From contig JAISUO010000024.1 in assembly GCA_031272035.1 (NCBI GenBank), positions 1 through 64,000 on the forward strand: DNA of 64,000 bases. Reading direction: 5' to 3'. Source of the DNA: Synergistaceae bacterium. GTDB lineage: Bacteria; Synergistota; Synergistia; Synergistales; Aminobacteriaceae. How positions within the stretch are numbered: position 1 is the stretch's first letter; every line of letters begins with the position of its first letter. Shown here in pieces: positions 1-64,000 of the stretch. A program made the translations under genes and the position numbers. The notes beneath the pieces are model-generated. The model saw nothing but the letters and a program-made list of their open reading frames with translations. It ran no database searches and was not told where the DNA came from.

Positions 1-759
1 TCAAACCAGCGGTTTTCCGTTCAGCTCACCGGGATTTTCTGTGAGGTGCTTCCAGTATTTTCGGGGCATGTGGTTGCGCTGGCATTTGTAATTCAGGCGT
101 TCCCGCGTGGTTGTGGCGCGATAGAACCCGCGCCAGAGCTCCTGAAAAACTTCTTCGTCCGGCCCGTTCCGCGGAGTCCGCGAAAGCTCCATGTCCGCCA
201 CGTACCAGCCCGATCCATCGTAAATCGCCGCTCGCCCGCGGCGCAGGTCGTGAATCACCCATCCCCGGTCGGACAGACGTTTCGCGAAGTGCCGTCCCAA
301 AAGAGGCAGGAGGTCGCAGTCCGGTTCCACCTCCGCGTATAAAATGCCGCCCGTGTCCCTGAAGCGGGTCAGACCAAGATATTTGTCATACTCTCCTCCC
401 GTCCGTCGGGCCGCGCGGCGCACGGCGTCGATACAGGGATCGGCCAGGTCGGAAGCCGCCCTGCGCCCCATAGCCCAGGAACGCTCCAGCACATGCCACA
501 AAGCCATATCGATGCCGCTGTCGTCCGAAAGCAGAGCGAACCAGATGTCAGCCCACATCGGACCGGAAACCCGTTTCTTCAGAAGGGCGGCAGTCGCCTC
601 CGCCAGGGCCGAATCGTTTTCGATACGGGTCGTTTCGAACAAAACCCTCTGCTCCATCGTTTTTTCACGAAAAATCCCCTCCGGAACGAGTCCGTCCTCC
701 GCTGTTCTGTAGACCAGACACATCAGACCATCCCAGGTGCCATCGTAAATGTAGGTCAT
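1..759 (-). CDS. DUF4130-type DNA-metabolism protein (TIGR03915-like), partner of the radical SAM gene
   Basis: This 252-residue protein begins MTYIYDGTWDGLMCLVYRT, the usual opening of the DUF4130/TIGR03915 family. The family is annotated only as a probable DNA metabolism protein, and some members are fused to a uracil-DNA glycosylase domain; that fusion is absent here. The gene is complete: its TGA occupies bases 3-1 and its ATG is at 759. It overlaps the upstream radical SAM gene by four bases (ATGA), so the two are probably translationally coupled. This pairing with a TIGR03916 radical SAM protein is the recognised genomic signature of the family. No catalytic residues can be assigned. 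The assignment rests on the N-terminus, the length and the neighbour. Confidence 0.8.
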   Translation of the reverse strand: MTYIYDGTWDGLMCLVYRTAEDGLVPEGIFREKTMEQRVLFETTRIENDSALAEATAALLKKRVSGPMWADIWFALLSDDSGIDMALWHVLERSWAMGRRAASDLADPCIDAVRRAARRTGGEYDKYLGLTRFRDTGGILYAEVEPDCDLLPLLGRHFAKRLSDRGWVIHDLRRGRAAIYDGSGWYVADMELSRTPRNGPDEEVFQELWRGFYRATTTRERLNYKCQRNHMPRKYWKHLTENPGELNGKPLV

Positions 760-2021
760 GAAACCGCCTCTTCCGACGCGCCGAAGGGCAGGAGAAGCTG
801 CCGGTCGATGGGCCGGTCCGCCAGCAGAAAACGCAGCCGCTCCAGGGAGGACGCGATTCGTTCGTCCGTTTTCCCGATCCGCCCGTCGCAGGTCAGAAAA
901 TGCGCGGCGCGCTTCATTACGACGCCCAGCCGCTTCAGGTCTTCGTGCCGCAGCCGTCGGGCCCGGCGCGCCACAACGATGCGCCTTGCGGACTTCACCC
1001 CGATGCCGGGAACGCGCAGGAGGCGTTCGTAGTCCGCGCGATTGACGTCCACGGGGAAAAAATGCATGTTGCGCAGCGCCCAGGCCGTTTTGGGATCCAG
1101 TTCCCCGTCCAGGGAGGACTGCCGTTCGTCGAGAATTTCCTCCGCGTTGAACCCGTAAAAGCGCAAAAGCCAGTCCGCCTGATAAAGGCGATGTTCCCGC
1201 AAAAGAGGCGGCGCCGTGTTCAGGGCGGGTAAATTCCTGCCCTCGTTGACGGGCAGATAGGCGGAATAATAGACCCGTTTCAGCCCCAGTTTTCCATAAA
1301 GCCCCTCAGACAGGCGCAGAATGCTCCGATCCGTCTCCGGCGTCGCGCCGATAATGATCTGGGTGGTCTGGCCGGCCGGAGCGAATCGCGGCGCCCGCAG
1401 GGCCAGTCGCTTTTCCTGTGCGCGTTCTTCTATGCGTCCGCTGATAAAGCGCATGGGCGTAAAAATAGCCTGCTTCGTTTTCTGGGGGGCAAGAAGCGCC
1501 AGGCTTTCCTCCGTGGGCAGTTCGATGTTGACGCTAATGCGATCCGCCAGCCGCCCCAGCCGTTCAATCAGCTCCGGAGACGAACCGGGAATCGTCTTGG
1601 CGTGAACGTAGCCGTTGAAGCGGTATTCAACGCGCAAAATGTGAATGGCCCGAATCAGGTCCATCATCGTATCGTCGGGGGTCCGGCGAACACCGGAACT
1701 CAGAAAGAGCCCCTCGATGCAGTTTCGACGGTAGAACCCGATGGTGAGCTCCGCCACTTCTCTCGGCGTAAAGGTCGCCCTCGGGCGATCGTTGCTGCGC
1801 CTGTTGACGCAGTAGGCGCAGTCGTAAATACAGTCGTTGGTGAGCAGCATCTTAAGAAGAGACACGCATCGGCCGTCGTCCGTCCAGGTGTGGCAGATTC
1901 CGGCGCTGTACGCGTTTCCAAGCCCTCCCGGAGTGTTGGAGCGCTTCGATCCGCTCGACGAACAGGAAACATCGTACTTCGCCGCATCCGCCAGTATCGT
2001 CAGTTTGTCCGTCATGTCCAT
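756..2021 (-). CDS. Radical SAM protein, putative DNA modification/repair (TIGR03916-like)
   Basis: The 421-residue protein carries a radical SAM iron-sulfur motif C64-x3-C68-x2-C71 (CIYDCAYC) and a C-terminal helix-hairpin-helix segment (LLRVPGIGVKSARRI, about residues 335-355). The latter is a non-specific DNA-binding motif. This combination matches the TIGR03916 family, predicted to act on DNA, with an unknown reaction. The ATG at 2021 follows a GGGGGCAGACT ribosome-binding site; a second in-frame ATG lies two codons later. The downstream DUF4130 gene starts inside its stop codon. An extended -10 promoter candidate sits about 60 bases upstream (2081-2086). Radical SAM identity is secure; the DNA role is inferred from the HhH motif and the partner. 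Confidence 0.88.
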   Translation of the reverse strand: MDMTDKLTILADAAKYDVSCSSSGSKRSNTPGGLGNAYSAGICHTWTDDGRCVSLLKMLLTNDCIYDCAYCVNRRSNDRPRATFTPREVAELTIGFYRRNCIEGLFLSSGVRRTPDDTMMDLIRAIHILRVEYRFNGYVHAKTIPGSSPELIERLGRLADRISVNIELPTEESLALLAPQKTKQAIFTPMRFISGRIEERAQEKRLALRAPRFAPAGQTTQIIIGATPETDRSILRLSEGLYGKLGLKRVYYSAYLPVNEGRNLPALNTAPPLLREHRLYQADWLLRFYGFNAEEILDERQSSLDGELDPKTAWALRNMHFFPVDVNRADYERLLRVPGIGVKSARRIVVARRARRLRHEDLKRLGVVMKRAAHFLTCDGRIGKTDERIASSLERLRFLLADRPIDRQLLLPFGASEEAVS

Positions 2022-2080
2022 AGTCTGCCCCCAATAACGACCAAATTCGTTGGAATATTGCTACCATATACGTAGCGATC

Positions 2081-2086
2081 ATTATA
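2081..2086 (-). promoter_or_regulatory. Extended -10 promoter for the radical SAM operon
   Basis: On the minus strand the sequence is TGC-TATAAT, a perfect -10 hexamer with the TGN extension. Predicted transcription starts near 2074, giving a leader of about 50 bases before the ATG at 2021. No good -35 hexamer is visible. Confidence 0.5.
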
Positions 2087-2140
2087 GCAGATCTCGCCGG
2101 GCCCACCAGAAATGCTCTCGAAACCTCTCGGCGTTTCATG

Positions 2141-2169
2141 TTCTCATGGTTTACGCGCTGTGTTAAAAT
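2141..2169 (+). promoter_or_regulatory. Promoter for the thioredoxin-like ferredoxin gene
   Basis: TTCTCA (2141-2146), a 17-base spacer and TAAAAT (2164-2169) preceded by TGT, i.e. an extended -10. The predicted start near 2176 leaves about 40 bases before the ATG at 2218. It diverges from the promoter of the radical SAM gene. Confidence 0.5.
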
Positions 2170-2217
2170 AAGCGTGGAAGCGTCGAAAAATTTTCTGAAT
2201 TGGGGGAGGGGTATAGA

Positions 2218-2589
2218 ATGCCCAAAATTACAAGCCTTGCCGACCTTCGTAAAATAAAGGAAAGCGCCTCGGATCAGACCGCCGCTCGAAGCGAAGGCAG
2301 AACCCGCGTTATCGTCGGTTTGGGGACCTGTGGCATTGCCGCCGGTGCGCGCACCGTCATGCAGGCGATCATGGAAGAGCTTCAGAAGAGATCTCTCAAC
2401 AACGTCTCCGTGGAGACCACGGGCTGTATCGGAATGTGCCAGCAGGAACCTCTCGTGGACGTCATCCGGGAGGGGGCTTCCCGCATCACCTACGGACGTG
2501 TGACCCCTGCCGATGCGGCCCGAATCGTGTCCGACCACATCGTCAACGGAACGATCGTAAAGGATCTCGTCATCGGCCGTGCGGACTGA
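2218..2589 (+). CDS. Thioredoxin-like [2Fe-2S] ferredoxin (NuoE/HydB N-domain type)
   Basis: The 123-residue protein has the signatures GLGTCGIAAGA (C38) and TTGCIGMCQQEP (C70, C74). These are typical of the thioredoxin-fold [2Fe-2S] domain found in NuoE subunits and at the N-terminus of NADH-dependent [FeFe]-hydrogenase flavin subunits. It would be a cytoplasmic electron carrier. Only three cysteines are present in the whole protein, whereas classical NuoE uses four. Start choice: the ATG at 2218 follows GGGGGAGGGG, which rules out the in-frame TTG at 2200 because that codon lies inside the ribosome-binding site. No hydrogenase or complex I gene is adjacent, so its partner is unknown. A short repeat element begins directly after the stop codon. 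Confidence 0.82.
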   Translation: MPKITSLADLRKIKESASDQTAARSEGRTRVIVGLGTCGIAAGARTVMQAIMEELQKRSLNNVSVETTGCIGMCQQEPLVDVIREGASRITYGRVTPADAARIVSDHIVNGTIVKDLVIGRAD

Positions 2590-2623
2590 TACCAATTTGA
2601 AGTAAAAGGCCTAAAAGTTAAAC
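2590..2623. repeat. Partial copy of the TACCAATTTG inverted-repeat element
   Basis: Bases 2590-2623 match the left end of the 99-bp element at 3747-3845 with a few differences (TACCAATTTG, then AAAGGCCTAAA). The copy abuts the TGA stop of the ferredoxin gene and has lost its right half. It lies in the same orientation as the complete copy. Confidence 0.7.
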
Positions 2624-2638
2624 AATAGAAAAAGAAAA

Positions 2639-2664
2639 GCCCCTCGCCTTGGAGGGGCCTTTTG
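2639..2664. terminator. Rho-independent terminator between convergent genes
   Basis: GCCCCTC (2639-2645) pairs with GAGGGGC (2652-2658) and is followed by a T-rich tract (CTTTTGTTTTTT), terminating the ferredoxin transcript. An A-rich stretch on the 5' side gives a T-rich tail in the other direction, so it may also stop the leftward oxidoreductase transcript. Confidence 0.8.
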
Positions 2665-2674
2665 TTTTTTCTTT

Positions 2675-3637
2675 TCAGGCGCAGTGGATCTCCTGCCTGG
2701 GGGTGGGGTCGTGAATCTGACGCAGGACCTCAATAGCCACTTCCAGCGCGCGTTTACCGTCGCGAATACCCACCAGAGGCTGCCGTTTTTCACGAATGCA
2801 GCTGATGAAATGCGCCAGTTCCAGCTTGAGAGGTTCGCTTTTCGGAAAAACGGGACGCTCCAGTATCTCGGTCACGCCCATGCCGTCGCGGACGCAGCGA
2901 TGCAGCTGCACGTCCTGGGTTTCGTAGTTGACGGTGATGTGACGTTCCCGTTCCATAATATCCAGCTGACGCATTCTCTTTTCCGACACCCGACTGACCA
3001 GAATATGCGCCATCGCTCCATTTTCGAAGGTGATCTGAGCGTCGGCGATATCCTCGTGCTCCGTGTAGATACAGCGTCCCGTGGCGGCAATGCGCTGAAT
3101 TTCCGAGGGGACAAGGGAAAGAATGATGTCGATGTCGTGAATCATCAGATCGAGCACAACACCCACGTCTCCGATGCGGGGAGAGAAGGGGCCGATGCGT
3201 TTGGATTCGATATAAAAGGGATCGTGAACGGTTTGAGAGATGTGACGGATCGCGCTGTTGAAACGCTCGATATGTCCCACCTGCAAAACGAGGTTGTTGC
3301 GGTCCGCCAGCCTGAGCAGATCTTCCGCCTCACTGGGTCGTGTCGTAACGGGTTTTTCCACCAGAACATGAATGCCCCTCTCCAGGGCCTCCCCTGCCAC
3401 CGCGTAGTGCTGACTCGTGGGAACCACGATGGACAGGGCGTCGGGATGCTGGGATTCGATGAGCTCTCCCATACTCGTATAACAGGGAACTCCCAGATTT
3501 TCCCCTATGGAATGAGCGCGGTTTTCGTCGACATCCACCACTCCCACCAGACGAGCCTCCAGCAATTCCGTGTAGACGCGCGCGTGATGCTGCCCCAAAT
3601 GCCCAACTCCAATAACCCCTGCTCGTTTAAAATCCAT
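2675..3637 (-). CDS. Gfo/Idh/MocA-family NAD(P)-dependent oxidoreductase (GnnA-like)
   Basis: This 320-residue protein has an N-terminal Rossmann motif (GVIGVGHLGQHH, residues 7-18) and the family's catalytic EKP motif (E94-K95-P96 in VLVEKPVTT). GHIERFN follows around residues 121-127. The family oxidises or reduces sugar or inositol ring carbons. The closest remembered members are the UDP-sugar 3-dehydrogenases of the GnnA type, which act in making 3-amino lipid A precursors, but no aminotransferase partner (GnnB) is adjacent, so the substrate is open. The ATG at 3637 follows AAAGGTGA and is preferred over upstream in-frame codons that run into the repeat element. The gene stands alone between two copies of the inverted-repeat element. 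Confidence 0.85.
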   Translation of the reverse strand: MDFKRAGVIGVGHLGQHHARVYTELLEARLVGVVDVDENRAHSIGENLGVPCYTSMGELIESQHPDALSIVVPTSQHYAVAGEALERGIHVLVEKPVTTRPSEAEDLLRLADRNNLVLQVGHIERFNSAIRHISQTVHDPFYIESKRIGPFSPRIGDVGVVLDLMIHDIDIILSLVPSEIQRIAATGRCIYTEHEDIADAQITFENGAMAHILVSRVSEKRMRQLDIMERERHITVNYETQDVQLHRCVRDGMGVTEILERPVFPKSEPLKLELAHFISCIREKRQPLVGIRDGKRALEVAIEVLRQIHDPTPRQEIHCA

Positions 3638-3746
3638 TCTCGTCACCTTTCGTCCCGGTTGTATCCAGATGTCATGTAAATTCGATTTGTTCCATAAAAT
3701 CTTATCCCTTTGACTTTTTCTTTTGTGGCATGTGATTTTGGTATAA

Positions 3747-3845
3747 TACCAATTTGAAATAAAAGGCCTAAAGTTAGAATAGCTAAAAGCAGTGATATTC
3801 AAACATTAACTTCTTCATTAACGCTCGGTTGAAAGCAAATTGGTA
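3747..3845. mobile_element. 99-bp MITE-like element with 10-bp terminal inverted repeats
   Basis: The ends are TACCAATTTG (3747-3756) and CAAATTGGTA (3836-3845), a perfect 10-bp inverted repeat. It is flanked on both sides by TAA, a plausible 3-bp target duplication. It contains no coding sequence. Its left 33 bases recur at 2590-2623. These are features of a non-autonomous miniature element; the mobilising transposase is not in the window. The TAA duplication would fit TNA-type target sites of some IS5-group elements, but that link is a guess. Confidence 0.6.
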
Positions 3846-3875
3846 TAAACACTATGGGATGAAAACTATGATTAT

Positions 3876-3924
3876 AAAAATTTTGGCACGAGAATTTTGA
3901 TATGAAAATTTTGATGTGAGAATC
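3876..3924. repeat. Short tandem repeat, about 14-bp period
   Basis: About three and a half degenerate copies of a 14-bp unit of the form GAGAATTTTGATAT lie in the AT-rich gap between the MITE-like element and pgeF. The 3638-3948 gap holds this repeat and the MITE-like element and no gene that can be supported. Confidence 0.6.
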
Positions 3925-3948
3925 GGGCATAAAAACTGTGCTTATGAT

Positions 3949-4752
3949 TCAACGTTCCGGCGGCGTGAGCCTGCACCAGAGAAACATCCGGTCTTTGGAA
4001 TCTCCGCCCCTCCAGGAATAACAGCGGTCTTTGCACAGAAACGTATCCATTCCCGAAAGAAAAATGCGATCTTCGGCAATTCCGGCCTCACGGAGCTGAA
4101 GCCGCAGCTCGCCCGCGATGTCGAAAAAAATTTTTTCCCGCTTTTCGGCTCCGGTCCCAACGCTCCCCGGGCGAACGTTTTCCGGATGAAAAGCGCCAAG
4201 GCCCCGTTCCGTCCACTCTTCCCGATCTCTGGGGTAATTCGCGCCTCCGATACAGGGTCCCACCCAGGCCCAGGACGACTCCACCGCGGAACTGCCGTAA
4301 CGCCGCCGCACCGCATCCAACCCCGCCTTCACGATGTTCTGCACCGTTCCCCTGTAACCGGAATGCATCAGCAGCACCCAGGGTTTATTTCCCCGTTCGT
4401 TTCCGCCTTCGCCGGAAGCTGCCGGAGCCACCACCACGGGGGCGCAGTCGGCAAAGCGCAGCGATGCCTCCATATCGTACGCGTCCAGTAAGATACCGTC
4501 TCCATCGCCCGCCGTATTTTCCGGGATGGAGTCCAGTATCGTCACGCCGTGCATCTGACGGGGAGCGATCATGGGAAACTCCTCCCCCAACAGGGGAATC
4601 AAACGCTTTCGCATGGGGAGGGCGCGTCCCTCAGCCCCGTCGAGCAGTTCTCCCCTCAGAAAAAGACGTATATCCGCAACGGGCGCGCCTTCCGGAGGGA
4701 GCAGCCTCAGCCACCTCTGTCCGCCGGCCTGTTCTTCGACAAAACCTTTCAT
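3949..4752 (-). CDS. pgeF: PgeF/YfiH-type purine nucleoside phosphorylase / peptidoglycan editing factor
   Basis: The 267-residue protein has the YfiH/PgeF metal-site pattern in order: DCAPVVVAP (Cys), LMHSGYRGTV (His) and GPCIGGANY (Cys). The family is a zinc-containing cytoplasmic enzyme once called multicopper polyphenol oxidase. Members cleave purine nucleosides, and E. coli PgeF prevents misincorporation at the second residue of the UDP-MurNAc peptide. The start is ATG 4752, which overlaps the folC stop in an ATGA; an upstream extension to 4836 would lie wholly inside folC. It is the last gene of the leftward dcw-associated run. Placement behind peptidoglycan synthesis genes agrees with a cell-wall editing role. 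Confidence 0.85.
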   Translation of the reverse strand: MKGFVEEQAGGQRWLRLLPPEGAPVADIRLFLRGELLDGAEGRALPMRKRLIPLLGEEFPMIAPRQMHGVTILDSIPENTAGDGDGILLDAYDMEASLRFADCAPVVVAPAASGEGGNERGNKPWVLLMHSGYRGTVQNIVKAGLDAVRRRYGSSAVESSWAWVGPCIGGANYPRDREEWTERGLGAFHPENVRPGSVGTGAEKREKIFFDIAGELRLQLREAGIAEDRIFLSGMDTFLCKDRCYSWRGGDSKDRMFLWCRLTPPER

Positions 4753-6131
4753 TCCGCAATCACCCGCCAGGCGGTGGGGTCCCCACCCGAACGAAGCCTC
4801 GGGCGCACCCAGCCGATCAGGTAGAGACTGCCGCAAACCACCACCACGTCGTTTTCTTCCCGGGCCCGGTCAATGGCATCGAGAGGGTCATCGTACGCGT
4901 CAACCTCGTTGCGCCAGGACATCTGACGGGCATATTCGGCCAAAGCGCCGGGCTTCAGGCTGCGCTCCATTCCGGGAACACAGGTCGCGTACAGGGCCGG
5001 AGCCGAGCCTTTCTCCTTCAGCCCGTTCAGGATGCCAAGACAGGCGGGATAATCCTTGTCCTTCATCACGCCGTAGACAATGCCGATCTTTTTATCGCCC
5101 CACAGCGAAGCGAGGCTTTCGGCGAATTTTTCCACTCCATCCGGGTTGTGCCCGCCATCCAGAACGAGAATCGGGCGTTCTCCGTCACAGGACAGGATTT
5201 CGAAGCGTCCCGGCCAGCGGGCCTTTTGCAGCCCCGCTCGAATCACGGACTCCGAAAGCCAGGGAAATCGCTCTCTCAGGCGGGAAAGCGTCAAAAGCGC
5301 AAGGGCCGCGTTGGAAACCTGATACCCTCCGATCAGGCCCGTCCGCACCTTCGGCAGATTCAGTCCGGAGGCGGAAAAATCGAAAACGCACCCCTCCTCC
5401 GACAGCTCCGCCGGGCTCACAAGAGCGTCTCTTCCCACGATGAAGGGAAAAGCCCCAACCCGTGCGCAAAATTCCTCAAAGAGCGGGATCAGCTCCGTCC
5501 GGTCTCCAAGAAAGCAGGCGGGAGTTCCCCCGCGCACCACGGCAAATTTCTCTGCCGCTATTTTTTCAAGGGTATCCCCCAGATACTCGGTGTGATCCAT
5601 GGAAATCGAACAAATAACGGAGCAGACCACGTTCGACAGCAGATTCGTCGCGTCGAGGCGTCCGCCCAGGCCGGCCTCGATCACCGCGATTTCGGTTTTC
5701 TCCTCAGCCGCCAGCAGGAAGGCCATCGCCGTCACCAGCTCAAAGTACGAAGGCGGGTCCGAACGCAGCGTCGAATCCGCACTCAGAGCCCTCAGAACCC
5801 TTTCCGCCGCCGTCTTCCAGCGGATGGGGCTCAGAGGGCGACCGTCGATCAAAAGGCGTTCTCCCGGGCTTTCCAGATGGGGACTGGTATACAGGGCGGT
5901 TCTGCGTCCGGCCTCCCGAAACACGGAATTCAGCATGGCGCAGGTGGAACCCTTGCCGTTGGTTCCCACCACGTGGACCGCGGGATATGCGCCCTGGGGG
6001 TCGCCCAAAAGAGACAAAAGCCGCATTATGCGATCCAGCCCCGGTCGTATCCCCGGCGAGGCGTGTTTCGCAATGAGTTCTTCCAGTTCGACGAAAGAAT
6101 CACTCATGGAATTTTTCAGGTTCTCGTTCAT
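4749..6131 (-). CDS. folC: Bifunctional folylpolyglutamate/dihydrofolate synthase
   Basis: The 460-residue protein shows the Mur-ligase-type P-loop VGTNGKGST (about residues 55-63) and the conserved HTEYLGDT and DGGHNPDG segments typical of FolC. It adds L-glutamate to dihydropteroate and to reduced folates using ATP. FolC belongs to the same ligase superfamily as MurC-F. It overlaps the upstream SPOR gene and the downstream pgeF gene by four bases each, so all three are probably co-translated. folP and folK lie elsewhere in the window (45.7-47.4 kb). A second in-frame ATG eight codons downstream (MSDSF) is an alternative start. Confidence 0.93.
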   Translation of the reverse strand: MNENLKNSMSDSFVELEELIAKHASPGIRPGLDRIMRLLSLLGDPQGAYPAVHVVGTNGKGSTCAMLNSVFREAGRRTALYTSPHLESPGERLLIDGRPLSPIRWKTAAERVLRALSADSTLRSDPPSYFELVTAMAFLLAAEEKTEIAVIEAGLGGRLDATNLLSNVVCSVICSISMDHTEYLGDTLEKIAAEKFAVVRGGTPACFLGDRTELIPLFEEFCARVGAFPFIVGRDALVSPAELSEEGCVFDFSASGLNLPKVRTGLIGGYQVSNAALALLTLSRLRERFPWLSESVIRAGLQKARWPGRFEILSCDGERPILVLDGGHNPDGVEKFAESLASLWGDKKIGIVYGVMKDKDYPACLGILNGLKEKGSAPALYATCVPGMERSLKPGALAEYARQMSWRNEVDAYDDPLDAIDRAREENDVVVVCGSLYLIGWVRPRLRSGGDPTAWRVIAE

Positions 6132-6964
6132 GACCTTGGCGGAACGATAAAAGCACCCCGAAATCCGGATTTGCCCATTTTGGCCGCCTGAGCCAGCGCC
6201 TCCGCTCTCGTGGAGCCGGCCTGGACCATGACGCGATTCAGTTTTCCGTGAAGCACGATGGGCTCGTATCCCGCCCGGCTGAGTTCCTGTGCTACAGCCG
6301 CCGCAGCTGCAGGCGTGGAAAAAGCTCCAACCTGCACTCTCCAGGAATTTTTAGGCGGTTCTTTTTTTTCAGGCGTTGTATTGGGCTTAGGTGCAGACTG
6401 TTGGGCAACACGAGGATTTTTGGGGGTTTCTCCGGTTGGAGCAGTCGGCTCTTTTTTCGTCTGGGACTCCCTGGGAGCCAGAACCTTCACCGCCTGTCCT
6501 CTTCCTTTGGGAGGTTCCCGTCCCGAGGCGGGCTGTGAGGAATTATCCGTTTGTTTTCCCGCGTCGCTCTTATCCGCCGGCCCCCCGGAAGAACCCTGGG
6601 AGGACGACTTTCCGTCGTAGGGAACCGCCAGCACGTCCAACCCCGTCGTCAGCACCCGCTTTTGGGGAACGGCGCTGCCCGCGGCAGGGGCGGGATTGTC
6701 CGACGTGACCCTCCCTTCCCGGACGGGAGATGTCGGAACGGGCTCCGCCTGAGCGGGCCGGGTTTCAGGCAAAACGGAACCGGAAGGAGAAACGGAGATC
6801 ACCGGCAGCTCCGACCGGTTACCCTGCGGCGCGGACAGGAAAAAGAGCCTTCCCGCCACAAACAGGACTCCCGCCGCCACAATACCCACCACAGGAAGCA
6901 TAATGTCGCCAAAAGACACGACAAAACCTCTGGATTTAAAACGTCTGGTTCCTCTCAGCGGCAC
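6128..6964 (-). CDS. Membrane-anchored SPOR-domain protein
   Basis: The 278-residue protein has a cytoplasmic basic N-terminus, one transmembrane helix (about residues 20-42) and a long Pro/Ser/Lys-rich linker. It ends in a SPOR domain (NSWRVQVGAFSTPAAAAAVA, from about residue 205). SPOR domains bind denuded septal glycan, so this is a candidate division or septal cell-wall protein of the FtsN/DedD kind, in keeping with its position right after ftsZ. The start is a GTG at 6964 behind AAGGAGAGCTGGAG. The linker is low complexity and has no recognisable FtsN core motif. SPOR identity is firm; equivalence to FtsN is inference. Confidence 0.82.
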   Translation of the reverse strand: MPLRGTRRFKSRGFVVSFGDIMLPVVGIVAAGVLFVAGRLFFLSAPQGNRSELPVISVSPSGSVLPETRPAQAEPVPTSPVREGRVTSDNPAPAAGSAVPQKRVLTTGLDVLAVPYDGKSSSQGSSGGPADKSDAGKQTDNSSQPASGREPPKGRGQAVKVLAPRESQTKKEPTAPTGETPKNPRVAQQSAPKPNTTPEKKEPPKNSWRVQVGAFSTPAAAAAVAQELSRAGYEPIVLHGKLNRVMVQAGSTRAEALAQAAKMGKSGFRGAFIVPPRS

Positions 6965-7030
6965 CTCCAGCTCTCCTTTCCTGAAAAATTCGGCGTTGCG
7001 GCCGGTGCGCGAATAAAAATATTTCTCGAA

Positions 7031-8194
7031 CTATTTTTGTCGTTTTCTGTAAATCGCGGGCTGATCGAAAGCTGTTTTGGTCATCCCGTCGAAGATGTCC
7101 TCCCCGGAGGAGGGCACCACATCCGCCTCGGTGAGGAGCGTGCTGTCCCTGCGCGTCGTCAGGCGGACCCTCGGAAGCTCATTGTCCTGACGCCGGTCCT
7201 GAGGTCCGGACTTTGCCGGAGAGGCCGCCTCGTCGAACCCTGTGGCGAGAACCGTGATGCGTATGGCCCCTCCCGCGTTTTCGTCGATGCAGTGTCCCCA
7301 GATGACCATGGCGTCTTCGTCGGCCATTTTGTTGATGATCTCAGCCGCGTGGGTCATTTCGGCCAGAGTGGCGTCCGGCCCCGTGGTGACGTTGAAAAGG
7401 ACGCCCTTGGCTCCCTTCATGGAAACGGACATGAGCGGCGACCGAACCGCGGCCTGAGCCGCCAGTTCAGCCCTGTTTTCACCCTCGCCGACGCCAATTC
7501 CCATGATCGCGGACCCCGCGTTTTTCATGACGGTCCTGACGTCCGCGAAGTCCACGTTGATCGTCCCCGGATTCAGAATGAGATCCGTCACGCCCTGAAC
7601 GGCCTGACGCAGCACTTCGTCCGCCATCTTGTAGGCGTCGGTGGTCTTCGTGTTCTTTTCCACCAGTTTCAAAAGGTTATCATTTTCAACCACCAGAAGG
7701 GCGTCGACTTTTTCCTTCAGCTTGGCGATCCCCTCCTGAGCTACCTTGTAACGTTTTTTCATTTCGAAGCTGAAGGGCGTGGTGACGACTCCCACCACGA
7801 GAACACCCATTTCCTTCGCCGTCTCGGCGATGATGGGGGCGGCTCCGGTACCCGTTCCTCCGCCCATGCCCGCCGTCACGAAAACCATGTCGGCTCCGCT
7901 GACATATTCCCGTATCCGGTCGATGGACTCCTTGGCGGCGTCCATTCCCACCAGAGGATCCGCTCCCGCGCCTCGCCCCCGGGTCAGCTTTTCTCCCAAA
8001 ATAATTTTGTGGGGAGCCATGTTCAGGTTCAGGGCTCTTGCGTCCGTATTCGCGGCGACAAAGTCCACGCCTTCGACTCCGCTCTCGATAATGTGGTTGA
8101 GAGCGTTGCCGCCGCCGCCGCCTACTCCGATAACAACAATATGCTCTCGCTGTTTGAACGTATCGGGAACATGAAAAACCTGATCCTGACCCAT
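7031..8194 (-). CDS. ftsZ: Cell division GTPase FtsZ
   Basis: FtsZ, the tubulin-like ring protein, is recognised by VIGVGGGGGNALNHI near residue 21 and the tubulin signature GGGTGTGAA (residues 111-119). The short conserved tail FDQPAIYRKRQK is the docking peptide for FtsA and other partners. Start choice: ATG 8194 (MGQDQVFHVP) has a GGGGGGTCAGGTAG ribosome-binding site, whereas the longer frame from 8281 would overlap ftsA by 40 bases without one. The resulting 387 residues are typical. Between the core and the tail lies a charged linker of ordinary length. It follows ftsA, the usual dcw order. Confidence 0.97.
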   Translation of the reverse strand: MGQDQVFHVPDTFKQREHIVVIGVGGGGGNALNHIIESGVEGVDFVAANTDARALNLNMAPHKIILGEKLTRGRGAGADPLVGMDAAKESIDRIREYVSGADMVFVTAGMGGGTGTGAAPIIAETAKEMGVLVVGVVTTPFSFEMKKRYKVAQEGIAKLKEKVDALLVVENDNLLKLVEKNTKTTDAYKMADEVLRQAVQGVTDLILNPGTINVDFADVRTVMKNAGSAIMGIGVGEGENRAELAAQAAVRSPLMSVSMKGAKGVLFNVTTGPDATLAEMTHAAEIINKMADEDAMVIWGHCIDENAGGAIRITVLATGFDEAASPAKSGPQDRRQDNELPRVRLTTRRDSTLLTEADVVPSSGEDIFDGMTKTAFDQPAIYRKRQK

Positions 8195-8241
8195 ATCTAC
8201 CTGACCCCCCGCACGAAAGGACAAAGCACCCGCCCTGTCAT

Positions 8242-9555
8242 TTAAAAGAGCTCCTTCAGAGACTCTTTGAACGTCTCCCATATATTTTTCATGTTGGGCC
8301 CTCCCCTGTTTTTCGGCCTCGGTGACTCGTAGTCATCTTCCCTTGCGCCGATTGAGCGCCTGATATGCACGCCGGAGCACAACTGCGACACCGGAGGGTC
8401 GATAAAACTGTAAGGATTGCGCTCCTTGCTCAAAATATAACGTATAATGCCCGTCGCGTTAATATAGCTGGTGTCGTTACAGCCCGGAGGCATTTGATAA
8501 TAATCCAGGGGATCCGCGATACGAACCGGCATCTTGAAAATATCCCCGAGAAGCGTGTCGATTCCCGCCGTCTTCGCGACTCCTCCCGACAGGACAATGC
8601 CCCCCGGAAAGAGGCGGGGATCTCCCTCGGGAATGAGGGCCTGCACGTGTTCCGCGAACAATTCTTCAAGCCGGCAGCTGATAACCTCCACCACTTCTTC
8701 CGTGTCCACGCTGTTTTCGATGGAGTCTTTCGTCTCCGGCGAAGAGGGCGAGTCGGGCATAAAAAGACGTCTCTTCAGGTCCTCCGCCTTGTTCAGAGGA
8801 AGGCGAAGAACGGTGGCCAGATCGTTGGTGATGTGGTCGCCGCCGATGGGGATGATCCCCACCTTGATCGGGCGTCCCTCCCGGTAAAACGTGAGGCCCG
8901 TGGTCCCGCCGCCAATGCAGAGCGAGATGACTCCCACCCGCATCTCTTCCTCCGTCAGAGCTCCCAGGGCCGAGGCAACGGGTTTCAGCACCAGACCTTC
9001 CACCTCGATGCCGGCCCTTTCCACGCAGTTTACCACGTTGTTGACGCAGGGCAGAGGGACGGTCACGGTCTGCAGCTCCATCTCCAGACGCATACCCGTC
9101 ATTCCCCGGGGATCGTCGATTCCAAAATTTCCGTCGATGGAATATCGCACCGGAATCGTGTGGAGAGGAACCTTGTTCGCGGGAATGGAGAGCTCGCTCT
9201 GAGCCGCCTCTATGACGCGCTCCACATCGTCCACCGCCACCGGCCGGGGGTTCCGCCCCAGAGAGACCATTCCTCCGGTCATCACGCTTTCCACGTCGCT
9301 GGCGTTGAAGGATACCATGGCCTGGTTCAGCTTGAAGCCCACCATGTTCTCGGTATCCCGGACGGCGTTCCGCACGGAGCGAATCGCCTGCTCCAGGTTG
9401 ACGATCAGTCCCTTGCGTATCCCCTGAGAAGGGGCAGACCTTATACCTATCACCTGAGCCGCATCGCGCATACGGGGATCCCTTTCCGCCACGATCACAG
9501 CGATCTTGGTAGTCCCGACGCCAAGTCCTACTAAGGTATTCGGATCCCTGAACAA
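8242..9555 (-). CDS. ftsA: Cell division actin-like ATPase FtsA
   Basis: The 437-residue protein has the actin-fold phosphate loops (VGLGVGTTKIAVI near the N-terminus, GVISLCIGGGTTGLTF in the middle) and the FtsA-specific 1C insertion. It ends in a predicted amphipathic helix (MKNIWETFKESLKELF) that tethers FtsA to the membrane. It anchors FtsZ and recruits later divisome proteins. The start is a TTG at 9555 behind GAAGGGAG, six bases after the ftsQ stop. It sits between ftsQ and ftsZ as in most bacteria. Confidence 0.96.
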   Translation of the reverse strand: MFRDPNTLVGLGVGTTKIAVIVAERDPRMRDAAQVIGIRSAPSQGIRKGLIVNLEQAIRSVRNAVRDTENMVGFKLNQAMVSFNASDVESVMTGGMVSLGRNPRPVAVDDVERVIEAAQSELSIPANKVPLHTIPVRYSIDGNFGIDDPRGMTGMRLEMELQTVTVPLPCVNNVVNCVERAGIEVEGLVLKPVASALGALTEEEMRVGVISLCIGGGTTGLTFYREGRPIKVGIIPIGGDHITNDLATVLRLPLNKAEDLKRRLFMPDSPSSPETKDSIENSVDTEEVVEVISCRLEELFAEHVQALIPEGDPRLFPGGIVLSGGVAKTAGIDTLLGDIFKMPVRIADPLDYYQMPPGCNDTSYINATGIIRYILSKERNPYSFIDPPVSQLCSGVHIRRSIGAREDDYESPRPKNRGGPNMKNIWETFKESLKELF

Positions 9556-9561
9556 TTGTTT

Positions 9562-10365
9562 CTAACTCCCTTCTCCCGCGCCTGCCGACAGGCTTCTGAC
9601 CACGATTCTGTCCCTGTAGGTGGCGTCAATCAGATGATTCCCGCCTTCCTGCAACAGTCGCTCCAGAATATGCTCCAGCGCCCTGTTCAACTCCTGCCAG
9701 CCGCTCCGGTCCGCCTGAATCAAAATCGTAAACCGTCGTTTTTCACGGACGTATCGCACTCTGAAAAGAACGGCGCCCCCTCTGTGCTCCAGGACAATCT
9801 CTTCCACATTTGCAAACCACGACGCCTTCTCGAACCCCTCCAGAAATCCCCTTATCGTCTCCAGCGGGAAAAAAGAAGGAAACACTCCCCGGGGAAGAGG
9901 GGCCCGAGCCGCCTCCGAAACATCGGAAGACGCCACGCGCCACAGAGGTTTTTGAGGAATTTTCAGCCCCGTCAGCTTCATATCCTCGTCGGATGTGTTC
10001 CACATTCGCCCTTCTCTGGACACGCACCAGATCTGATCGTCCCATTCAATCGACAGCCACGGAGAAAGCAAATCCATGCTTGTCGAAAATCTCCCCAACC
10101 CTGTCATTCGGGTCCGAACTGTCACCGGAAGCGCTTTTTCAAAAAAAGAAGCGACCTTCTCCAGCTTCCCTGGAAGCAACGGCCAAAAACGAAGACACTC
10201 CTCCGGAAAAACGCTCCAAAAACGCTTTTCCAGAAACGGATCCGCCGTCACAACAGAATATTCACCAAGCGACATCCACATATAATACTCGTTCAGACGC
10301 CACACACTTCCCAGCAACATCGTACATAACGCTATCCTGACCCAGTGAAACTTCTTGGAAACCAC
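9562..10365 (-). CDS. ftsQ: FtsQ/DivIB-type division protein
   Basis: The 267-residue protein has a short cytoplasmic N-terminus, one transmembrane segment (about residues 8-20, rather short) and an extracytoplasmic remainder. It ends in IDATYRDRIVVRSL, which matches the FtsQ C-terminal beta strand consensus. The primary sequence is poorly conserved, as is usual for FtsQ. The call leans on position between murB and ftsA, topology and this end motif. The start is GTG 10365 with a strong AGGAGGT site eight bases upstream. It would bridge FtsB/FtsL and FtsW/FtsI in the divisome. A canonical POTRA motif is hard to see by eye. Confidence 0.75.
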   Translation of the reverse strand: MVSKKFHWVRIALCTMLLGSVWRLNEYYMWMSLGEYSVVTADPFLEKRFWSVFPEECLRFWPLLPGKLEKVASFFEKALPVTVRTRMTGLGRFSTSMDLLSPWLSIEWDDQIWCVSREGRMWNTSDEDMKLTGLKIPQKPLWRVASSDVSEAARAPLPRGVFPSFFPLETIRGFLEGFEKASWFANVEEIVLEHRGGAVLFRVRYVREKRRFTILIQADRSGWQELNRALEHILERLLQEGGNHLIDATYRDRIVVRSLSAGAGEGS

Positions 10366-10437
10366 AAAACGTTACCTCCTGCCAAAAGCTGTGCAGGCTC
10401 TGCTTTCTGAATTTCCTCAAAACCGCTGAAACTCATT

Positions 10438-11370
10438 TCAGGTCATTTCGATATTTTCAGAAAATCCCATAAATTTTATTTCGGGCTCCAGACAGACGCC
10501 CGTCTTCTGAAATACTATATCACGACATAACTCCACCAGTCGGAAAATATCCTCTCCTCTGGCATTATTTGCATTTAAAATAAAGTTCGCGTGAGAGTCG
10601 GAAACAACGGCGCCTCCCACTCTCATCCCCTTGCAGCCGCAGACGTCCAGCATTCGTCCCGCGGCGTCTCCCGGCGGATTTTTAAAGGCGCATCCCGCGC
10701 TTCTCTCTCCATGAGGCTGACCTGACCTCACGCTCCGAAACCGCGCAAGGGTATCCTCGATTTCCGCCCGCGGCGCGCTTTTCAGTCTCAATTTACAGCG
10801 CAGAATCAGGCGGTCGGGAGCCGTCAGAGAAAAATGACGATACGCGTAGTGAAAATCCGCCCGCTTCCATTTTTTGATCTCTCCGTCGTTTTCAAGGGTC
10901 ACGACCTCTTCAAGAAGCTCGGCGGCGCTTCGTCCTCCGGCTCCGGCGTTGCCCGCCACGGCCCCTCCCACGGTGCCGGGAATGCCAAAAGCGAACTCCA
11001 GCCCCGAAAGCCCTTCCAGAACCGTTTCCCGCACAAGACAAGGCAGGAGATAACCGGCATCCACGCTCACCAGGGTCTCAAGAGGATCTTCACCCAAAAC
11101 CCGCGTCGTCTCCTTCAGGCCCCGAGTCGAAAGCACCAGGCCCTCCAGATCTCCGTCCGCAAAAACGACGTTTGTCCCCCCGCCCAATATATAAAGAGGA
11201 AAACCCGTCTCTTTCCGCAGGCGAAACAGGGCGCAAATATCTTCCACCCTTGAGGGCTCCGCAAAAACTTCCGCTCTGCCGCCCACTCCCAACGCAGACA
11301 ACGGGGAAAGATCCCTGTTTTCCTCAAAAGCGCAGGACAAAACGCCCTTCAGTTTCTTTTTCCACAACAT
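10438..11370 (-). CDS. murB: UDP-N-acetylenolpyruvoylglucosamine reductase MurB
   Basis: MurB is an FAD enzyme that reduces UDP-GlcNAc-enolpyruvate to UDP-MurNAc with NADPH. FAD-binding segments LYILGGGTNVVFAD and the GIPGTVGGAVAGNAGAGG loop are clear. The catalytic segment reads SAGCAFKNP, with Cys where E. coli MurB has Ser229 as proton donor. The C-terminal EPEIKF supplies the conserved glutamate. At 310 residues with no extra C-terminal domain it is the short type. The start is ATG 11370. It lies 47 bases after murC and 72 bases before ftsQ, so it is probably in the same transcript. Confidence 0.95.
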   Translation of the reverse strand: MLWKKKLKGVLSCAFEENRDLSPLSALGVGGRAEVFAEPSRVEDICALFRLRKETGFPLYILGGGTNVVFADGDLEGLVLSTRGLKETTRVLGEDPLETLVSVDAGYLLPCLVRETVLEGLSGLEFAFGIPGTVGGAVAGNAGAGGRSAAELLEEVVTLENDGEIKKWKRADFHYAYRHFSLTAPDRLILRCKLRLKSAPRAEIEDTLARFRSVRSGQPHGERSAGCAFKNPPGDAAGRMLDVCGCKGMRVGGAVVSDSHANFILNANNARGEDIFRLVELCRDIVFQKTGVCLEPEIKFMGFSENIEMT

Positions 11371-11417
11371 GACCTGTTCCCGTTTATATCATAATGATTA
11401 TAATCTAAAGAGCATCT

Positions 11418-12863
11418 TTAAGAAAGCGCACTCTTGTTTTTAAGCGGAGCTTTCAGATAAGCCTCCCCCAGGCGCGAGACATTCCCCGCTCCCAGCGTCA
11501 GCAGAACGTCTCCGCCGGAAAGAACCTCATCCAGACGCTCCAGCGCCTCTTCTCCGTCGCGGCAAAGGAAGCAGCGCCGCCCGTCGTTCTCCATGATTTC
11601 GAAAATATCCCGGGACGAAACCGGAGACGAGGGTGTCTCTCCCGCCGAATACACGGGAAGCAGCACCGTTACATCCGCCTCCTCCAGAGAGGAGGCGATC
11701 TGCCTGTAAAAAACGGCGGTACGGGTGTAGCGATGGGGCTGAAACACCACCACCAGACGCCGGTCCGGATAAATGTCCCGCAGGGTGGAGAGGGTCGCCA
11801 GAATTTCCGCCGGGTGGTGGCCGTAATCATCCAGGACCTCCACGATTCCCGCTTCTCCGATTTTTTTCTCTCCCGTTTTCTGAAGGCGGTGACGGGCGCC
11901 GCTGAAGTCCCGCAGGGCCCGAAGAATTTCCGCGGAAGGAACGTCCAGCAGCGACGTGACCGCGCAGGCCACCAGAGCGTTCATGATGTTATGGTCTCCG
12001 GAAACGTTCAGCTCCACCCGTCCCCAGTCCCTGCCCTCTCTGGCCACGGAAAAAACGACGCCGCCGCCCTTTTTGCGCCATACGTCAAAAGCTCCCCAAC
12101 TCCAGCATTTTCCCCAGCCGCAGGTAACGAAACACCCTTTTTCCCGTGGGTTCGCCTTTTCGACGGAGTCCATCAGAGACTGGGTTCCCTCGTCCTCCGC
12201 GCAGACCACCAGGGGGGTTCCCGGCTTTCGTCCAAGAGCGAAGCGCGTAAACGCCTCAAGAAGGGCCTCTTTCGTCTGAAAATAATTGACATGATCCCAG
12301 TCCACGTTCGTTATCGCCGTCACCGCCGGTCTGAAAAATTCGAAGGAACCGTCGCTTTCGTCAATTTCCGCCACAAACAGGTCGCCGCCGTACCGGGCGT
12401 TTATCCCGATGTCACGAATTTCCGCCCCCACGGCCAAAGTGGGGTTGCGGCCCGCCCGTTCCAGAATCATGCCGATCATGGAGGAAGTCGTGGATTTGCC
12501 ATGGGCTCCCGCCACGCCTATCCCCCGGGAGGCGTTGAACAGCCAGCTCAGAAGCTTTCCCCGGCACTCCGTTCTTACGCCCCGTTTTCGGGCGGCCGCA
12601 AGCTCTTCGTGTTCCGGTTTGATCGCGCTGCTGTAAGCCACGAACTGGGGGGAAAGGTCTTCGATATGAGAGGATGAATGTCCCGCGGCGCACCGGATTC
12701 CATGTTTCTCCAGCGTCGCCATATATTCGCTTCGGGCCAGGTCGCAACCGCTGACGTCGAAACCCGCTCCCGCCAGAATCAGGGCGAGGGCGCTCATACC
12801 CGACCCGCCGATACCTATGAGATGAATTCGTTGTACTCCTTCCAGTTCCCTCACTTCACGCAT
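11418..12863 (-). CDS. murC: UDP-N-acetylmuramate--L-alanine ligase MurC
   Basis: The 481-residue ligase shows the N-terminal UDP-binding motif HLIGIGGSGMSALA, the ATP P-loop GVAGAHGKSTTSSM (about residues 115-128) and the DESDGSF segment typical of MurC. The C-terminal domain motif is LDDYGHHPAEI. It adds L-Ala to UDP-MurNAc, the first cytoplasmic peptide step. The start ATG 12863 has a GGAGGG site about twelve bases upstream. A 110-bp gap separates it from murG and holds an extended -10 promoter candidate, so murC may head a second transcript (murC-murB-ftsQ-ftsA-ftsZ) inside the cluster. Confidence 0.96.
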   Translation of the reverse strand: MREVRELEGVQRIHLIGIGGSGMSALALILAGAGFDVSGCDLARSEYMATLEKHGIRCAAGHSSSHIEDLSPQFVAYSSAIKPEHEELAAARKRGVRTECRGKLLSWLFNASRGIGVAGAHGKSTTSSMIGMILERAGRNPTLAVGAEIRDIGINARYGGDLFVAEIDESDGSFEFFRPAVTAITNVDWDHVNYFQTKEALLEAFTRFALGRKPGTPLVVCAEDEGTQSLMDSVEKANPREKGCFVTCGWGKCWSWGAFDVWRKKGGGVVFSVAREGRDWGRVELNVSGDHNIMNALVACAVTSLLDVPSAEILRALRDFSGARHRLQKTGEKKIGEAGIVEVLDDYGHHPAEILATLSTLRDIYPDRRLVVVFQPHRYTRTAVFYRQIASSLEEADVTVLLPVYSAGETPSSPVSSRDIFEIMENDGRRCFLCRDGEEALERLDEVLSGGDVLLTLGAGNVSRLGEAYLKAPLKNKSALS

Positions 12864-12945
12864 AAAAAAACAATTCCCTCCGTGAACAGCCTGAACCCCA
12901 TGAACGATCTGAATCCCGATTCGTCACGGGTTGAATATCATGGGC

Positions 12946-12951
12946 ATTATA
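12946..12951 (-). promoter_or_regulatory. Internal dcw promoter candidate upstream of murC
   Basis: The minus strand reads TGG-TATAAT in the only sizeable gap of the dcw cluster (12864-12973). It would start transcription near 12939 and give a leader of about 75 bases. No clear -35 is present. Confidence 0.42.
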
Positions 12952-12973
12952 CCAGAGCGAAAAAATCCCCGCC

Positions 12974-14065
12974 TCAAAGTTCCGTTCCCATTTTCCACAG
13001 TGTACGGGAGGCTCTGTCGTCAGCGGAAATTTCTCCTCTCGGCGTTTTTTTTCGAAGGCACAGGGTCAGCAGTTTCGAGAAGGCATCCTCCGGACCGGTA
13101 TTTTCCTCTTCGTACCAGACGAGATTTTCGCTTATCGCGGCGAAACATCGGGCGTTCGCCTCCTGATGACCGTCCGCCGCGTCCTTCCAGGGAATCGTAA
13201 GGGCCGGAATGCCATACAGAGCGAGCTCGGCCAGGGTCGACGCGCCGGACCTGCAAATCACGGCATCCACGAGAGAATAAAAAGGAGACATATCCCATCG
13301 CCGCCCCAGAAAATGAACGGAAGCGCCGGGCACGGGACCGGAGCTGTCTCCAAGAATGGCAAAAACGAGAGGTCTGAGTTTTTCCGGGGAAGTCTCCTTC
13401 CTGGAGCGGAAAAGTTTTTCCGACAGGGCGTTCAGAGCGGCGCTGCTGAGAGAACCTCCGATCACCCCGATCACCAGATCGTCCTCCTGAACCTCGATCC
13501 CCAGGGCCCGGGCGGCGTCCCGCCGGTTCATCCAGGAAAAGCGGCGGACGGGAATTCCCGTTGTGACAAAGGGAACCTTCAGCCCTCTGCACTCCTTCCA
13601 GCCCGCCGCCACCGGAACCCCCATCCGGGAGGCGAGACGCGTCGCCTTCCCCGCGCAGGCGTTCTGTTCGTGAATGACCGTCGGGATTTTCAGTATCCGG
13701 CACCAGAGCAGCGGAGCAAGAGAAATATACCCGCCAAAAAGATAGCAGCGGTCCGGACGCAGACGCCGCATCAACCTCCCCGCGCGGAAAAAAGCGAGAA
13801 AAAACTCCAGAACCCGCCAAAGATTTTTCAGAATGGAAGAACTTCCCAGAGGGGAGCCGGACAAAAACAGCCGTTCCGGAACGACGCCCCGGGAAGCGTA
13901 AATTTCCGCCTCCAGGGGACGACTGCCCGAAAGACAGGTTATCCGTTCCGCTTTGCGCTCCCTTTCGATCCACTGCCGAAAGGCCAGCGCCGGAAAAATA
14001 TGCCCTCCCGTGCCCCCTGCCACAATCAGAACCGTTCTCGCTCCGTCGGACGCCCCGGCGTTCAT
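12974..14065 (-). CDS. murG: Undecaprenyl-PP-MurNAc-pentapeptide GlcNAc transferase MurG
   Basis: The 363-residue protein has the GT28 glycine-rich motif AGGTGGHIFPALA near the N-terminus and the HEQNACAGKATR segment. It also has the donor-binding region SGASTLAELALYGIPALTIP, all hallmarks of MurG, which makes lipid II at the inner face of the membrane. GGSLSS stands where most MurG proteins have GGSQGA, a mild deviation. The ATG at 14065 overlaps the ftsW stop by four bases. Length is normal. Confidence 0.95.
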   Translation of the reverse strand: MNAGASDGARTVLIVAGGTGGHIFPALAFRQWIERERKAERITCLSGSRPLEAEIYASRGVVPERLFLSGSPLGSSSILKNLWRVLEFFLAFFRAGRLMRRLRPDRCYLFGGYISLAPLLWCRILKIPTVIHEQNACAGKATRLASRMGVPVAAGWKECRGLKVPFVTTGIPVRRFSWMNRRDAARALGIEVQEDDLVIGVIGGSLSSAALNALSEKLFRSRKETSPEKLRPLVFAILGDSSGPVPGASVHFLGRRWDMSPFYSLVDAVICRSGASTLAELALYGIPALTIPWKDAADGHQEANARCFAAISENLVWYEEENTGPEDAFSKLLTLCLRKKTPRGEISADDRASRTLWKMGTEL

Positions 14066-15201
14066 GATTTCGCGGCCCGCTCACCCGATGAAGCCCCTGA
14101 CGCCGACCGGGCGTTGATCTCCCGGGCGAGGCGCATGAGAAACCCCACCTTTATCCACATGAAGACGAGGGCGCTGCCTCCCGCGCTCACAAACGGCAGA
14201 GGAACGCCCGTCAGGGGCATCAGCTTCATGACCCCGCCCACGTTGACGAACATGGGAAAGAGAATCGACGCCGTCAGACCCCATATCAGGACCGACGCGT
14301 ACAAACTGTCGGCGCGGCGGTACAGGCGCCAGGATTTCCAGGTCCAGAGGGCATAGAACAGCATGACGCCCGCCGTCCCCACCAGACCGAATTCCTCGCC
14401 GATGGCGGGAAAAATGTAGTCCGTGTGGGCCGCGGGCAGGTAGTTCATTTTCTGAAGGCCCTTTCCAACCCCCACCCCCAGAATGCCTCCGTTGCTGAAG
14501 GCCACAAGTCCCTGAATAATCTGAAAACCCTTGCCCATGGGGTCCTCCCAGGGATCGAGAAACGCCAGCAGCCGCCTCATGCGATAGGGCTCCAGAAAGA
14601 TCATCGCCACAAAAACCCCCAGCAGAAGCATCCCTCCCAAAAGAGGATATTTCCATCCCCGGGCCACCACGTGCATCGACATGCAGATCGCGAACACCAG
14701 AACAATGCCTCCCATGTTCGGCTGCAGATAAAGAGGGAGGGAGGAGAGCAGCGCCAGCAGAAAGGAGGGCCTGAAAAATCCCTGAATGTTTTCGCGTCTG
14801 GAGACCTCCAGCCGGTCCGCCAGAAAAAGGGGGACGGCGACGGTCAGAAGCTCCAGAGGCTGAAACTGAACAAAACCCAGATTCAGCCATCGACGCGCGC
14901 CTCCCACTCGAACCCCTATCCCCGGGATCAGAGTGGCGAAAACCATGAGTACCGCCGCCAGCCACAAAAAACCGCTCATATTTCTGACCAGGCGCAGAGG
15001 CGTAAGATAACAGCAGCACATGAAGAAAAAACCGATCCCCAAAAAATGGATCTGACGGAGGGTCAGTCCATAACCTTCTTTTCCGCCACGGGAAGTCAGA
15101 GAGGCGATCATGACAATCCCCATCAGACTCAGCAGCATGGGGATCATCCACAAAAGCCAGAATCTCTGCTGAACGTGCTGTCCTTCGCGCGGTTCAGCCA
15201 T
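14062..15201 (-). CDS. ftsW: Peptidoglycan glycosyltransferase FtsW (SEDS family)
   Basis: The 379-residue protein is highly hydrophobic with about ten transmembrane segments. It has SEDS signatures GGARRWLNLGFVQFQPLEL, the GFQIIQGLVAFSNGGILGVG loop, HTDYIFPAIGEEFG and a C-terminal PFVSAGGSAL. FtsW polymerises lipid II at the septum together with the transpeptidase FtsI. FtsW is chosen over RodA because of the position between murD and murG. ATG 15201 has an AGGA site eight bases upstream. It starts three bases after murD and overlaps murG, so it is tightly coupled. Confidence 0.94.
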   Translation of the reverse strand: MAEPREGQHVQQRFWLLWMIPMLLSLMGIVMIASLTSRGGKEGYGLTLRQIHFLGIGFFFMCCCYLTPLRLVRNMSGFLWLAAVLMVFATLIPGIGVRVGGARRWLNLGFVQFQPLELLTVAVPLFLADRLEVSRRENIQGFFRPSFLLALLSSLPLYLQPNMGGIVLVFAICMSMHVVARGWKYPLLGGMLLLGVFVAMIFLEPYRMRRLLAFLDPWEDPMGKGFQIIQGLVAFSNGGILGVGVGKGLQKMNYLPAAHTDYIFPAIGEEFGLVGTAGVMLFYALWTWKSWRLYRRADSLYASVLIWGLTASILFPMFVNVGGVMKLMPLTGVPLPFVSAGGSALVFMWIKVGFLMRLAREINARSASGASSGERAAKS

Positions 15202-15204
15202 GAA

Positions 15205-16569
15205 TCATTCCTGCAGGGCGCGGACGAGCGAGCAGAAATGTTCGCCCCTCTTTCCGTAATTCGGATACATGTCCCAACTCGTGCAGGCGGGAGACAGAAG
15301 AACCACCATTCCGGGCCGGGCCAGCTCCCTTGCCGTCCTTACGGCCTCTTCCATGTCGGCGACCTCCCGCACTGCGGTATACCCCGCGTCTTTCAGAGCC
15401 TTTTGAATGTTCTTCTTTTCGGCTCCCAGGACGATGGCGGCGTCGGCCTCCCGAACCACCGCTTCCGCCAGGGGCCTGTAGTCCTCGCCTTTTCCCTTTC
15501 CTCCCAGAATGACGACCTTGCGCCCTTCGATGGAGGTGAGGGCCGTTATGGAGGCCGCCACGTTGGTTCCCTTCGAGTCGTCGATCCAGGTCACGCCGCC
15601 CGTTTTTCCGGCCAGTTCGCACCGGTGGGGCAGCGGATGAAAATCGGAAAGAGCGTCCCCGACGCCGGACACGGCCGCACCGCAGAATCGAGCCGCCACC
15701 AGGCTCATCGCCACGTTTTCCATGTTGTGCTTCCCCAAAAGCGTCACATCCCCGTAGCGGAAAAGAGGCTCTTCCCGCCCATCCATGCGCACAACGGCGG
15801 CGGTCTCTCCCATGAAAATCTGCCCCAGGGTCTGATGGGCCGGTTTTTCCTCCCAGTTCAGAACCACCGTTCTTCCAAAATCGCGTATTCCCAAGGCGTC
15901 GCAGTCCCGATCCTGAACGATTCCCCGGCCTTCCGGCCCCTGCAGGGAAAGAATCCGGGCCTTGGCCGCCACATAGGCTTCATAACTGCCATGCCAGTCG
16001 ATGTGGTCAGGCGCCAGATTGGTGACGACGGCCACCGAGCTTTTCAGGTTATGGGCGCGATCCAGCTGAAAGCTGCTGAGTTCCAGAACCACGAAATCAT
16101 ATTTCTCTCCCGTAAAAAGGGCCATGGCCGTACCCAGATTTCCCCCTGTCGCCGTTTTAAATCCCGCTTTTTTCAGAAGGTGCCCCGTAAGAGCCGTCAG
16201 GGTGCTTTTTCCGTTGCTGCCCGTCACTCCCACAATTTGCCCGCGGATATGGGGAACCACAAAATCCAGCTCTCCAATCAGAGGAATCCCCCGACGCTCC
16301 GCCTCTTTCACGCAGGGAGCGTCGGGCGGGATACCAGAACTGAGCAGCAGGGCATCGGCCTCGAAAATCCGGGGGGAATGACCTCCCGTTTCCCAGGCCA
16401 CGCCCTCTTTTTCAAAGGCCTCAAGAGCGCTTCGGGAAAGGGCGTCCTTCTCTTCCGAAACGAAAACCTTCGCTCCCAGACGGGAAGCCAGAAGCGCCAG
16501 GGCAGTGCCGCTGACTCCCGCTCCTATTACCGCAACGCTTCGAGAACTCCAGTTTTCTTCTTTGTCCAT
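15205..16569 (-). CDS. murD: UDP-N-acetylmuramoyl-L-alanine--D-glutamate ligase MurD
   Basis: The 454-residue ligase shows VAVIGAGVSGTALA at the N-terminus, the P-loop VGVTGSNGKSTLTAL, the NLAPDHIDWHG segment and WIDDSKGTNVAAS, which is specific for MurD. It adds D-Glu to UDP-MurNAc-L-Ala. Of two nearby in-frame ATGs, 16569 (MDKEEN) has GAGGAAAAGG upstream while 16584 has no site, so 16569 is used. It follows mraY after a 60-bp AT-rich gap. Confidence 0.95.
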   Translation of the reverse strand: MDKEENWSSRSVAVIGAGVSGTALALLASRLGAKVFVSEEKDALSRSALEAFEKEGVAWETGGHSPRIFEADALLLSSGIPPDAPCVKEAERRGIPLIGELDFVVPHIRGQIVGVTGSNGKSTLTALTGHLLKKAGFKTATGGNLGTAMALFTGEKYDFVVLELSSFQLDRAHNLKSSVAVVTNLAPDHIDWHGSYEAYVAAKARILSLQGPEGRGIVQDRDCDALGIRDFGRTVVLNWEEKPAHQTLGQIFMGETAAVVRMDGREEPLFRYGDVTLLGKHNMENVAMSLVAARFCGAAVSGVGDALSDFHPLPHRCELAGKTGGVTWIDDSKGTNVAASITALTSIEGRKVVILGGKGKGEDYRPLAEAVVREADAAIVLGAEKKNIQKALKDAGYTAVREVADMEEAVRTARELARPGMVVLLSPACTSWDMYPNYGKRGEHFCSLVRALQE

Positions 16570-16629
16570 CAGCCTTTTCCTCATTTTCCCGCAGTCTGTT
16601 TATATTTTTTCTTTATTATCTTTTTATTT

Positions 16630-17580
16630 TTATTTCCCGAGCCAATTTGAGGCCATCACGATCAGGCCCGCCAAAAACGCGGAACCCAACGCGTGGCAAA
16701 CCAAAAAACGCAGGGTCACCGTCGTCTCATCCCATCCCATAAGCTGAAAATGGTGATGCAGGGGCGCCATTCTGAAAATCTTCTTTTTGAATTTTCTGAT
16801 GGCCAGAATTTGAAGGGCCGAGGACAGAAGCTCCAGCCCGAAAATAAAACCGGCCGCCGCAAGCCCCAGCAGGATACCTCCCTGAATCGCCAGCGCCACC
16901 AGCGCCCCACCCAAAAAATGGGAACCCGTGTCTCCCATAAACGTCAGCGCAGGGTGGACGTTGCACAGCAAAAATCCCCCTATCATGCCGAAAAGAACGG
17001 CAAAAAACGAAAAATCGAACCCCGGCCGGGCCGCCAGATTTCCCAGAACGACAAGAGAAATCATAAACGCCCCTCCCGCCAGTCCGTCCAATCCGTCCGT
17101 GATGTTGACCGCGTTCATCATTCCAATCACGGCCAAAACCGTCAGAGAAACGGCTGCCCAGGGAGGGCAGTCGAGACCCGGCCACAGAAACAGCCCTTTT
17201 CGATAAAAGGCCCAAAGGCTCCAGAGCAGGGCGACGACGGTCTGAGCTGCGAGTTTTCTCAGGCTGCTGAACCCCTCGCTGGACCGGTTGACGAACTTGA
17301 GACGATCGTCCATAAACCCGATGAGTCCACAGCCCGCGGGCAGAGACCAGAAAAACAGCGACTCCGAATCCCGCCTGACCAGACAGGCCGCCAGAGCCAC
17401 GACCATGAAGACGACGCCTCCCATCATGGGAGTGGCCGCCTTGACCTCCACGTCGATGCCCACGCCATAGCTCTTTTGAAGCTGGGTCACGCGCCGCTTT
17501 CGCTGCACTCGAATCCAGATATCCTGCAGCAGAACCTCCAGAAGAAAACTCAGCACTCCGGCTGCAACCGCATATCCCAT
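16630..17580 (-). CDS. mraY: Phospho-MurNAc-pentapeptide transferase MraY
   Basis: The 316-residue membrane enzyme transfers phospho-MurNAc-pentapeptide to undecaprenyl phosphate to make lipid I. Signatures are ATPMMGGVVF, GFMDDRLK, the aspartate-rich NAVNITDGLDGLAGG, the FMGDTGSHFLGG loop and the MAPLHHHFQLMGW histidine motif. About ten transmembrane segments are visible. It begins only 16 bases after the murE stop, with no murF between them. Length is at the short end for the family. Confidence 0.96.
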   Translation of the reverse strand: MGYAVAAGVLSFLLEVLLQDIWIRVQRKRRVTQLQKSYGVGIDVEVKAATPMMGGVVFMVVALAACLVRRDSESLFFWSLPAGCGLIGFMDDRLKFVNRSSEGFSSLRKLAAQTVVALLWSLWAFYRKGLFLWPGLDCPPWAAVSLTVLAVIGMMNAVNITDGLDGLAGGAFMISLVVLGNLAARPGFDFSFFAVLFGMIGGFLLCNVHPALTFMGDTGSHFLGGALVALAIQGGILLGLAAAGFIFGLELLSSALQILAIRKFKKKIFRMAPLHHHFQLMGWDETTVTLRFLVCHALGSAFLAGLIVMASNWLGK

Positions 17581-17596
17581 TTTATATTCCCCGGCT

Positions 17597-19060
17597 TTAT
17601 CCGCGGGCCAGCCTTTCCCATTCTTCCACCGTTTCCGCGTCGTTGAACGGGATTCTCTCTCCCCGAATCGTCAGAAATTTCTCCGGTCCTTTTCCGGAAA
17701 CAACCAGCACATCCCCCGAACCCGCTATGCTGAGTCCGGTCAAAATCGCTTCCTTTCGGTCCAGAATGACCCTGTAGCGGGTTCCCCCGCCCTGCTCCAG
17801 GATGCCCTCCACGATGCTTTCCGCAATCGCCGCCGGATCCTCGTTGCGGGGGTTGTCCATGGTCACGATGATCAGGTCCGCCAAAGACGCAGCGATCTTT
17901 CCCAGCTCGGGGCGATTGGACTCGTAACGTCCCCCTCCGTGTCCAAAAATGGAAATCACCCGATGAGGAGAAAAGTCCCGTACCGCCGACAGCACGTTGC
18001 GAAGCGCCTCGGGGGTATGGGCGAAGTCGATAATGCAGGTGGCTCCGTTGGACATTCCGTGTTTTTCCAGACGCCCGGGCACCTGAGGCATCTCCTTCAG
18101 CCCCCTGACGATCGCCTCGTCCTCCACTTCGCCTCTCAGGGCCGTCACCGCCGACAGCACGTTGAAGACGTTGAATTTTCCAATCAGCGGACTTTCAAGC
18201 CGAAGAGGGGCAAATCCCTTCATTTGAACCGTAAAGGAAGAATGCTCTCTGTCGAGCTTCAAATCGCTCACATCGGAGAAACGAAACCCCCTCGCCTCCG
18301 GAAACTCCTTCATCAGACGCGCCCCCCAGGCGTCGTCCCCGTTGACCGCCAGAACCGCTTTCTTTTTCGCGTACCGGGTAAACAGAAGGCGTTTGGCTTG
18401 GAAATAATTTTCCATATTTTTATGAAAATCCAAATGTTCGGGATTGAGATTGGTGAGAATGCAAACGTCGAAACTGCAGCCGTACAGACGCCCGATCATC
18501 AGGCCGTGAGAAGAGGTTTCCATCACGCAGGCGCCGCAGCCGTTTTTGACCATGGAGGCCAGCAACCGCTGAATATCGCAGCTTTCCGGAGTGGTTCTTT
18601 CCGCATCCCGCTCATGAACGCCGTCGCTTTCCACCACCGTCCCCAGAAGTCCGGTTCTGATCCCCGCCGCCTGAAGAATACTGCGCAGAACGTAGGTGGT
18701 GGTGGTCTTGCCGTTGGTGCCCGTCACCCCCGCCATCAGCAGTTTTTCCGCGGGTCGTCCGTAGACTTCGGCCGCCAGTTCTCCCATGATTTCCCGGGTG
18801 GATTTTACAAGGATGGCGGGAAGCTCCGTTTCCACCGGAGATTCGCAGACGAGAGCGCCCGCTCCGGCCTCTGCAGCCACGGGGATATAGTCGTGTCCGT
18901 CGTACTTCTCACCCCGAATACAGCAGAAAATTGAGCCGGGCGTCACCCTGCGGCTGTCCACGAAAACATGGCTGACAAGAGGATCCAGGCCTCCGGGATT
19001 GCTTACGGAAAAATCAAATTTTTTCTGCCTCAGGGCTGCAGTCAGTGCCGAAAATTTCAT
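17597..19060 (-). CDS. murE: UDP-MurNAc-L-Ala-D-Glu--meso-diaminopimelate ligase MurE
   Basis: The 487-residue ligase has P-loop GVTGTNGKTTTT (about residues 111-122) and the substrate-specificity motif DNPRNEDP near residue 405. The DNPR form marks meso-diaminopimelate-adding enzymes, as opposed to the lysine type, predicting a DAP-type peptidoglycan. Its ATG overlaps the ftsI stop by four bases (ATGA). The conserved FAHTPEALRNVL and HGGGRYESNRPELG segments confirm MurE. The next ligase, MurF, is not encoded in this cluster. Confidence 0.96.
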   Translation of the reverse strand: MKFSALTAALRQKKFDFSVSNPGGLDPLVSHVFVDSRRVTPGSIFCCIRGEKYDGHDYIPVAAEAGAGALVCESPVETELPAILVKSTREIMGELAAEVYGRPAEKLLMAGVTGTNGKTTTTYVLRSILQAAGIRTGLLGTVVESDGVHERDAERTTPESCDIQRLLASMVKNGCGACVMETSSHGLMIGRLYGCSFDVCILTNLNPEHLDFHKNMENYFQAKRLLFTRYAKKKAVLAVNGDDAWGARLMKEFPEARGFRFSDVSDLKLDREHSSFTVQMKGFAPLRLESPLIGKFNVFNVLSAVTALRGEVEDEAIVRGLKEMPQVPGRLEKHGMSNGATCIIDFAHTPEALRNVLSAVRDFSPHRVISIFGHGGGRYESNRPELGKIAASLADLIIVTMDNPRNEDPAAIAESIVEGILEQGGGTRYRVILDRKEAILTGLSIAGSGDVLVVSGKGPEKFLTIRGERIPFNDAETVEEWERLARG

Positions 19061-20742
19061 GTCCTTCCTCCCCCGGGGATTTGAAAACCGTCCAAATCCA
19101 CCATTTCCTCAACGATTTTCCGGAAGACAGGGCCGCCGATTTCCCCGCCGTAATATTTTCCCCTGGAGGGTTCGCCGATGACGATCAGCATGAGATACTG
19201 GGGGTCTTCGGCGGGCCAAAAGCCAATAAAGGACGACACGTAACGCCCCTTCACGTACTTGCCCTTCTCTGCCACCTGAGCCGTCCCCGTTTTCGCGGCG
19301 ATGGCGACGACAGGGCTGTTGGCCGGCCTGGCCGTTCCCTGCAGAACGGTGTCCCGCATCACCCGGCGCAGCCATCGGGATGTTTCGGGAGTCAGCACCT
19401 CGCGGATAACCCTGGGACTTCCCCGGTAAGCCGTCGTTCCGGTGGGGTCCACCACCTCCTGAATCAGCCAGGGGCTCATGAGTCTGCCTCCGTTGACCAC
19501 GGCCGCCATGGCCGTGATGAGCTGCAGCGGCGTTACGGCCAGCCCCTGCCCGATGGCGATATTTGCGGGCACGACGCCACTCCACTGGCCAGGTGAAGCG
19601 AGGAGCCCCTTTTCCGTTCCCTTCAGCTCCACGTCGCTGACCTTCCCAAACCCCCAATCCAGCAGGGTCCGATACATATCCAGCGGTCGGGACCGGATGC
19701 CGATCTGCGCCATGCCCACATTGGAGGATTTTATGAGAAGCTCCGCCGTGGAAATTTGGCCCATGGCTTTGGCGTAAGCCTCGGAAATGAAGCCGTCTGC
19801 CACTTTCAGCCGGACAGGGCAGTTGAAAACCTCGTTCGTCCGCACCAGCCCCTGCTCCAGAGCGATTCCCATAAAAACCGGCTTGAAGGTGGAGCCGGGC
19901 TCGTAGGCGCGCGCCACCGCGTTGTTGATGATCTGTTTTCCGTTGCTCAGCTCTTCACGTTTGTTGGGGTTGAATACAGGCCAGCTCGCCATGGAAATAA
20001 TCGCCCCCGTGTTGGGGTTCATGCAGATAACCGCACCCCATTTCGCGCCCTGCTCCCGCGCAGCCTCGTCGAGATGTTTCTCCACCACGTACTGGACCCG
20101 GGAATCAACGGTCAGGGTAATGCCCGGAACTCCCGCTTCGCCGGCGTACGCGGGCCGGGCTCCTCCCACTTCTATCGCCTGCCCCCCGGAACGGCGCACC
20201 AGAATCGTATAGCCAGGGGAATTGCTGAGGGTGGAATCCCAGGCCAGTTCCAGCCCCGCCTGCCCCTTTTCGTCAATGTCGCAAAATCCGAGAACGTGAG
20301 ACAGAAGAGAGCCGTTGGGATACTCTCTCTTTTTTTCCGGAATTTCATAGACGCCCTTCAGATCGAGGGCCTGAATTTTTTGGGTCGTGTGAGCGTCGGC
20401 TCTTCGCAGCAGCCATACGAAACGCCCCGTAAGAGGCCCGGATATTTTCTCGTACACGGAATCCGGAACCAATCCCTTCAGCGCCGGGGCATCCGACGGA
20501 GACCAAAATTCCGGATCGATGAAAAAACTGGACACGGGACGGGAAAGGGCGAGAATGTTGCCGCGGAGATCCTGTACGTATCCGCGGCTCGTCTTTACGG
20601 GGACGCGGCTCCAGTACTGCTGCTGAGCCTGCGTCTGAATACGGGAATCCGGAGAACAGTGATACTGGACCAGCTTCCAGATCACGAAGCAGAAAAGTAT
20701 AATAAAAAACAGCCACGGGCTAAAAAAATAACGCCTTTTCAT
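19057..20742 (-). CDS. ftsI: Division-specific class B penicillin-binding protein (FtsI/PBP3)
   Basis: The 561-residue protein has one N-terminal transmembrane helix (about residues 8-25), a PBP dimerisation domain and a transpeptidase domain. The three active-site motifs are S284-x2-K287 (GSTFKP), S339-S340-N341 and K484-T-G. The protein cross-links septal peptidoglycan in the periplasm and pairs with FtsW. It lacks C-terminal PASTA domains, unlike SpoVD-type relatives. ATG 20742 has only a weak ribosome-binding site, and 22 bases separate it from ftsL. Position between ftsL and murE supports FtsI rather than the elongation PBP2. Confidence 0.94.
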   Translation of the reverse strand: MKRRYFFSPWLFFIILFCFVIWKLVQYHCSPDSRIQTQAQQQYWSRVPVKTSRGYVQDLRGNILALSRPVSSFFIDPEFWSPSDAPALKGLVPDSVYEKISGPLTGRFVWLLRRADAHTTQKIQALDLKGVYEIPEKKREYPNGSLLSHVLGFCDIDEKGQAGLELAWDSTLSNSPGYTILVRRSGGQAIEVGGARPAYAGEAGVPGITLTVDSRVQYVVEKHLDEAAREQGAKWGAVICMNPNTGAIISMASWPVFNPNKREELSNGKQIINNAVARAYEPGSTFKPVFMGIALEQGLVRTNEVFNCPVRLKVADGFISEAYAKAMGQISTAELLIKSSNVGMAQIGIRSRPLDMYRTLLDWGFGKVSDVELKGTEKGLLASPGQWSGVVPANIAIGQGLAVTPLQLITAMAAVVNGGRLMSPWLIQEVVDPTGTTAYRGSPRVIREVLTPETSRWLRRVMRDTVLQGTARPANSPVVAIAAKTGTAQVAEKGKYVKGRYVSSFIGFWPAEDPQYLMLIVIGEPSRGKYYGGEIGGPVFRKIVEEMVDLDGFQIPGGGRT

Positions 20743-20764
20743 AAAGTCTGAAAATCGGCAAACC

Positions 20765-21127
20765 TCAGTTCACCGTGAAACCAAAAAGCGAGAACAGGCT
20801 CGAACGCCAGTTTTTTCGCAGGTTCGAAGCGGGGACGGCGGCCACGCGAGGCGCTGTGATCCGGATCATCTCCACGTTCTGAGCCTTATTCATTCCCAGA
20901 ATATCCTTGCAGTAACTGTAAATTTTCGTCGGTGAAGCCAGTTCGAAATAAATCAGCTTCAATTCCCGCTCCTCCGCCTCGAAGCTGGCGTACTGTCTGT
21001 CCAGATCGTTCCGCACAGTTTCCAGCCGCGCGGCGTGAAGCCGGAGTATCACCAAAACGCTGATCATGGAAAAAAGAAGCGTCACCACAATAAACAGAGA
21101 TTTTGACGAAGTATTTTTTCTGTCCAC
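20765..21127 (-). CDS. ftsL: FtsL-like small divisome membrane protein
   Basis: This 120-residue protein has one transmembrane helix early on (SLFIVVTLLFSMISVLVILRL), then a coiled-coil-prone stretch (RNDLDRQYASFEAEERELK) and a short tail. It has the size and topology of FtsL/DivIC. FtsL sequences are too divergent for a motif, so the call rests on topology and the slot between rsmH and ftsI. Start choice: GTG 21127 follows AGGAGGGAAAGG, much better than the TTG at 21166 that overlaps the rsmH stop. Confidence 0.7.
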   Translation of the reverse strand: MDRKNTSSKSLFIVVTLLFSMISVLVILRLHAARLETVRNDLDRQYASFEAEERELKLIYFELASPTKIYSYCKDILGMNKAQNVEMIRITAPRVAAVPASNLRKNWRSSLFSLFGFTVN

Positions 21128-21162
21128 GGCCTTTCCCTCCTGCCCGTTCTTTACCGCCGTTT

Positions 21163-22095
21163 TCAAGTCCGTCTCCGTTCTGCCGAAAACTGAAACGTTC
21201 GAAGTTTCGCGCTGCGTGCTCTGAAATTCTTCTCCGTCTCTCCAGATTCGGGAACGATTGGATGTTTCGTCAGAACGATCCCCTTTTTGTCTTCTTTCTC
21301 CCAGGTTCTGAAGGTGTGCTTTACGATCCGATCCTCAAGAGAATGATAAGAAACCACCGCCATCACCGCGCCCGGCCCCGCCAGCTCCGCCCCGGCGGCC
21401 AGTCCCTCTCTCAGCTCTCCCAGTTCGTCGTTGACGTAAATTCGAAGAGCCTGAAAGACGCGGCGCGCCGGATGAGCTCCCATTTTTCTCTGCACTGCCG
21501 CCGGAAGAGAGCCGCGAATCAGCGTCACCAACGCTTCGGTGGTGGTCACCGGATTTCCCCGCCTTCGTGCCTCTTCGATCTTCACGGCGAACCGCCGGGC
21601 GTAGCGTTCCTCTCCGTAAACCCGAAAAATTCTCTCAAGTTCATCCGCGTCCAGTTCTTTCAGGACATCGGCCGCGCTCCGGTCCGTTTTATCGGGGTCC
21701 ATTCTCATGTCCAGAGGTCCCGCGTACTGGAAGGAAAAACCCCTTTCTCCCTCCGTCAGCTGCATTCCGGACACCCCGAGGTCGAAAACAAGGGCGTCCA
21801 CCGGGGCAAATTCCCTCAAAACCGTTTCCATATCGCCAAAATTGGTGTGAATGGCTCTGAAGCGCTCACCGTATTTTTCAAGACGCCGCCGGGCCGACTC
21901 CATCGCGGCCCTGTCCCGATCCAGCCCGAAAACCTCCGCCTCCGGGAACACGGTCAGAAATTCTTCGGAGTAACCTCCAAGACCGAGGGTACAGTCCACA
22001 ATGCGCTTCGCTCCCGCTGCCCTCTGTCCCGAAAAAACCGGACGCAGCTGCTCGATCACCTCTGCCAGAAGCACCGGCGTGTGCTCGAACGCCAT
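21163..22095 (-). CDS. rsmH: 16S rRNA (cytosine1402-N4)-methyltransferase RsmH
   Basis: The 310-residue protein opens with the RsmH signature HTPVLLAEVIEQL and has the SAM-binding DCTLGLGGYSEEFL. It also has LVFDLGVSGMQL and the terminal VVSYHSLEDRIVKHTF segment. It methylates C1402 in the decoding centre of 16S rRNA. The gene is classically the second of the dcw cluster, directly after mraZ, as here (33-bp gap). The start is ATG 22095 with a GGGAG site. Confidence 0.96.
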   Translation of the reverse strand: MAFEHTPVLLAEVIEQLRPVFSGQRAAGAKRIVDCTLGLGGYSEEFLTVFPEAEVFGLDRDRAAMESARRRLEKYGERFRAIHTNFGDMETVLREFAPVDALVFDLGVSGMQLTEGERGFSFQYAGPLDMRMDPDKTDRSAADVLKELDADELERIFRVYGEERYARRFAVKIEEARRRGNPVTTTEALVTLIRGSLPAAVQRKMGAHPARRVFQALRIYVNDELGELREGLAAGAELAGPGAVMAVVSYHSLEDRIVKHTFRTWEKEDKKGIVLTKHPIVPESGETEKNFRARSAKLRTFQFSAERRRT

Positions 22096-22128
22096 CAGGG
22101 TCTCCCGCTCCCGAAATCGCTCATACTC

Positions 22129-22551
22129 TTAAAAACCGTCCATTCCCTTCGCGATTTCGGAAAGGTTCTCCAGGCCGGCCTCCCAGATGTTCACCCAGCG
22201 CTCCCTGTCCCAGATCTCCACGTGGTCCGCCAGTCCGCTGATGACCACTTCCTGAGTCAGCCCGGCGTACTTTCGCAGGTGTCCCGGGAGCAGAATCCTC
22301 CCTGTCCCGTCCACCGTAATTTCCTCCGCGGCTCCCACCATGATGCGCTGAAATTCCCGGGCATCCCGGTTGGAATAAAAAGGCTGACTTTTGATTTTCT
22401 CCAGAAACCGACCCCATTCTTCCTCGGAATAAAGAGAAATACAGTTCTCCAGTCCAAGAGCCGCCACGACAACATCGCCCAGCTTTTCACGAATCTTCGC
22501 CGGGAGGACAAGGCGCGCCTTACTGTCCAGTCGATGTTCGTAAGTCCCCAT
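22129..22551 (-). CDS. mraZ: Transcriptional regulator MraZ
   Basis: The 140-residue protein starts MGTYEHRLDSKARLVLPAKI, the first of two AbrB/SpoVT-like MraZ repeats; the second carries VDGTGRILLPGHLRKYAGL. MraZ binds GTG-containing direct repeats upstream of its own operon and controls dcw expression. The ATG at 22551 has GGGAGAGC upstream and marks the normal MraZ start. The longer frame to 22683 would read through the operator and is rejected. A five-unit repeat array with 10-bp period lies immediately upstream. Confidence 0.95.
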   Translation of the reverse strand: MGTYEHRLDSKARLVLPAKIREKLGDVVVAALGLENCISLYSEEEWGRFLEKIKSQPFYSNRDAREFQRIMVGAAEEITVDGTGRILLPGHLRKYAGLTQEVVISGLADHVEIWDRERWVNIWEAGLENLSEIAKGMDGF

Positions 22552-22563
22552 AAACAGCTCTCC

Positions 22564-22606
22564 CACAAAATTACACTTTGTAACACTCAATGGCATTTTA
22601 TCCCAC
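22564..22606 (-). promoter_or_regulatory. MraZ operator: five GTG half-sites at 10-bp period
   Basis: On the minus strand GTG (CAC on plus) occurs at 22564-22566, 22574-22576, 22584-22586 and 22604-22606. A one-mismatch unit (CAT) falls exactly on period at 22594-22596. A 10-bp period with a GTGGG core matches known MraZ boxes. The array spans the predicted -10 and ends at the ribosome-binding site. Confidence 0.75.
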
Positions 22607-22623
22607 AATGCCATTCCTTTCCA
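22595..22623 (-). promoter_or_regulatory. dcw cluster promoter candidate (Pmra)
   Basis: TGGAAA (-35, 22618-22623), a 17-base spacer and TAAAAT (-10, 22595-22600) on the minus strand. The -10 lies between MraZ-box units, so MraZ binding would occlude it. A further TATAAT further upstream (about 22687-22692) is an alternative. Confidence 0.45.
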
Positions 22624-22634
22624 GTAATGAAAAT

Positions 22635-22671
22635 AGGACTTCAAAATCATTATCCATGATTCTAAAGTCCT
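22635..22671. repeat. 16-bp imperfect inverted repeat upstream of mraZ
   Basis: The arms 22635-22650 and 22656-22671 are complementary at 14 of 16 positions around a 5-base loop. No T-run follows, so it is not a standard terminator. It may be a protein-binding palindrome or a leader hairpin if transcription starts at the more distal TATAAT. Confidence 0.6.
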
Positions 22672-22712
22672 AATTTGTTGCAATTTATTATAATTTTTTA
22701 TTTTTTCTGATT

Positions 22713-23055
22713 AAAAAACGAGCAGCTCATAAGCCGGGTTCTGTATATGACAACCATTTCTCTGGGAAACGCCTTGCGACGTTCCTCAAGCGATCGACCC
22801 GAGGGTCAGCGGGCCGCTTCATCCCCTCCTATTCGATCTTGCTCCGGATGGGGTTTGCCTGGCATACGACTTACGCCGTATCCGGTAGGCTCTTACCCTG
22901 CCTTTTCACCATTACCCCTGAGGGCTGTCTGCTTTCTGTGGCACTTTCCTTCGGCTCACGCCGACCGGGTGTTACCCGGCATCCCGCCCTGTGGAGCCCG
23001 GACTTTCCTCCACGATGCCCTTCGGCCCGCGGCGGTTGTCTGCTCTGCTCGTCTG
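22713..23055 (-). ncRNA. rnpB: RNase P RNA (class A)
   Basis: The minus strand contains the universally conserved GAGGAAAGTCCGGGCTCC block near the 5' end and ACAGAACCCGGCTTATGAGC at the 3' end. These are the P4 strands and 3' signature of bacterial type A RNase P RNA. A 5' ACGAGCAG and a 3' CTGCTCGT form helix P1, followed directly by a T-run that ends transcription. Total length is about 340 nt, normal for the class. It is the catalytic RNA that matures tRNA 5' ends. Exact ends are estimated from P1 and the promoter. Confidence 0.95.
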
Positions 23056-23060
23056 TCGGC

Positions 23061-23066
23061 ATTATA
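23061..23066 (-). promoter_or_regulatory. Extended -10 promoter of rnpB
   Basis: The minus strand reads TGC-TATAAT directly upstream of the RNA 5' end, placing the start near 23053-23055. No strong -35 hexamer can be seen. Confidence 0.65.
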
Positions 23067-23110
23067 GCATCTGCATGGACGCCAATCGACAGATTATGGA
23101 AGGTCAGGGC

Positions 23111-23140
23111 TTGTGATGTAGCCTCATCATAATGTAAAAT
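23111..23140 (+). promoter_or_regulatory. Promoter candidate for rny
   Basis: TTGTGA (23111-23116), an 18-base spacer and TAAAAT (23135-23140). Transcription would start near 23147 and include the hairpin at 23208-23232 in a leader of about 110 bases. Confidence 0.4.
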
Positions 23141-23207
23141 TTAAACTTGGCTTTATATAGAAAAAGATTTTTCTCAAGGCAAGCGAGTATCTTTCTAATA
23201 CATCGTG

Positions 23208-23232
23208 TAACCCCCGCTCAAAAGCGGGGTTA
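23208..23232 (+). promoter_or_regulatory. Leader hairpin upstream of rny
   Basis: CCCCGCT (23212-23218) pairs with AGCGGGG (23223-23229). After a one-base bulge the stem extends with TAA/TTA. It lies about 25 bases before the rny start, has no T-run, and precedes GGAG at about 23240. It could be a stability or autoregulatory element; the role is unknown. Confidence 0.5.
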
Positions 23233-23255
23233 TATAAAAGGAGTGACACACAGCC

Positions 23256-24788
23256 ATGCAATCCGTTTTATTTTTAATACTGGGAATAGCCGCCGGCGTG
23301 GGGGTTGGCTACCTGGTTTTCAGAACTATCGATAATTCCCGTCTTTCAGGGGTAAAAAATCAGATTATCGTCATGCTGCAGGAAGCCACGGAGACCGCCG
23401 AACACCTGAAAAAGGAACGCCTCACGGAGGGGAAGGACGAGGTTTTCCGGCTCCGTCAGGACGCGGAAAAGGACATTCGGGAACGCCGCAGCGAGCTTCA
23501 GCGGGCGGAGCGCAAGATCGAGCAGAAGGAAGAAAATCTGGACCGCAAACTGGATCGGGTTGGACACAAGGAAGAAGAGCTGCGCCACCGGCAGGAAGAG
23601 CTGGAACAGCGTGGAGCGGAAATAGAAGTCGTTCTGAAACAGCAGCTGGCCCGGCTTGAGGAAATAGCGCAAATGACCCGTCAGGAAGCTCAGGAAATCC
23701 TGCTTCGAAAAACCGAAGAAGAGGCCCAGTACGTCATTGGGCTGAGGCTGAAGGAGCTGGAAGAAAAAGCGAAGCGCGAAGCCGATCGCAAAGCTCGGGA
23801 CATCGTCATAACGGCGGTGCAGCGATGCGCCGTGGAGCACTCCTCGGACGCCACGGTAAGCGTGGTTCCTCTTCCCACCGACGACATGAAGGGGCGCATC
23901 ATCGGCAGAGAGGGACGCAACATCCGCGCCTTCGAGACCCTCACCGGCGTGGACCTCATCGTGGACGACACCCCCGAGGCCGTTACCCTGAGCAGCTTCG
24001 ACCCCGTACGGCGCGAAATCGCCCGTCTTTCCCTGGAGCGCCTGATCACCGACGGGCGCATTCATCCGGCGCGCATCGAGGAGCTCATCGACAAGGCCAC
24101 CCGGGACGTGGAGGAACAGATCATGGAGGCGGGGGAAGCCGCCCTTCTGGAGACGGGGATCAAGAACATGCACGGAGAGCTGATTCGCACTCTGGGACAG
24201 CTCAAGTTTCGTTTCAGCTACGGGCAGAACGCCCTCTCCCACAGCCTGGAAGTGGCCCACATCTCCGGGATCATCGCCGCCGAACTGGGCATCGACGAAG
24301 AAATGGCCCGCCGCGCCGGTTTGCTTCACGACCTGGGCAAAGCCGTGGACCATCAGGTGGAGGGCCCCCACGCCATGATCGGCGCGGACCTGGCGAAACG
24401 CTTCGGCGAACGGCCGGAAATCATCAGCGCCATCGCCTCTCACCACGACAACGTGGAGGCGAAAAATATTTACGACGTCATCGTCGCCTGCGCCGACGCC
24501 ATCAGCGCCTCACGCCCCGGCGCCCGCCGCGAAAGCCTGGACGCCTACATCAAACGACTCGAAAAGCTGGAGGAACTCGCTCAGGCCTTCAACGGCGTCA
24601 GCAAGGCCTACGCCATACAGGCCGGACGCGAAGTTCGCGTTCTGGTCATGCCCAACAACACCGACGACGGCACCGTGCACAAGCTGGCTTACGACATCGC
24701 CCGAAAAATCGAGGAAGAAATGAAATACCCCGGCCAGATCAAAGTGACCGTCTCCCGGGAGATGCGTTCGACGGAATACGCGAAATAA
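23256..24788 (+). CDS. rny: Ribonuclease Y
   Basis: The 510-residue endoribonuclease has an N-terminal membrane anchor (residues 4-24) and a long charged coiled coil (about 35-185). A KH domain follows with its GxxG loop (GRIIGREG, 213-220). The HD phosphohydrolase domain has the metal-binding HD pair at H358-D359 in LLHDLGKAVDH. RNase Y initiates mRNA decay at the membrane. GGAG lies about 12 bases before ATG 23256. The next gene, ymdB, is its frequent neighbour and functional partner. It diverges from rnpB. Confidence 0.97.
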   Translation: MQSVLFLILGIAAGVGVGYLVFRTIDNSRLSGVKNQIIVMLQEATETAEHLKKERLTEGKDEVFRLRQDAEKDIRERRSELQRAERKIEQKEENLDRKLDRVGHKEEELRHRQEELEQRGAEIEVVLKQQLARLEEIAQMTRQEAQEILLRKTEEEAQYVIGLRLKELEEKAKREADRKARDIVITAVQRCAVEHSSDATVSVVPLPTDDMKGRIIGREGRNIRAFETLTGVDLIVDDTPEAVTLSSFDPVRREIARLSLERLITDGRIHPARIEELIDKATRDVEEQIMEAGEAALLETGIKNMHGELIRTLGQLKFRFSYGQNALSHSLEVAHISGIIAAELGIDEEMARRAGLLHDLGKAVDHQVEGPHAMIGADLAKRFGERPEIISAIASHHDNVEAKNIYDVIVACADAISASRPGARRESLDAYIKRLEKLEELAQAFNGVSKAYAIQAGREVRVLVMPNNTDDGTVHKLAYDIARKIEEEMKYPGQIKVTVSREMRSTEYAK

Positions 24789-24815
24789 AACCGTCAGATT
24801 CGGAGAATTTATTAT

Positions 24816-25619
24816 ATGAAAATACTTTTTGTGGGAGACCTGGTGGGAAGCCCCGGCCGGTCCGCTTTGGCCGAAGCTCTTCCCCTCCTCTCGAAACGAT
24901 GGGACGGCTTTGATTTTGTGGTCGTCAACTGCGAAAACGCCGCGGCGGGAAAGGGCATGACCGAAAAGATCATGGGAGAGCTTTTCGATATGGGGGTGCA
25001 CGGAATGACCTCCGGCAACCATATCTGGGACAAAAACATTTTTTATCCCGTCCTCGCCTCGGAGCGCCGGGTGATTCGCCCCGCCAACTTCGCCCCCGGC
25101 TGCCCCGGAACGGGACACGCCCTTCTTGAGCGCAACGGGAAAAAGCTGGGACTCCTGAACCTGCAGGGCCGCGTGTTCATGCCCCCCATCGACTGCCCCT
25201 TCCGAACGGCGGACGCCCTTCTGCCGGAGTTCGGCGACATCCCCGTCCTGGTGGATTTTCATGCCGAAGCCACGTCGGAAAAGAAAGCCCTTGCGCTTCA
25301 CCTGAACGGGCGCGCCGCCGCGGTGGTGGGAACCCATACCCACGTGCAGACCGCCGACGAGGAGGTTCTTTCCGGAGGTACGGCCGTCATCTCGGACGTG
25401 GGCATGACCGGAGGCCACGGCGGCATCATCGGCGTAAAGACGGAAAGCGTCATGCCCCGTTATCTTACGGGTATGCCCTCAAAATTCGAGGTCTGCGACG
25501 AGGACCGGCGAATCAACGCCGTCGTCATCGAAATCGACTCCGAGACCGGTCGGGCCCTGAATATCGTGCGAATCAACGAACGCCTCCCTCTGGATGAAAC
25601 AAATTCTGGAATGAAATAA
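24816..25619 (+). CDS. ymdB: YmdB-type metallophosphoesterase (TIGR00282)
   Basis: The 267-residue protein opens MKILFVGDLVGSPGR and has metal-ligand segments VNCENAAAGKG, TSGNHIWD and VGTHTHVQTAD, the order seen in YmdB. Family members hydrolyse cyclic nucleotides, notably 2',3'-cNMPs, and in Bacillus affect biofilm and sporulation decisions, possibly by modulating RNase Y. It starts 27 bases after rny and is probably co-transcribed with it. A strong terminator follows at 25649-25676. Confidence 0.92.
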   Translation: MKILFVGDLVGSPGRSALAEALPLLSKRWDGFDFVVVNCENAAAGKGMTEKIMGELFDMGVHGMTSGNHIWDKNIFYPVLASERRVIRPANFAPGCPGTGHALLERNGKKLGLLNLQGRVFMPPIDCPFRTADALLPEFGDIPVLVDFHAEATSEKKALALHLNGRAAAVVGTHTHVQTADEEVLSGGTAVISDVGMTGGHGGIIGVKTESVMPRYLTGMPSKFEVCDEDRRINAVVIEIDSETGRALNIVRINERLPLDETNSGMK

Positions 25620-25648
25620 ATTCTGGAATAAAATATCGCATCAAAAGA

Positions 25649-25682
25649 ACAGACCTCCGATAAACCGGAGGTCTGTTTGTCT
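25649..25682. terminator. Strong intrinsic terminator after ymdB
   Basis: ACAGACCTCCG (25649-25659) and CGGAGGTCTGT (25666-25676) form a perfect 11-bp stem with a 6-base loop, followed by TTGTCTGTCCTTT. It sits between convergent ymdB and dut, and A-rich flanks on the other side may let it serve both. Confidence 0.85.
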
Positions 25683-25690
25683 GTCCTTTG

Positions 25691-25730
25691 GCTTTGGATA
25701 TTTAGCTTTGGGTATTTGGCTTTGGATAGA
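25691..25730. repeat. 14-bp tandem repeat, nearly three copies
   Basis: Units GCTTTGGATATTTA, GCTTTGGGTATTTG and a partial GCTTTGGATAGA follow one another directly downstream of the dut stop. It is too short for a coding role. Confidence 0.75.
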
Positions 25731-25738
25731 ACCGGATA

Positions 25739-26185
25739 TCACTGTCTGCCTGTGCTGCCGAAGCCGCCTTCGCCCCGCTCCGTTTCGTCCAGGTTTTCCG
25801 ACTCGTCCCAGGTCACCTGACACACCGGAGCGATAACCATCTGAGCCACCCGATCCCCCGGCTCGAAGGTGAAGGGATCCTGCCCCAGGTTCATCACGAT
25901 GACCTGAATTTCACCCCGATAATCGGCGTCGATGGTTCCCGGGCTGTTGGGCAGGGTAATGCCGTGTTTCAGGGCCAGTCCGCTGCGGGGACGAATCTGA
26001 GCCTCATATCCGACGGGAAGCGCAATTCGTATCCCGGTGGAGACGAGAGTCCTCTCTCCCGGCAGCAAAACCACCTCTTCCACCGTACGAAGATCGACCC
26101 CAGCCGACGCGGGAGTGGCGTACTCGGGAACGGGAAACTTTTTGGCACGGGCATCGCGCAAAATTGCGACTTTTACTTCCTTCAT
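25739..26185 (-). CDS. dut: Deoxyuridine 5'-triphosphate nucleotidohydrolase
   Basis: The 148-residue trimeric dUTPase has all five motifs in order: [42 protein letters not shown] and the C-terminal glycine-rich [10 protein letters not shown]. It hydrolyses dUTP to dUMP, supplying dTMP synthesis and keeping uracil out of DNA. It starts 55 bases after pnp in the same direction and is probably the second gene of that operon. The ribosome-binding site (AAGGATT) is rather far from ATG 26185. Confidence 0.96.
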
Positions 26186-26240
26186 AACCGATTTTCAATC
26201 CTTCTTTCAGATCCTGTTTTACAAATAAGGGCCAGCGGCG

Positions 26241-28544
26241 CTAATCCCTTCGGGAAGACCTTCCGCCGTGGCGATGATCCCGATCTCGATCACGGTCCCG
26301 ACCGCCACGGTCGCCTCCCCGGTCCCGGTCGCCGTGATCGTGACGTTCCCGGTCGCCTCGGGGGGCCACAGGGCCCGCGCTTCCGGCGATGCTTTCGATC
26401 AGGTTCTCCCGTTCCCGCTCGTTCGGCAGGGCGTCGGCGAAGCCGGCCTCTCTGACCTTTTCCTCATCGGAAACGATACGCCGTCGGGTCAGGTTGACGC
26501 GTCCCATGTCGTCGATTTCCTTCACCATGACCAGAACTCTGTCGCCGGGTTTGAAAACGTCCTCCACCTTCGGAATGCGGAACGTGCTGACCTCGCTGAG
26601 ATGGAGCAGTCCCTCCTTGCCAGGCAGGCACTCCACAAAAGCGCCGAAGGACATCAGCCGCGTCACGGTGCCATAATAAATTTCCCCCGCTTCGGGATTG
26701 CGGGTCAGGCCCCGAATGATCGCCAGAGCCTCGTTGACCTGCTCCTGCGTGGGCCCGGCAATGCTAACGTCACCGGAGTCCTCCACGTTGATTCGAACGC
26801 CGGTTTTCTGAGTGATACCGCGGATCACCTTGCCCCCGGGGCCGATGACGTCCCGAATTTTTTCGGGGTCGATCGTGGTCTTGTGGATGCGCGGCGCGTT
26901 GGGAGACAGGCTCTCCGGCGCGGAAATCCGCGATTCCATTTTATCGAGAATTTCCATGCGGGCCTTTCGCGCCTGGCTCAGGGCGTTCTGCAGAACCTCC
27001 CGGGTGATGCCGCCGGCCTTGTTGTCCATCTGAAGCGCCGTAACTCCATCCCGGGTTCCGGCAACCTTGAAGTCCATGTCGCCATAGTGGTCCTCCAGAC
27101 CCTGAATGTCGGTGAGAACCTGAACTTTATTCCCTTCCTTGATGAGTCCCATGGCCACTCCCGCCACGTGTTTGCGAAGGGGAACCCCCGCGTGCATCAT
27201 GGACAGGCTGCCGCCGCAGATGCTGGCCTGGGAGCTGGAGCCGTTGGACTCCAGAATGTCCGAGACCACGCGAATCACGTAGGGGAACTCGTTCTCGTCG
27301 GGAATCACGTAGCGAAGAGCCCGTTCGGCCAACGCCCCGTGTCCGATCTCCCTGCGTCCGGGGCCTCGCATGGGGCGCACCTCGCCCACCGAGTAGGGCG
27401 GGAAGTTGTAGTGCAGAATAAAACGCTTGGCGGGCTCGTCCAGCTTGATGCCGTCGAGAACCTGATCGTCCTCTCCCACCATCCCAAGGGTCGTCACCGC
27501 CAGAGCCTGGGTCTCGCCTCGGGTGAAAAGCGCCGAACCGTGCACCCTGGGCAGCACTCCCAGCTCACAGGAAATATCCCGGAGCTGGTCCATGGCCCGA
27601 CCGTCCACCCGTACGCCCTCGTCAACGATGATGGCCCTCATGATTTTTTTGACCCGCTCGTCCACAAAGGCGGAGATGTAGTCGTTCATGCCGGGACAGG
27701 ATTCGGCGAAATGCTCCTGAGCGCGTTTTTTCGCCTCGCCGATTCTGTCGGCCCTGGGCTTCTTCTCGTGAATACGAACCCCCGCGTCGATTTCCTGGTC
27801 GAGGTTCTCACGGATCCAGTCGTCGATTTCGGGACAGGATACGGGGGGAGCGATTTGAATCTCCGGCTTTCCCACTTCTTCCTTCATCTGCCGGAACAGC
27901 GCGATGAGCTTTCGAATTTCGGTCTGAGCCAGCTCCATGGCGTCCACCAGCAAATCCTCGGAAACCTCCTGAGAGCCGGACTCCACCATCGTAATGCCGT
28001 CGTCGTGGCCGGCCACCAGCAAATCCAGGGCCGACGACTGCATCTGCTCCTCCGTGGGGTTCACCACCAGCTGCCCCTCGATCAGGCCGATGCGCACCGC
28101 CCCCACCGGACCTCCCCAGGGAATGCCGGAAATCGCCAGAGCGGCGGAAGCTCCGTTGATGGCCAGCACGCTGGGCGGATAAATCTGATCCACCGCCATG
28201 ACCGTGGCCACCACATGAACGTCGTTCCGCATGTTGTCGTCGAAAAGCGACCGGATGGACCGATCCACCACTCTCGCGCTCAGAATCGCCGACTCGGTGG
28301 GACGGCCCTCGCGTTTGATAAAACCGCCGGGAATTTTTCCCGCCGAATAATAGCGCTCCTCAAAATCCACCAGCAGCGGGAAAAAATCGATTCCCGTCCG
28401 CGCGGTATCCGTGATGCAGGCCGTGGTCAAAATCGTCGTGTCTCCATGTGACGCCAGAACGGCTCCATTTGCCTGCTTCGCCAGTTTTCCCGTTCGGAAG
28501 ACAAGCGGCTTGTCCCCCAGCAATACGGAAAATTCTTTTTCCAT
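26241..28544 (-). CDS. pnp: Polyribonucleotide nucleotidyltransferase (PNPase)
   Basis: The 767-residue phosphorolytic exoribonuclease has two RNase PH-like domains (TSAR-type segments such as RGETQALAVTTLG and the GSSSQASICGGSLS loop). A KH domain (RDVIGPGGKVIRGI) and an S1 domain (GTVTRLMSFGAFVECLPGKE) follow. The last 40 or so residues form an extreme Arg/Asp/His-rich tail of RD repeats. ATG 28544 is chosen from two adjacent ATGs because it sits six bases from AGGAGG. Unlike many genomes, rpsO is not upstream; dut follows instead. Confidence 0.97.
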   Translation of the reverse strand: MEKEFSVLLGDKPLVFRTGKLAKQANGAVLASHGDTTILTTACITDTARTGIDFFPLLVDFEERYYSAGKIPGGFIKREGRPTESAILSARVVDRSIRSLFDDNMRNDVHVVATVMAVDQIYPPSVLAINGASAALAISGIPWGGPVGAVRIGLIEGQLVVNPTEEQMQSSALDLLVAGHDDGITMVESGSQEVSEDLLVDAMELAQTEIRKLIALFRQMKEEVGKPEIQIAPPVSCPEIDDWIRENLDQEIDAGVRIHEKKPRADRIGEAKKRAQEHFAESCPGMNDYISAFVDERVKKIMRAIIVDEGVRVDGRAMDQLRDISCELGVLPRVHGSALFTRGETQALAVTTLGMVGEDDQVLDGIKLDEPAKRFILHYNFPPYSVGEVRPMRGPGRREIGHGALAERALRYVIPDENEFPYVIRVVSDILESNGSSSQASICGGSLSMMHAGVPLRKHVAGVAMGLIKEGNKVQVLTDIQGLEDHYGDMDFKVAGTRDGVTALQMDNKAGGITREVLQNALSQARKARMEILDKMESRISAPESLSPNAPRIHKTTIDPEKIRDVIGPGGKVIRGITQKTGVRINVEDSGDVSIAGPTQEQVNEALAIIRGLTRNPEAGEIYYGTVTRLMSFGAFVECLPGKEGLLHLSEVSTFRIPKVEDVFKPGDRVLVMVKEIDDMGRVNLTRRRIVSDEEKVREAGFADALPNERERENLIESIAGSAGPVAPRGDRERHDHGDRDRGGDRGGRDRDRDRDHRHGGRSSRRD

Positions 28545-28586
28545 CATTCTCCTCCTCGACACCTTTTTCCTTTTTCAAACGGAATC

Positions 28587-28615
28587 AGAATAGCACAAGA
28601 TGAAATTTAGTCCAA
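28587..28615 (-). promoter_or_regulatory. Promoter candidate for pnp-dut
   Basis: On the minus strand TTGGAC (28610-28615), a 17-base spacer and TATTCT (28587-28592) preceded by TGC. The extended -10 compensates for a weak -35. Confidence 0.42.
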
Positions 28616-28701
28616 GAGATACCAGGGATGTAATAAACTTATAAATGGTATATCATCATTATTCGTGTAACGAGACTTTTTTATTTAAAGGAGGAGGGCC
28701 A

Positions 28702-29115
28702 GTGGCTCTTGTTATATGCAGTATGTGCAAAAGGGCTTTTATCAATGGTCCTCAGGGAGAGGAAATCTGCCCCGACTGCACGACAAAGCTTCAATCGCTC
28801 TATCCCGTCGTGAGAAATTTTCTGCGAGACCACGAGAAGGAGGCCTTTACAGCCCACGACGTCAGCCGGATTTTGGGGATTCCCGTTCAAAAGGTGGAGG
28901 CGCTGGTTTCAGCGGGAATGATCGACACGATTCATCTCCAGAGCGGCGAGCGCGACTCTTCAGCTTCAAAAAGAACATCGAAACTCGCCCCTCTCGCTCC
29001 GGGAGAGGCGGAGACTGTTCTGCGCCGAAACGAAAGCTCCATGCACACCTACACAAAACGACTGGCGGAGGACGACGCGGACGACCGACACAGAGGAGAA
29101 AAACGAAGAAAATGA
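28702..29115 (+). CDS. Zinc-ribbon / helix-turn-helix protein (YvyF/TIGR03826-like)
   Basis: The 137-residue protein begins at GTG 28702, seven bases after AGGAGG. It has two CxxC pairs (C6/C9 and C23/C26) forming a zinc ribbon. Next come a conserved LYPVVRNFLRDHEKEAFTA stretch and a winged-helix-like segment (DVSRILGIPVQKVEALVSAG). The C-terminal third is hydrophilic and poorly conserved-looking. This domain order resembles the flagellar-operon protein YvyF, but no flagellar gene is near. Its stop overlaps the next gene's start in an ATGA. Function is unknown; a regulatory role is only inferred from the HTH. Confidence 0.72.
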   Translation: MALVICSMCKRAFINGPQGEEICPDCTTKLQSLYPVVRNFLRDHEKEAFTAHDVSRILGIPVQKVEALVSAGMIDTIHLQSGERDSSASKRTSKLAPLAPGEAETVLRRNESSMHTYTKRLAEDDADDRHRGEKRRK

Positions 29116-29630
29116 CGAAAAAACGGTCGCTTCCCACGCGTTTCCCGCATAAGATTTTTTTCAGAAAACTTGTTCTGTGTCTGGCTGGAGCGGCGCTGCT
29201 GTACGCCCTCCCCTCTTTTGCCGACGCCCGGGAGGACGCCGAAAGGATCTTCGCTCTGAACGCGAAACTGCGGCCCGGGACCTCGCTGAACGTGCTGAAC
29301 CAGCTCCTGGGACCTCCCGCCAACGAACACCGGGTGACCGGCATGGAGAATTTGATTCTTTACACCTGGCTTCACGGCGAGATGGGAGTGGAAATTTACT
29401 GCACCGGCGACGTGGCCCACAGAGTGAGCATCACCCTCCCTCTTCCCAGTGAGAGGGAGGTCCCCCGGGCCTTGGACGCGATCACCCGACGGGGACGGTC
29501 TCAGTACGGCGTCATGCCCGCCTTCGACCGGACTACAGGCGAGTATTACTGGACGGGCGGAGGCGTTCGTTTCGGTTTTTCGAAGTACAACGCCAGAACG
29601 GTGCGAAGTACCTGCATCGCGCTGCGATAA
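29112..29630 (+). CDS. Exported protein of unknown function
   Basis: The 172-residue protein has a clear signal peptide (basic N-terminus, hydrophobic LVLCLAGAALLYALPSFADA, cleavage after ADA near residue 39). The mature part has a pattern LRPGTSLNVLNQLLGPP followed by ENLILYTWLHG. That pattern is reminiscent of small BamE/SmpA-like lipoprotein folds (a helix ending in a GxP turn, then strands), though no lipobox is present. The start ATG 29112 overlaps the preceding stop, so it is coupled to the zinc-ribbon gene. I do not recognise the family. Confidence 0.7.
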   Translation: MTKKRSLPTRFPHKIFFRKLVLCLAGAALLYALPSFADAREDAERIFALNAKLRPGTSLNVLNQLLGPPANEHRVTGMENLILYTWLHGEMGVEIYCTGDVAHRVSITLPLPSEREVPRALDAITRRGRSQYGVMPAFDRTTGEYYWTGGGVRFGFSKYNARTVRSTCIALR

Positions 29631-29666
29631 AACATTTTCCTTTTCAATTTGAGGGGGCTGTACGAA

Positions 29667-31955
29667 TTGTCACATTTTTTTCTCAGAGACATACCGTACC
29701 CGACAGGGAAATTTTTTCGCGTCGGTTTATTTTTTATTTCTTTCTTTTTTTTCTTTGTCCTTTTTCTCTTCCTGACAGATATGTTCAGCTCCGATGTCCC
29801 CTTCGGAGAAGGAGCCCAAATTACGAGAGCTCCGGCCTCCCGATATGACGTCGTTGTCGCCGGAGGCGGGATGGGAGGAATGGCCGCCGCCATACAGGCC
29901 GCCCGCCTTGGCGCGGGAGTTCTCGTTCTGGAGCCCGGGGACTGGCTGGGAGGGCAGGCTGTGGCCGCCGGCGTCTCCACCATGGACGACCTGAGCCGTC
30001 AGCGCAGCGGACTCTATCTCGAATTCATCTCCCGTCTGAAGGACCATTACGATTCCCTGGGAAAAACCATGGGGACCTGCTACTGGGATCCCCGCAGCCT
30101 GGCCTTCGAACCCTCCGTCGGACAGAAAATCCTTCTGGATATGGTGAAGCAGACCCGAAAGGCCAACGCCGAAAAGAAGCGCAGCAAACCCTTCGACATT
30201 CTGATGTATTCCTCGGTGACGGAGGTCCACCGCCAGGGAAACACCGTCACCGGCGTCACCCTGCAAAGCCCGGGGGGACGAAAGGACGTCGCCTGCCAGG
30301 TCCTCATCGACGCCACCGAATACGGAGACGTTCTGCCCCTTGCCAAAGTGCCCTACCGGGTGGGAAACTCCGCCACGCCCTTTCTGAATGAAAACGCCAT
30401 GATTCAGGATATCACCTGGGTGGCCATCATTCGCAGTTATCCGGGAGGCATTCCGCCGGAGCTGCGGCCGCTTTCTCCTCTTCCCGGCTACGAGGAGGCG
30501 AAGCGCAACTATGAAAGCTACGTGACCTCGGACGGCATGAACTTCAAGGGAACCTACCCCGTTGTACTCCCCGTCAATTTCGTCACTCACAACGCCTACC
30601 GCGGACTTCCCGACTCCTCCACGCCCTGGAATTACGACGGGCGGGCGGAGAACCGCGGGCTTATCTCGAAATGCGGCGTCAACTGGGGAAACGACTATCC
30701 GGGAAAAGACAGCTGGAACGGCGACACGGGGCTGCCCGCGGCCTATCTGGAGGACAGGACCCTGAGGGATCGGATCGAGAAGGACGCCCTCGTCAAGACC
30801 CTGCACTTTATCTATTACATGCAAAACGAACTGGGGGAAAACTGGTCCGTCGCCAACGACGAATACGACCACTCCCAGCTGCCCGCGGCCGCCGCGGACC
30901 TGCCCGACGAATGGAAGGAAATCGCCCGGCGAATGCCCCCCATTCCCTACGTCAGAGAATCCCGGCGCATGGCGGGCGCCCACACCCTCACCTCGGCGGA
31001 GCTTCTCCAAAACTCCCTAAGCTACCGGGACGGCCAGACCAGCCACGAGTTTTCCGACGCCATCGCCATAGGCGGCTATATTCTGGACCTCCACGGCGCG
31101 GATACGGACGACCGGATGGAGTGGGACTTCGGCGAAAGGGCAAATTCCATGGAGACCAACCGTCCCCGGGGGCCCTTTCAGGTGCCTTTGGACATTCTCA
31201 TTCCAAAAAACCTCGACGGTTTCCTGGCCGCTGAGAAGAATCTTTCCATGACGCGACTGGCCGCGGGAGCTCTGCGTCTGCAGCCCATCTGCATGATGGT
31301 CGGTCAGGCCGCGGGAGCTTTGGCCGCGCTGGCGGCGGAGAGCGGCCTCCCCCCCAGGGAGGTCCCCCCCGTTCGGGTCCAGAGAGCGCTGCTGGAGGCC
31401 AACGTTCTTCTGTCCCTTTGCAAATACTCCGACGTGCCACCGGAACATCCCTTTTTCCGGGCCGTGCAGCTTTCCAACCTCTACGAACTGCTGCCCCCTC
31501 TGGAGCCTCCTCACGCGCCTTCCTACAACATCAGCGATTTGGACGATCCCGTGCTGGCCATGGCTGTCATTCGCGGGGCCGACAAGGGGATTTTCGGGGT
31601 GGACCAGCTCATTACGCGGAGGGAAATGTTTTCGATGCTGAGTAAAGCCCGTCTTGCGTCGAGAACCTCAAAAGGCGTCGAGCCGGCGGAGAAGGAAAAC
31701 CCGGAACGATTCGTTTCACGGGGAGAATTTGTCGAGTCCCTTCGGGAAACCTTCGGACTCGAAAAGGGCTCTCGCCCTTCATCCTCCCTTGTCAAAATTC
31801 CGAAGGAGCATCGTTTTTTTGACGCCATCGATACTCTGGCCGCTCTGGGGATTCTGGACCTCTATCGTCCGGAATTTTATCCCGCCCGTCCCATCACCCG
31901 GGGAGAAGCTGTGGAAATGCTCATGAAAGCCATGACGGTGAACGATCAGGCATAA
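29667..31955 (+). CDS. Exported FAD-dependent oxidoreductase with C-terminal SLH-like repeats
   Basis: The 762-residue protein starts with a strongly hydrophobic segment (about residues 19-37) that is a signal anchor. A Rossmann FAD motif follows (DVVVAGGGMGGMAAAIQAAR, from residue 61). The body matches the FAD_oxidored group, which has a second conserved RRMAGAHTLTSAE and PLDILIPKNLDGFLAAEKN stretch near residues 440-520. The last 170 residues hold two SLH-like units, each with an ITRxE-type motif (LITRREMFSML and PITRGEAVEML). A flavoenzyme on the surface or in the periplasm tethered by SLH is implied; substrate unknown. TTG 29667 is chosen because GAGGGGG lies ten bases upstream. Confidence 0.8.
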   Translation: MSHFFLRDIPYPTGKFFRVGLFFISFFFFFVLFLFLTDMFSSDVPFGEGAQITRAPASRYDVVVAGGGMGGMAAAIQAARLGAGVLVLEPGDWLGGQAVAAGVSTMDDLSRQRSGLYLEFISRLKDHYDSLGKTMGTCYWDPRSLAFEPSVGQKILLDMVKQTRKANAEKKRSKPFDILMYSSVTEVHRQGNTVTGVTLQSPGGRKDVACQVLIDATEYGDVLPLAKVPYRVGNSATPFLNENAMIQDITWVAIIRSYPGGIPPELRPLSPLPGYEEAKRNYESYVTSDGMNFKGTYPVVLPVNFVTHNAYRGLPDSSTPWNYDGRAENRGLISKCGVNWGNDYPGKDSWNGDTGLPAAYLEDRTLRDRIEKDALVKTLHFIYYMQNELGENWSVANDEYDHSQLPAAAADLPDEWKEIARRMPPIPYVRESRRMAGAHTLTSAELLQNSLSYRDGQTSHEFSDAIAIGGYILDLHGADTDDRMEWDFGERANSMETNRPRGPFQVPLDILIPKNLDGFLAAEKNLSMTRLAAGALRLQPICMMVGQAAGALAALAAESGLPPREVPPVRVQRALLEANVLLSLCKYSDVPPEHPFFRAVQLSNLYELLPPLEPPHAPSYNISDLDDPVLAMAVIRGADKGIFGVDQLITRREMFSMLSKARLASRTSKGVEPAEKENPERFVSRGEFVESLRETFGLEKGSRPSSSLVKIPKEHRFFDAIDTLAALGILDLYRPEFYPARPITRGEAVEMLMKAMTVNDQA

Positions 31956-31960
31956 ATGCA

Positions 31961-32359
31961 CTATACAATTTCTCTGGTGCAGGAACAACCCGCCCGCTCT
32001 CCCGCGTGAACGGCGACCCCGTCCACCAGAGGAGGTTTCTCCCAGGGGACGAAGCGCCCCTCCAGTTTTCGGTGCGCGGGGCAGCAGCCATTGCGCCCCG
32101 CGTGCCAGATATATCCCATTGAACCGGCTGCCATCGCCTGTCGTTTCTGGAACTCGAAACGCTCTTCCGCCTGCCGGTCCGCGAGAGTGTCGCCCCCTCG
32201 TTCCCCCTCCGGTGGCGCAAAAGGGTTGTTTCGGCGTCTTCCGGACCTCCCATCGCGGCTTCTGTCGCTGCCCCTGAAGGGACGGCCGAATACACTCAGA
32301 AACAGGGAAAAAAGAAAAAACCAAAAAATCAAACGAATAATGCCGCATCGCTCCTTCAT
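31961..32359 (-). CDS. Short exported protein with a phage Mu F-like C-terminal motif
   Basis: The 132-residue frame starts MKERCGIIRLIFWFFLFSLF, a signal or anchor segment. A basic, low-complexity stretch follows (about residues 25-60). It ends in a compact region with CCPAHRKLEGRFVPWEKPP and then GERAGCSC. The H-x4-GxxxPW and G-x2-CxC pattern resembles the C-terminus of phage Mu gpF-like minor head proteins (Phage_Mu_F). The resemblance is by eye only, and no phage gene is nearby. ATG 32359 is used because a TGA-TACAAT promoter lies just upstream. It is convergent with the flavoprotein (5-bp gap). Confidence 0.55.
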   Translation of the reverse strand: MKERCGIIRLIFWFFLFSLFLSVFGRPFRGSDRSRDGRSGRRRNNPFAPPEGERGGDTLADRQAEERFEFQKRQAMAAGSMGYIWHAGRNGCCPAHRKLEGRFVPWEKPPLVDGVAVHAGERAGCSCTREIV

Positions 32360-32393
32360 ATTCCAAAAGACTTCCGCTTTGGAATTGGACACC

Positions 32394-32399
32394 ATTGTA
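32394..32399 (-). promoter_or_regulatory. Extended -10 promoter for the Mu F-like gene
   Basis: The minus strand reads TGA-TACAAT, with predicted start near 32387, about 28 bases before ATG 32359. It lies directly after the terminator of the SLH porin gene. Confidence 0.4.
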
Positions 32400-32424
32400 T
32401 CAGAGAGACCCTGTGGAACATACG

Positions 32425-32453
32425 AAAAAAGGAGGGCCGAAGCCCCCCTTTTT
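32425..32453 (-). terminator. Intrinsic terminator of the first SLH porin gene
   Basis: On the minus strand GGGGGGC-TTCG-GCCCTCC forms a hairpin with one mismatch, followed by TTTTTT. It lies 40 bases after the stop codon at 32493. Its core (GAGGGCCGAAGCCC on plus) recurs at 34443 and 34514. Confidence 0.85.
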
Positions 32454-32492
32454 CCGTTTCTTATGCTGTGCTGCCTCGAAAGCGATTCCGTG

Positions 32493-34034
32493 CTAGAAGG
32501 AAACGAAGGTGCGGAAACGAAGAACCTGAGGATCCGGGAAGTGCAGATTGTCGTCCGAGTCGAAGGCGCTGTAGGCCAGGCCGAACTGAACGTTGGGATT
32601 ATACCTGTAGATCACGCCCAAAGCGTAGTTCATGGTGTCGCCGCCCGCCCCGTCGAAGGAGTAGTTCGACACATAGAGGAACGTGGACCATTTGTCGTTC
32701 CAGGACTGCTTCGCGCCTGCGCGCCAGATGGACAGATCGTCGGTGATGACCGAAGGAACGCCGCTGCCCCGCCGTCCCGTCAGGGACCCGCTGTCCGTGC
32801 CGCCGAGAACCAGAGCGCCCTCGTTGGGAAGCACGAAGCCCTTCTCCAGGGAATCATACTCCAGCCACAGGCTCGTAAATTTGAGGAGGTCCTGCTTCAC
32901 ATCCACGATGGCTCTGAAGGCGCTGCGCCTGTCCGCCGTGAAGTCGTCCACAGCCCTGCCGTTCATCGAGTAATCGGCGTTCTGGTAGAAATACTGGCCC
33001 TTCAGCTCCACGTTGTTGCTGAAGTTGAAACGCAAACCGGCGTAAGCCGTCCAGAGGTTGTCGAAATCACAGGTAAGCGAATTTCCCAGGGACACTTTTG
33101 TCTGATCGTCGCCCAGGAAGTACTGACCGCCGACGTCAAAGCCCCACTGCTCCGTAAACTGCAGAGCCGCGTGCAGACCCAGTTCCCAGAAAGAAGCGTC
33201 CACATCATGACCGTACACGCCCGGATTGATGGAGGAGCGAGACACATAGGCGTTCACTCGTCCCAGGCCGAAACTCCTGCTCCAGCCCAGTCCTTCCATG
33301 GTACGATCGGTCAGCCAGGCGTCCAGCCCGAATCCGATATTTTCCGAGAAGTTCGTCTCGCCGTCCAGGTAGTATTTGGACTCGTTGTCCACGAGAAAGC
33401 GGCCGACTGTCAGAGTGGAATCCCACCAGGCCGGAAACTCCACATAGAATTTGTTGAACTGAATGTTTGAGGATTTCGTGTAAGCGTCCTGTCCGTCGTT
33501 GATGCGGATGTACAGGTGCATCCCGTCGTCCTCGCCAAACCAGCGATTGATTTCCAGGCGGCTTCTGGCGAAGGCTGCGCCGCTCTCGTCATCAAGGTCG
33601 TTCTGACCGTAGCCCACGCTGTAGAGGTCAAAACGAATGGAACCACCAAGTTTCCAACCGCCCAGGCGATTTTCCAGCTTCGTGAAACGACCGTCAAAAC
33701 TGTCGATTTTCACGCCGAGAGCGTCCAGCTCATCCTTGAACTCCACGACGAGTTTCTTCAGCATCTCCACGTCCTGACGGCTGGCTTTGGAAGTATCCAC
33801 AAGCGCCAGAGCCCGGGCGACGGTGGAAGCCATCTCGTAGCGGGTCGTGGGCTGTTTGCCCTTATACGTGCCATCCGGATAACCGGAGATAATGCCCTTT
33901 GCCGTGAGCTGGCCAATCGCGTCATGGGACCAGTGGTTCAGAGGAACGTCGATAAAGGGATTTGTCGACGCAAAAACCGGTGTGGTCACAAAAAAAGCAA
34001 CTGCCAGATATGCCGCTGCCGCATATTTTTTCAT
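32493..34034 (-). CDS. SLH-domain outer-membrane beta-barrel protein, paralogue 1
   Basis: The 513-residue protein has a signal peptide cut near VFA-STNPF (about residue 22) and one SLH domain (about residues 24-75, with FIDVPLNHWSHDAIGQLTAKG and TTRYEMASTVARAL). A short coiled coil (about 85-125) follows, then a long amphipathic beta-strand region ending in TFVSF. The terminal Phe is the outer-membrane insertion signal. In Synergistota and related diderms such SLH porins link the outer membrane to the cell wall (OmpM-like). The ATG at 34034 has an AGGGGG site. The architecture is the same as in the next gene. Confidence 0.88.
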   Translation of the reverse strand: MKKYAAAAYLAVAFFVTTPVFASTNPFIDVPLNHWSHDAIGQLTAKGIISGYPDGTYKGKQPTTRYEMASTVARALALVDTSKASRQDVEMLKKLVVEFKDELDALGVKIDSFDGRFTKLENRLGGWKLGGSIRFDLYSVGYGQNDLDDESGAAFARSRLEINRWFGEDDGMHLYIRINDGQDAYTKSSNIQFNKFYVEFPAWWDSTLTVGRFLVDNESKYYLDGETNFSENIGFGLDAWLTDRTMEGLGWSRSFGLGRVNAYVSRSSINPGVYGHDVDASFWELGLHAALQFTEQWGFDVGGQYFLGDDQTKVSLGNSLTCDFDNLWTAYAGLRFNFSNNVELKGQYFYQNADYSMNGRAVDDFTADRRSAFRAIVDVKQDLLKFTSLWLEYDSLEKGFVLPNEGALVLGGTDSGSLTGRRGSGVPSVITDDLSIWRAGAKQSWNDKWSTFLYVSNYSFDGAGGDTMNYALGVIYRYNPNVQFGLAYSAFDSDDNLHFPDPQVLRFRTFVSF

Positions 34035-34120
34035 ACTGAAATAACCCCCTAAAAATATTGCACTGACATTCTGATCTTCCGCTCGATTCTTCAGCCGAGC
34101 AACCCTGGAGAGTCCGGGAG

Positions 34121-34143
34121 TAAAGTTACCTTGTTTCCTTTCT
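34121..34143 (-). promoter_or_regulatory. Conserved leader element, SLH porin 1
   Basis: A 22-base stretch with only two differences from 36235-36256 lies 87 bases upstream of the start codon. Plus-strand core: TAAAGTTACCTTGTTTCCTT. A GATCTTCCG block nearer the gene is also shared. This suggests a common mRNA leader. Confidence 0.6.
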
Positions 34144-34147
34144 CCCG

Positions 34148-34172
34148 TTCACAGGTTCCATTCACAGGTTCA
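34148..34172. repeat. 13-bp tandem duplication in the porin 1 leader
   Basis: TTCACAGGTTCCA (34148-34160) is followed by TTCACAGGTTCA (34161-34172). It lies directly upstream of the conserved leader element. Confidence 0.7.
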
Positions 34173-34442
34173 AGGCCGCGAATCTGCTTCAGATCTTCCA
34201 CATGCATACTACAGTAAGGCATCTAATAAGTTTTCAGCCTTATTACTACTTAATTTATAAGTAATATTTACTATAAGTACCAGTTTATAAAGAAATTAGA
34301 ATGCAAAAATATAATTTATCTTTGTTATAAAAGAATTTATAAAATTATTTTTTCATTTATTTTTCTAAATCTGTTATTACAAATGCCATAATAGATCAAA
34401 TATAATATTTTATGATCGTTTCATATCGATAAATGCTACATT
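34173..34442. other. AT-rich upstream region of SLH porin 1
   Basis: Most of this stretch (especially 34220-34440) is A/T with runs such as TATAAAAGAATTTATAAAA. No open frame, RNA gene or clear repeat is seen. It probably contains the porin promoter, but several TATAAT-like hexamers compete and none can be singled out. It contrasts sharply with the GC-rich coding DNA around it. Confidence 0.5.
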
Positions 34443-34466
34443 AAAAAAAGAGGGCCGAAGCCCTCT
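34443..34466 (-). terminator. Second copy of the porin-type terminator
   Basis: AGAGGGC (34449-34455) pairs with GCCCTCT (34460-34466) around CGAA, with a T-run on the minus strand. It lies 71 bases beyond a near-identical hairpin and has no gene of its own. Confidence 0.75.
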
Positions 34467-34513
34467 CTTCCTTATAACCGCGACTGTCGAAAAATACCAT
34501 AAAACACCCCATC

Positions 34514-34540
34514 AAAAAAGGAGGGCCGAAGCCCTCCTCT
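34514..34540 (-). terminator. Intrinsic terminator of the second SLH porin gene
   Basis: GGAGGGC (34520-34526) pairs with GCCCTCC (34531-34537) around CGAA. The minus-strand transcript ends in TTTTTT. It lies about 40 bases after the stop codon at 34575. Confidence 0.85.
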
Positions 34541-34574
34541 CTTTTTGCCTTGAACTGAAACCGTTTCGCTTCGA

Positions 34575-36137
34575 TTAGAAGGAGATGAACGTACGGAAAC
34601 GGATAACGCTGGGATCCTTGAAGAAGCTGGTATTCTTCAGCTCGTCGTCGGAATCGAAAGCGCTGTAGACCAGACCGAACTGGACGTTGGGGTTGTACTT
34701 GTAGATCAGGCCGATGGCATAGTGCATAGCGCTTGCATCCGTCTCGTCGAAGGAGTAATTGGACACATACAGCAACGTGGTGAACTTGTCGTTCCACACC
34801 TGCTTGGCGCCAATCCGCCAAATGCTCAGGTCGTCCCACATAACGGAAGGAGTACCGGAACCGGGGATTCCCGACTCGCCATGGTCGAAAGCGTTGGGTT
34901 CCGTACCGCCCAGAACCAGCGCGCCGCCGTTGGGGATGACGAAGTTCTCTTCCAGGTAGTCATACTCCAGCCACAGGCTGGTGAACTTCAGCAGGCTCTG
35001 CTTCACGTCGATAATGGCGCGGAACGCGCTGGCGCTGTCGATATCAACATCTCTGCCGGCCACCGACACATCCGCATCCTGATAGTAGAACAGACCCTTC
35101 AGCTCGATGTTGTTGTTGAAGTTGAAGCGAAGACCCGCAAAAACCGTCCACATGGAGTCAAACTCGAAATCTCCAACCTTGGACCTGTCGTCGCCCGCAA
35201 AATACTGAGCGCCGATGTCAAAGCCCCACTTCTCGGTGAACTGCAGTTCGCCCATCACGAAAAGTTCCCAGGCGCCGACGCCATAGGTCGTATACTTGTT
35301 CTCCGCAGTATCGTAAGTGAAATAAGAGGTTACTGTGGGTTTCGCCACATAAGCGCTGACTCTGCCCAGACCAAAGCTCTTCCTCCAACCCAGACCGTCA
35401 ACGGTGCGGTCGGTCAGCCAGGAGTCCTGGCCGTGGCCCATGTTCTCGGAGAAGTTCGTCGTGCCGTTAAGGTAGTAAGCCGACTCCATGTCCCAGGCAA
35501 AGCGACCCACTGTCAGCGTGGAATCCCACCAGACGGGGACTTCAATAAACAACTTGTTGAACGTAATCGTATTGACCTTCGTATAAAGGTCCTGTCCGTC
35601 GTTGATACGGATGTAGAGGTGCATCCCCTCATCCTCGCCGAACCAGCGCTGAATTTCCAGACGGGTCCGGGCGAACGCCGCGCCGCTCAGGTCGTCCAGA
35701 TCATCGCTGTCATAGCTCAGATTGTAGAAGTCGAAACGAATGGAGCCACCAAGTTTCCATCCGCCCAGACGGCCCTCAATCTTCTTCAGACGGGCATCAA
35801 AGGTGTCAACCTTCACTCCAAGAGCGTCCAGTTCATCTTTGAACTCGACGACGAGCTTCTTCAGCATCTCCACGTCCTGCTTGCTGGCCTTCGTCATATC
35901 GACAACAGCCAGAGCGCGGGCGAGGGCGGAAGCCATCTCGTAACGGGTCGTGGGCTGCTTGCCCTTGTAGGTGCCATCGGGATAACCGGAAAGGATACCC
36001 TTGGCCGCAAGCTGACCGATCGCATCATAAGCCCAATGGTTCAGCGGAACGTCCATAAACGGATTCGTCGCCGCAAAAACGGGCGCCGCAACAGCGAGCA
36101 ACGCAACTACTGCTACCAGTACTGCACACTTTTTCAT
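34575..36137 (-). CDS. SLH-domain outer-membrane beta-barrel protein, paralogue 2
   Basis: This 520-residue paralogue of the downstream gene has the same order: signal peptide ending VFA-ATNPF, SLH domain (MDVPLNHWAYDAIGQLAAKG, about residues 24-75), coiled-coil spacer and beta barrel ending TFISF. The SLH and spacer regions are nearly identical between the two copies (for example KQPTTRYEMAS, EMLKKLVVEFKDELDALGVK). The barrel loops differ, for instance around residues 265-285 and 410-430. This implies tandem duplication with loop diversification. ATG 36137 has an AAGGGGGT site. The clean codon use and strong terminator suggest high expression. Confidence 0.9.
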   Translation of the reverse strand: MKKCAVLVAVVALLAVAAPVFAATNPFMDVPLNHWAYDAIGQLAAKGILSGYPDGTYKGKQPTTRYEMASALARALAVVDMTKASKQDVEMLKKLVVEFKDELDALGVKVDTFDARLKKIEGRLGGWKLGGSIRFDFYNLSYDSDDLDDLSGAAFARTRLEIQRWFGEDEGMHLYIRINDGQDLYTKVNTITFNKLFIEVPVWWDSTLTVGRFAWDMESAYYLNGTTNFSENMGHGQDSWLTDRTVDGLGWRKSFGLGRVSAYVAKPTVTSYFTYDTAENKYTTYGVGAWELFVMGELQFTEKWGFDIGAQYFAGDDRSKVGDFEFDSMWTVFAGLRFNFNNNIELKGLFYYQDADVSVAGRDVDIDSASAFRAIIDVKQSLLKFTSLWLEYDYLEENFVIPNGGALVLGGTEPNAFDHGESGIPGSGTPSVMWDDLSIWRIGAKQVWNDKFTTLLYVSNYSFDETDASAMHYAIGLIYKYNPNVQFGLVYSAFDSDDELKNTSFFKDPSVIRFRTFISF

Positions 36138-36519
36138 TTAACTTTACCCCCTTGAGTTTTGTACTGCCTGTATCGCGTCTTCCGAATTTCTTCGGCTTCG
36201 ATCCAGATCACTCGATCTTCCGAAGGGGGCCGGATAAAGTTTCCTTGTTCCCTTTCCCGCGTCCCCGGCGTTTCTCGACCTTTCTGAATTTTGCTTTCGA
36301 ATCTTCCGACGCCTTCTTTACGATTCGCTCTCCTTATTGGCTGACGGGGGAGTTGCACCTCACTTTCCTGCCTGTCGGGAATATCTGCGAATCACAGAAG
36401 CAAAAGAAATAAAACCACACAAACTGCGTAAATTATCCTACACCAAAAAAGTTTTTTTACATGAGACTTTAGAATCAATTTATAAGAGACTTTACGCCCT
36501 AAAAGACCTAGGGGAACTT
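36138..36519. other. Long leader/intergenic region of SLH porin 2
   Basis: This 382-bp gap between porin 2 and the pckG stop holds the conserved leader element (36235-36257) and a shared GATCTTCCG block (36214-36222). An inverted CCGAAG/CTTCGG pair lies near 36180-36225. No open frame is convincing. A minus-strand GATAAT near 36435 is a possible -10, without a clear -35. Confidence 0.5.
36235..36257 (-). promoter_or_regulatory. Conserved leader element, SLH porin 2
   Basis: This stretch matches 34121-34143 with two differences over 22 bases and lies 98 bases upstream of the start codon. Its position relative to the gene is nearly the same in both paralogues, as expected of a 5' UTR element. 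Confidence 0.6.
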
Positions 36520-38301
36520 TCAGGCCAGCTTCTTTTCCAGCAGCGCAAGCTCCTCTTTCAGCTTCGACGGCAGAGTATCGCCGAATTTGGCGTAGAACTC
36601 GTGAATACCCTTCACTTCTTCGTTCCACAGGGATTTATCCACGGAAAGCAGCCCTTTCAGCGTGTCTCTGGAGACGTCCAGACCCTCCAGATTGATGTCC
36701 TCCGGCCTCGGAAGCCAGCCGATGGGGCTGTCCACCGCCTCCGCCTCGTCGAAGGCCCTGGCCATGATCCACTCCAGCACCCTCATGTTGTCGCCGTAGC
36801 CGGGCCAGATGAAGTTGCCCTCGTCGTCGGTGCGGAACCAGTTGACGTTGAAAATTTTCGGCGGGTTGGGGATCTTTTTCCCCATCTCCAGCCAGTGGGC
36901 GAAGTAGTCGGCCATATTGTAGCCGCAGAAGGGCAGCATCGCCATGGGGTCGCGTCGGACGACTCCCACCGCTCCCGCCGCCGCGGCCGTCGTTTCGCTT
37001 CCCATGATGGAGCCCACGAACACGCCGTGGTCCCAGCTTCGGGACTGATAGACCAGGGGAGCGGTTTTCGCGCGGCGTCCTCCGAAGATAATCGCGGAGA
37101 TCGGCACACCCTCCGGGGCTTCGAATTTGGGGGAAATGCAGGGGCACTGACGGGCCGGCGCGGTGAAGCGGCTGTTGGGGTGCGCGCCCTTGGAGCCGTC
37201 GGAGGCGTCCCATTTTTCACCCTTCCAGTTGAGGGCGTTCTTCGGGGGGTTCTTGTCCCAGCCCTCCCACCAGATGGTGTTGTCGTCCAGATTTTGCACG
37301 ACGTTGGTAAAAATAGTGTTCTTCTGGCAGGTGAGCATGGCGTTGGGGTTGGACTTCATGTTGGTGCCAGGGGCGACGCCGAAGAAACCGGCCTCCGGGT
37401 TCACCGCCCACAGCCTGCCGTCCGGGCCAACCCGCAGCCAGGCGATGTCGTCTCCCACGCACCAGACCTTATAGCCCTTCTTCCTGTAAATCTCCGGCGG
37501 AATCAGCATGGCCAGGTTGGTTTTGCCGCAGGCGGAGGGAAAAGCGCCGGTGAGGTAGCGAACCTCGCCTTTGGGATTTTCCAGCCCCAGAATCAGCATA
37601 TGCTCCGCCATCCAGCCCTCCGTTTTCCCCAGATGGGAGGCTATGCGCAGCGCGAAGCACTTTTTGCCCAGCAGCACGTTTCCGCCGTAACCGGAGTTGA
37701 TGGACCAGATGGCGTTGTCCTCCGGGAACTGGACGATGTAACGGTCCTCTTCGCTGAGGGTCGCCTTGGAGTGCAGGCCCTTCGTAAAGTCGGAGGGGTC
37801 TTTGGCGGCGTCCAGGCATTTCAGCACACGGGTCCCGATGCGGGTCATAATGGCCATGTTCAGCACCACGTAAATGGAATCGGTGAGCTCGACTCCGAAC
37901 TTCGCAAAGGGAGACTCCGGGACGGTCATGGAAAAGGGAATCACGTACATCGTTCGGCCCTTCATCGAGCCATCGTAAAGTTTACGCAGCTTCGCGTACA
38001 TCTCGACGGGATCCATCCAGTTGTTGGTGGGGCCGGCGTCCTCTTTCCGGCGCGAACAGATGAAGGTCCGCTGCTCCACCCGCGCCACGTCGTTTAAAGC
38101 GGAACGGTGCAGGTAGCAGCCCGGCAGCTTCTCCTGATTCAGCGCGATAATTTCACCCGAACTCACACTTTGCGCCCGCAGGTCGGCGAGCTGCTCCTCA
38201 GAACCATCAATCCATACGACCGCATCCGGCTTCGTCATGGCGGCCATTTCTTCCACCCAGGCGTTGACTGCTTTGTTCTTAGTCAGTGACAAAATAAACA
38301 T
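36520..38301 (-). CDS. pckG: Phosphoenolpyruvate carboxykinase (GTP)
   Basis: The 593-residue enzyme shows the GTP-type kinase loop FPSACGKTNLAML and the NPEAGFFGVAPGTN region. The mobile-loop and metal-binding segments of the GTP family are also visible (FGGRRAKTAPLVYQSRSW and WFRTDDEGNFIWPGYGDNMR). It interconverts oxaloacetate and PEP with GDP/GTP. In amino-acid-fermenting anaerobes it may run in either direction. Length matches the family (about 600 residues). ATG 38301 sits after GCGGAAGGG. The gene appears monocistronic, between the porin genes and a divergent WG-repeat gene. Confidence 0.97.
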   Translation of the reverse strand: MFILSLTKNKAVNAWVEEMAAMTKPDAVVWIDGSEEQLADLRAQSVSSGEIIALNQEKLPGCYLHRSALNDVARVEQRTFICSRRKEDAGPTNNWMDPVEMYAKLRKLYDGSMKGRTMYVIPFSMTVPESPFAKFGVELTDSIYVVLNMAIMTRIGTRVLKCLDAAKDPSDFTKGLHSKATLSEEDRYIVQFPEDNAIWSINSGYGGNVLLGKKCFALRIASHLGKTEGWMAEHMLILGLENPKGEVRYLTGAFPSACGKTNLAMLIPPEIYRKKGYKVWCVGDDIAWLRVGPDGRLWAVNPEAGFFGVAPGTNMKSNPNAMLTCQKNTIFTNVVQNLDDNTIWWEGWDKNPPKNALNWKGEKWDASDGSKGAHPNSRFTAPARQCPCISPKFEAPEGVPISAIIFGGRRAKTAPLVYQSRSWDHGVFVGSIMGSETTAAAAGAVGVVRRDPMAMLPFCGYNMADYFAHWLEMGKKIPNPPKIFNVNWFRTDDEGNFIWPGYGDNMRVLEWIMARAFDEAEAVDSPIGWLPRPEDINLEGLDVSRDTLKGLLSVDKSLWNEEVKGIHEFYAKFGDTLPSKLKEELALLEKKLA

Positions 38302-38439
38302 CCCTTCCGCAGAGAATTTTTTACTATATTATTCACTGATAACTCAAATCAGATAAAATTGTACTCCGTTCACAAAATAAGACAAGTATTCCAAAAATAT
38401 ACTTCTTCGTCCCTTAGGGTCCGGCGCGCCCCGGTAGGC

Positions 38440-38445
38440 TATAAT
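38440..38445 (+). promoter_or_regulatory. -10 candidate for the WG-repeat gene
   Basis: A perfect TATAAT lies 55 bases upstream of the ATG at 38501. No TGN extension or good -35 is visible, so support is modest. Confidence 0.35.
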
Positions 38446-38500
38446 TCAAACGGGCAGGAGGCCCGCTGGATTTCGAACTGGAATGAGGAGATGTTGACAG

Positions 38501-39436
38501 ATGGCAATACTGCAAAATCGAGTTATAAAGACGTGCCTGTGCTGCGCGGCCCTGGTCGCGGCTCTGTCCGCGCCGCCGACGAACCGGACGGCTCCGGCGG
38601 AGGCCAGAGAGGCCAGAATCGTGGTGGATTTTCTCTACTCCGAAGCCAGGGAGTTCAGTGAAGGGCTGGCTGCGGTGAAATCCAACGACATGTGGGGCTA
38701 TATCGACCACAGGGGGAAGGTCGTCATTCCCTTTGAATACAGCGTTCCGGAGGTGGGATATTTTTCCGGAGGTTTCGCCTTCACGGGAAGCAGTTTTATC
38801 GACAGGGAAGGAACGATCGCCTTTGACGGAAAATCCTTCGAGAGTGCCCGTTCCTTTTCGGAGGGGCTGGCTGCGGTGCAGTTCGACGGGCTGTGGGGCT
38901 ACATCGATTCCACGGGAAAATACGCGCTTCCGCCCGCCTGGGAGGCCGCGGGAGATTTTTCCGGAGGAATGGCTCCCGTTAAAAAGGAGGGATTGTGGGG
39001 TTACATCGACGTTCGGGGACGTATGCTGATCAGCCCGCGTTTTCTTCGAGCCGAAGCCTACAGCGGAGAAACGGCGGCTGTGGACTACGAGGGGAAAGTC
39101 GGCTACATCGACCGGTCCGGACGGTTCGCGGTGAGCCCGCGTTACGACGAGGGCGGTCCCTTCCACAACGGCCGGGCGGCGGTTCGGGGTCCGTCCCCGC
39201 AGGGGGACTGGGGTTATCTGGACGCCCTGGGGCAGGAGACGATTTCCCGCCGCTTCAACGCGGCCGGAACCTTCAGCGATGGACTGGCTCCGGTGGCCAC
39301 GGACGCGCGCTGGGGCTATATCGACGTCAACGGGAAAATCATCCTGGACGCCATCTACGACGGCGCGCGCCCCTTCAGTGAAGGTCTGGCCGCGGTGGAG
39401 CGGGAAAACAAGTGGGGTTACATCCGGGTCCGGTAG
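38501..39436 (+). CDS. Exported WG-repeat protein
   Basis: The 311-residue protein has an N-terminal signal peptide (hydrophobic CLCCAALVAALSA, cleavage near AEA-REA around residue 36). About seven WG repeats of roughly 35 residues follow, each with FSEGLAxV...WGYID.xGkxvi (for example at residues 52-74, 118-140, 152-175 and 285-308). Such repeats form beta-rich scaffolds, usually extracytoplasmic, with no known enzymatic role. GAGGAG precedes the ATG by ten bases. It is monocistronic and ends three bases before convergent cbpA. Confidence 0.88.
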   Translation: MAILQNRVIKTCLCCAALVAALSAPPTNRTAPAEAREARIVVDFLYSEAREFSEGLAAVKSNDMWGYIDHRGKVVIPFEYSVPEVGYFSGGFAFTGSSFIDREGTIAFDGKSFESARSFSEGLAAVQFDGLWGYIDSTGKYALPPAWEAAGDFSGGMAPVKKEGLWGYIDVRGRMLISPRFLRAEAYSGETAAVDYEGKVGYIDRSGRFAVSPRYDEGGPFHNGRAAVRGPSPQGDWGYLDALGQETISRRFNAAGTFSDGLAPVATDARWGYIDVNGKIILDAIYDGARPFSEGLAAVERENKWGYIRVR

Positions 39437-39439
39437 GCA

Positions 39440-40357
39440 TCATTTATTATCCAGCTTCGCCAGTTCCTCCCACAGCTCCTTCTGCCGTTCCGTAAGATAT
39501 TTGGGTATGGCGATCTCGATGCGAACGAACAGGTCGCCATTGCTGCTCTTCTCCCGACGCGGAAGCCCTTTGCCCCTCAGCCGGAGTTTCTGCCCCCCCT
39601 GAATGCCGGGGGGAAGTTTCATTTCGACGACGCCGCTGGGGGTTTCCACGTTCACCCTGCCGCCCAGCACCGCCATCGCGGGCGTCACCTTCACCGTACG
39701 GGTGAGATTGTGCCCGTCCACCTCGAACACGGGGTCAGGGGCAATATGGAGGGTTACATAAATGTCGCCGCCTCTGGGGGATTTGCCCGGCAGGCGTATG
39801 CGGGATCCTTCCACCACGCCCCGGGGCAGATTGACGTTGATCGTCTGCGCCTCGGAGCCGGAGCTCAGACGAAGGGGCAGGGCCTTCGTTCCCCCCTGGA
39901 TCACGTCCTCCAGGGAAAGGGTCAGCTCCACCTCGCTGTCCCGCTGAATGGGTCGGGAGCGTCCGGAGACCGTGGGGCCCTTGCCTCCGGCAAACATGTC
40001 TCCCAGCCCGCCGCCGCCGAAAATCGTTCTGAAAAAGTCGCTGAAGTCGCCCAGGTCGCCGCCAAACTCCACCTGAGGCCCGCCGTTCATTGAGGAGCCC
40101 CAGCCCGGCGGAGGGGTAAAATCCTGCCCCTGCTCCCAGTTTGCCCCCAGCGTGTCGTATTTGACCCGTTTATCCGGGTCCTTCAGGACCTCGTAGGCCT
40201 CGTTGATTTCTCTGTAACGGACGTCCGCGTTTTTTTCCTTCGACACGTCCGGATGGTATTTTTTCGCCAGCTTCCGATACGCTTTGCGAATATCTTCCTG
40301 CGATGCCGTGCGCGGCACGCCAAGAATTTCATAATAGTCTTTGTACTGCACGGCCAT
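39440..40357 (-). CDS. cbpA: CbpA-type DnaJ-like co-chaperone
   Basis: The 305-residue protein has a J domain (DYYEILGVPRTASQEDIRKA, HPD motif at about residues 35-37). A Gly/Phe-rich linker (about 75-120) and two C-terminal substrate-binding beta domains (CTD I/II) follow. The zinc-finger domain of DnaJ is missing, which defines the type II/CbpA class. It stimulates DnaK ATPase. It is last in the hrcA-grpE-dnaK-dnaJ operon, 85 bases after dnaJ. ATG 40357 has a GGGGGTGG site. Confidence 0.92.
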   Translation of the reverse strand: MAVQYKDYYEILGVPRTASQEDIRKAYRKLAKKYHPDVSKEKNADVRYREINEAYEVLKDPDKRVKYDTLGANWEQGQDFTPPPGWGSSMNGGPQVEFGGDLGDFSDFFRTIFGGGGLGDMFAGGKGPTVSGRSRPIQRDSEVELTLSLEDVIQGGTKALPLRLSSGSEAQTINVNLPRGVVEGSRIRLPGKSPRGGDIYVTLHIAPDPVFEVDGHNLTRTVKVTPAMAVLGGRVNVETPSGVVEMKLPPGIQGGQKLRLRGKGLPRREKSSNGDLFVRIEIAIPKYLTERQKELWEELAKLDNK

Positions 40358-40442
40358 AGTTATCCACCCCCGCTGACCTCCCGGGGTTTTTGCGCCGATT
40401 CGGAATCAGCGCCTCCAAATCGGCGCCGGTCTTCATCCCCGG

Positions 40443-41570
40443 TCAGTCGAAAAGCTTTTTAAATTTATCGAAGATCCCCTCTTCGGAGGAGACGGGGACC
40501 TTCATTTCATGGGCCAGTTCGTTCACAAGGGACCTCTGTTTATCGGTGAGCTTCGAGGGAACGTCGATAAACACGTGCACATAAAGATCTCCCCGTCCCC
40601 TGGCTCCCCGCAGCCGGGGCATACCCAGGCCCTTAACCTTCAGGACCCGGCCCTGCGTGGTCCCCGGGGGAATGTCGATTTTTTCCATTCCGTCGATGAG
40701 CGTGGGAATCTCCACAGAGGTCCCCAGAACCGCCTGAGGCCAGGTGAGAAGCAGCCGGCTGTGCAGGTCTCCGCCGTCCCGTTCGAAGCTTTTGTGACGC
40801 TCCACCTCCAGAACGAGAAATAGATCTCCGGAGGGCCCTCCGTTTGTCCCTCCCTCTCCCTCGCCGGCGATTCGCAGACGCGTCCCCGTTTCCACTCCCG
40901 CCGGAATTTTGACCTCGACTTTGTGATTGTCCCGAACCTGTCCCCGACCGCCGCATTCCGGACAGTGCTCCGCGATGACCTTTCCCTTTCCCTGACAGCG
41001 CGGGCAGGTATTGACGGAGACGAACTGACCGAAGGGAGTACGCTGGACGTTTTCAACCTGTCCGCGTCCGCCGCAGGTCTCGCAGGTTCTGGGAGACGTC
41101 CCCGGCTTCGCCCCCGTTCCGCCGCAAGCCGAACAGGAGTCCCACCGGGGGATTTCCACAGTACGGGTCACGCCGTTGGCCGCGTCCAGCAGCGTAACGC
41201 CCACGTTCATTTCCAGATCCGCGCCGCGCCGCGGCGCGTGGGGATCCGCCCGTCGTCCCCCCATACCGCCGGTGAACACCTGTTCGAACAGATCCCCGAA
41301 AAGATCTCCGAAACCCCCGCCAAATCCTCCGCCCTCGAAGGGATTTCCCGTCGTTCCGTCGGTGGTGCCGAACTGGTCGTACCGGGCGCGTTTTTCGGGA
41401 TCCCCGATGACGGAATAGGCCGCGTTGATTTTCTTGAACTTCTCCTCAGCCTCCGGGTTATTGCGGTTCGTGTCCGGATGATACTTACGAACAAGCTGCC
41501 GGTAGGCTTTTTTTATGTCTGCCTGCGAGGCGTCGCGCGAAACTTCCAGGATCTGATACAAATCTTCCAA
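40443..41570 (-). CDS. dnaJ: Chaperone protein DnaJ
   Basis: The 375-residue type I Hsp40 has a J domain with HPD near residue 31 and a Gly/Phe linker. Four CxxCxGxG zinc repeats follow (CSACGGTG, CETCGGRG, CPRCQGKG, CPECGGRG), then C-terminal peptide-binding domains. It delivers substrates to DnaK. The start is uncertain: TTG 41570 (LEDLYQIL) has GGGGTG nine bases upstream. A GTG at 41582 lies in frame but sits inside that site. A promoter candidate in the dnaK-dnaJ gap may give extra expression. Confidence 0.95.
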   Translation of the reverse strand: MEDLYQILEVSRDASQADIKKAYRQLVRKYHPDTNRNNPEAEEKFKKINAAYSVIGDPEKRARYDQFGTTDGTTGNPFEGGGFGGGFGDLFGDLFEQVFTGGMGGRRADPHAPRRGADLEMNVGVTLLDAANGVTRTVEIPRWDSCSACGGTGAKPGTSPRTCETCGGRGQVENVQRTPFGQFVSVNTCPRCQGKGKVIAEHCPECGGRGQVRDNHKVEVKIPAGVETGTRLRIAGEGEGGTNGGPSGDLFLVLEVERHKSFERDGGDLHSRLLLTWPQAVLGTSVEIPTLIDGMEKIDIPPGTTQGRVLKVKGLGMPRLRGARGRGDLYVHVFIDVPSKLTDKQRSLVNELAHEMKVPVSSEEGIFDKFKKLFD

Positions 41571-41649
41571 TTTACAAAACACCCCGTAACAAGAGAAAAC
41601 TGTAAAGAAACGGAGAAAGGATTCTGCCTCTCTCTGCGCAATCCGTCAG

Positions 41650-41655
41650 ATTATA
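41650..41655 (-). promoter_or_regulatory. Extended -10 promoter candidate upstream of dnaJ
   Basis: The minus strand reads TGT-TATAAT in the 137-bp dnaK-dnaJ gap, giving a leader of about 70 bases. It would uncouple dnaJ-cbpA from the HrcA-controlled promoter. Confidence 0.4.
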
Positions 41656-41707
41656 ACACTCCCGCCGGACCCTCATTCCTTCACCGGGGAGGCGGAGATC
41701 AGGGGCG

Positions 41708-43528
41708 TCACTTTCCCTGATCCGTGAACTCGGCGTCGACGGTGTCATTTCCCGCGCTTCCGCCCGAATCGCCTGAACTCGGGCTGGACCCTACGCTTCC
41801 GCCCTCCTGATACAGACGGGTCGAGAAGCCCTGGAGCGCCTTGTTCAGAACGGATTTCGCCTTCTCCAGTTTTTCCACGTCCTCCGACTGGGCGGCCTGT
41901 TTCAGCTCCTCGATGGCGGAGTTGATCCGGCCCTTTTCGTCGGCGGTCATCTTGTCACTCTGCTCCGACACCAGCTTCTCCGCGGCGAAGAGAGCCGCAT
42001 CCGCTTCGTTGCGGGCCTCGATGAGCAGACGTTTTTTGCTGTCCTCGTCGGCGTGGGAGTCCGCGTCGTTTTTCATGCGCTCGATCTCCTCCTTGGAGAG
42101 GTTGGAGGACTGGATCGTGATCTTCTGGTTCTTGCCCGTCCCCTTGTCCCGGGCCGTGACGTTCAGAATACCGTTGACGTCGATGTTGAACGTGACCTCG
42201 ATCTGAGGTATGCCCCGGGGCGCGGGAGGAATGCCGTCCAAAACGAACTGCCCCAGCCTCACGTTATCGCTGGCCATGGCCCGCTCGCCCTGCAGAACCA
42301 GAATTTCCACCTGGGTCTGGTTGTTCCCCGCCGTGGTGAACACCTGGCTCTTGGACACGGGGATAGCCGTGTTGCGCTCAATGATTTTCGTGAACACGCC
42401 GCCCAGCGTTTCAAGGCCCAGGGACAGGGGGGTGACATCCACCAGGACGATGTCCTTGTGCTCGCCCTTCAGAATCGCTCCCTGAATGGCCGCCCCCGCG
42501 GCGACGCACTCGTCGGGGTTGATCCCCTTCGTCGGCTCCTTGCCCAGCAGCTCGACGATCTTCTTCTGAACCATGGGCATACGGGTCGAACCGCCCACCA
42601 GAAGGATCTTGTTGATCTCCTCCACCTTGAGGCCGGAGTCTTCGATGGCGCGCTTGGTGGGATTGATGGTGCGGTCCATCAGGTCTGACGTCATTTCCTC
42701 AAACTTGGCCCGGGAGAGTTTCATTTCCAGATGCTTGGGTCCGGCCTGATTCGCGGTGATGAAGGGCAGGGAAATCGTGGTCTCCATCATGGAGGACAGC
42801 TCCACCTTGGCCTTCTCCGCCGCCTCCCGCAGACGCTGCATGGCCATGCGGTCGTTCTTCAGGTCGACGCCTTCCATCTTCTTGAACTCGGCGGTCATCC
42901 AGTCCACGATGCGGTTGTCCCAGTCATCGCCCCCCAGCCGGTTGTCGCCGGAGGTGGAGAGCACCTCGAACACGCCCTCGCCCACGTCCAGAATCGAGAC
43001 GTCGAAGGTTCCGCCGCCCAGGTCGAACACCAGAATTTTATGCTCTTCCTGCTTGTTCTCTCCGTAGGCCAGGCAGGCGGCCGTGGGTTCGTTGATGATG
43101 CGCAGCACTTCCATGCCCGCGATGGTTCCCGCGTCCTTGGTGGCCTGACGCTGAGCGTCCGTGAAATAGGCCGGAACCGTGATGACCGCCTGAGTCACCG
43201 GCTCGCCGAGGTACTCTTCGGCGTCGTGTTTCAGCTTCTGCAGGATCATGGCGGAAATTTCCTGCGGCGTATATTTCTTGTCGTCGATGGTGACGCGGTA
43301 ATCCGTGCCCATTTCTCTCTTGATGGAAATAATGGTGCGGTCCGCGTTGACGATCGCCTGACGTTTGGCGAGCTGCCCCACAAGGCGCTCTCCTTCTTTC
43401 GTAAAAGCGACCACGGAAGGGGTCGTCCTCATTCCCTCCGCGTTGGCGATAATGGTGGTCTGGTCCCCCTCCTGTATCGCGATGCAGCTGTTCGTCGTTC
43501 CAAGATCGATTCCCACTACTTTAGACAT
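41708..43528 (-). CDS. dnaK: Chaperone protein DnaK (Hsp70)
   Basis: The 606-residue Hsp70 begins [18 protein letters not shown] and has [13 protein letters not shown], the [11 protein letters not shown] signature and the interdomain linker near [15 protein letters not shown]. The substrate-binding domain and the helical lid follow, ending in a Gly/Ser-rich acidic tail. It is the ATP-dependent folding hub, working with DnaJ and GrpE. ATG 43528 has CAGGGGGAATGGAG upstream. The 88-bp gap from grpE has no CIRCE. Confidence 0.98.
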
Positions 43529-43616
43529 ATCTCCATTCCCCCTGAAGTGATTTCATCTGATTTTCCTGATTTTCTTTAATTCTTATATCTGATTTCTTAT
43601 ATTTGTTTCAGCCGTT

Positions 43617-44381
43617 CTATTCCCGGTCCGGATTTTCCTCCTCGTCCACGTCCCTCAGTTTCCCCACACGAACGTGAGCGGGGCGCAAAACGCGATCCGG
43701 CGTGGCGTAACCCCGGGTCAGTTCCTGAAGCACCATTCCGTCCTGCTCCGGGTCGTCCACAAGCTCCGTTTCCACCGCCTCGTGAGAGCGGGGATCGAAG
43801 CGGCAGCCCTCCGTGGGAACGGCCGTTATGCCCAAACTTTCCAGCACCGAGAGAAACTGGCGCTGCACCATGCGCACTCCCATCAGGACGTCCTTCACGC
43901 TGCCGTCCTCCGGAACCTGAAGGGCCCTGTCCAGGTTGTCCACCACCGGAAGAAACTCCGAAACCCGATCCTCCACCATCAGCTTCATCTTCCGAACCCG
44001 ATCCCGCTCCACCCGCTGGCGGTAGTTGTAGAGGTCCGCCCGGGCGAGGGCGAGTTCGTTTTTCAGGTTTTGAATCAGGGTTTCCGAAGCCTCGTCTCCC
44101 GCTTCCTTTTCATCGGTATTCGCGGCATTCCGGTCCTTCGATGTTTCTTCCTTTAAAGATTCTTCTTTTGAGACTTCTTTTGATGATTCTTCTTTTAAGA
44201 CTTCTTTCGAGTCGTTCCATTCCTCCGCATTTATTTTTTCCGGAATTTCCATTATCTCCGGAATCGTCTCATCTTCATCGTCCTTATGCTGTTCGACCTC
44301 GGTGGATTCCAGGGAAGCGTCGTTTCTTTCTCGGTATTCCTCCATGTCTCCCACTCCGTCCATCCAGTCGATTTTTGCCAT
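43617..44381 (-). CDS. grpE: Nucleotide exchange factor GrpE
   Basis: The 254-residue protein has a C-terminal GrpE core: a long helix with DLYNYRQRVERDR, then FLPVVDNLDRAL and the GCRFDPRSHEAV and GYATPDRVLRPAHVRV beta-domain motifs. The N-terminal 100 residues are acidic and low complexity with an iterated KEE/SKE pattern (residues about 58-82), longer than usual. It releases ADP from DnaK. ATG 44381 has GAGAGGATAGAGG upstream. It lies between hrcA and dnaK. Confidence 0.94.
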   Translation of the reverse strand: MAKIDWMDGVGDMEEYRERNDASLESTEVEQHKDDEDETIPEIMEIPEKINAEEWNDSKEVLKEESSKEVSKEESLKEETSKDRNAANTDEKEAGDEASETLIQNLKNELALARADLYNYRQRVERDRVRKMKLMVEDRVSEFLPVVDNLDRALQVPEDGSVKDVLMGVRMVQRQFLSVLESLGITAVPTEGCRFDPRSHEAVETELVDDPEQDGMVLQELTRGYATPDRVLRPAHVRVGKLRDVDEEENPDRE

Positions 44382-44475
44382 CCTCTATCCTCTCCAAACT
44401 TCGTCGATATTGTGACCCCGAAAAGCGCGTTCGCTTCACCCCGCGGCCTTCGGGTATTCCTTTGTCATTCCCGTA

Positions 44476-45492
44476 TTATTCCCGGCCCAGAGCGTCCACC
44501 ATGGCCTCCAGAATGTTGATGGAACGCTCGTAGTCCATTCTCAGGGGGCCGATCAGCCCCAAAATCGCCTTTTGCTGACGCGTGTGCGCCGGAATGAGAA
44601 TCATGGAGTTCTCCTCCATCCCCTCCACGCCCTCGGCGCCGTTTTCCTCTCCAATGCTGACCTTGAGGCTTTCCGAAAGTCTGCAGCGCTCGATCATCGT
44701 CGAAAGGGGCTTCTCCTGCTCCAGGAGGGAGAGAACCGCCTGAAGTCTCCCCAGGGTCTGGAAGTGCGGCAGATTCAAAATATGCTGGGCTCCGCTGCTG
44801 AAAAAGCGGTAGTTCTGCACGGTCAAAAAACGATCCAGCTCGCCGATCGCCATTCTGCAGGCCTCTTCCACGTCCTCCAGGCCGTTCAGCACGAAGTCGT
44901 ACAAAACTCCCCGCACCTCGGTCCAGGTTCTGCCGGAGGCCACCGTGTTGATGCGCCGCGCCAGCTCTTCGATCACGCCGGGGTCCATTTCGCAGGTGAG
45001 AGAAAACTGGGAGTGATGCACCAGTCCCCCCTTCAGCACGATCAGAGCCAGGAGGTTCGTTCCCCCCAGGGGCATCAGGTCGATGTGCTGAATCTCCGCC
45101 GTGTCCAGCCCCGCCACCGCCGCCACGCCCACGTAGTTGGTGAGGCGGGCCAGCATGTGCGTCACGTAGTTCAAAAGGTCCTCGATCCCGCTGCGTCGGC
45201 TCTCGATTTCCTTCTGCCACTCCTTCGACTCGCGAGGCTTCAGCCGCTCCCGGGAGGTCACGGAATCCACGTACACCCGGTAGGCCTTCGCCGTGGGCAG
45301 CCGCCCCGACGAGGTGTGAGGCTGATAAAAATACCCCATCTCCTCCAGGTCCGCCATCTCGTTTCGTATCGTGGCCGGACTCAACCCCCGAATGTACTTC
45401 TTCGTGATGGTCCGAGACCCCGCCGGCTCCCCTGTCTTGATGTACTCGTATACTACCGCCAGAACTATCCCAAGTTGTCTTTCCGTCAGCAT
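44476..45492 (-). CDS. hrcA: Heat-inducible transcription repressor HrcA
   Basis: The 338-residue protein has an N-terminal winged helix (LTERQLGIVLAVVYEYIKTG, PAGSRTITKKY, ATIRNEMADLEEMGY) followed by a GAF-like domain, as in HrcA. HrcA binds the CIRCE inverted repeat and is kept active by GroE. A CIRCE copy lies 25 bases upstream of the ATG at 45492, so the operon is autoregulated. The C-terminal MILIPAHTRQQKAILGLIGP is also family-typical. Confidence 0.95.
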   Translation of the reverse strand: MLTERQLGIVLAVVYEYIKTGEPAGSRTITKKYIRGLSPATIRNEMADLEEMGYFYQPHTSSGRLPTAKAYRVYVDSVTSRERLKPRESKEWQKEIESRRSGIEDLLNYVTHMLARLTNYVGVAAVAGLDTAEIQHIDLMPLGGTNLLALIVLKGGLVHHSQFSLTCEMDPGVIEELARRINTVASGRTWTEVRGVLYDFVLNGLEDVEEACRMAIGELDRFLTVQNYRFFSSGAQHILNLPHFQTLGRLQAVLSLLEQEKPLSTMIERCRLSESLKVSIGEENGAEGVEGMEENSMILIPAHTRQQKAILGLIGPLRMDYERSINILEAMVDALGRE

Positions 45493-45516
45493 GTGATCTA
45501 TCTCCAGACTCTTATA

Positions 45517-45543
45517 TTAGCAGTCTCTTTAAATGAGTGCCAA
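45517..45543 (-). promoter_or_regulatory. CIRCE operator
   Basis: TTAGCAGTC, nine bases, GAGTGCCAA. This matches the CIRCE consensus TTAGCACTC-N9-GAGTGCTAA at 16 of 18 positions with exact spacing. It lies just downstream of the predicted transcription start of hrcA, the classical arrangement. Confidence 0.9.
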
Positions 45544-45561
45544 TATCTTTAATCTGTGGAT

Positions 45562-45590
45562 AGATTAGCAATCTCAGCCCCGATTGTCAA
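45562..45590 (-). promoter_or_regulatory. Heat-shock operon promoter (hrcA)
   Basis: On the minus strand a perfect TTGACA (45585-45590), 17 bases and TAATCT (45562-45567). The predicted start near 45555 places the CIRCE in the early transcribed region. This is one of the few good -35 boxes in the window. Confidence 0.65.
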
Positions 45591-45652
45591 TAGGTTAGAG
45601 GTTCAGAAGAGGCTGAACAGAAAGATTAAGGGTTATTACGTACTCCAGAAGG

Positions 45653-45658
45653 TATAAT
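45653..45658 (+). promoter_or_regulatory. -10 candidate for folP-folK
   Basis: TATAAT lies about 40 bases before ATG 45698, without a strong -35. A 6-bp hairpin (GTTCAG/CTGAAC, 45601-45618) lies upstream of it, between the divergent hrcA and folP units. Confidence 0.4.
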
Positions 45659-45697
45659 CTTCTTAGAAAATATCAGGTAGTTCTGCAGGAGGTTGAC

Positions 45698-46924
45698 ATG
45701 TCCGAAAGTATTTATCCCCTGAACATCCAATCCGCGAAGGAGCTGGAGGCCGCGGTGAAGCGCATTGGGGCCGATCCGCGCTCTCTGGCCTACTTCCAGC
45801 CCAAGAGGCGAATGCGGCATTTCTACGTCCGGCGCGCCGACTTCCGGGCCGCCTCGTTTTTGAAACAGGAGCTTCTGGCCCGGGGCGGGGACGCCGTCGT
45901 GGCCAAACACGTCATCGACGGCCGCGCGGAGTACAGCGACGTCCTTCTGATGGGGACGGACCGGCAGCTTCAATCCCTCCTTCAGAAGATGAAGGCCATG
46001 GACATCTGGGGGCTGAAAAATCTGAGGGAGGCCCTCGCCGCCTCCCTGACGGGGACCGCGCTGTCGGACTGGAGGCTTGCCCTGCCCAGGGGCAGAGAAC
46101 TTCGGCTTTCCGACCGGACGAAAATCATGGGGATCCTCAACCTGACGGAGGACTCCTTCTATCCGGAGAGCCGGGTCGCCGGAGGCGACGACCTGCTGGC
46201 GCGGGCCGGAGCCATGCTGGAGGACGGGGCGGACGTTCTGGACGTGGGAGCGGAGTCCACCCGCCCCGGAGCGACGCCGGTGGACGGACGGGAGGAGGCG
46301 GCCCGGCTCTGCCCCGCCGTGAAGGCCCTGAGAACGGCGTTCCCCGACGCGGTGATCTCCGTGGACACCTACAGGGGCGACGTCGCCCTGGAGGCCGTGG
46401 AGGCCGGCGCCGACATCATCAACGACGTGGGAGGCTTCGAGCTGTCCCCCGACATGCTGCCCCGGGCGGCGCAGGCGGGAGTCCCCTTCATTCTTTCCCA
46501 CTTCAGAGGGACTTTGGCCGACATGAAGAACCCCGCCCCCTACGAGGACCTCCTGAGCGAGCTGAACCTCTGGTTCCAAAAAAAAATGGAAGCGGCGGAA
46601 GGGGCGGGTCTCGACCGGGAACGTCTCATCCTGGATCCGGGACTGGGGTTCGCCAAGAAAGGAGAGGACAACCTCGTGATTCTGAGGGAAGCGGAAAGCC
46701 TTGCCGTCTTTGGCCGGCCCATCCTCATCGGGCACTCCCGCAAGCGATTCACGGGAACCGCCACGGGGGCGGACGACGTCTCTCAGCGCCTGACGGGAAC
46801 TCTGGCGGTTTCGGCCCTGCTGGAGGGACGGGCGCAGATGATTCGCGTCCACGACGTGAAGGAGAACCGCCGGGCTATGGATATGGCCCGCGCCGTGCGG
46901 GAGGCCCTGCCATGCCGACCGTAG
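45698..46924 (+). CDS. folP: Dihydropteroate synthase with N-terminal extension
   Basis: The 408-residue protein has a C-terminal DHPS TIM barrel from about residue 140: KIMGILNLTEDSFYPE, DVGAESTRPGA, SVDTYRGDVALEA, INDVGGFE and the terminal IGHSRKRF and RVHDVKENRRA. It condenses pABA with hydroxymethyl-dihydropterin diphosphate. The first 135 residues are an extra domain (SLAYFQPKRRMRHFYVRRAD) also remembered in longer DHPS forms of some anaerobes, with no assigned role. The usual MH motif is replaced by LSHFRG. ATG 45698 follows GCAGGAGG. It overlaps folK by 13 bases. Confidence 0.93.
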   Translation: MSESIYPLNIQSAKELEAAVKRIGADPRSLAYFQPKRRMRHFYVRRADFRAASFLKQELLARGGDAVVAKHVIDGRAEYSDVLLMGTDRQLQSLLQKMKAMDIWGLKNLREALAASLTGTALSDWRLALPRGRELRLSDRTKIMGILNLTEDSFYPESRVAGGDDLLARAGAMLEDGADVLDVGAESTRPGATPVDGREEAARLCPAVKALRTAFPDAVISVDTYRGDVALEAVEAGADIINDVGGFELSPDMLPRAAQAGVPFILSHFRGTLADMKNPAPYEDLLSELNLWFQKKMEAAEGAGLDRERLILDPGLGFAKKGEDNLVILREAESLAVFGRPILIGHSRKRFTGTATGADDVSQRLTGTLAVSALLEGRAQMIRVHDVKENRRAMDMARAVREALPCRP

Positions 46925-47442
46925 CTCTGGGGCTGGGGAGCAACATGGGCAACCGGCTGCTGAACCTGAAAAACGCGCTGCGGGCCCTGAAAAATATCAG
47001 GCGTGAAAACGGACCGGACAAAATAAACGCTCTGAAAATTCTTCGCGCCAGCGACGTCTTCGAAACGGCCCCCTGGGGCGTCACGGACCAGCCCAGTTTC
47101 CTGAACGCCTGCGTCCTGACGGAGTGCAGCCTGACCCCACGGGAGCTTCTTTCGGCGGTGAAGGAGATCGAGACCCGTCTGGGAAGAACCGCCACCCGCC
47201 GGTGGGGCGAGCGCGTCATCGACATCGACATCCTGACCCTGGACTCCCTCGTTTTCGACGAGCCCGACCTGCGCATCCCCCACCCCGAAATGCATCGAAG
47301 GGACTTCGTCCTGATTCCCCTGTCCACTCTCCTGCCCGACTGGGTGCATCCCCTCACCGGACAGACCGTGACGGCCATGGCGAAATCCCTTTCCGACTCC
47401 GGAGCCGCCGGCTTTCAGGCGGTGCGCATCTGCCCGCTGTAG
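46912..47442 (+). CDS. folK: 2-amino-4-hydroxy-6-hydroxymethyldihydropteridine pyrophosphokinase
   Basis: The 176-residue HPPK has the N-terminal GLGSNMGNRLLNL, the FETAPWGVTDQPSFLNAC region and the catalytic RRWGERVIDIDIL with paired aspartates. IPHPEMHRRDFVL follows. It activates the pterin with ATP for FolP, the preceding overlapping gene, so the two consecutive steps are coupled in translation. The insert between residues 28 and 48 (RRENGPDKINALKI) makes it a little longer than E. coli FolK. Confidence 0.95.
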   Translation: MPTVALGLGSNMGNRLLNLKNALRALKNIRRENGPDKINALKILRASDVFETAPWGVTDQPSFLNACVLTECSLTPRELLSAVKEIETRLGRTATRRWGERVIDIDILTLDSLVFDEPDLRIPHPEMHRRDFVLIPLSTLLPDWVHPLTGQTVTAMAKSLSDSGAAGFQAVRICPL

Positions 47443-47468
47443 ACCCGCGTCGTTTGCTTTTTTGCCCG

Positions 47469-47497
47469 TTGACCCGCGGCAGGTCTTTTACTATTAT
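47469..47497 (+). promoter_or_regulatory. Strong consensus-like promoter
   Basis: TTGACC (47469-47474), 17 bases and TATTAT (47492-47497). It drives the small zinc-ribbon gene and perhaps the next. A leader hairpin CGGCAG/CTGCCG (47518-47534) follows the predicted start. Confidence 0.6.
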
Positions 47498-47555
47498 GAT
47501 AGAGTAGCGATTATACGCGGCAGCAATTCTGCCGACAGAGAGGGAGGCGAGTCAC

Positions 47556-47717
47556 GTGGCGAAGTTCCGTTGTCTGGAGTGCAGAACCGAGGTGGAGTTC
47601 AATGCGGATGAACCTACGAAGCGTTGTCCAAAATGTTTCGGTCGTTACCTCGAACTGCTCTCCGGGGAAATGAAGCGTGGGAAATCCTGGAGCGCAAAAA
47701 GCTTCAGCGTAAAATGA
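47556..47717 (+). CDS. 53-residue zinc-ribbon protein
   Basis: A GTG start at 47556 behind GGGAGGCGAG opens a 53-residue frame with two CxxC knuckles (CLEC near residue 6 and CPKC near residue 25) and a basic C-terminus (MKRGKSWSAKSFSVK). The spacing of the knuckles fits a single rubredoxin-like zinc ribbon, as in small FmdB-like regulatory proteins. It has its own good promoter. Function unknown; nucleic-acid or protein binding is inferred only from the fold. Confidence 0.72.
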   Translation: MAKFRCLECRTEVEFNADEPTKRCPKCFGRYLELLSGEMKRGKSWSAKSFSVK

Positions 47718-47830
47718 CCCATCGGGGCGGAGGAAAGGAGCGCGTTTCCGCAATTTTCCTCCGCTCCAAAATCGCTGACATATCCCGTACTTCCTGAAAA
47801 AGAAAGCGGCAGAAAAGGAGAGGAATTACG

Positions 47831-48862
47831 ATGCCGAACACACAGCAGACAGATACGCACGACCCGCTGACGACGGGGACGCCAGGGCCTTCTCCCTCAA
47901 ACACCGGTGAAACCTCCGTTCCCCCCGCCGAAGACGCAGGCGCGCAGCCCAAGCCCAAAAGCGAACTCACCTACGGCGCGCTGAAAGGTTATTTTTACAC
48001 TCCGAAACGCGGAGACATTCGGGGCGCTTTTTGTCTGCTGATCGACGGAAACACCGGAGAAATTCTGGAGAACGTTTTCTGGACGACCTACGCCACCTCG
48101 GACGCCCGCCTGGACGTCAGCACCGGATGGAGAGAGTTCAACAAGTCCATCCCCGACATGGGGCCTTACGAAAAATCCGTCGGGGACAAACTGAGCGCCC
48201 TTCTCACGGAGACCTTTTCCCTGTCGAGCCGGCTGGAGCTCATGCAGCACCCCGAAGATCCCTCGAAACTCCCCATGATCACCGAGGCGATCCGCAAAAA
48301 CTTCGAGCGCGCCACCTACTATTTTCTGGAGTTCGACACCGTGCTGGAACGGCTGCCCCGGGAAAATCTGGTGGCGGCGGGCGTTCTGACGGCCGAGGGA
48401 AGCGAAGCCGCGAAAACCGCGGCGGACGCCGCCGGACAGGAGGAAAAGAGCTTCGAGGGGACCCTCATCAACTGTATGCCCATCATCGACCCCGCGAAGG
48501 GATGTCCCGTTTCAGAGCTCAAGCCCGGCGACCTGGTGGAGGTCAAAATCCAGGGGGGCATCGGAGCCAGCGGCCTCATTGAGCAGTACCTCTCCTCCAC
48601 CAACCAGGACGCGGTGTTCCCCGTGGAGTCCGTGGAAAAAAAGGCCAAGGACAAAACCTACGTCTTTTTGACGATCAACGAGGAAATTCGGGGCGTGATC
48701 ACCGTGACCAAAGATTTGCGGCTCCGGACCATCCACATGCAGAACAAAAAGCCCTTCCCCTTCCCGCCGTTTCCCATCAACACCGACAACCTCGTTTTCT
48801 TCGGGACGCTGTTCGTGGCGGTCCTCATCATCATCGTGGTCATTCGTATGCTGTTCTTTTAA
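47831..48862 (+). CDS. Tail-anchored protein of unknown function
   Basis: I do not recognise this 343-residue protein. It has a Pro/Thr/Ser-rich N-terminus (residues 1-45) and a middle region beginning ELTYGALKGYFYTPKRGDIR. A helical segment lies around 120-160, and a second beta-rich part around 225-300 has GDLVEVKIQGGIGASGLIEQ. One C-terminal transmembrane helix (NLVFFGTLFVAVLIIIVVI, about 320-338) is followed by only four or five residues. There is no signal peptide, so the bulk should face the cytoplasm with a tail anchor. GGAG precedes the ATG. A terminator follows at 48895. Confidence 0.7.
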   Translation: MPNTQQTDTHDPLTTGTPGPSPSNTGETSVPPAEDAGAQPKPKSELTYGALKGYFYTPKRGDIRGAFCLLIDGNTGEILENVFWTTYATSDARLDVSTGWREFNKSIPDMGPYEKSVGDKLSALLTETFSLSSRLELMQHPEDPSKLPMITEAIRKNFERATYYFLEFDTVLERLPRENLVAAGVLTAEGSEAAKTAADAAGQEEKSFEGTLINCMPIIDPAKGCPVSELKPGDLVEVKIQGGIGASGLIEQYLSSTNQDAVFPVESVEKKAKDKTYVFLTINEEIRGVITVTKDLRLRTIHMQNKKPFPFPPFPINTDNLVFFGTLFVAVLIIIVVIRMLFF

Positions 48863-48894
48863 AAAATTCGACCTCTGACCCAATCCGATAATTA

Positions 48895-48927
48895 AACGGG
48901 AGCAGCCGAAGCCGCTCCCGTTTTTTT
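48895..48927 (+). terminator. Intrinsic terminator after the tail-anchored protein gene
   Basis: CGGGAGC and GCTCCCG arms around a small GCCGAAGC inner stem-loop are followed by seven Ts. It separates this gene from the convergent surface-protein gene. Confidence 0.85.
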
Positions 48928-48961
48928 GTTGCGCTGTGTTATTGCCGCGTCGTCGCCGCGA

Positions 48962-51364
48962 TCAGCCTCTCCGGCGAAGCAGCGCGAGACCCGCCAGAGC
49001 CAGAGCCGCAAAGCCCAGACTCAGGGAGGAGCAGCCGCCGCTGCCGTCCTTCTCCAGACCGCTGCCGCCGCTGGTGGCTCTCGTGGCCACGAAGGTCAGG
49101 CCGGACGTGGGCGCTCTGTACTGAGTGCCGCCGTAGAGGTAATCGATGTAGAACTTGTACGAGCCCGTGGTCGTCGGGGTGAACTCGATCACCACGTTGC
49201 AGGTGCCGTCGGGAAGCGATACCAGGCTGTAGGACGAGGCCGGCAGCGACTGAAGCGCGCTGGACGTCGGGCTTGAGTACACAACCCCCACGAGGGAGAT
49301 CGCCGTACTGCAGGGAATGGTTATCGTGTACGTGCGGCCCACGTTGAAGTTGCTTTCGCCCGTAGTCACATTGTAGAAATAGTGGGCGTCCGTGCCGGTA
49401 ACGCCCGTGTAGACCAGAGCATCCGTCGGGTCGGAAATGACGATGCCCGTGCCCGCGCTGGACAGCACGTTGACCTGGATGGTGGCCGTAATCTTTTTGT
49501 TGGATACCGTTCTGCCCGTCACGGTGAAGGTCTTCAGTCCGGCCGACGTGGGAGTTCCCGAGATGGTGATGACGCTGCCCGAAACCGAGGCGGTCAGGCC
49601 GCTCAGGCTGGTGGGGCTCACCGTCAGCGGCGTGCTCGGGGACAGAACTTCTGACGAACCCGTCGTGATGTCAGCCGACACGGTTTTCGAGTCGTTCTGG
49701 TTCAGTATCATGGTCAAGGTCGCGGGCGTCAGCCGCAGTATGCCCGTGTAGATTCGTTCCGCCGCGGTGACGCGCAAATCCGCCGAGGCCAACTGGTTGT
49801 CCGAGAACGCGCCCACTACGGTCACGGTGTGAAAGCCCTCGAAAGACGGGGTTCCCGACACGGTAACGGTTGGGGTCGTCACGTTCGGCATATTCGTCTG
49901 GTACGTCAGGCCTCCCTGTGACAGGATACCGCCGGTGGCTCCCGCAATGTCAAAACTCACCAGAGTGACCCCGGCTGCTGCACCCACGTCGTAGGTTACG
50001 TTGATTACCTTGGAAGGGCTCACGGCTTCATAGGTATTGAGGTCCAGGCTGTCCGGAGTCAGCGTCAGAGTGTATACCGTCGGAGTAGGCGTGGGAGGGG
50101 TTCCAACTTCGACGTCCAGGACGGCATAGGCCCACAGTCCGTCTCCTGTTGTGGCTACATACGTACTCTGATAAGGGCCGGAGGCGGGCGTCGTGTACAC
50201 GTGGAATCTTACTGTTGTCCCAGCGTACGTTACCAAACCTGTGGAGAGAATGATATCACCCGTACTCGAAATTGTAGCGGTGACTCCATTCACAGTGGCA
50301 TCGGAATCCGGGTTGGTAACACCGATATAGCTGGAATCGTTAGCCCCTGGGTGGAATGAACCTACCGTCATTGCAGGCAGGGGGTCGGGAAAGACGCGGA
50401 TGCCCTCATGTCTGGCGGGATCAATGTTTATACCCAGCGCCGTCGCCAGTGCTCCCGAAGGAGAGACCGTCACCGTCGTCGTACCGGAGCCGCTCGGAGG
50501 AACGTAAAACTTTCCCCCCGACAACGCCGTCGAAGCGAGCGTGATGGCGTAGTCGGTGGACTCCACGATCTTCGCCCCGATCGTCCCGATCTTCAGGGTT
50601 CCTGACGAGCCATCAAGAGGCGCTACCAGAGCTCCGCCGTCCGACACTGTTACACTTGAACCCGTAGCCACAAGATCGAAACTTGTTAGAGCTTGCGACG
50701 CCGTTACGGCCGTTCCATTCGTCAACGTCAAAAGGGGCGTTCCTGTCACTAGTGCGGCAGTTACATCTATACCGCTCCACAAATTCGGGAACGTCGACAC
50801 CTGTGTGGTGTTTCCTGTCTGGCAAAACAGCGGCACTGTACCAACTGTGGCGGCTGGCGTACCTGTCAACAGGTCATACACATAGGAAGCTCCGGCTAAA
50901 TCCGTAACGAACACTGCATCGGTCGTAGCAGGTACCGTCGTGGGATCCAAACCCACGGTGACGGGAACAAAGGTAAGAGTAAGAGTACCATTGTCGCTAT
51001 CTGCAACAAAATCAATGTCCTGAGTTGTTCCACTGCTCGGAAGAGGCACTGTCAGTATACCAGTCTCAGTCGCACTTCCCCATGAACCAGCAGCAGGGAA
51101 AGTATGAGATACAGGAACGGTTGAAATTTCACAGGTAAAAGTAACCGACGGAGCAACAGACGCAGTAATCGACAACGGAACCTTTACGTCGGTGACGCCG
51201 CTCCCTGCCTGATAATAAACATTTGCCGCATTTGCTGCAATGGCCCCCACGTTACCATCCACAGCATAATTAGCGAAACTTAACGCCGCTCCCCAGGCTT
51301 CTCCTCCGCTGAACGCCAGAGCGGCGACCAGCAAAAACAAAATCGAACCACGCAAAAATTTCAT
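48962..51364 (-). CDS. Secreted Ig-like-repeat protein with Synergist-CTERM sorting tail
   Basis: The 800-residue protein has a signal peptide (MKFLRGSILFLLVAALAFSG, cleavage near WGA-ALS). The Thr/Val/Gly/Ser-rich body contains at least two putative Ig-type units ending in VSGTPSFEGFHTVTV and ISGTPTSAGLKTFTV. The tripartite C-terminus is a Gly/Ser-rich stretch with a single Cys (SGGCSSL), a hydrophobic helix (LGFAALALAGLALL) and RRRG. That tail matches the Synergist-CTERM (TIGR04564) architecture, thought to direct processing and surface anchoring. ATG 51364 has GGAGGGAAAAAAGGAG upstream. A large share of the codons encode small or polar residues. The ligand is unknown. Confidence 0.87.
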   Translation of the reverse strand: MKFLRGSILFLLVAALAFSGGEAWGAALSFANYAVDGNVGAIAANAANVYYQAGSGVTDVKVPLSITASVAPSVTFTCEISTVPVSHTFPAAGSWGSATETGILTVPLPSSGTTQDIDFVADSDNGTLTLTFVPVTVGLDPTTVPATTDAVFVTDLAGASYVYDLLTGTPAATVGTVPLFCQTGNTTQVSTFPNLWSGIDVTAALVTGTPLLTLTNGTAVTASQALTSFDLVATGSSVTVSDGGALVAPLDGSSGTLKIGTIGAKIVESTDYAITLASTALSGGKFYVPPSGSGTTTVTVSPSGALATALGINIDPARHEGIRVFPDPLPAMTVGSFHPGANDSSYIGVTNPDSDATVNGVTATISSTGDIILSTGLVTYAGTTVRFHVYTTPASGPYQSTYVATTGDGLWAYAVLDVEVGTPPTPTPTVYTLTLTPDSLDLNTYEAVSPSKVINVTYDVGAAAGVTLVSFDIAGATGGILSQGGLTYQTNMPNVTTPTVTVSGTPSFEGFHTVTVVGAFSDNQLASADLRVTAAERIYTGILRLTPATLTMILNQNDSKTVSADITTGSSEVLSPSTPLTVSPTSLSGLTASVSGSVITISGTPTSAGLKTFTVTGRTVSNKKITATIQVNVLSSAGTGIVISDPTDALVYTGVTGTDAHYFYNVTTGESNFNVGRTYTITIPCSTAISLVGVVYSSPTSSALQSLPASSYSLVSLPDGTCNVVIEFTPTTTGSYKFYIDYLYGGTQYRAPTSGLTFVATRATSGGSGLEKDGSGGCSSLSLGFAALALAGLALLRRRG

Positions 51365-51516
51365 TCTCCTTTTTTCCCTCCTTAATAGGTGCAAACAATT
51401 GCAGCCAAAAGAAAATCTTCGGCTATTTCTTTATCACTGGAGCAAAAAAACAACCTTTACCGTTGAGCTCCGCTGTCTCCTTTCCCGTTTCGGCATGATT
51501 CATTATTATCTTGAAA

Positions 51517-51522
51517 ATTATA
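51517..51522 (-). promoter_or_regulatory. Extended -10 promoter for the Synergist-CTERM gene
   Basis: The minus strand reads TGT-TATAAT, with start near 51510. That gives an unusually long leader of about 145 bases before ATG 51364. No -35 is apparent. Confidence 0.42.
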
Positions 51523-51658
51523 ACATCTTTTCGACCGCCGTATACGGGTCTGAAGTCACGGCAAAGACAGGTCTCTGCCCTTTAAAGAAGCCTCACAGAT
51601 TTGCTGAAAGGAGAACCGGATTTTTTCCGGAGTTGTGACAATGATGGAGGTGGTTCAG

Positions 51659-52021
51659 TTATTTTCCGAAATACTGAAGGGCGACGGGAACCAGAATTGA
51701 AAGGACAATCGCGCCAAAAAGCCATCGGGTCTGGTCATGAAATTCTTTGCGAAAACTTTCGAAAGACGCGTCCACTTTTCCAAAACGCTCATCAATTCTT
51801 TCAAAACGCGCGTCTACTTTTTCAAAACGCGCATCAATTTTGTCGAAACGTCTCAGCACTTCATTTTCAAATCTTTCCTGACCTCTTTTCACGTCCTCAA
51901 TCCGTGAATCCAGGAATCTGATTTCGCTTTCAAACCGCTTTTCGTCCACCGGCGTTATCATAAATCCGCACATTGGCGCCGACGAGGCCGCCATTGTCCT
52001 CTCTGTCTCTTTTTCAGGCAT
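51659..52021 (-). CDS. Coiled-coil protein with C-terminal membrane anchor
   Basis: The 120-residue protein has seven-residue repeats (FDKIDARFEKVDARFERIDE, about residues 59-78) inside a coiled coil from about 28 to 95. One transmembrane helix (LFGAIVLSILVPVALQYF) ends at the C-terminus. The type is common near phage or toxin-like loci and as small membrane scaffolds, but there is no family motif I can name. ATG 52021 has GGGAGGCGG upstream, and an extended -10 promoter sits at 52100. It diverges from the Rpn nuclease gene. Confidence 0.72.
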   Translation of the reverse strand: MPEKETERTMAASSAPMCGFMITPVDEKRFESEIRFLDSRIEDVKRGQERFENEVLRRFDKIDARFEKVDARFERIDERFGKVDASFESFRKEFHDQTRWLFGAIVLSILVPVALQYFGK

Positions 52022-52099
52022 TGTTTTCCGCCTCCCTGACTGCTCCTCCGCTCATATCCGGCCCGAAGCCGGTTTTCCCACATTGTTCACTGCAAAACG

Positions 52100-52105
52100 A
52101 TTATA
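52100..52105 (-). promoter_or_regulatory. Extended -10 promoter for the coiled-coil protein gene
   Basis: The minus strand reads TGT-TATAAT, with a leader of about 70 bases to ATG 52021. It diverges from a TATAAT at 52141-52146. Confidence 0.45.
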
Positions 52106-52140
52106 ACAGCTTCCCTCAACACGAAAAAGCAGCTTTTCGG

Positions 52141-52146
52141 TATAAT
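52141..52146 (+). promoter_or_regulatory. -10 candidate for the Rpn nuclease gene
   Basis: TATAAT lies about 50 bases upstream of ATG 52198, without a clear -35 or extension. Confidence 0.38.
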
Positions 52147-52197
52147 AAAAGAAGCGAGAGAGGGCAAAACAGAAATTTTTAATGGAACAAAACTGCA

Positions 52198-53172
52198 ATG
52201 AGAGACGAGGAAATTCAGGAAATGGAACACGACGCGAAAAACGGTGCGCCGGAGCGTTTTGATTATGACAATCTCTGGAAGACGATACTGCACCATTTTT
52301 TCTGGGAAGCGCTGAAAATTTTTCTGCCCGCTCTGTACGAGGCGGCAGACCGAACGAAAGAACCAGAGTTTCTCGACAAGGAACTACAAAAAGTGACCTT
52401 TGACCTTGAAGGCGGTCCCAACCGGGCGGACCTTCTGACGCGGGTAAAACTCAAAAACGGCGAGGGGGAACTGATTCTCTGCCACACCGAAATCCAGGGC
52501 GAAGGCGGCGGAGACATGCCCGTGAGGATGAACCGCTACCGGCAGATGATTTGCCTCCGATACAGAGAAGAACCGGTGGGAATCGCCGTCATGACGGCCC
52601 CGCGGCCCAGGGGTGAGCAAACGTCCTACCGGTGGGAGCGTTTTGGGGTTAGGGTTCTTTACGAATACATCAATGTGGTGCTCATGGATCTGGAGGACGA
52701 GGCGCTGCTGGAGGAAGAAAATCGAGTCGGGCTTGTTCTCTACGCGGCGAAATGTCTGCAGCAAAGCGGTAACGACGAAGAGAAAAAATTCCGTTATCTG
52801 CGCAGGATCTCGACACTGTGGGCAGAACGCGGATGGAACAGCGACGACAAGCGAATTATTCTGAACGCGGTGAGCTACCTGATGAACCTCAGGGACGAAG
52901 ATTACGCAAAACGCATTGTGGCCCATGTGGAGGTGCTGCAAATGAACCAGGAGGACAGAGAGATGTACGTATCCGTATTTGAAAGAGTCTACACCGCCCG
53001 TGGAAAAGAAGAAGGGCTTCGTGAAGGGGAATTAAAAGGGCTTCAGAAAGGGCTTCGTGAGGGGCGTCTGGAGGTGGCTCAAAATATGCTGCGGGATGGA
53101 ATGCCTGTAGATAAAGTGGTTCAGTATACGCGCCTGTCGAAAGAAAAGGTCGAGACCCTGCTGAACAAATGA
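52198..53172 (+). CDS. Rpn/YhgA-like PD-(D/E)XK nuclease family protein
   Basis: The 324-residue protein has the Rpn-type layout: an N-terminal YDNLWKTILHHFFWEALKIF helix region and an active-site-like ADLLTRVKLKNGEGELILCH-TEIQ strand pair (about residues 77-100). A helical middle follows, and the C-terminal EGLREGELKG-type repeats end in a small helical cap (MPVDKVVQYTRLSKEKVETL). Family members promote recombination and cleave DNA in vitro. ATG 52198 has a weak site; an ATG eight codons later (52222) with AGGA upstream is an alternative. Its last 231 bases are duplicated directly downstream. Confidence 0.78.
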   Translation: MRDEEIQEMEHDAKNGAPERFDYDNLWKTILHHFFWEALKIFLPALYEAADRTKEPEFLDKELQKVTFDLEGGPNRADLLTRVKLKNGEGELILCHTEIQGEGGGDMPVRMNRYRQMICLRYREEPVGIAVMTAPRPRGEQTSYRWERFGVRVLYEYINVVLMDLEDEALLEEENRVGLVLYAAKCLQQSGNDEEKKFRYLRRISTLWAERGWNSDDKRIILNAVSYLMNLRDEDYAKRIVAHVEVLQMNQEDREMYVSVFERVYTARGKEEGLREGELKGLQKGLREGRLEVAQNMLRDGMPVDKVVQYTRLSKEKVETLLNK

Positions 53173-53387
53173 ACCATAAGGACAGAGAGATGTACGTATC
53201 CGTATTCGAAAGAGTCTACACCGCCCGTGGAAAAGAAGAAGGGCTTCGGGAAGGGGAATTGAAAGGGCGTCTGAAGGGGCGTCTGGAGATGGCTCAAAAT
53301 ATGTTGCGGGATGGAGTGCCTGTAGATAAAGTGGTTCAGTATACGCGCCTGTCGAAAGAAAAGGTCGAGACCCTGCTGAACAAATGA
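53169..53387 (+). pseudogene. Duplicated 3' end of the Rpn nuclease gene (72-codon open frame)
   Basis: This frame begins in an ATGA overlap with the full gene. It repeats its last 77 codons almost exactly (DREMYVSVFERVYTARGKEE, then MPVDKVV with M changed to V), with a four-codon deletion in the charged repeat. It lacks the nuclease core, so it is either a fragment or a translated stand-alone C-terminal module. Near identity at silent positions argues for a recent duplication. Confidence 0.8.
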
Positions 53388-53389
53388 AC

Positions 53390-53418
53390 AAAAAACCCGG
53401 TTCTCTTTGAGGACCGGG
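53390..53418 (-). terminator. Intrinsic hairpin between the Rpn fragments
   Basis: CCCGGTTC (53396-53403) pairs with GGACCGGG (53411-53418) with one wobble. On the minus strand it is followed by TTTTTT. It could back up termination of leftward transcripts or be a plus-strand stem after the duplicated frame. Confidence 0.5.
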
Positions 53419-53430
53419 GACAATATTAAT

Positions 53431-53468
53431 GATGAAGATTACGCAAAACGCATTGTGGCCTATGTGAG
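53431..53468 (+). pseudogene. Third Rpn gene fragment
   Basis: GATGAAGATTACGCAAAACG and the following bases match the full gene at about 52893-52930 with three or four differences, then diverge to a stop. In the intact gene this segment lies just upstream of the duplicated tail, so it is the remnant of another copy. Confidence 0.75.
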
Positions 53469-53488
53469 CGGCAGATAAACAACATATC

Positions 53489-53672
53489 AAAAAACCCCAC
53501 AATACCGTGTCCTGAACGTCCTGACCCGTTCCCATTAAATTGAGGCTCGCTCTGCCTCAGTTCAGACGACCACACCGGCCATCATCTCCGACAGGGACGT
53601 TTACCTCCTGGAATCGAGCGTTGGCTCAGGACATTTTCATGATCACGAATACCGCAGGGCTACTTACGTATT
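53489..53672 (-). ncRNA. ssrS: Probable 6S RNA
   Basis: A non-coding minus-strand unit of about 184 nt runs from a TATAAT to a T-run. Its ends pair over about 15 bp (53644-53659 with 53495-53509) with G-U pairs and one bulge. The next helix uses TGTCCTGA (53633-53626) against TCAGGAC. CCTGAGCC on the 5' side recalls the conserved 6S element of that sequence. Size, long rod shape, internal bubble and terminator fit 6S RNA, which binds sigma70 RNA polymerase. SRP RNA and tmRNA signatures are absent. Homology is by eye only. Confidence 0.62.
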
Positions 53673-53678
53673 AAAGCC

Positions 53679-53684
53679 ATTATA
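53679..53684 (-). promoter_or_regulatory. -10 box of the probable 6S RNA
   Basis: A perfect TATAAT on the minus strand places the start near 53672, just outside the closing helix of the RNA. Confidence 0.5.
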
Positions 53685-53742
53685 CACCAAAACTCACCGA
53701 ACGCGAAAAAAATTTTTCCGTGAAACGGCCTGTCCGATGGGT

Positions 53743-54525
53743 CTACAGGAAACGCGCCTCCACTTCTCCGAAGGTCGAAAACTCCACCCGGAACACGTCT
53801 CCCTTTTGCGCGAAGGGCGCGGCGGTGAAAGCTCCGGAGAGAATCACTTCACCCTTTTTCAGGGGAACTCCGAAATCCCACAGGCGGTTGGAAAGCCACG
53901 CAACGGACAGACAGGGATCTCCCATCACCGCCGACCCCGCTCCCTCGGCGATCACCGCGCCGTTTTTCCAGAGTTTCATCGTCACAGCCGCCAGGTCCAT
54001 ATCGCCCAGGGGAATCCTTTTCTTTCCCAGAACGTACCGGCAGGAAGAGGCGTTGTCCGCCACCGTGTCCACCAGTTTGATCTTCCAGTCCTCCACCCGG
54101 CTGTCCACGATCTCGAAGGACCCGACCACGCACTCCGTGGCCTTTCGAACGTCCTCTACGGTAACGCTGCCTCCGGAAAGGTCGGCGTTGAGAATGAAGG
54201 CCAGTTCCGCCTCGATTTTGGGCTGTATCAGCTTGTCGGTGGGAACGTCGCCGCTGGAACAGTCCATCGACGCAAAAAGGTGTCCGTAATCGGGCTCGTG
54301 AACGTTAAGCTGCGCCTGAATGCCGGGAGACGTGAGGCCGATCTTCTTTCCGGTGACGACCTGCCCCTCCCCCACCAACCGCCGCACGTTCTCCAACTGA
54401 ATGGCGTAGGCGTCCTCCACCGTAAGAGAAGCGTCCTGCCGGGACAGCGGCGGGATGACCTTACGGCTCCGCTCCGCCTCGTACAGCGCCGCCGCGAACT
54501 TGATGCGTTTCTTTTCATCTCCCAT
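53743..54525 (-). CDS. 2-keto-4-pentenoate hydratase / fumarylacetoacetase-family hydratase (MhpD-like)
   Basis: The 260-residue protein has the MhpD/TesE-type segments VVTGKKIGLTSPGIQAQL, IQPKIEAELAFIL and SFEIVDSRVEDWKIKLVDTV. The metal ligands (Glu pair in EAEL and the downstream D) are visible. The family hydrates 2-hydroxypenta-2,4-dienoate to 4-hydroxy-2-oxovalerate or decarboxylates related oxo acids. No aldolase or acetaldehyde dehydrogenase is adjacent, so the local substrate is unclear. ATG 54525 (MGDEKK) has GGGAGGG upstream and is preferred to 54546. It lies 35 bases after the decarboxylase beta subunit. Confidence 0.85.
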   Translation of the reverse strand: MGDEKKRIKFAAALYEAERSRKVIPPLSRQDASLTVEDAYAIQLENVRRLVGEGQVVTGKKIGLTSPGIQAQLNVHEPDYGHLFASMDCSSGDVPTDKLIQPKIEAELAFILNADLSGGSVTVEDVRKATECVVGSFEIVDSRVEDWKIKLVDTVADNASSCRYVLGKKRIPLGDMDLAAVTMKLWKNGAVIAEGAGSAVMGDPCLSVAWLSNRLWDFGVPLKKGEVILSGAFTAAPFAQKGDVFRVEFSTFGEVEARFL

Positions 54526-54560
54526 GCTTTTTCCCTCCCGATCCACTGGTTTTATCCGCT

Positions 54561-55688
54561 CTACAGTCCGGCCAGGAAAGCCAGAAGCAAACCTCCCGCC
54601 AACACCGAACCGATCTGCCCTGAGACGTTGGCGCCGATGGCCTGCATCAAAATGAAGTTCTGCTTGTCTTCCCGGGCCGCCATCTTCTGAATCACCCGAG
54701 AGGACATGGGAAAGGCCGAAATCCCCGCAGCTCCGATCATGGGGTTGATCTTGTGTTTCAGGAACAGGTTCAGAACTCTGGCCGTCAAAACTCCCACCGC
54801 CGTATCCAGAATGAAAGCCACGAGCCCCAGCGCCATGATGCCCAGGGTCATCGGCCGTAAAAATTCCTCGCCCGTCATTTTGTTGGCGATGGAAAGACCC
54901 AGGAGAATCGTCACGATGTTCGCCAGCTCGTTTTGAGCGCCCTTCGCCAGACGATCCACCACTCCGCTCTCCCGAAGCAGGTTTCCGAACATCAGGAACC
55001 CGATCAGAGAGGCCGAAGCGGGAACGAGGATTCCGGCCACCAGCGTCACGACAATGGGGAAAAGAATCAAAGCGCGTCGGGAAACCTCCCGTTCGTGGAA
55101 GGTCATGGGGATGCGCCGCTCCGCCGAAGTCGTCAGCAGTCGAATCACGGGAGGCTGAATGATGGGAACCAAAGACATGTAGGAGTAAGCGGCCACCGAT
55201 ATGGAGCCCAGCAGGTTGGGGGCGAAACGGTTGGCCACATAGATCGAAGTCGGCCCGTCCGCCGCGCCGATGATGCCAATGGAAGCGGCTTCCTGAATGG
55301 AAAACCCGAAAAACCAGTAGGCGATGCCCATGGTGAGGAAAATGCCTCCCTGAGCCATCAGGCCGAAGACCATCGCCACAGGCGTCAGAAAAAGCGGGCG
55401 AAAGTCGATCATCGCGCCGATAGCGATGAAGATCAGCAGAGGGAAAAGCTCCGTCTGAATCCCCATATCGAAAAGACGACTGATGGCCCCCACTTCCAGA
55501 TGCCCGCCGGATAACTGAGTCAGAGCCGAGGAAAGAGGAATGTTGACGAGAAGCGTGCCAAAACCCATGGGAAGCAGCAGCGACGGTTCATATTCCTTCG
55601 CCACGGCCAGATAGATCAGCGCCCCTCCCACCAGCAGCATAACCGCCTGCTGCCAGGTCAGAGAAAAAATCCCGTTGAAAAGTTCCAT
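54561..55688 (-). CDS. Na+-translocating decarboxylase beta subunit (OadB/GcdB/MmdB family)
   Basis: The 375-residue membrane protein shows the family's core GIIGAADGPTSIYVANRFAP, the PLLIFIAIGAMIDFRPL helix with its ion-site aspartate and the NPMIGAAGISAFPMSSRV segment. About ten transmembrane helices are present. In complexes it couples biotin-carrier decarboxylation to sodium export. No alpha, gamma or biotin-carrier subunit is nearby, so it acts with subunits encoded elsewhere or alone. ATG 55688 follows GGGAGAGGGG. It is 32 bases after the iron alcohol dehydrogenase gene. Confidence 0.93.
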   Translation of the reverse strand: MELFNGIFSLTWQQAVMLLVGGALIYLAVAKEYEPSLLLPMGFGTLLVNIPLSSALTQLSGGHLEVGAISRLFDMGIQTELFPLLIFIAIGAMIDFRPLFLTPVAMVFGLMAQGGIFLTMGIAYWFFGFSIQEAASIGIIGAADGPTSIYVANRFAPNLLGSISVAAYSYMSLVPIIQPPVIRLLTTSAERRIPMTFHEREVSRRALILFPIVVTLVAGILVPASASLIGFLMFGNLLRESGVVDRLAKGAQNELANIVTILLGLSIANKMTGEEFLRPMTLGIMALGLVAFILDTAVGVLTARVLNLFLKHKINPMIGAAGISAFPMSSRVIQKMAAREDKQNFILMQAIGANVSGQIGSVLAGGLLLAFLAGL

Positions 55689-55720
55689 ATCGTCTTTTCC
55701 CCTCTCCCTGTTTCTCCGGC

Positions 55721-56890
55721 TCAGTAAGCCAGCTTGTAAATCTCCAGAATATCCTCCGCCGAAAGGCTCTTCAGCGTCCCAAAGGGAGCGACCTGAGCGG
55801 CGTTCTTCGCCAGACGCTCAATGTCCTTTTCCTCAACGCCCGCCTCCTGCAGAGACGTGGGAGCCCCCACCGAACGGAAGAAGTCCTCCAGACGATCCAC
55901 GCCCTCCAGAGCCCTTTCCTCGTCGCTGCCGTCGATAACTCCAAACACGGCCTCCGCGAACCGGGCGAAGGGCAGCGGGTAATCCCGACAGAGATAACGG
56001 GCCCAGGCGGTCATCATGATGGCCAGAGACGCGCCGTGGGGAGTGTCGAAAAGAAGGCTCAGAGAATGCCCCAGTTTATGCGAGGCAAAATCCCCTCTGG
56101 GGTCCCGACCGCAGGAAAAACAGCCGTTGTGCCCCAAAGAGGCCGCCCAGGCGTACTGGGAGCGGGCGTCGTAATTGCCGGGATCTTCCCGAAGGGCCGG
56201 AATCAGCTCCATCATGCACCGAATGACGGAGTACCCCTGCTCGTCCATGATTTCCACGCCTTCCGCGCCGTCGAACAGGCGTTCCATGACGTGGGCCATG
56301 ATGTCGATTCCGCCGTTTACCGTCTGGGACTCCGGGAGAGAGGCCTGGACGGAGGGGTCGATGATGGACACTCTGGGATAGATGAAGGGGCTCGTGAAGG
56401 AAATCTTGGAATCTTTTTCAGGGTTGGAGACCACCGAGATGTTGTTGACCTCGCTGGCCGTGGCGGAGGCCGTCAAAACCCCGAAAATCGGCAATGCCCG
56501 GGTGAGCTCCGACCCCTTCTCCTCGAACAGGTCCCACACGTCCCCGGGATAGAAGGCTCCGGCGGCGATGGCCTTGGCCGAATCGAAGACGCTTCCCCCC
56601 CCGATGGGAACGATGGCGTCCACCGGGGCGGCCTTGACCCGCGCCACTCCCTCACGAACCTTGTCGATTCGGGGGTTGGACTTTATCCCGCCCAGCTCGG
56701 GAAAGGCGATGTTTTTCTTTTCAAGGGCCTGGGTCACCTGAGTGTAAACTCCGTTTTTAAAGATGGCCTTGCCTCCGTAAACCAAAAGCACGCTCTTCGC
56801 CCCAACAGCCGCCAGCTGCTCGGCGATCTGAGGAATCGTCCCCCGACCGAAAATCACTATCGTCGGGTTCCACCACGTAAAATTTTTCAT
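55721..56890 (-). CDS. Iron-containing alcohol dehydrogenase (butanol dehydrogenase-like)
   Basis: The 389-residue group III dehydrogenase has the nucleotide-binding VPIGGGSVFDSAKAIAAGAF and ELxRALPIFGVLTASATASEV region. The metal-binding histidines appear in DIMAHVMER and HKLGHSLSLLFDTPHG. It reduces aldehydes with NAD(P)H. The opening FTWWNPTIVIFGRGTIPQI is typical of the BdhA/YqhD branch. ATG 56890 has GGAGGGAAG upstream; the longer frame to 57040 runs into the MATE gene and is rejected. It heads a three-gene run with the decarboxylase beta subunit and hydratase. Confidence 0.92.
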   Translation of the reverse strand: MKNFTWWNPTIVIFGRGTIPQIAEQLAAVGAKSVLLVYGGKAIFKNGVYTQVTQALEKKNIAFPELGGIKSNPRIDKVREGVARVKAAPVDAIVPIGGGSVFDSAKAIAAGAFYPGDVWDLFEEKGSELTRALPIFGVLTASATASEVNNISVVSNPEKDSKISFTSPFIYPRVSIIDPSVQASLPESQTVNGGIDIMAHVMERLFDGAEGVEIMDEQGYSVIRCMMELIPALREDPGNYDARSQYAWAASLGHNGCFSCGRDPRGDFASHKLGHSLSLLFDTPHGASLAIMMTAWARYLCRDYPLPFARFAEAVFGVIDGSDEERALEGVDRLEDFFRSVGAPTSLQEAGVEEKDIERLAKNAAQVAPFGTLKSLSAEDILEIYKLAY

Positions 56891-56899
56891 TTTATCTTC

Positions 56900-56927
56900 C
56901 CTCCAGGACATGACCTCCAGGACATGA
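56900..56927. repeat. 14-bp perfect tandem duplication
   Basis: CCTCCAGGACATGA occurs twice in a row (56900-56913 and 56914-56927), just upstream of the ribosome-binding site of the alcohol dehydrogenase gene. Confidence 0.85.
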
Positions 56928-57001
56928 GCCCCGTACTCTTTAACCCGTGCAACTGCATCGTCCATAACTGCTGCCTGTTTAACGTATTTTAACGTGTGCC
57001 T

Positions 57002-57007
57002 ATTATA
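57002..57007 (-). promoter_or_regulatory. -10 candidate for the alcohol dehydrogenase operon
   Basis: A perfect TATAAT on the minus strand lies between the MATE stop (57025) and the dehydrogenase start, giving a leader of about 105 bases that includes the 14-bp duplication. No clear -35. Confidence 0.35.
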
Positions 57008-57024
57008 GCGTAACCGTTCCGGCT

Positions 57025-58395
57025 TTACCTCCGCGCCCAAAAAGATCGGCCGTCATACTCCGCCAGTTTCGAGCGATTATATTCCCTCAGCAGCAAAAAA
57101 AGCGCGAAGAGACCGCTGGCCGCATCCACCGCCGGAAAGCAGAACCAGACCCCCGTCAGGCCGAAAAAGCGAGGCAGAATTAAAATGGAAGGAATCAAAA
57201 AAACGAACTGACGGGCGAGGGAGAGCGTCAGACAGGTTCCAGCCCGTCCCAGTCCCTGAAAAAAACTCGTGACGATGAGGGCTATCCCCACAAACTGCAC
57301 GGCGGCGTAGGAAATGCGCGCCCCCAGGATCGCTGTCCGGAGAAGGTCCTCGTCGGTGGTGAAAAGGCGGAGCATCTCCTCCGCAAAAAAATACACCGTC
57401 ACCGCGCTGAGGAAAAAGTAGCCGGAAGCCGTGGCAAGGGCCCACTTGAGGGCATCGAGGACCCGACCGAAAAGACGCGCTCCCTGATTGTAGGCGAAAA
57501 TCGTCTGCATCGCCTCCGCAACGCCAATCACCGGAAGAAACAGAAGAGAATCCCATCCCATGAAGGCCCCCATGGCGGACACGGCGATGTCCCCGCCGTG
57601 AAAGCGGAGCGCGTGGTTGAAAAGGACGAAAAAAAGCGTGAAGGAAAGCTCCGAAAGACAGGGAGAAAGCCCGAGAGAAAAAATGCGCGCCAGCAGGACG
57701 GGCCGGGGAACCAGACTGGCGGCCCGAAAACGCAGGACTCCCATGCGCCTGATGTAGAAGGACGCCACCCAGAAGGCGGACAGCGCCTGCGAGATAACCG
57801 TCCCCAGCGCCGCTCCGGCGATGCCCATGCTCAGGACTCCCACGAACAGGGCGTCCAGAGCGATATTGCAGAGCGCCCCCAAAATCTGGGTGCCCATGGC
57901 GAAGGTCGGGTGTCCCTCCGCCCGAATGCAGAAATTCAGGGCCAAAGCGATCACCGAAAAGGGAACTCCCCACAGGATGATCCGCATGTACTCCCGGGCC
58001 GAAGGCAGCAGAGTCTCTCCCGCTCCGCTGAAGCGCAGAAGCCCGTCCAGCGAAAGATGCCCCGCCAGGGCGATACAGAGCGCCGCGGCGAGTACGGTGC
58101 TCATGGCGCCGCCCAGCACCCGCTCGGCCCGTGGGAAATTCTTCTCTCCCAGAGCGAGGGTCATCAGAGGAGCCGCGCCCGTTCCGAAAAGCAGGGAAAG
58201 CGCCATCAGAAAGAGCATAAAGGGGAAACAGATGCTGATCGCCGCCAGAGCGCCGGGCCCCACAAGGCGTCCGACGAATATGCGGTCCACGATATTGTAC
58301 AGCGCGTTGGCCAACATGCCCGTTATGGAGGGCAGAGCAAAGGAAAGAATAAGTCGGGGGATGGGCTCGACGCCCATGCGTTCTGGTCGCTGCAT
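57025..58395 (-). CDS. MATE-family multidrug/cation efflux transporter
   Basis: The 456-residue protein has twelve predicted transmembrane helices and the MATE pattern: ALPSITGMLANALYNIVDRIFVG in TM1-2, FGTGAAPLMTLALGEKN after TM3 and a related repeat in the second half (FAYNQGARLFGRVLDALKWA). It resembles the MepA branch. MATE proteins expel cationic drugs or metabolites with Na+ or H+. ATG 58395 starts MQRPERMG. The gene precedes the dehydrogenase group but has 134 bases and a separate promoter candidate between, so co-transcription is uncertain. Confidence 0.93.
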   Translation of the reverse strand: MQRPERMGVEPIPRLILSFALPSITGMLANALYNIVDRIFVGRLVGPGALAAISICFPFMLFLMALSLLFGTGAAPLMTLALGEKNFPRAERVLGGAMSTVLAAALCIALAGHLSLDGLLRFSGAGETLLPSAREYMRIILWGVPFSVIALALNFCIRAEGHPTFAMGTQILGALCNIALDALFVGVLSMGIAGAALGTVISQALSAFWVASFYIRRMGVLRFRAASLVPRPVLLARIFSLGLSPCLSELSFTLFFVLFNHALRFHGGDIAVSAMGAFMGWDSLLFLPVIGVAEAMQTIFAYNQGARLFGRVLDALKWALATASGYFFLSAVTVYFFAEEMLRLFTTDEDLLRTAILGARISYAAVQFVGIALIVTSFFQGLGRAGTCLTLSLARQFVFLIPSILILPRFFGLTGVWFCFPAVDAASGLFALFLLLREYNRSKLAEYDGRSFWARR

Positions 58396-58411
58396 GATAA
58401 ATTCCTCGTGT

Positions 58412-58417
58412 TAAAAT
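58412..58417 (+). promoter_or_regulatory. Extended -10 promoter for the DEDD exonuclease gene
   Basis: TGT-TAAAAT lies about 45 bases before ATG 58464. It immediately precedes a 12-bp tandem duplication in the leader. Confidence 0.42.
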
Positions 58418-58428
58418 TTAAAATAACG

Positions 58429-58452
58429 CCCGTTCAAAAACCCGTTCAAAAA
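58429..58452. repeat. 12-bp perfect tandem duplication
   Basis: CCCGTTCAAAAA is present twice (58429-58440, 58441-58452), directly before the GGAG ribosome-binding site of the exonuclease gene. Confidence 0.85.
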
Positions 58453-58463
58453 GGAGAAGATCT

Positions 58464-59249
58464 ATGCGTGTTGCCGTTTTCGACCTGGAGACAAACGGAA
58501 TGACGGGTTCCTCCGTACTTTCCGCCTCTTCACTGGTTTTCGACAGCCACGGGGCTCTTCTGGGGCTTTTCAACCGTTTCTACTTTCCACAGGAGCGCTG
58601 GGATGCCCGAACCGCGCAAATCCACGGGCTGACTCCGGAGCGGCTGCGGGCTCTGCGCGCCGCAAGGCCCGCGCCTTCGTATTTTTTGGAGGACTGGCCG
58701 GATCTGATCGATTTCTGGTATGAACGGGGCGTGGAGGGAATCGTCGTACACAACCTGACCTTCGACACCTCTTTTCTGCCCGAAATCGCCCAGAGCGCCT
58801 TCCCCTGGTGGTGTTCCATGAGAGGACTCACCGACTGGTGCGCCATCCCCCATCGTCCGGGAAACGCCGGAACGGCGGAAAAACGATACAAATGGCCCAA
58901 ACTGAGGGAAGCTCTGGATATCTTCTGCAATGGCCCCCGAAGTCTCCCGCCTCCCCCTCGAACCTCCCACATCGAGGAAGCTCTGGGGCTGGCGCGGCCT
59001 CACGTTTCCCTGTGGGACTGCTTCGAGCTCTATCGCGTCGTGGTTCGCGTGGCCCTTCATCGTCCCGATCTTTTGACCTTCGCTCCCCATGTGATCCCTT
59101 TTCAGGCCCCGGGGAAAAAGAGGGGGCGCTTCTCCCCGTCTCTGTTCGACCCCGGGGACGCACGTTTTTTTCCGAAGAGCGATCCGTTCACGGAAGCCCT
59201 TTTCGCCTGCGAACAAAAGCTGCACTCCTTTTGCGACCCCGGCGGCTGA
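58464..59249 (+). CDS. DEDDh-type 3'-5' exonuclease (DnaQ-like fold)
   Basis: The 261-residue protein has the three exonuclease motifs: FDLETNG (ExoI, residues 6-12), VVHNLTFDTSFL (ExoII, about 95-106) and HVSLWDCFELY with H and D (ExoIII, about 184-194). This makes it a DEDDh nuclease. The C-terminal 60 residues have no recognisable domain. It may act in DNA repair, proofreading or RNA trimming; no partner is coupled, and it stands alone. It meets the convergent CNNM gene with five bases between stops. Confidence 0.82.
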   Translation: MRVAVFDLETNGMTGSSVLSASSLVFDSHGALLGLFNRFYFPQERWDARTAQIHGLTPERLRALRAARPAPSYFLEDWPDLIDFWYERGVEGIVVHNLTFDTSFLPEIAQSAFPWWCSMRGLTDWCAIPHRPGNAGTAEKRYKWPKLREALDIFCNGPRSLPPPPRTSHIEEALGLARPHVSLWDCFELYRVVVRVALHRPDLLTFAPHVIPFQAPGKKRGRFSPSLFDPGDARFFPKSDPFTEALFACEQKLHSFCDPGG

Positions 59250-59254
59250 CGTAT

Positions 59255-60634
59255 TCAGTCCGGTTCTTTCGTTTGATTTTCCGAGGGCTCCGGCGAACCG
59301 GCCGCCCCTTCCGGAAGAGCGGCCTCCTGATTTTTACCGGCTTCGGCCCGAAGTTTCTCCTCCAGCCGCGTGACCAGGATCTGATCGATTTTGTAGTTGT
59401 CGATGTCGATCACTTCGAATTTATAGCCGGCGAAGTTCACGAAATCCGTGCGGTGGGGGATCCGCCGCAGCATGTAGGTCAAAAAGCCCCCGATGGTCTC
59501 GTAATTTTCCGCGTTGGGAAACTCCTCGATGTCGAAGGCGCGCATCACGTCGTCGATGGGGGTGGCCCCCTCCACCAGCCATGAATGGTCGTCGCGCTTC
59601 ATGATTTGCTCTTCCTGTCCCACCAGGTTCCCCATCAGCATCGCCATGATGTCCTTCAGAGAAATGATGCCCACCACCAGCGCGTACTCGTTCAGCACCA
59701 CGGCGATGTCCTCACTGGACCCCCTGAACTGGTCCATGGCCTCGGCCAGGGTCAGGGTGTCCGGAATGATCATGGGGGCTTCCACCTTCAGCCCGTCCTT
59801 CCCCAGGGTCAGGCTCTGGCCGTTCAGAAGCCGCGCCAGCAGGTCCTTGGAGTTCACATAGCCCTTCACATGGTCGATGTCCCCGGAGCAGACCAGATAC
59901 ACGGAATGGGGAGACTCCGCCACTTTGGCCTTGATTTCCTCTTCGCTGTCTCCCAGGTCGAAGTACACGATATTTTCCCGGGTGGTCATGGCCGAGGGAA
60001 CGGTTCGGGTGTCCAGCTCGAAAACATTGCCGATAAGCTCCTTCTCCTGACTGCGCAGGACGCCCGAAAGAGCTCCGGCCTCCATAACCGCGTAGATCTC
60101 GTCGGAGGTGATTTCCTCGTTCCGTTTCTCCGGCATTCCCAGGTGCCTGAAAATCACGGTGGCGGAAGTGTTCAGACTTCTGGAGAAGGGGCTGAACAGG
60201 CGCATGAACCGCTTCATGGGCCCGATGAGGCGCATGGCGACGGTTTCGGGCGCAATCATGGCGATGCGCTTGGGAATCAGGTCCGCGAAGAAAACGAAGG
60301 CCATGGTCACCGCCGCGAAGGACAGGGCGGAAGCGATGCTGTGGGCCACCGCGGCGTGGATGAAAGACGGAAAAAGCGCGGCCAGCGGAGGCGAAAAATA
60401 AGAATCTCCCACAATACCCGCAAGAATTGCTACTCCGTTCACGCCTATCTGAATTGTAGTAAAAAATACCCCCGGCTGCTCCTGCACGGAGAGAACGGAG
60501 GAGGCGGCAGATTCCCCTCCTTCTTCCAGAATCCGCAGTTTCACCCGTCGGGATGCCGCAAGAGAAATTTCCGACATGGAAAAAAAGGAGCTGGCCAACA
60601 TCAGAACAACGATGATCAAAATCCCGGTAAACAT
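59255..60634 (-). CDS. CNNM/CorC-family membrane protein (hemolysin-like, CBS pair)
   Basis: The 459-residue protein has an N-terminal DUF21/CNNM membrane domain with about four helices (SSFFSMSEISLAASRRVKL, TIQIGVNGVAILAGI). A CBS-domain pair follows (about residues 205-335, with SVYLVCSGDIDHVKGYVNSK and VVLNEYALVVGIISLKDIMA). A CorC_HlyC domain (about 350-430) and an acidic tail complete it. Homologues handle Mg2+ or other divalent cations; older annotations as hemolysin lack support. ATG 60634 has a GGGAGG site. Confidence 0.93.
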   Translation of the reverse strand: MFTGILIIVVLMLASSFFSMSEISLAASRRVKLRILEEGGESAASSVLSVQEQPGVFFTTIQIGVNGVAILAGIVGDSYFSPPLAALFPSFIHAAVAHSIASALSFAAVTMAFVFFADLIPKRIAMIAPETVAMRLIGPMKRFMRLFSPFSRSLNTSATVIFRHLGMPEKRNEEITSDEIYAVMEAGALSGVLRSQEKELIGNVFELDTRTVPSAMTTRENIVYFDLGDSEEEIKAKVAESPHSVYLVCSGDIDHVKGYVNSKDLLARLLNGQSLTLGKDGLKVEAPMIIPDTLTLAEAMDQFRGSSEDIAVVLNEYALVVGIISLKDIMAMLMGNLVGQEEQIMKRDDHSWLVEGATPIDDVMRAFDIEEFPNAENYETIGGFLTYMLRRIPHRTDFVNFAGYKFEVIDIDNYKIDQILVTRLEEKLRAEAGKNQEAALPEGAAGSPEPSENQTKEPD

Positions 60635-60766
60635 AAAATATACCTCCCGCGAAGCACGTTCGGCGCGTCTTCGCCTGTCGTTTCAGTTTATCATAAAAAA
60701 CGGCGGCTATGGACCCTGCGCAATTCCTGCGATATTATCGTACCGATCTTTTTCACCGATTTGATT

Positions 60767-60796
60767 TTGTGACAAAGGTCGGAACGAAGTTAAAAT
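60767..60796 (+). promoter_or_regulatory. Promoter candidate for the YhaM-like exonuclease operon
   Basis: TTGTGA (60767-60772), 18 bases and TAAAAT (60791-60796), with start near 60803 and a leader of about 35 bases. Confidence 0.45.
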
Positions 60797-60839
60797 AAAA
60801 TATCGAGAAAACATAATTTTTTACTGACGGGGTGACATT

Positions 60840-61913
60840 TTGTCGGAGCAGAGAGAAAAGCAGGACAGACGACGCATGAGTACCGTGGAGGTCAAAAAAC
60901 TTCCCAAAGACTCCACGTTTTACGTTTTGGGAGTGATTTCCCGCATCGTACAGCGCAGAGATAAAAATGACCGCCCCTTCTGGGACCTGACCCTCATGGA
61001 CGAATACGGGCAGATCGAGGGAAAGGCCTGGGGCAACGCCGACTGGTGGGACATCCGGGGAGACGTCAAATACAAAACAGACCCTCTGGAAGACGAGAAC
61101 TTTAAAAATCTGGAAGGACAAACCGCGGGGCTGCAGGGGAAAGTCGTGGAGTTTCGCGACCAGAACCAGTTCAACTTCAACGCCGTGTACTACGTGGATC
61201 AGGAGAAATACCCTCCTTACAGTTTCGTCAGGCGCTCTCCCATGCCTCCGGAAAAGATGGAAAAGGAGTTTCGGGACCTGATCGGGACCTGCGGACAGCC
61301 CATGAGGGGCTTTTTGGAGGATCTGTTCTTCAATCGGGGCATATGGCGGGAGTACAGCACCTGCCCGGCGGCGGTGAACATGCACCACGCCTACGTGGGG
61401 GGCCTTCTGGAACACTCTCTGACGACCACCCGTTCGGCGGTGGGTATCGCGCAGAGCTACCGGGACGCGGGGTTCGCCGTGAACATGGACGTGGTGATCG
61501 GCGGCGGACTTCTCCACGACCTGGGCAAGCTGGAGACCTATCGTCTTTCCCCCGCCCCCGAGGTAACCCTGGCGGGAAACGTCGTGGACCACATCGTGAT
61601 GGGCTACCACCGTTTCATGAACCTGGCGGCGGACTGCGGTCTGGATGAGATGACGGCCCTGGCGGTGGGGCATATTCTGGTGAGCCACCACGGCAGTAAG
61701 GAGTTCGGCTCTCCCGTTCTGCCCGCCACCCCGGAGGCGCTTATCGTCTCCGCCGCCGACGAGCTGGACTTCCGGCTCTACTGCTGGAGAGAGCAGACGG
61801 GCCAGCTGGAGGGCGCGAAGGAGGTCACCGAATACATCCTTCCGGTGCAGAGGCGTTTCTGGAAATCGCCCCGGGGCGGCGAGCCCGAAGCGGAATCCTC
61901 CACCTCCGCATGA
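60840..61913 (+). CDS. YhaM-like 3'-5' exoribonuclease (OB fold + HD domain)
   Basis: The 357-residue protein begins with an OB-type nucleic-acid-binding region (about residues 20-115; YVLGVISRIVQRRDKNDRPF, LTLMDEYGQIEGKAWGN). It continues with an HD domain (HHAYVGGLLEHSLTTT, then GGGLLHDLGKLETY and HILVSHHG). This order is that of YhaM/CbfI, which trims RNA and single-stranded DNA from the 3' end with Mn2+. The TTG start at 60840 has GGGGTGA upstream; an internal ATG at residue 13 is less well served. It overlaps the next gene by four bases. Confidence 0.88.
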   Translation: MSEQREKQDRRRMSTVEVKKLPKDSTFYVLGVISRIVQRRDKNDRPFWDLTLMDEYGQIEGKAWGNADWWDIRGDVKYKTDPLEDENFKNLEGQTAGLQGKVVEFRDQNQFNFNAVYYVDQEKYPPYSFVRRSPMPPEKMEKEFRDLIGTCGQPMRGFLEDLFFNRGIWREYSTCPAAVNMHHAYVGGLLEHSLTTTRSAVGIAQSYRDAGFAVNMDVVIGGGLLHDLGKLETYRLSPAPEVTLAGNVVDHIVMGYHRFMNLAADCGLDEMTALAVGHILVSHHGSKEFGSPVLPATPEALIVSAADELDFRLYCWREQTGQLEGAKEVTEYILPVQRRFWKSPRGGEPEAESSTSA

Positions 61914-62863
61914 GCTGCAAAATTATCCTCACCAGGGACCACGACGGCCGCAGGCTGGACCGTACCATCCGCTCGATCTGGCCCTTTCTGCCTCTGTCCG
62001 CCGTCATGGGGGGCCTGCGAAGGGGCGAGGTGCGGCTGGACGCCCTGAAGGTTCGGGAGGGAGGAACCCGCGTTCATGAAGGGCAGGAACTTTACGTCCC
62101 CTGGGAGGAGCCTGGCGGCGAACCGGTGATTCCCAACCGGGGGAAGGTTCCCGTGATCTGGAAAGGCGAACAGGCCGTGGTCGTGGACAAACCGGCGGAC
62201 CTCACGGTGCAGCCGGACGTGAAGGGCGGAGACAGCGTCATTTCCCGTATATGGACGATGTACGGCGCGGGAGGTCAGGGATTTTCTCCCGCGGCCGTGC
62301 ATCGGCTGGATCGCAATACCACCGGCGTTCTGATCGTGGCCCTCACCGGAAAGGGACTGAGGGAACTGGAGCGTCTTTTCAGGGAAAGGCAGGTCCGTAA
62401 GCGCTACCTGGCCGTGGTCGTTGGGGAGCTGCCGGAACGGGGGCTTGCAGAGGCTCCTCTTTTAAAGGACGAAGCCAGCAACACGGTTCGGGTGGCGGCG
62501 GGCGGAAAAACGGCGAAGACCCGCTACCGCCGGCTGGCCTCCAGCGGCGATCTTTCCCTGGCTTCCATTGAGATCCTGACCGGACGCACCCACCAGGCCC
62601 GGGTTCACATGGCCTATATCGGCCACCCGATCCTCGGGGACAGAAAATACGGCGACAGAGGAACCAACCGGCTCCGAAAATTCGAAGCTCCCCGTCCTCT
62701 GCTCCACGCCAGAGAACTGAGTTTTCCGCCGGGTTTGTCCGGTACGCTGACGGAACTGGCGGGACGGACTTTCCGGGCGGAGCTGCCGGCGGATATGCGC
62801 AGAGTCTTCGAAAAGGAAGGCTGGAAAATCGACCTGGACTTATTGGATCGGGATGATAAATGA
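61910..62863 (+). CDS. RluA-family pseudouridine synthase
   Basis: The 317-residue enzyme has an N-terminal S4-like RNA-binding segment (about residues 10-65) and a catalytic domain with HRLDRNTTGVL, whose aspartate is the nucleophile. RTHQARVHMAYIGHPILGD and a C-terminal RPLLHARELSF follow. It isomerises uridines in 23S rRNA or tRNA; RluC/D-type sequence features fit best, but the exact site cannot be predicted. Its ATG overlaps the stop of the YhaM-like gene (ATGA), linking two RNA-processing functions. Confidence 0.93.
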   Translation: MSCKIILTRDHDGRRLDRTIRSIWPFLPLSAVMGGLRRGEVRLDALKVREGGTRVHEGQELYVPWEEPGGEPVIPNRGKVPVIWKGEQAVVVDKPADLTVQPDVKGGDSVISRIWTMYGAGGQGFSPAAVHRLDRNTTGVLIVALTGKGLRELERLFRERQVRKRYLAVVVGELPERGLAEAPLLKDEASNTVRVAAGGKTAKTRYRRLASSGDLSLASIEILTGRTHQARVHMAYIGHPILGDRKYGDRGTNRLRKFEAPRPLLHARELSFPPGLSGTLTELAGRTFRAELPADMRRVFEKEGWKIDLDLLDRDDK

Positions 62864-62896
62864 AAAATGACTATATAATGAAAAACGAGAATGAAT

Positions 62897-62926
62897 GATA
62901 TTGATATTGAGATTGAAATTGAAATT
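62897..62926. repeat. 6-bp tandem repeat, five copies
   Basis: Units GATATT, GATATT, GAGATT, GAAATT, GAAATT run without interruption in the AT-rich gap after the RluA gene, followed by related GAGAGTTGAG. Confidence 0.8.
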
Positions 62927-62954
62927 GAGAGTTGAGACTGAGGATAAATAAATC

Positions 62955-62990
62955 AAAAAATGCGGAGCCGCCTCTGACCCCGCATTTTTT
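62955..62990. terminator. Bidirectional terminator between the RluA gene and rpmB
   Basis: AAAAAATGCGG (62955-62965) and CCGCATTTTTT (62980-62990) form an 11-bp stem with a 14-base loop. The T tracts on each strand serve both convergent genes. It abuts the rpmB stop codon. Confidence 0.85.
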
Positions 62991-63200
62991 TCAGACGCCG
63001 GCCGCCCGAACCGCCCTTTTCACGAAACCTGATTTCAGGCATTTGGCGCAGACGCGAACCTTGATGGAGCTTCCGTCGCCCACGTCGATCCTCGCATTCT
63101 GAAGATTGATCAGCCAACGACGGCGGGTGTGCCGATTCGAGTGGCTGACCGCGTTGCCCGCCGCGGGACCTCGTCCGCAGCACTGACAGACCTTTGCCAT
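62991..63200 (-). CDS. rpmB: 50S ribosomal protein L28
   Basis: The 69-residue L28 starts [20 protein letters not shown], then [14 protein letters not shown] and a C-terminal VCAKCLKSG. Two CxxC pairs (C5? region CQCC and CAKC) indicate the zinc-binding form. ATG 63200 follows AGGAGGAGAG, so the longer frame to 63296 is rejected. It is a monocistronic ribosomal gene, as L28 often is. Confidence 0.96.
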
Positions 63201-63432
63201 TGATACTCTCCTCCTGACATTGTACGAACAAAAAAAGTTCCTTTGGAATAAAAACTTCGCCAGGGAACCCCCTTCGTCCCGAATCCTTTTATACATACCT
63301 GAAGGATTTTATCACATCACAGGCAAAATGACACAGAAACGGTATTTCCCGCACAAAATCGAATAAAAACGCTAAAATGATGGAGAATCAAAAAAGGGTA
63401 AAAAAATTTTACCCTGACAGGAGGACGCAAAA

Positions 63433-63669
63433 ATGAATTTCGGTGAAAACCTGGAACACCTGGACGAAATACTGAAGCGGCTCGAAGAGGGGAAACTCTC
63501 CCTGGACGAATCGCTGGAGGTTTTTGAAAAAGGCATTCTCCTGATACGGGAGAGTCGGGACTTTCTGGCTCTGGCGGAACAAAAGGCCACGATCCTCACC
63601 CGGGACGGCGAAGAAATTCCCTTCGACCGGGACGAAGAAGGTCGGGAAAAAGAATCCAATCTTACGTAA
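63433..63669 (+). CDS. xseB: Exodeoxyribonuclease VII small subunit
   Basis: The 78-residue protein has the XseB pattern of two helices: FGENLEHLDEILKRLEEGKL, then LDESLEVFEKGILLIRES and an acidic end. It assembles with XseA to degrade single-stranded DNA. xseA is not in the window. The start ATG 63433 follows CAGGAGG. It lies alone between rpmB (divergent) and the start of gdhA. Confidence 0.9.
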   Translation: MNFGENLEHLDEILKRLEEGKLSLDESLEVFEKGILLIRESRDFLALAEQKATILTRDGEEIPFDRDEEGREKESNLT

Positions 63670-63679
63670 ATAAGCGTAC

Positions 63680-63707
63680 TTAAAATTAAATTTAAATATG
63701 CTATTAT
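63680..63707 (+). promoter_or_regulatory. Promoter candidate for gdhA
   Basis: TTAAAA (63680-63685), 16 bases and TATTAT (63702-63707) preceded by TGC. The predicted leader is about 160 bases, which is long. Confidence 0.4.
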
Positions 63708-63875
63708 TGGCAAGGTTGAACTACAAGTAAGCATTTTATCTCATTTTTTCGTGATGACGTTTGTTGCAGGTAAGGAAATGTTTCTCAGAATTCAATCAGG
63801 ATCGCGTTTTATAGTTTCAGATTCCGAAGTTTGAAAAAACAGGAAAGCTGAATAATTTTTCGGAGGTGTATAAAA

Positions 63876-64000
63876 ATGTCTGGTATTAGAAGAACGGCTA
63901 CGAACGTACTGCTGGACACCGCACTCAGAAATTTTTACGGCGCGGCGGAGGAAATGGGACTTGACGAAAACATGATTGCCATTCTGGGCAGTTCCGAGCG
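63876..64000 (+). CDS. gdhA: Glu/Leu/Phe/Val dehydrogenase, 5' end only
   Basis: An open frame from ATG 63876 (CGGAGG upstream) runs off the right edge. Its 41 visible residues include ATNVLLDTALRNFYGAAEEM and GLDENMIAILGSSER, the conserved N-terminal helix region of bacterial glutamate dehydrogenases. The enzyme deaminates glutamate to 2-oxoglutarate, central in amino-acid-fermenting anaerobes. The catalytic lysines lie beyond the window, so substrate class cannot be checked. Confidence 0.8.
   Translation, partial: MSGIRRTATNVLLDTALRNFYGAAEEMGLDENMIAILGSSE

Follow-up and report, generated by a model that had tools for sequence, protein, structure and literature searches.

The closest described systems are the rpn genes of Escherichia coli, whose products are the toxic nuclease RpnL and, through internal initiation, a C-terminal antitoxin, RpnS (Zhong et al. 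2023, PMC10327210). The first helix of the three-helix RpnS bundle carries 4-residue repeats, and inhibition of RpnC requires an RpnS of equal repeat number; adding one repeat abolished inhibition (PMC10327210). Separate downstream rpnS genes also occur: ypaA, whose protein has been detected, follows rpnE, and another copy follows rpnC in some strains (PMC10327210). The source of variation in the antitoxin end was left open by Zhong et al. (PMC10327210).

We analyzed a 64,000-nucleotide stretch of a Synergistaceae draft genome (contig JAISUO010000024.1; here called the window) that carries a locus of this already known kind, RpnLS with an extra downstream rpnS, in another phylum. Like E. coli rpnE-ypaA and rpnC-rpnCS, it pairs an rpn gene, itself containing an rpnS, with a separate copy of the gene tail downstream, and as in rpnE-ypaA the repeat numbers of gene and copy are unequal. 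It differs from the E. coli loci in arising by an independent duplication and in overlapping the gene stop directly through ATGA, and its copy is shorter than the gene, whereas K-12 ypaA is longer by one unit. Proteins of the window subfamily are 19 to 25% identical to enterobacterial Rpn proteins. Two other loci in the same genome (C90 and C71; L019 and L020) share the layout, each with an rpn gene that keeps the internal start and a tail copy shorter by whole 12-nt units, in both cases by two repeats; these are independent duplications with other end points, C90 being 36% identical to the window gene and C71 similar only in the tail. Further gene/copy pairs were found in a phylum sample of about 140 rpn loci. 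We consider it likely that the window holds an Rpn toxin-antitoxin gene followed by an out-of-register rpnS copy that is probably translated and able to recombine with the gene.

Architecture and probable origin of the duplicated tail

The features of the locus are as follows.

52198 to 53172, plus strand: candidate rpnL, a complete gene for an Rpn-family nuclease (324 aa)
52222, plus strand: in-frame ATG, alternative rpnL start
52939 to 52947, plus strand: 9-bp repeat CAAATGAAC, predicted internal end of the duplicated segment and start of the tail/copy alignment
52963 to 53172, plus strand: rpnS predicted within the gene, 69 aa, preceded by the Shine-Dalgarno (SD) sequence AGGAGG at 52949 to 52954
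52993 to 53064, plus strand: repeats of 12 nt (4 residues, xxxG) in the gene tail, predicted helix 1 of RpnS
53166 to 53174, plus strand: 9-bp repeat CAAATGAAC, predicted duplication junction, spanning stop and ATG
53169 to 53387, plus strand: candidate second rpnS cistron, 72 aa from ATG 53169, ATGA overlap with the rpn stop
53190, plus strand: ATG, alternative start of the second rpnS cistron, 65 aa, with SD-like TAAGGA at 53177 to 53182
53381 to 53389, plus strand: 9-bp repeat CAAATGAAC, 3′ end of the tail copy
53390 to 53418, minus strand: hairpin followed by six T (−13.4 kcal/mol, z −2.75), between copy and relic
53431 to 53466, plus strand: putative 36-nt relic of gene segment 52894 to 52929, 34/36 identical

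The rpn gene and its ATGA-joined tail copy reported in the first-pass annotation are both present as open frames (52198 to 53172 and 53169 to 53387), and their match is far beyond chance (tblastn E = 2e-35). The last 78 codons of the gene including the stop (52939 to 53172) align with 53166 to 53387 over 222 nt, the two differing by 10 substitutions and one gap of 12 nt, so that the copy, 91% identical to the gene tail at the protein level, is exactly one 4-residue repeat shorter. Both ends of the copy coincide with the CAAATGAAC string, which inside the rpn gene spans an in-frame ATG (52942) and at the gene end spans the stop codon. One tandem duplication between these 9-bp repeats would explain the copy and why a further rpnS cistron follows the rpn stop; a single step of this kind yields exactly the ATGA overlap seen.

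The same annotation had described a third fragment matching the segment just before the tail, and this piece holds up: in a whole-genome search its only other match is the rpn gene (E = 7e-9). By its sequence it is a real relic, left by an older duplication for which one further duplication followed by deletion would suffice. The proposal of at least three ancestral copies is not needed: the tail copy does not require three full ancestral genes, because CAAATGAAC lies at its ends and because C71 is itself a tail-only duplication abutting the stop. An assembly artefact, allowed for in the first-pass annotation, is very improbable, for although the genome lies in 122 contigs and several rpn tails sit at contig ends, the two tails differ by their substitutions and a clean 12-nt unit, and the layout recurs at two more loci of the genome and in complete E. 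coli genomes.

The surrounding sequence was also inspected. The minus-strand hairpin between copy and relic is likely the terminator of a convergent hydratase-like gene (53743 to 54546); a promoter/terminator consensus scan reported nothing, this hairpin included, and the copy-relic interval contains no Rfam family. Divergent to rpn, the minus strand encodes a small coiled-coil membrane protein (51659 to 52021, 120 aa) with repeats of about 7 residues (KxDARFExx) and only weak, nonspecific family matches. Also on the minus strand, a secreted-looking protein of 810 aa (48962 to 51394) ends in a GGSGGCSSLSLGFAALALAGLALLRRRG-type tail, which we take to resemble a Synergistota C-terminal sorting signal.

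The putative nuclease gene and its predicted internal start

By its C-terminal part, the window gene is a probable member of the Rpn family (TIGR01784/COG5464) as judged from sequence. The protein matches TIGR01784 with 39.9 bits, below the curated cut-off of 52.1 (E 4e-10, C-terminal part only) and has no Pfam match; rpn paralogues in its own genome exceed the TIGR01784 cut-off. Residues D78, E98, and Q100 are invariant across the own-genome paralogues (24 to 59% identity) and 26 enterobacterial Rpn proteins, the pattern expected of a putative PD-(D/E)XK nuclease (Asp ... Glu-x-Gln/Lys). The full-length structure model was too poor for a fold check (pLDDT 57.5). An older annotation of the family as transposase or insertion sequence does not fit the locus, where a search for terminal inverted repeats gave no inverted pairs of at least 20 nt in 51000 to 55000. 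PADLOC gave only a weak match of the rpn protein to a "putative invertase" model (E 9e-4) and, as to defense-island context, no match for the three downstream genes tested or the upstream small gene. Among 50,697 phage records, no phage-borne tail relatives were found at E ≤ 1e-3.

At residue 256 of the protein (ATG 52963), each of the eight aligned Synergistota relatives has a start codon (two ATG, six GTG). In this alignment, the 52963 column has the best mean SD energy of all start-codon columns (−11.6 kcal/mol), and the value for the window itself is −10.3 kcal/mol. The predicted internal start would yield the C-terminal domain, a gene within a gene. Because this start is conserved and strongly signaled, the window gene already appears to hold a matched intragenic rpnS; the earlier account of the gene and its tail frame stands, but it had overlooked this start inside the gene and with it the source of the matched antitoxin. 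The full frame would thus be translated into a PD-(D/E)XK-type nuclease, RpnL, and start 52963 into a three-helix antitoxin, RpnS.

Predicted fold, probable translation, and constraint of the downstream copy

AlphaFold models the copy (pLDDT 82) as a long helix (residues 3 to 47) followed by helices at 52 to 59 and 63 to 71, a predicted C-terminal three-helix domain with the 4-residue repeats in helix 1. The top PDB match of the tail model is E. coli RpnA-S (7TH0; probability 1.00, rmsd 0.8, 38 columns), likewise a three-helix bundle with a long, repeat-bearing first helix. The structural E value is 0.31, the domain being very small, and a sequence profile also finds 7TH0 (E 2.5e-11). The first helix of the window tail is longer than that of 7TH0, and the two align only over the 38 columns. 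We regard the fold match as supportive and not as independent, because the alignment behind the model included enterobacterial tails.

These features bear on the suggestion that the intact tail frame could be translated as a free C-terminal module, perhaps an inhibitor of the nuclease. A free module is plausible, as modules of this type are separately made antitoxins in the family (PMC10327210), and the copy is probably translated, to judge from the ATGA coupling and a weak start signal of its own (SD energy −5.9 at 53190, with almost none, −3.0, at 53169). Inhibition of the adjacent nuclease is another matter: the copy has one 4-residue unit fewer than the equal-number rule would ask of a cognate antitoxin, a rule shown for one protein, RpnC, outside the Synergistota (PMC10327210), and its inhibition of the window RpnL is therefore doubtful. 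Taken as a whole, the first-pass reading keeps its Rpn gene and intact tail frame and loses its three ancestral genes.

The alternative that survives best, though we judge it unlikely, is that the copy is a neutral by-product: rpn 3′ ends would duplicate easily, their copies would decay, and the one in the window would be functionless. Broken copies do occur in the phylum sample (L078, L279), the 36-nt relic marks decay at the window locus itself, and the SD of the window copy is weakened. The window pair, with 5 synonymous and 6 nonsynonymous differences, is uninformative, since these are too few to show constraint. Against this reading, 9/9 conserved copies are open to a stop, and the SD is wholly kept in the copies at C90, L049, and L083 and in ypaA. 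Pairwise dN/dS summed over eight pairs is 0.28 (pS 0.179, pN 0.055), a value that includes constraint on the gene's own tail; with that caveat, the figure points to constraint on the invariant core of the copies generally.

Repeat number differs in well-conserved pairs of gene and copy

A comparison with relatives, proposed in the first-pass annotation, showed that the layout of gene and tail copy recurs and that gene and copy have repeat regions of unequal length in 11/11 well-conserved Synergistota pairs. The differences amount to −1, −2, −2, +9, −3, −1, −1, +3, +3, and −11 units, and the 11th pair (L334) has a repeat of longer period. Among four more diverged pairs, one (L147) has equal repeat numbers as far as the two sequences can be aligned. 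All nine distinct rpnE/ypaA haplotypes from complete E. coli genomes differ as well, by 1 to 5 units, and a Rahnella pair and an rpnC-type pair are also unequal in repeat length. Few matches are expected by chance (about 0.03 for six E. coli haplotypes and 0.11 for the phylum). These data reject the notion that register between copies and neighbors is maintained; active avoidance of equal repeat numbers is likewise unsupported, because zero matches are also what chance would give (permutation P = 0.84, six E. coli haplotypes). What is new here is that the window copy is offset from its neighbor by one repeat and that such mismatch is general. We did not find gene/copy repeat mismatch noted in the literature within our scope, outside of which lay the supplement of PMC10327210 and most subscription journals.

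The survey yielded several observations in their own right. At L049 (genome G002), the copy has nine more 4-residue repeats than the gene and is otherwise identical over 62/62 residues; judged on these sequences, the difference is an apparently very recent and extreme repeat change. The rpn content of Synergistota is very uneven: matches were found in 81 of 151 genomes, some (G090, G148) with 80 to 93 first-look candidates and others with none. In genome G101 (single contig), three rpn matches (L305, L284, and L129) lie in open frames of 574 to 755 aa, far longer than a usual rpn gene. We set aside candidate free-standing orphan tails elsewhere in the genus, since those inspected were mostly at contig ends.

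The mismatch pattern bears on a further alternative, in which the copy supplies an extra dose of antitoxin. It would then inhibit the adjacent RpnL with full function, and a difference of one repeat would be immaterial in this subfamily. Such a role would account for the open frames and retained RpnS core of the copies, would have a parallel in the YpaA protein made in E. coli (PMC10327210), and would have to tolerate a mismatch of just one unit in the window. One added repeat was nevertheless enough to abolish inhibition of RpnC (PMC10327210), many of the pairs differ by 2 to 11 units, and maintenance of register shows no sign; we consider this alternative improbable, more so than a neutral by-product. 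In the reading that we favor, an out-of-register copy beside a toxin-antitoxin gene, the copy would fold like RpnS yet lack one 4-residue repeat of helix 1. Under the equal-length rule it would be inefficient against the adjacent RpnL, which the matched intragenic RpnS would neutralize instead, and it would endure both as an RpnS with another specificity and as a stretch of DNA able to recombine with the gene tail, which would change toxin and antitoxin ends together.

Probable exchange between gene tails and copies

The rpnE tail of E. coli BL21, which has no downstream copy, is an exact mosaic, its first half identical to K-12 rpnE and its second half identical to K-12 ypaA. Some Escherichia relatives also end in ypaA-type sequence, which leaves the direction of the E. 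coli tail change unsettled. In genome G148, two paralogues (L147 on contig C23 and L158 on contig C10) with nuclease parts 97% identical share two C-terminal modules in opposite arrangement: the one that ends the gene at one locus forms the copy at the other. The modules are each 96 to 97% identical and lie on draft contigs where a misjoin at a common 168-bp repeat could mimic a module swap. At L121, gene tail and copy are the same as far as the repeats, beyond which the copy runs into a different core.

These observations raise the rather doubtful but specific possibility that downstream rpnS copies act as a switching reservoir for specificity. Gene tail and copy would recombine within or beside the 12-nt repeats, and one recombination step would give toxin and intragenic antitoxin alike a changed repeat number and C-terminal core. 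Because both would change in one step, specificity could shift without a moment of mismatch, and the displaced tail would persist as an out-of-register RpnS.

Rpn systems are phage-defense toxin-antitoxin genes, and variation of their antitoxin end is very rapid. The repeat mismatch cautions that homology alone is insufficient to name a downstream copy the antitoxin of its neighbor. Out-of-register, mostly open copies, together with mosaic gene tails, would offer a definite, testable origin for new specificities.
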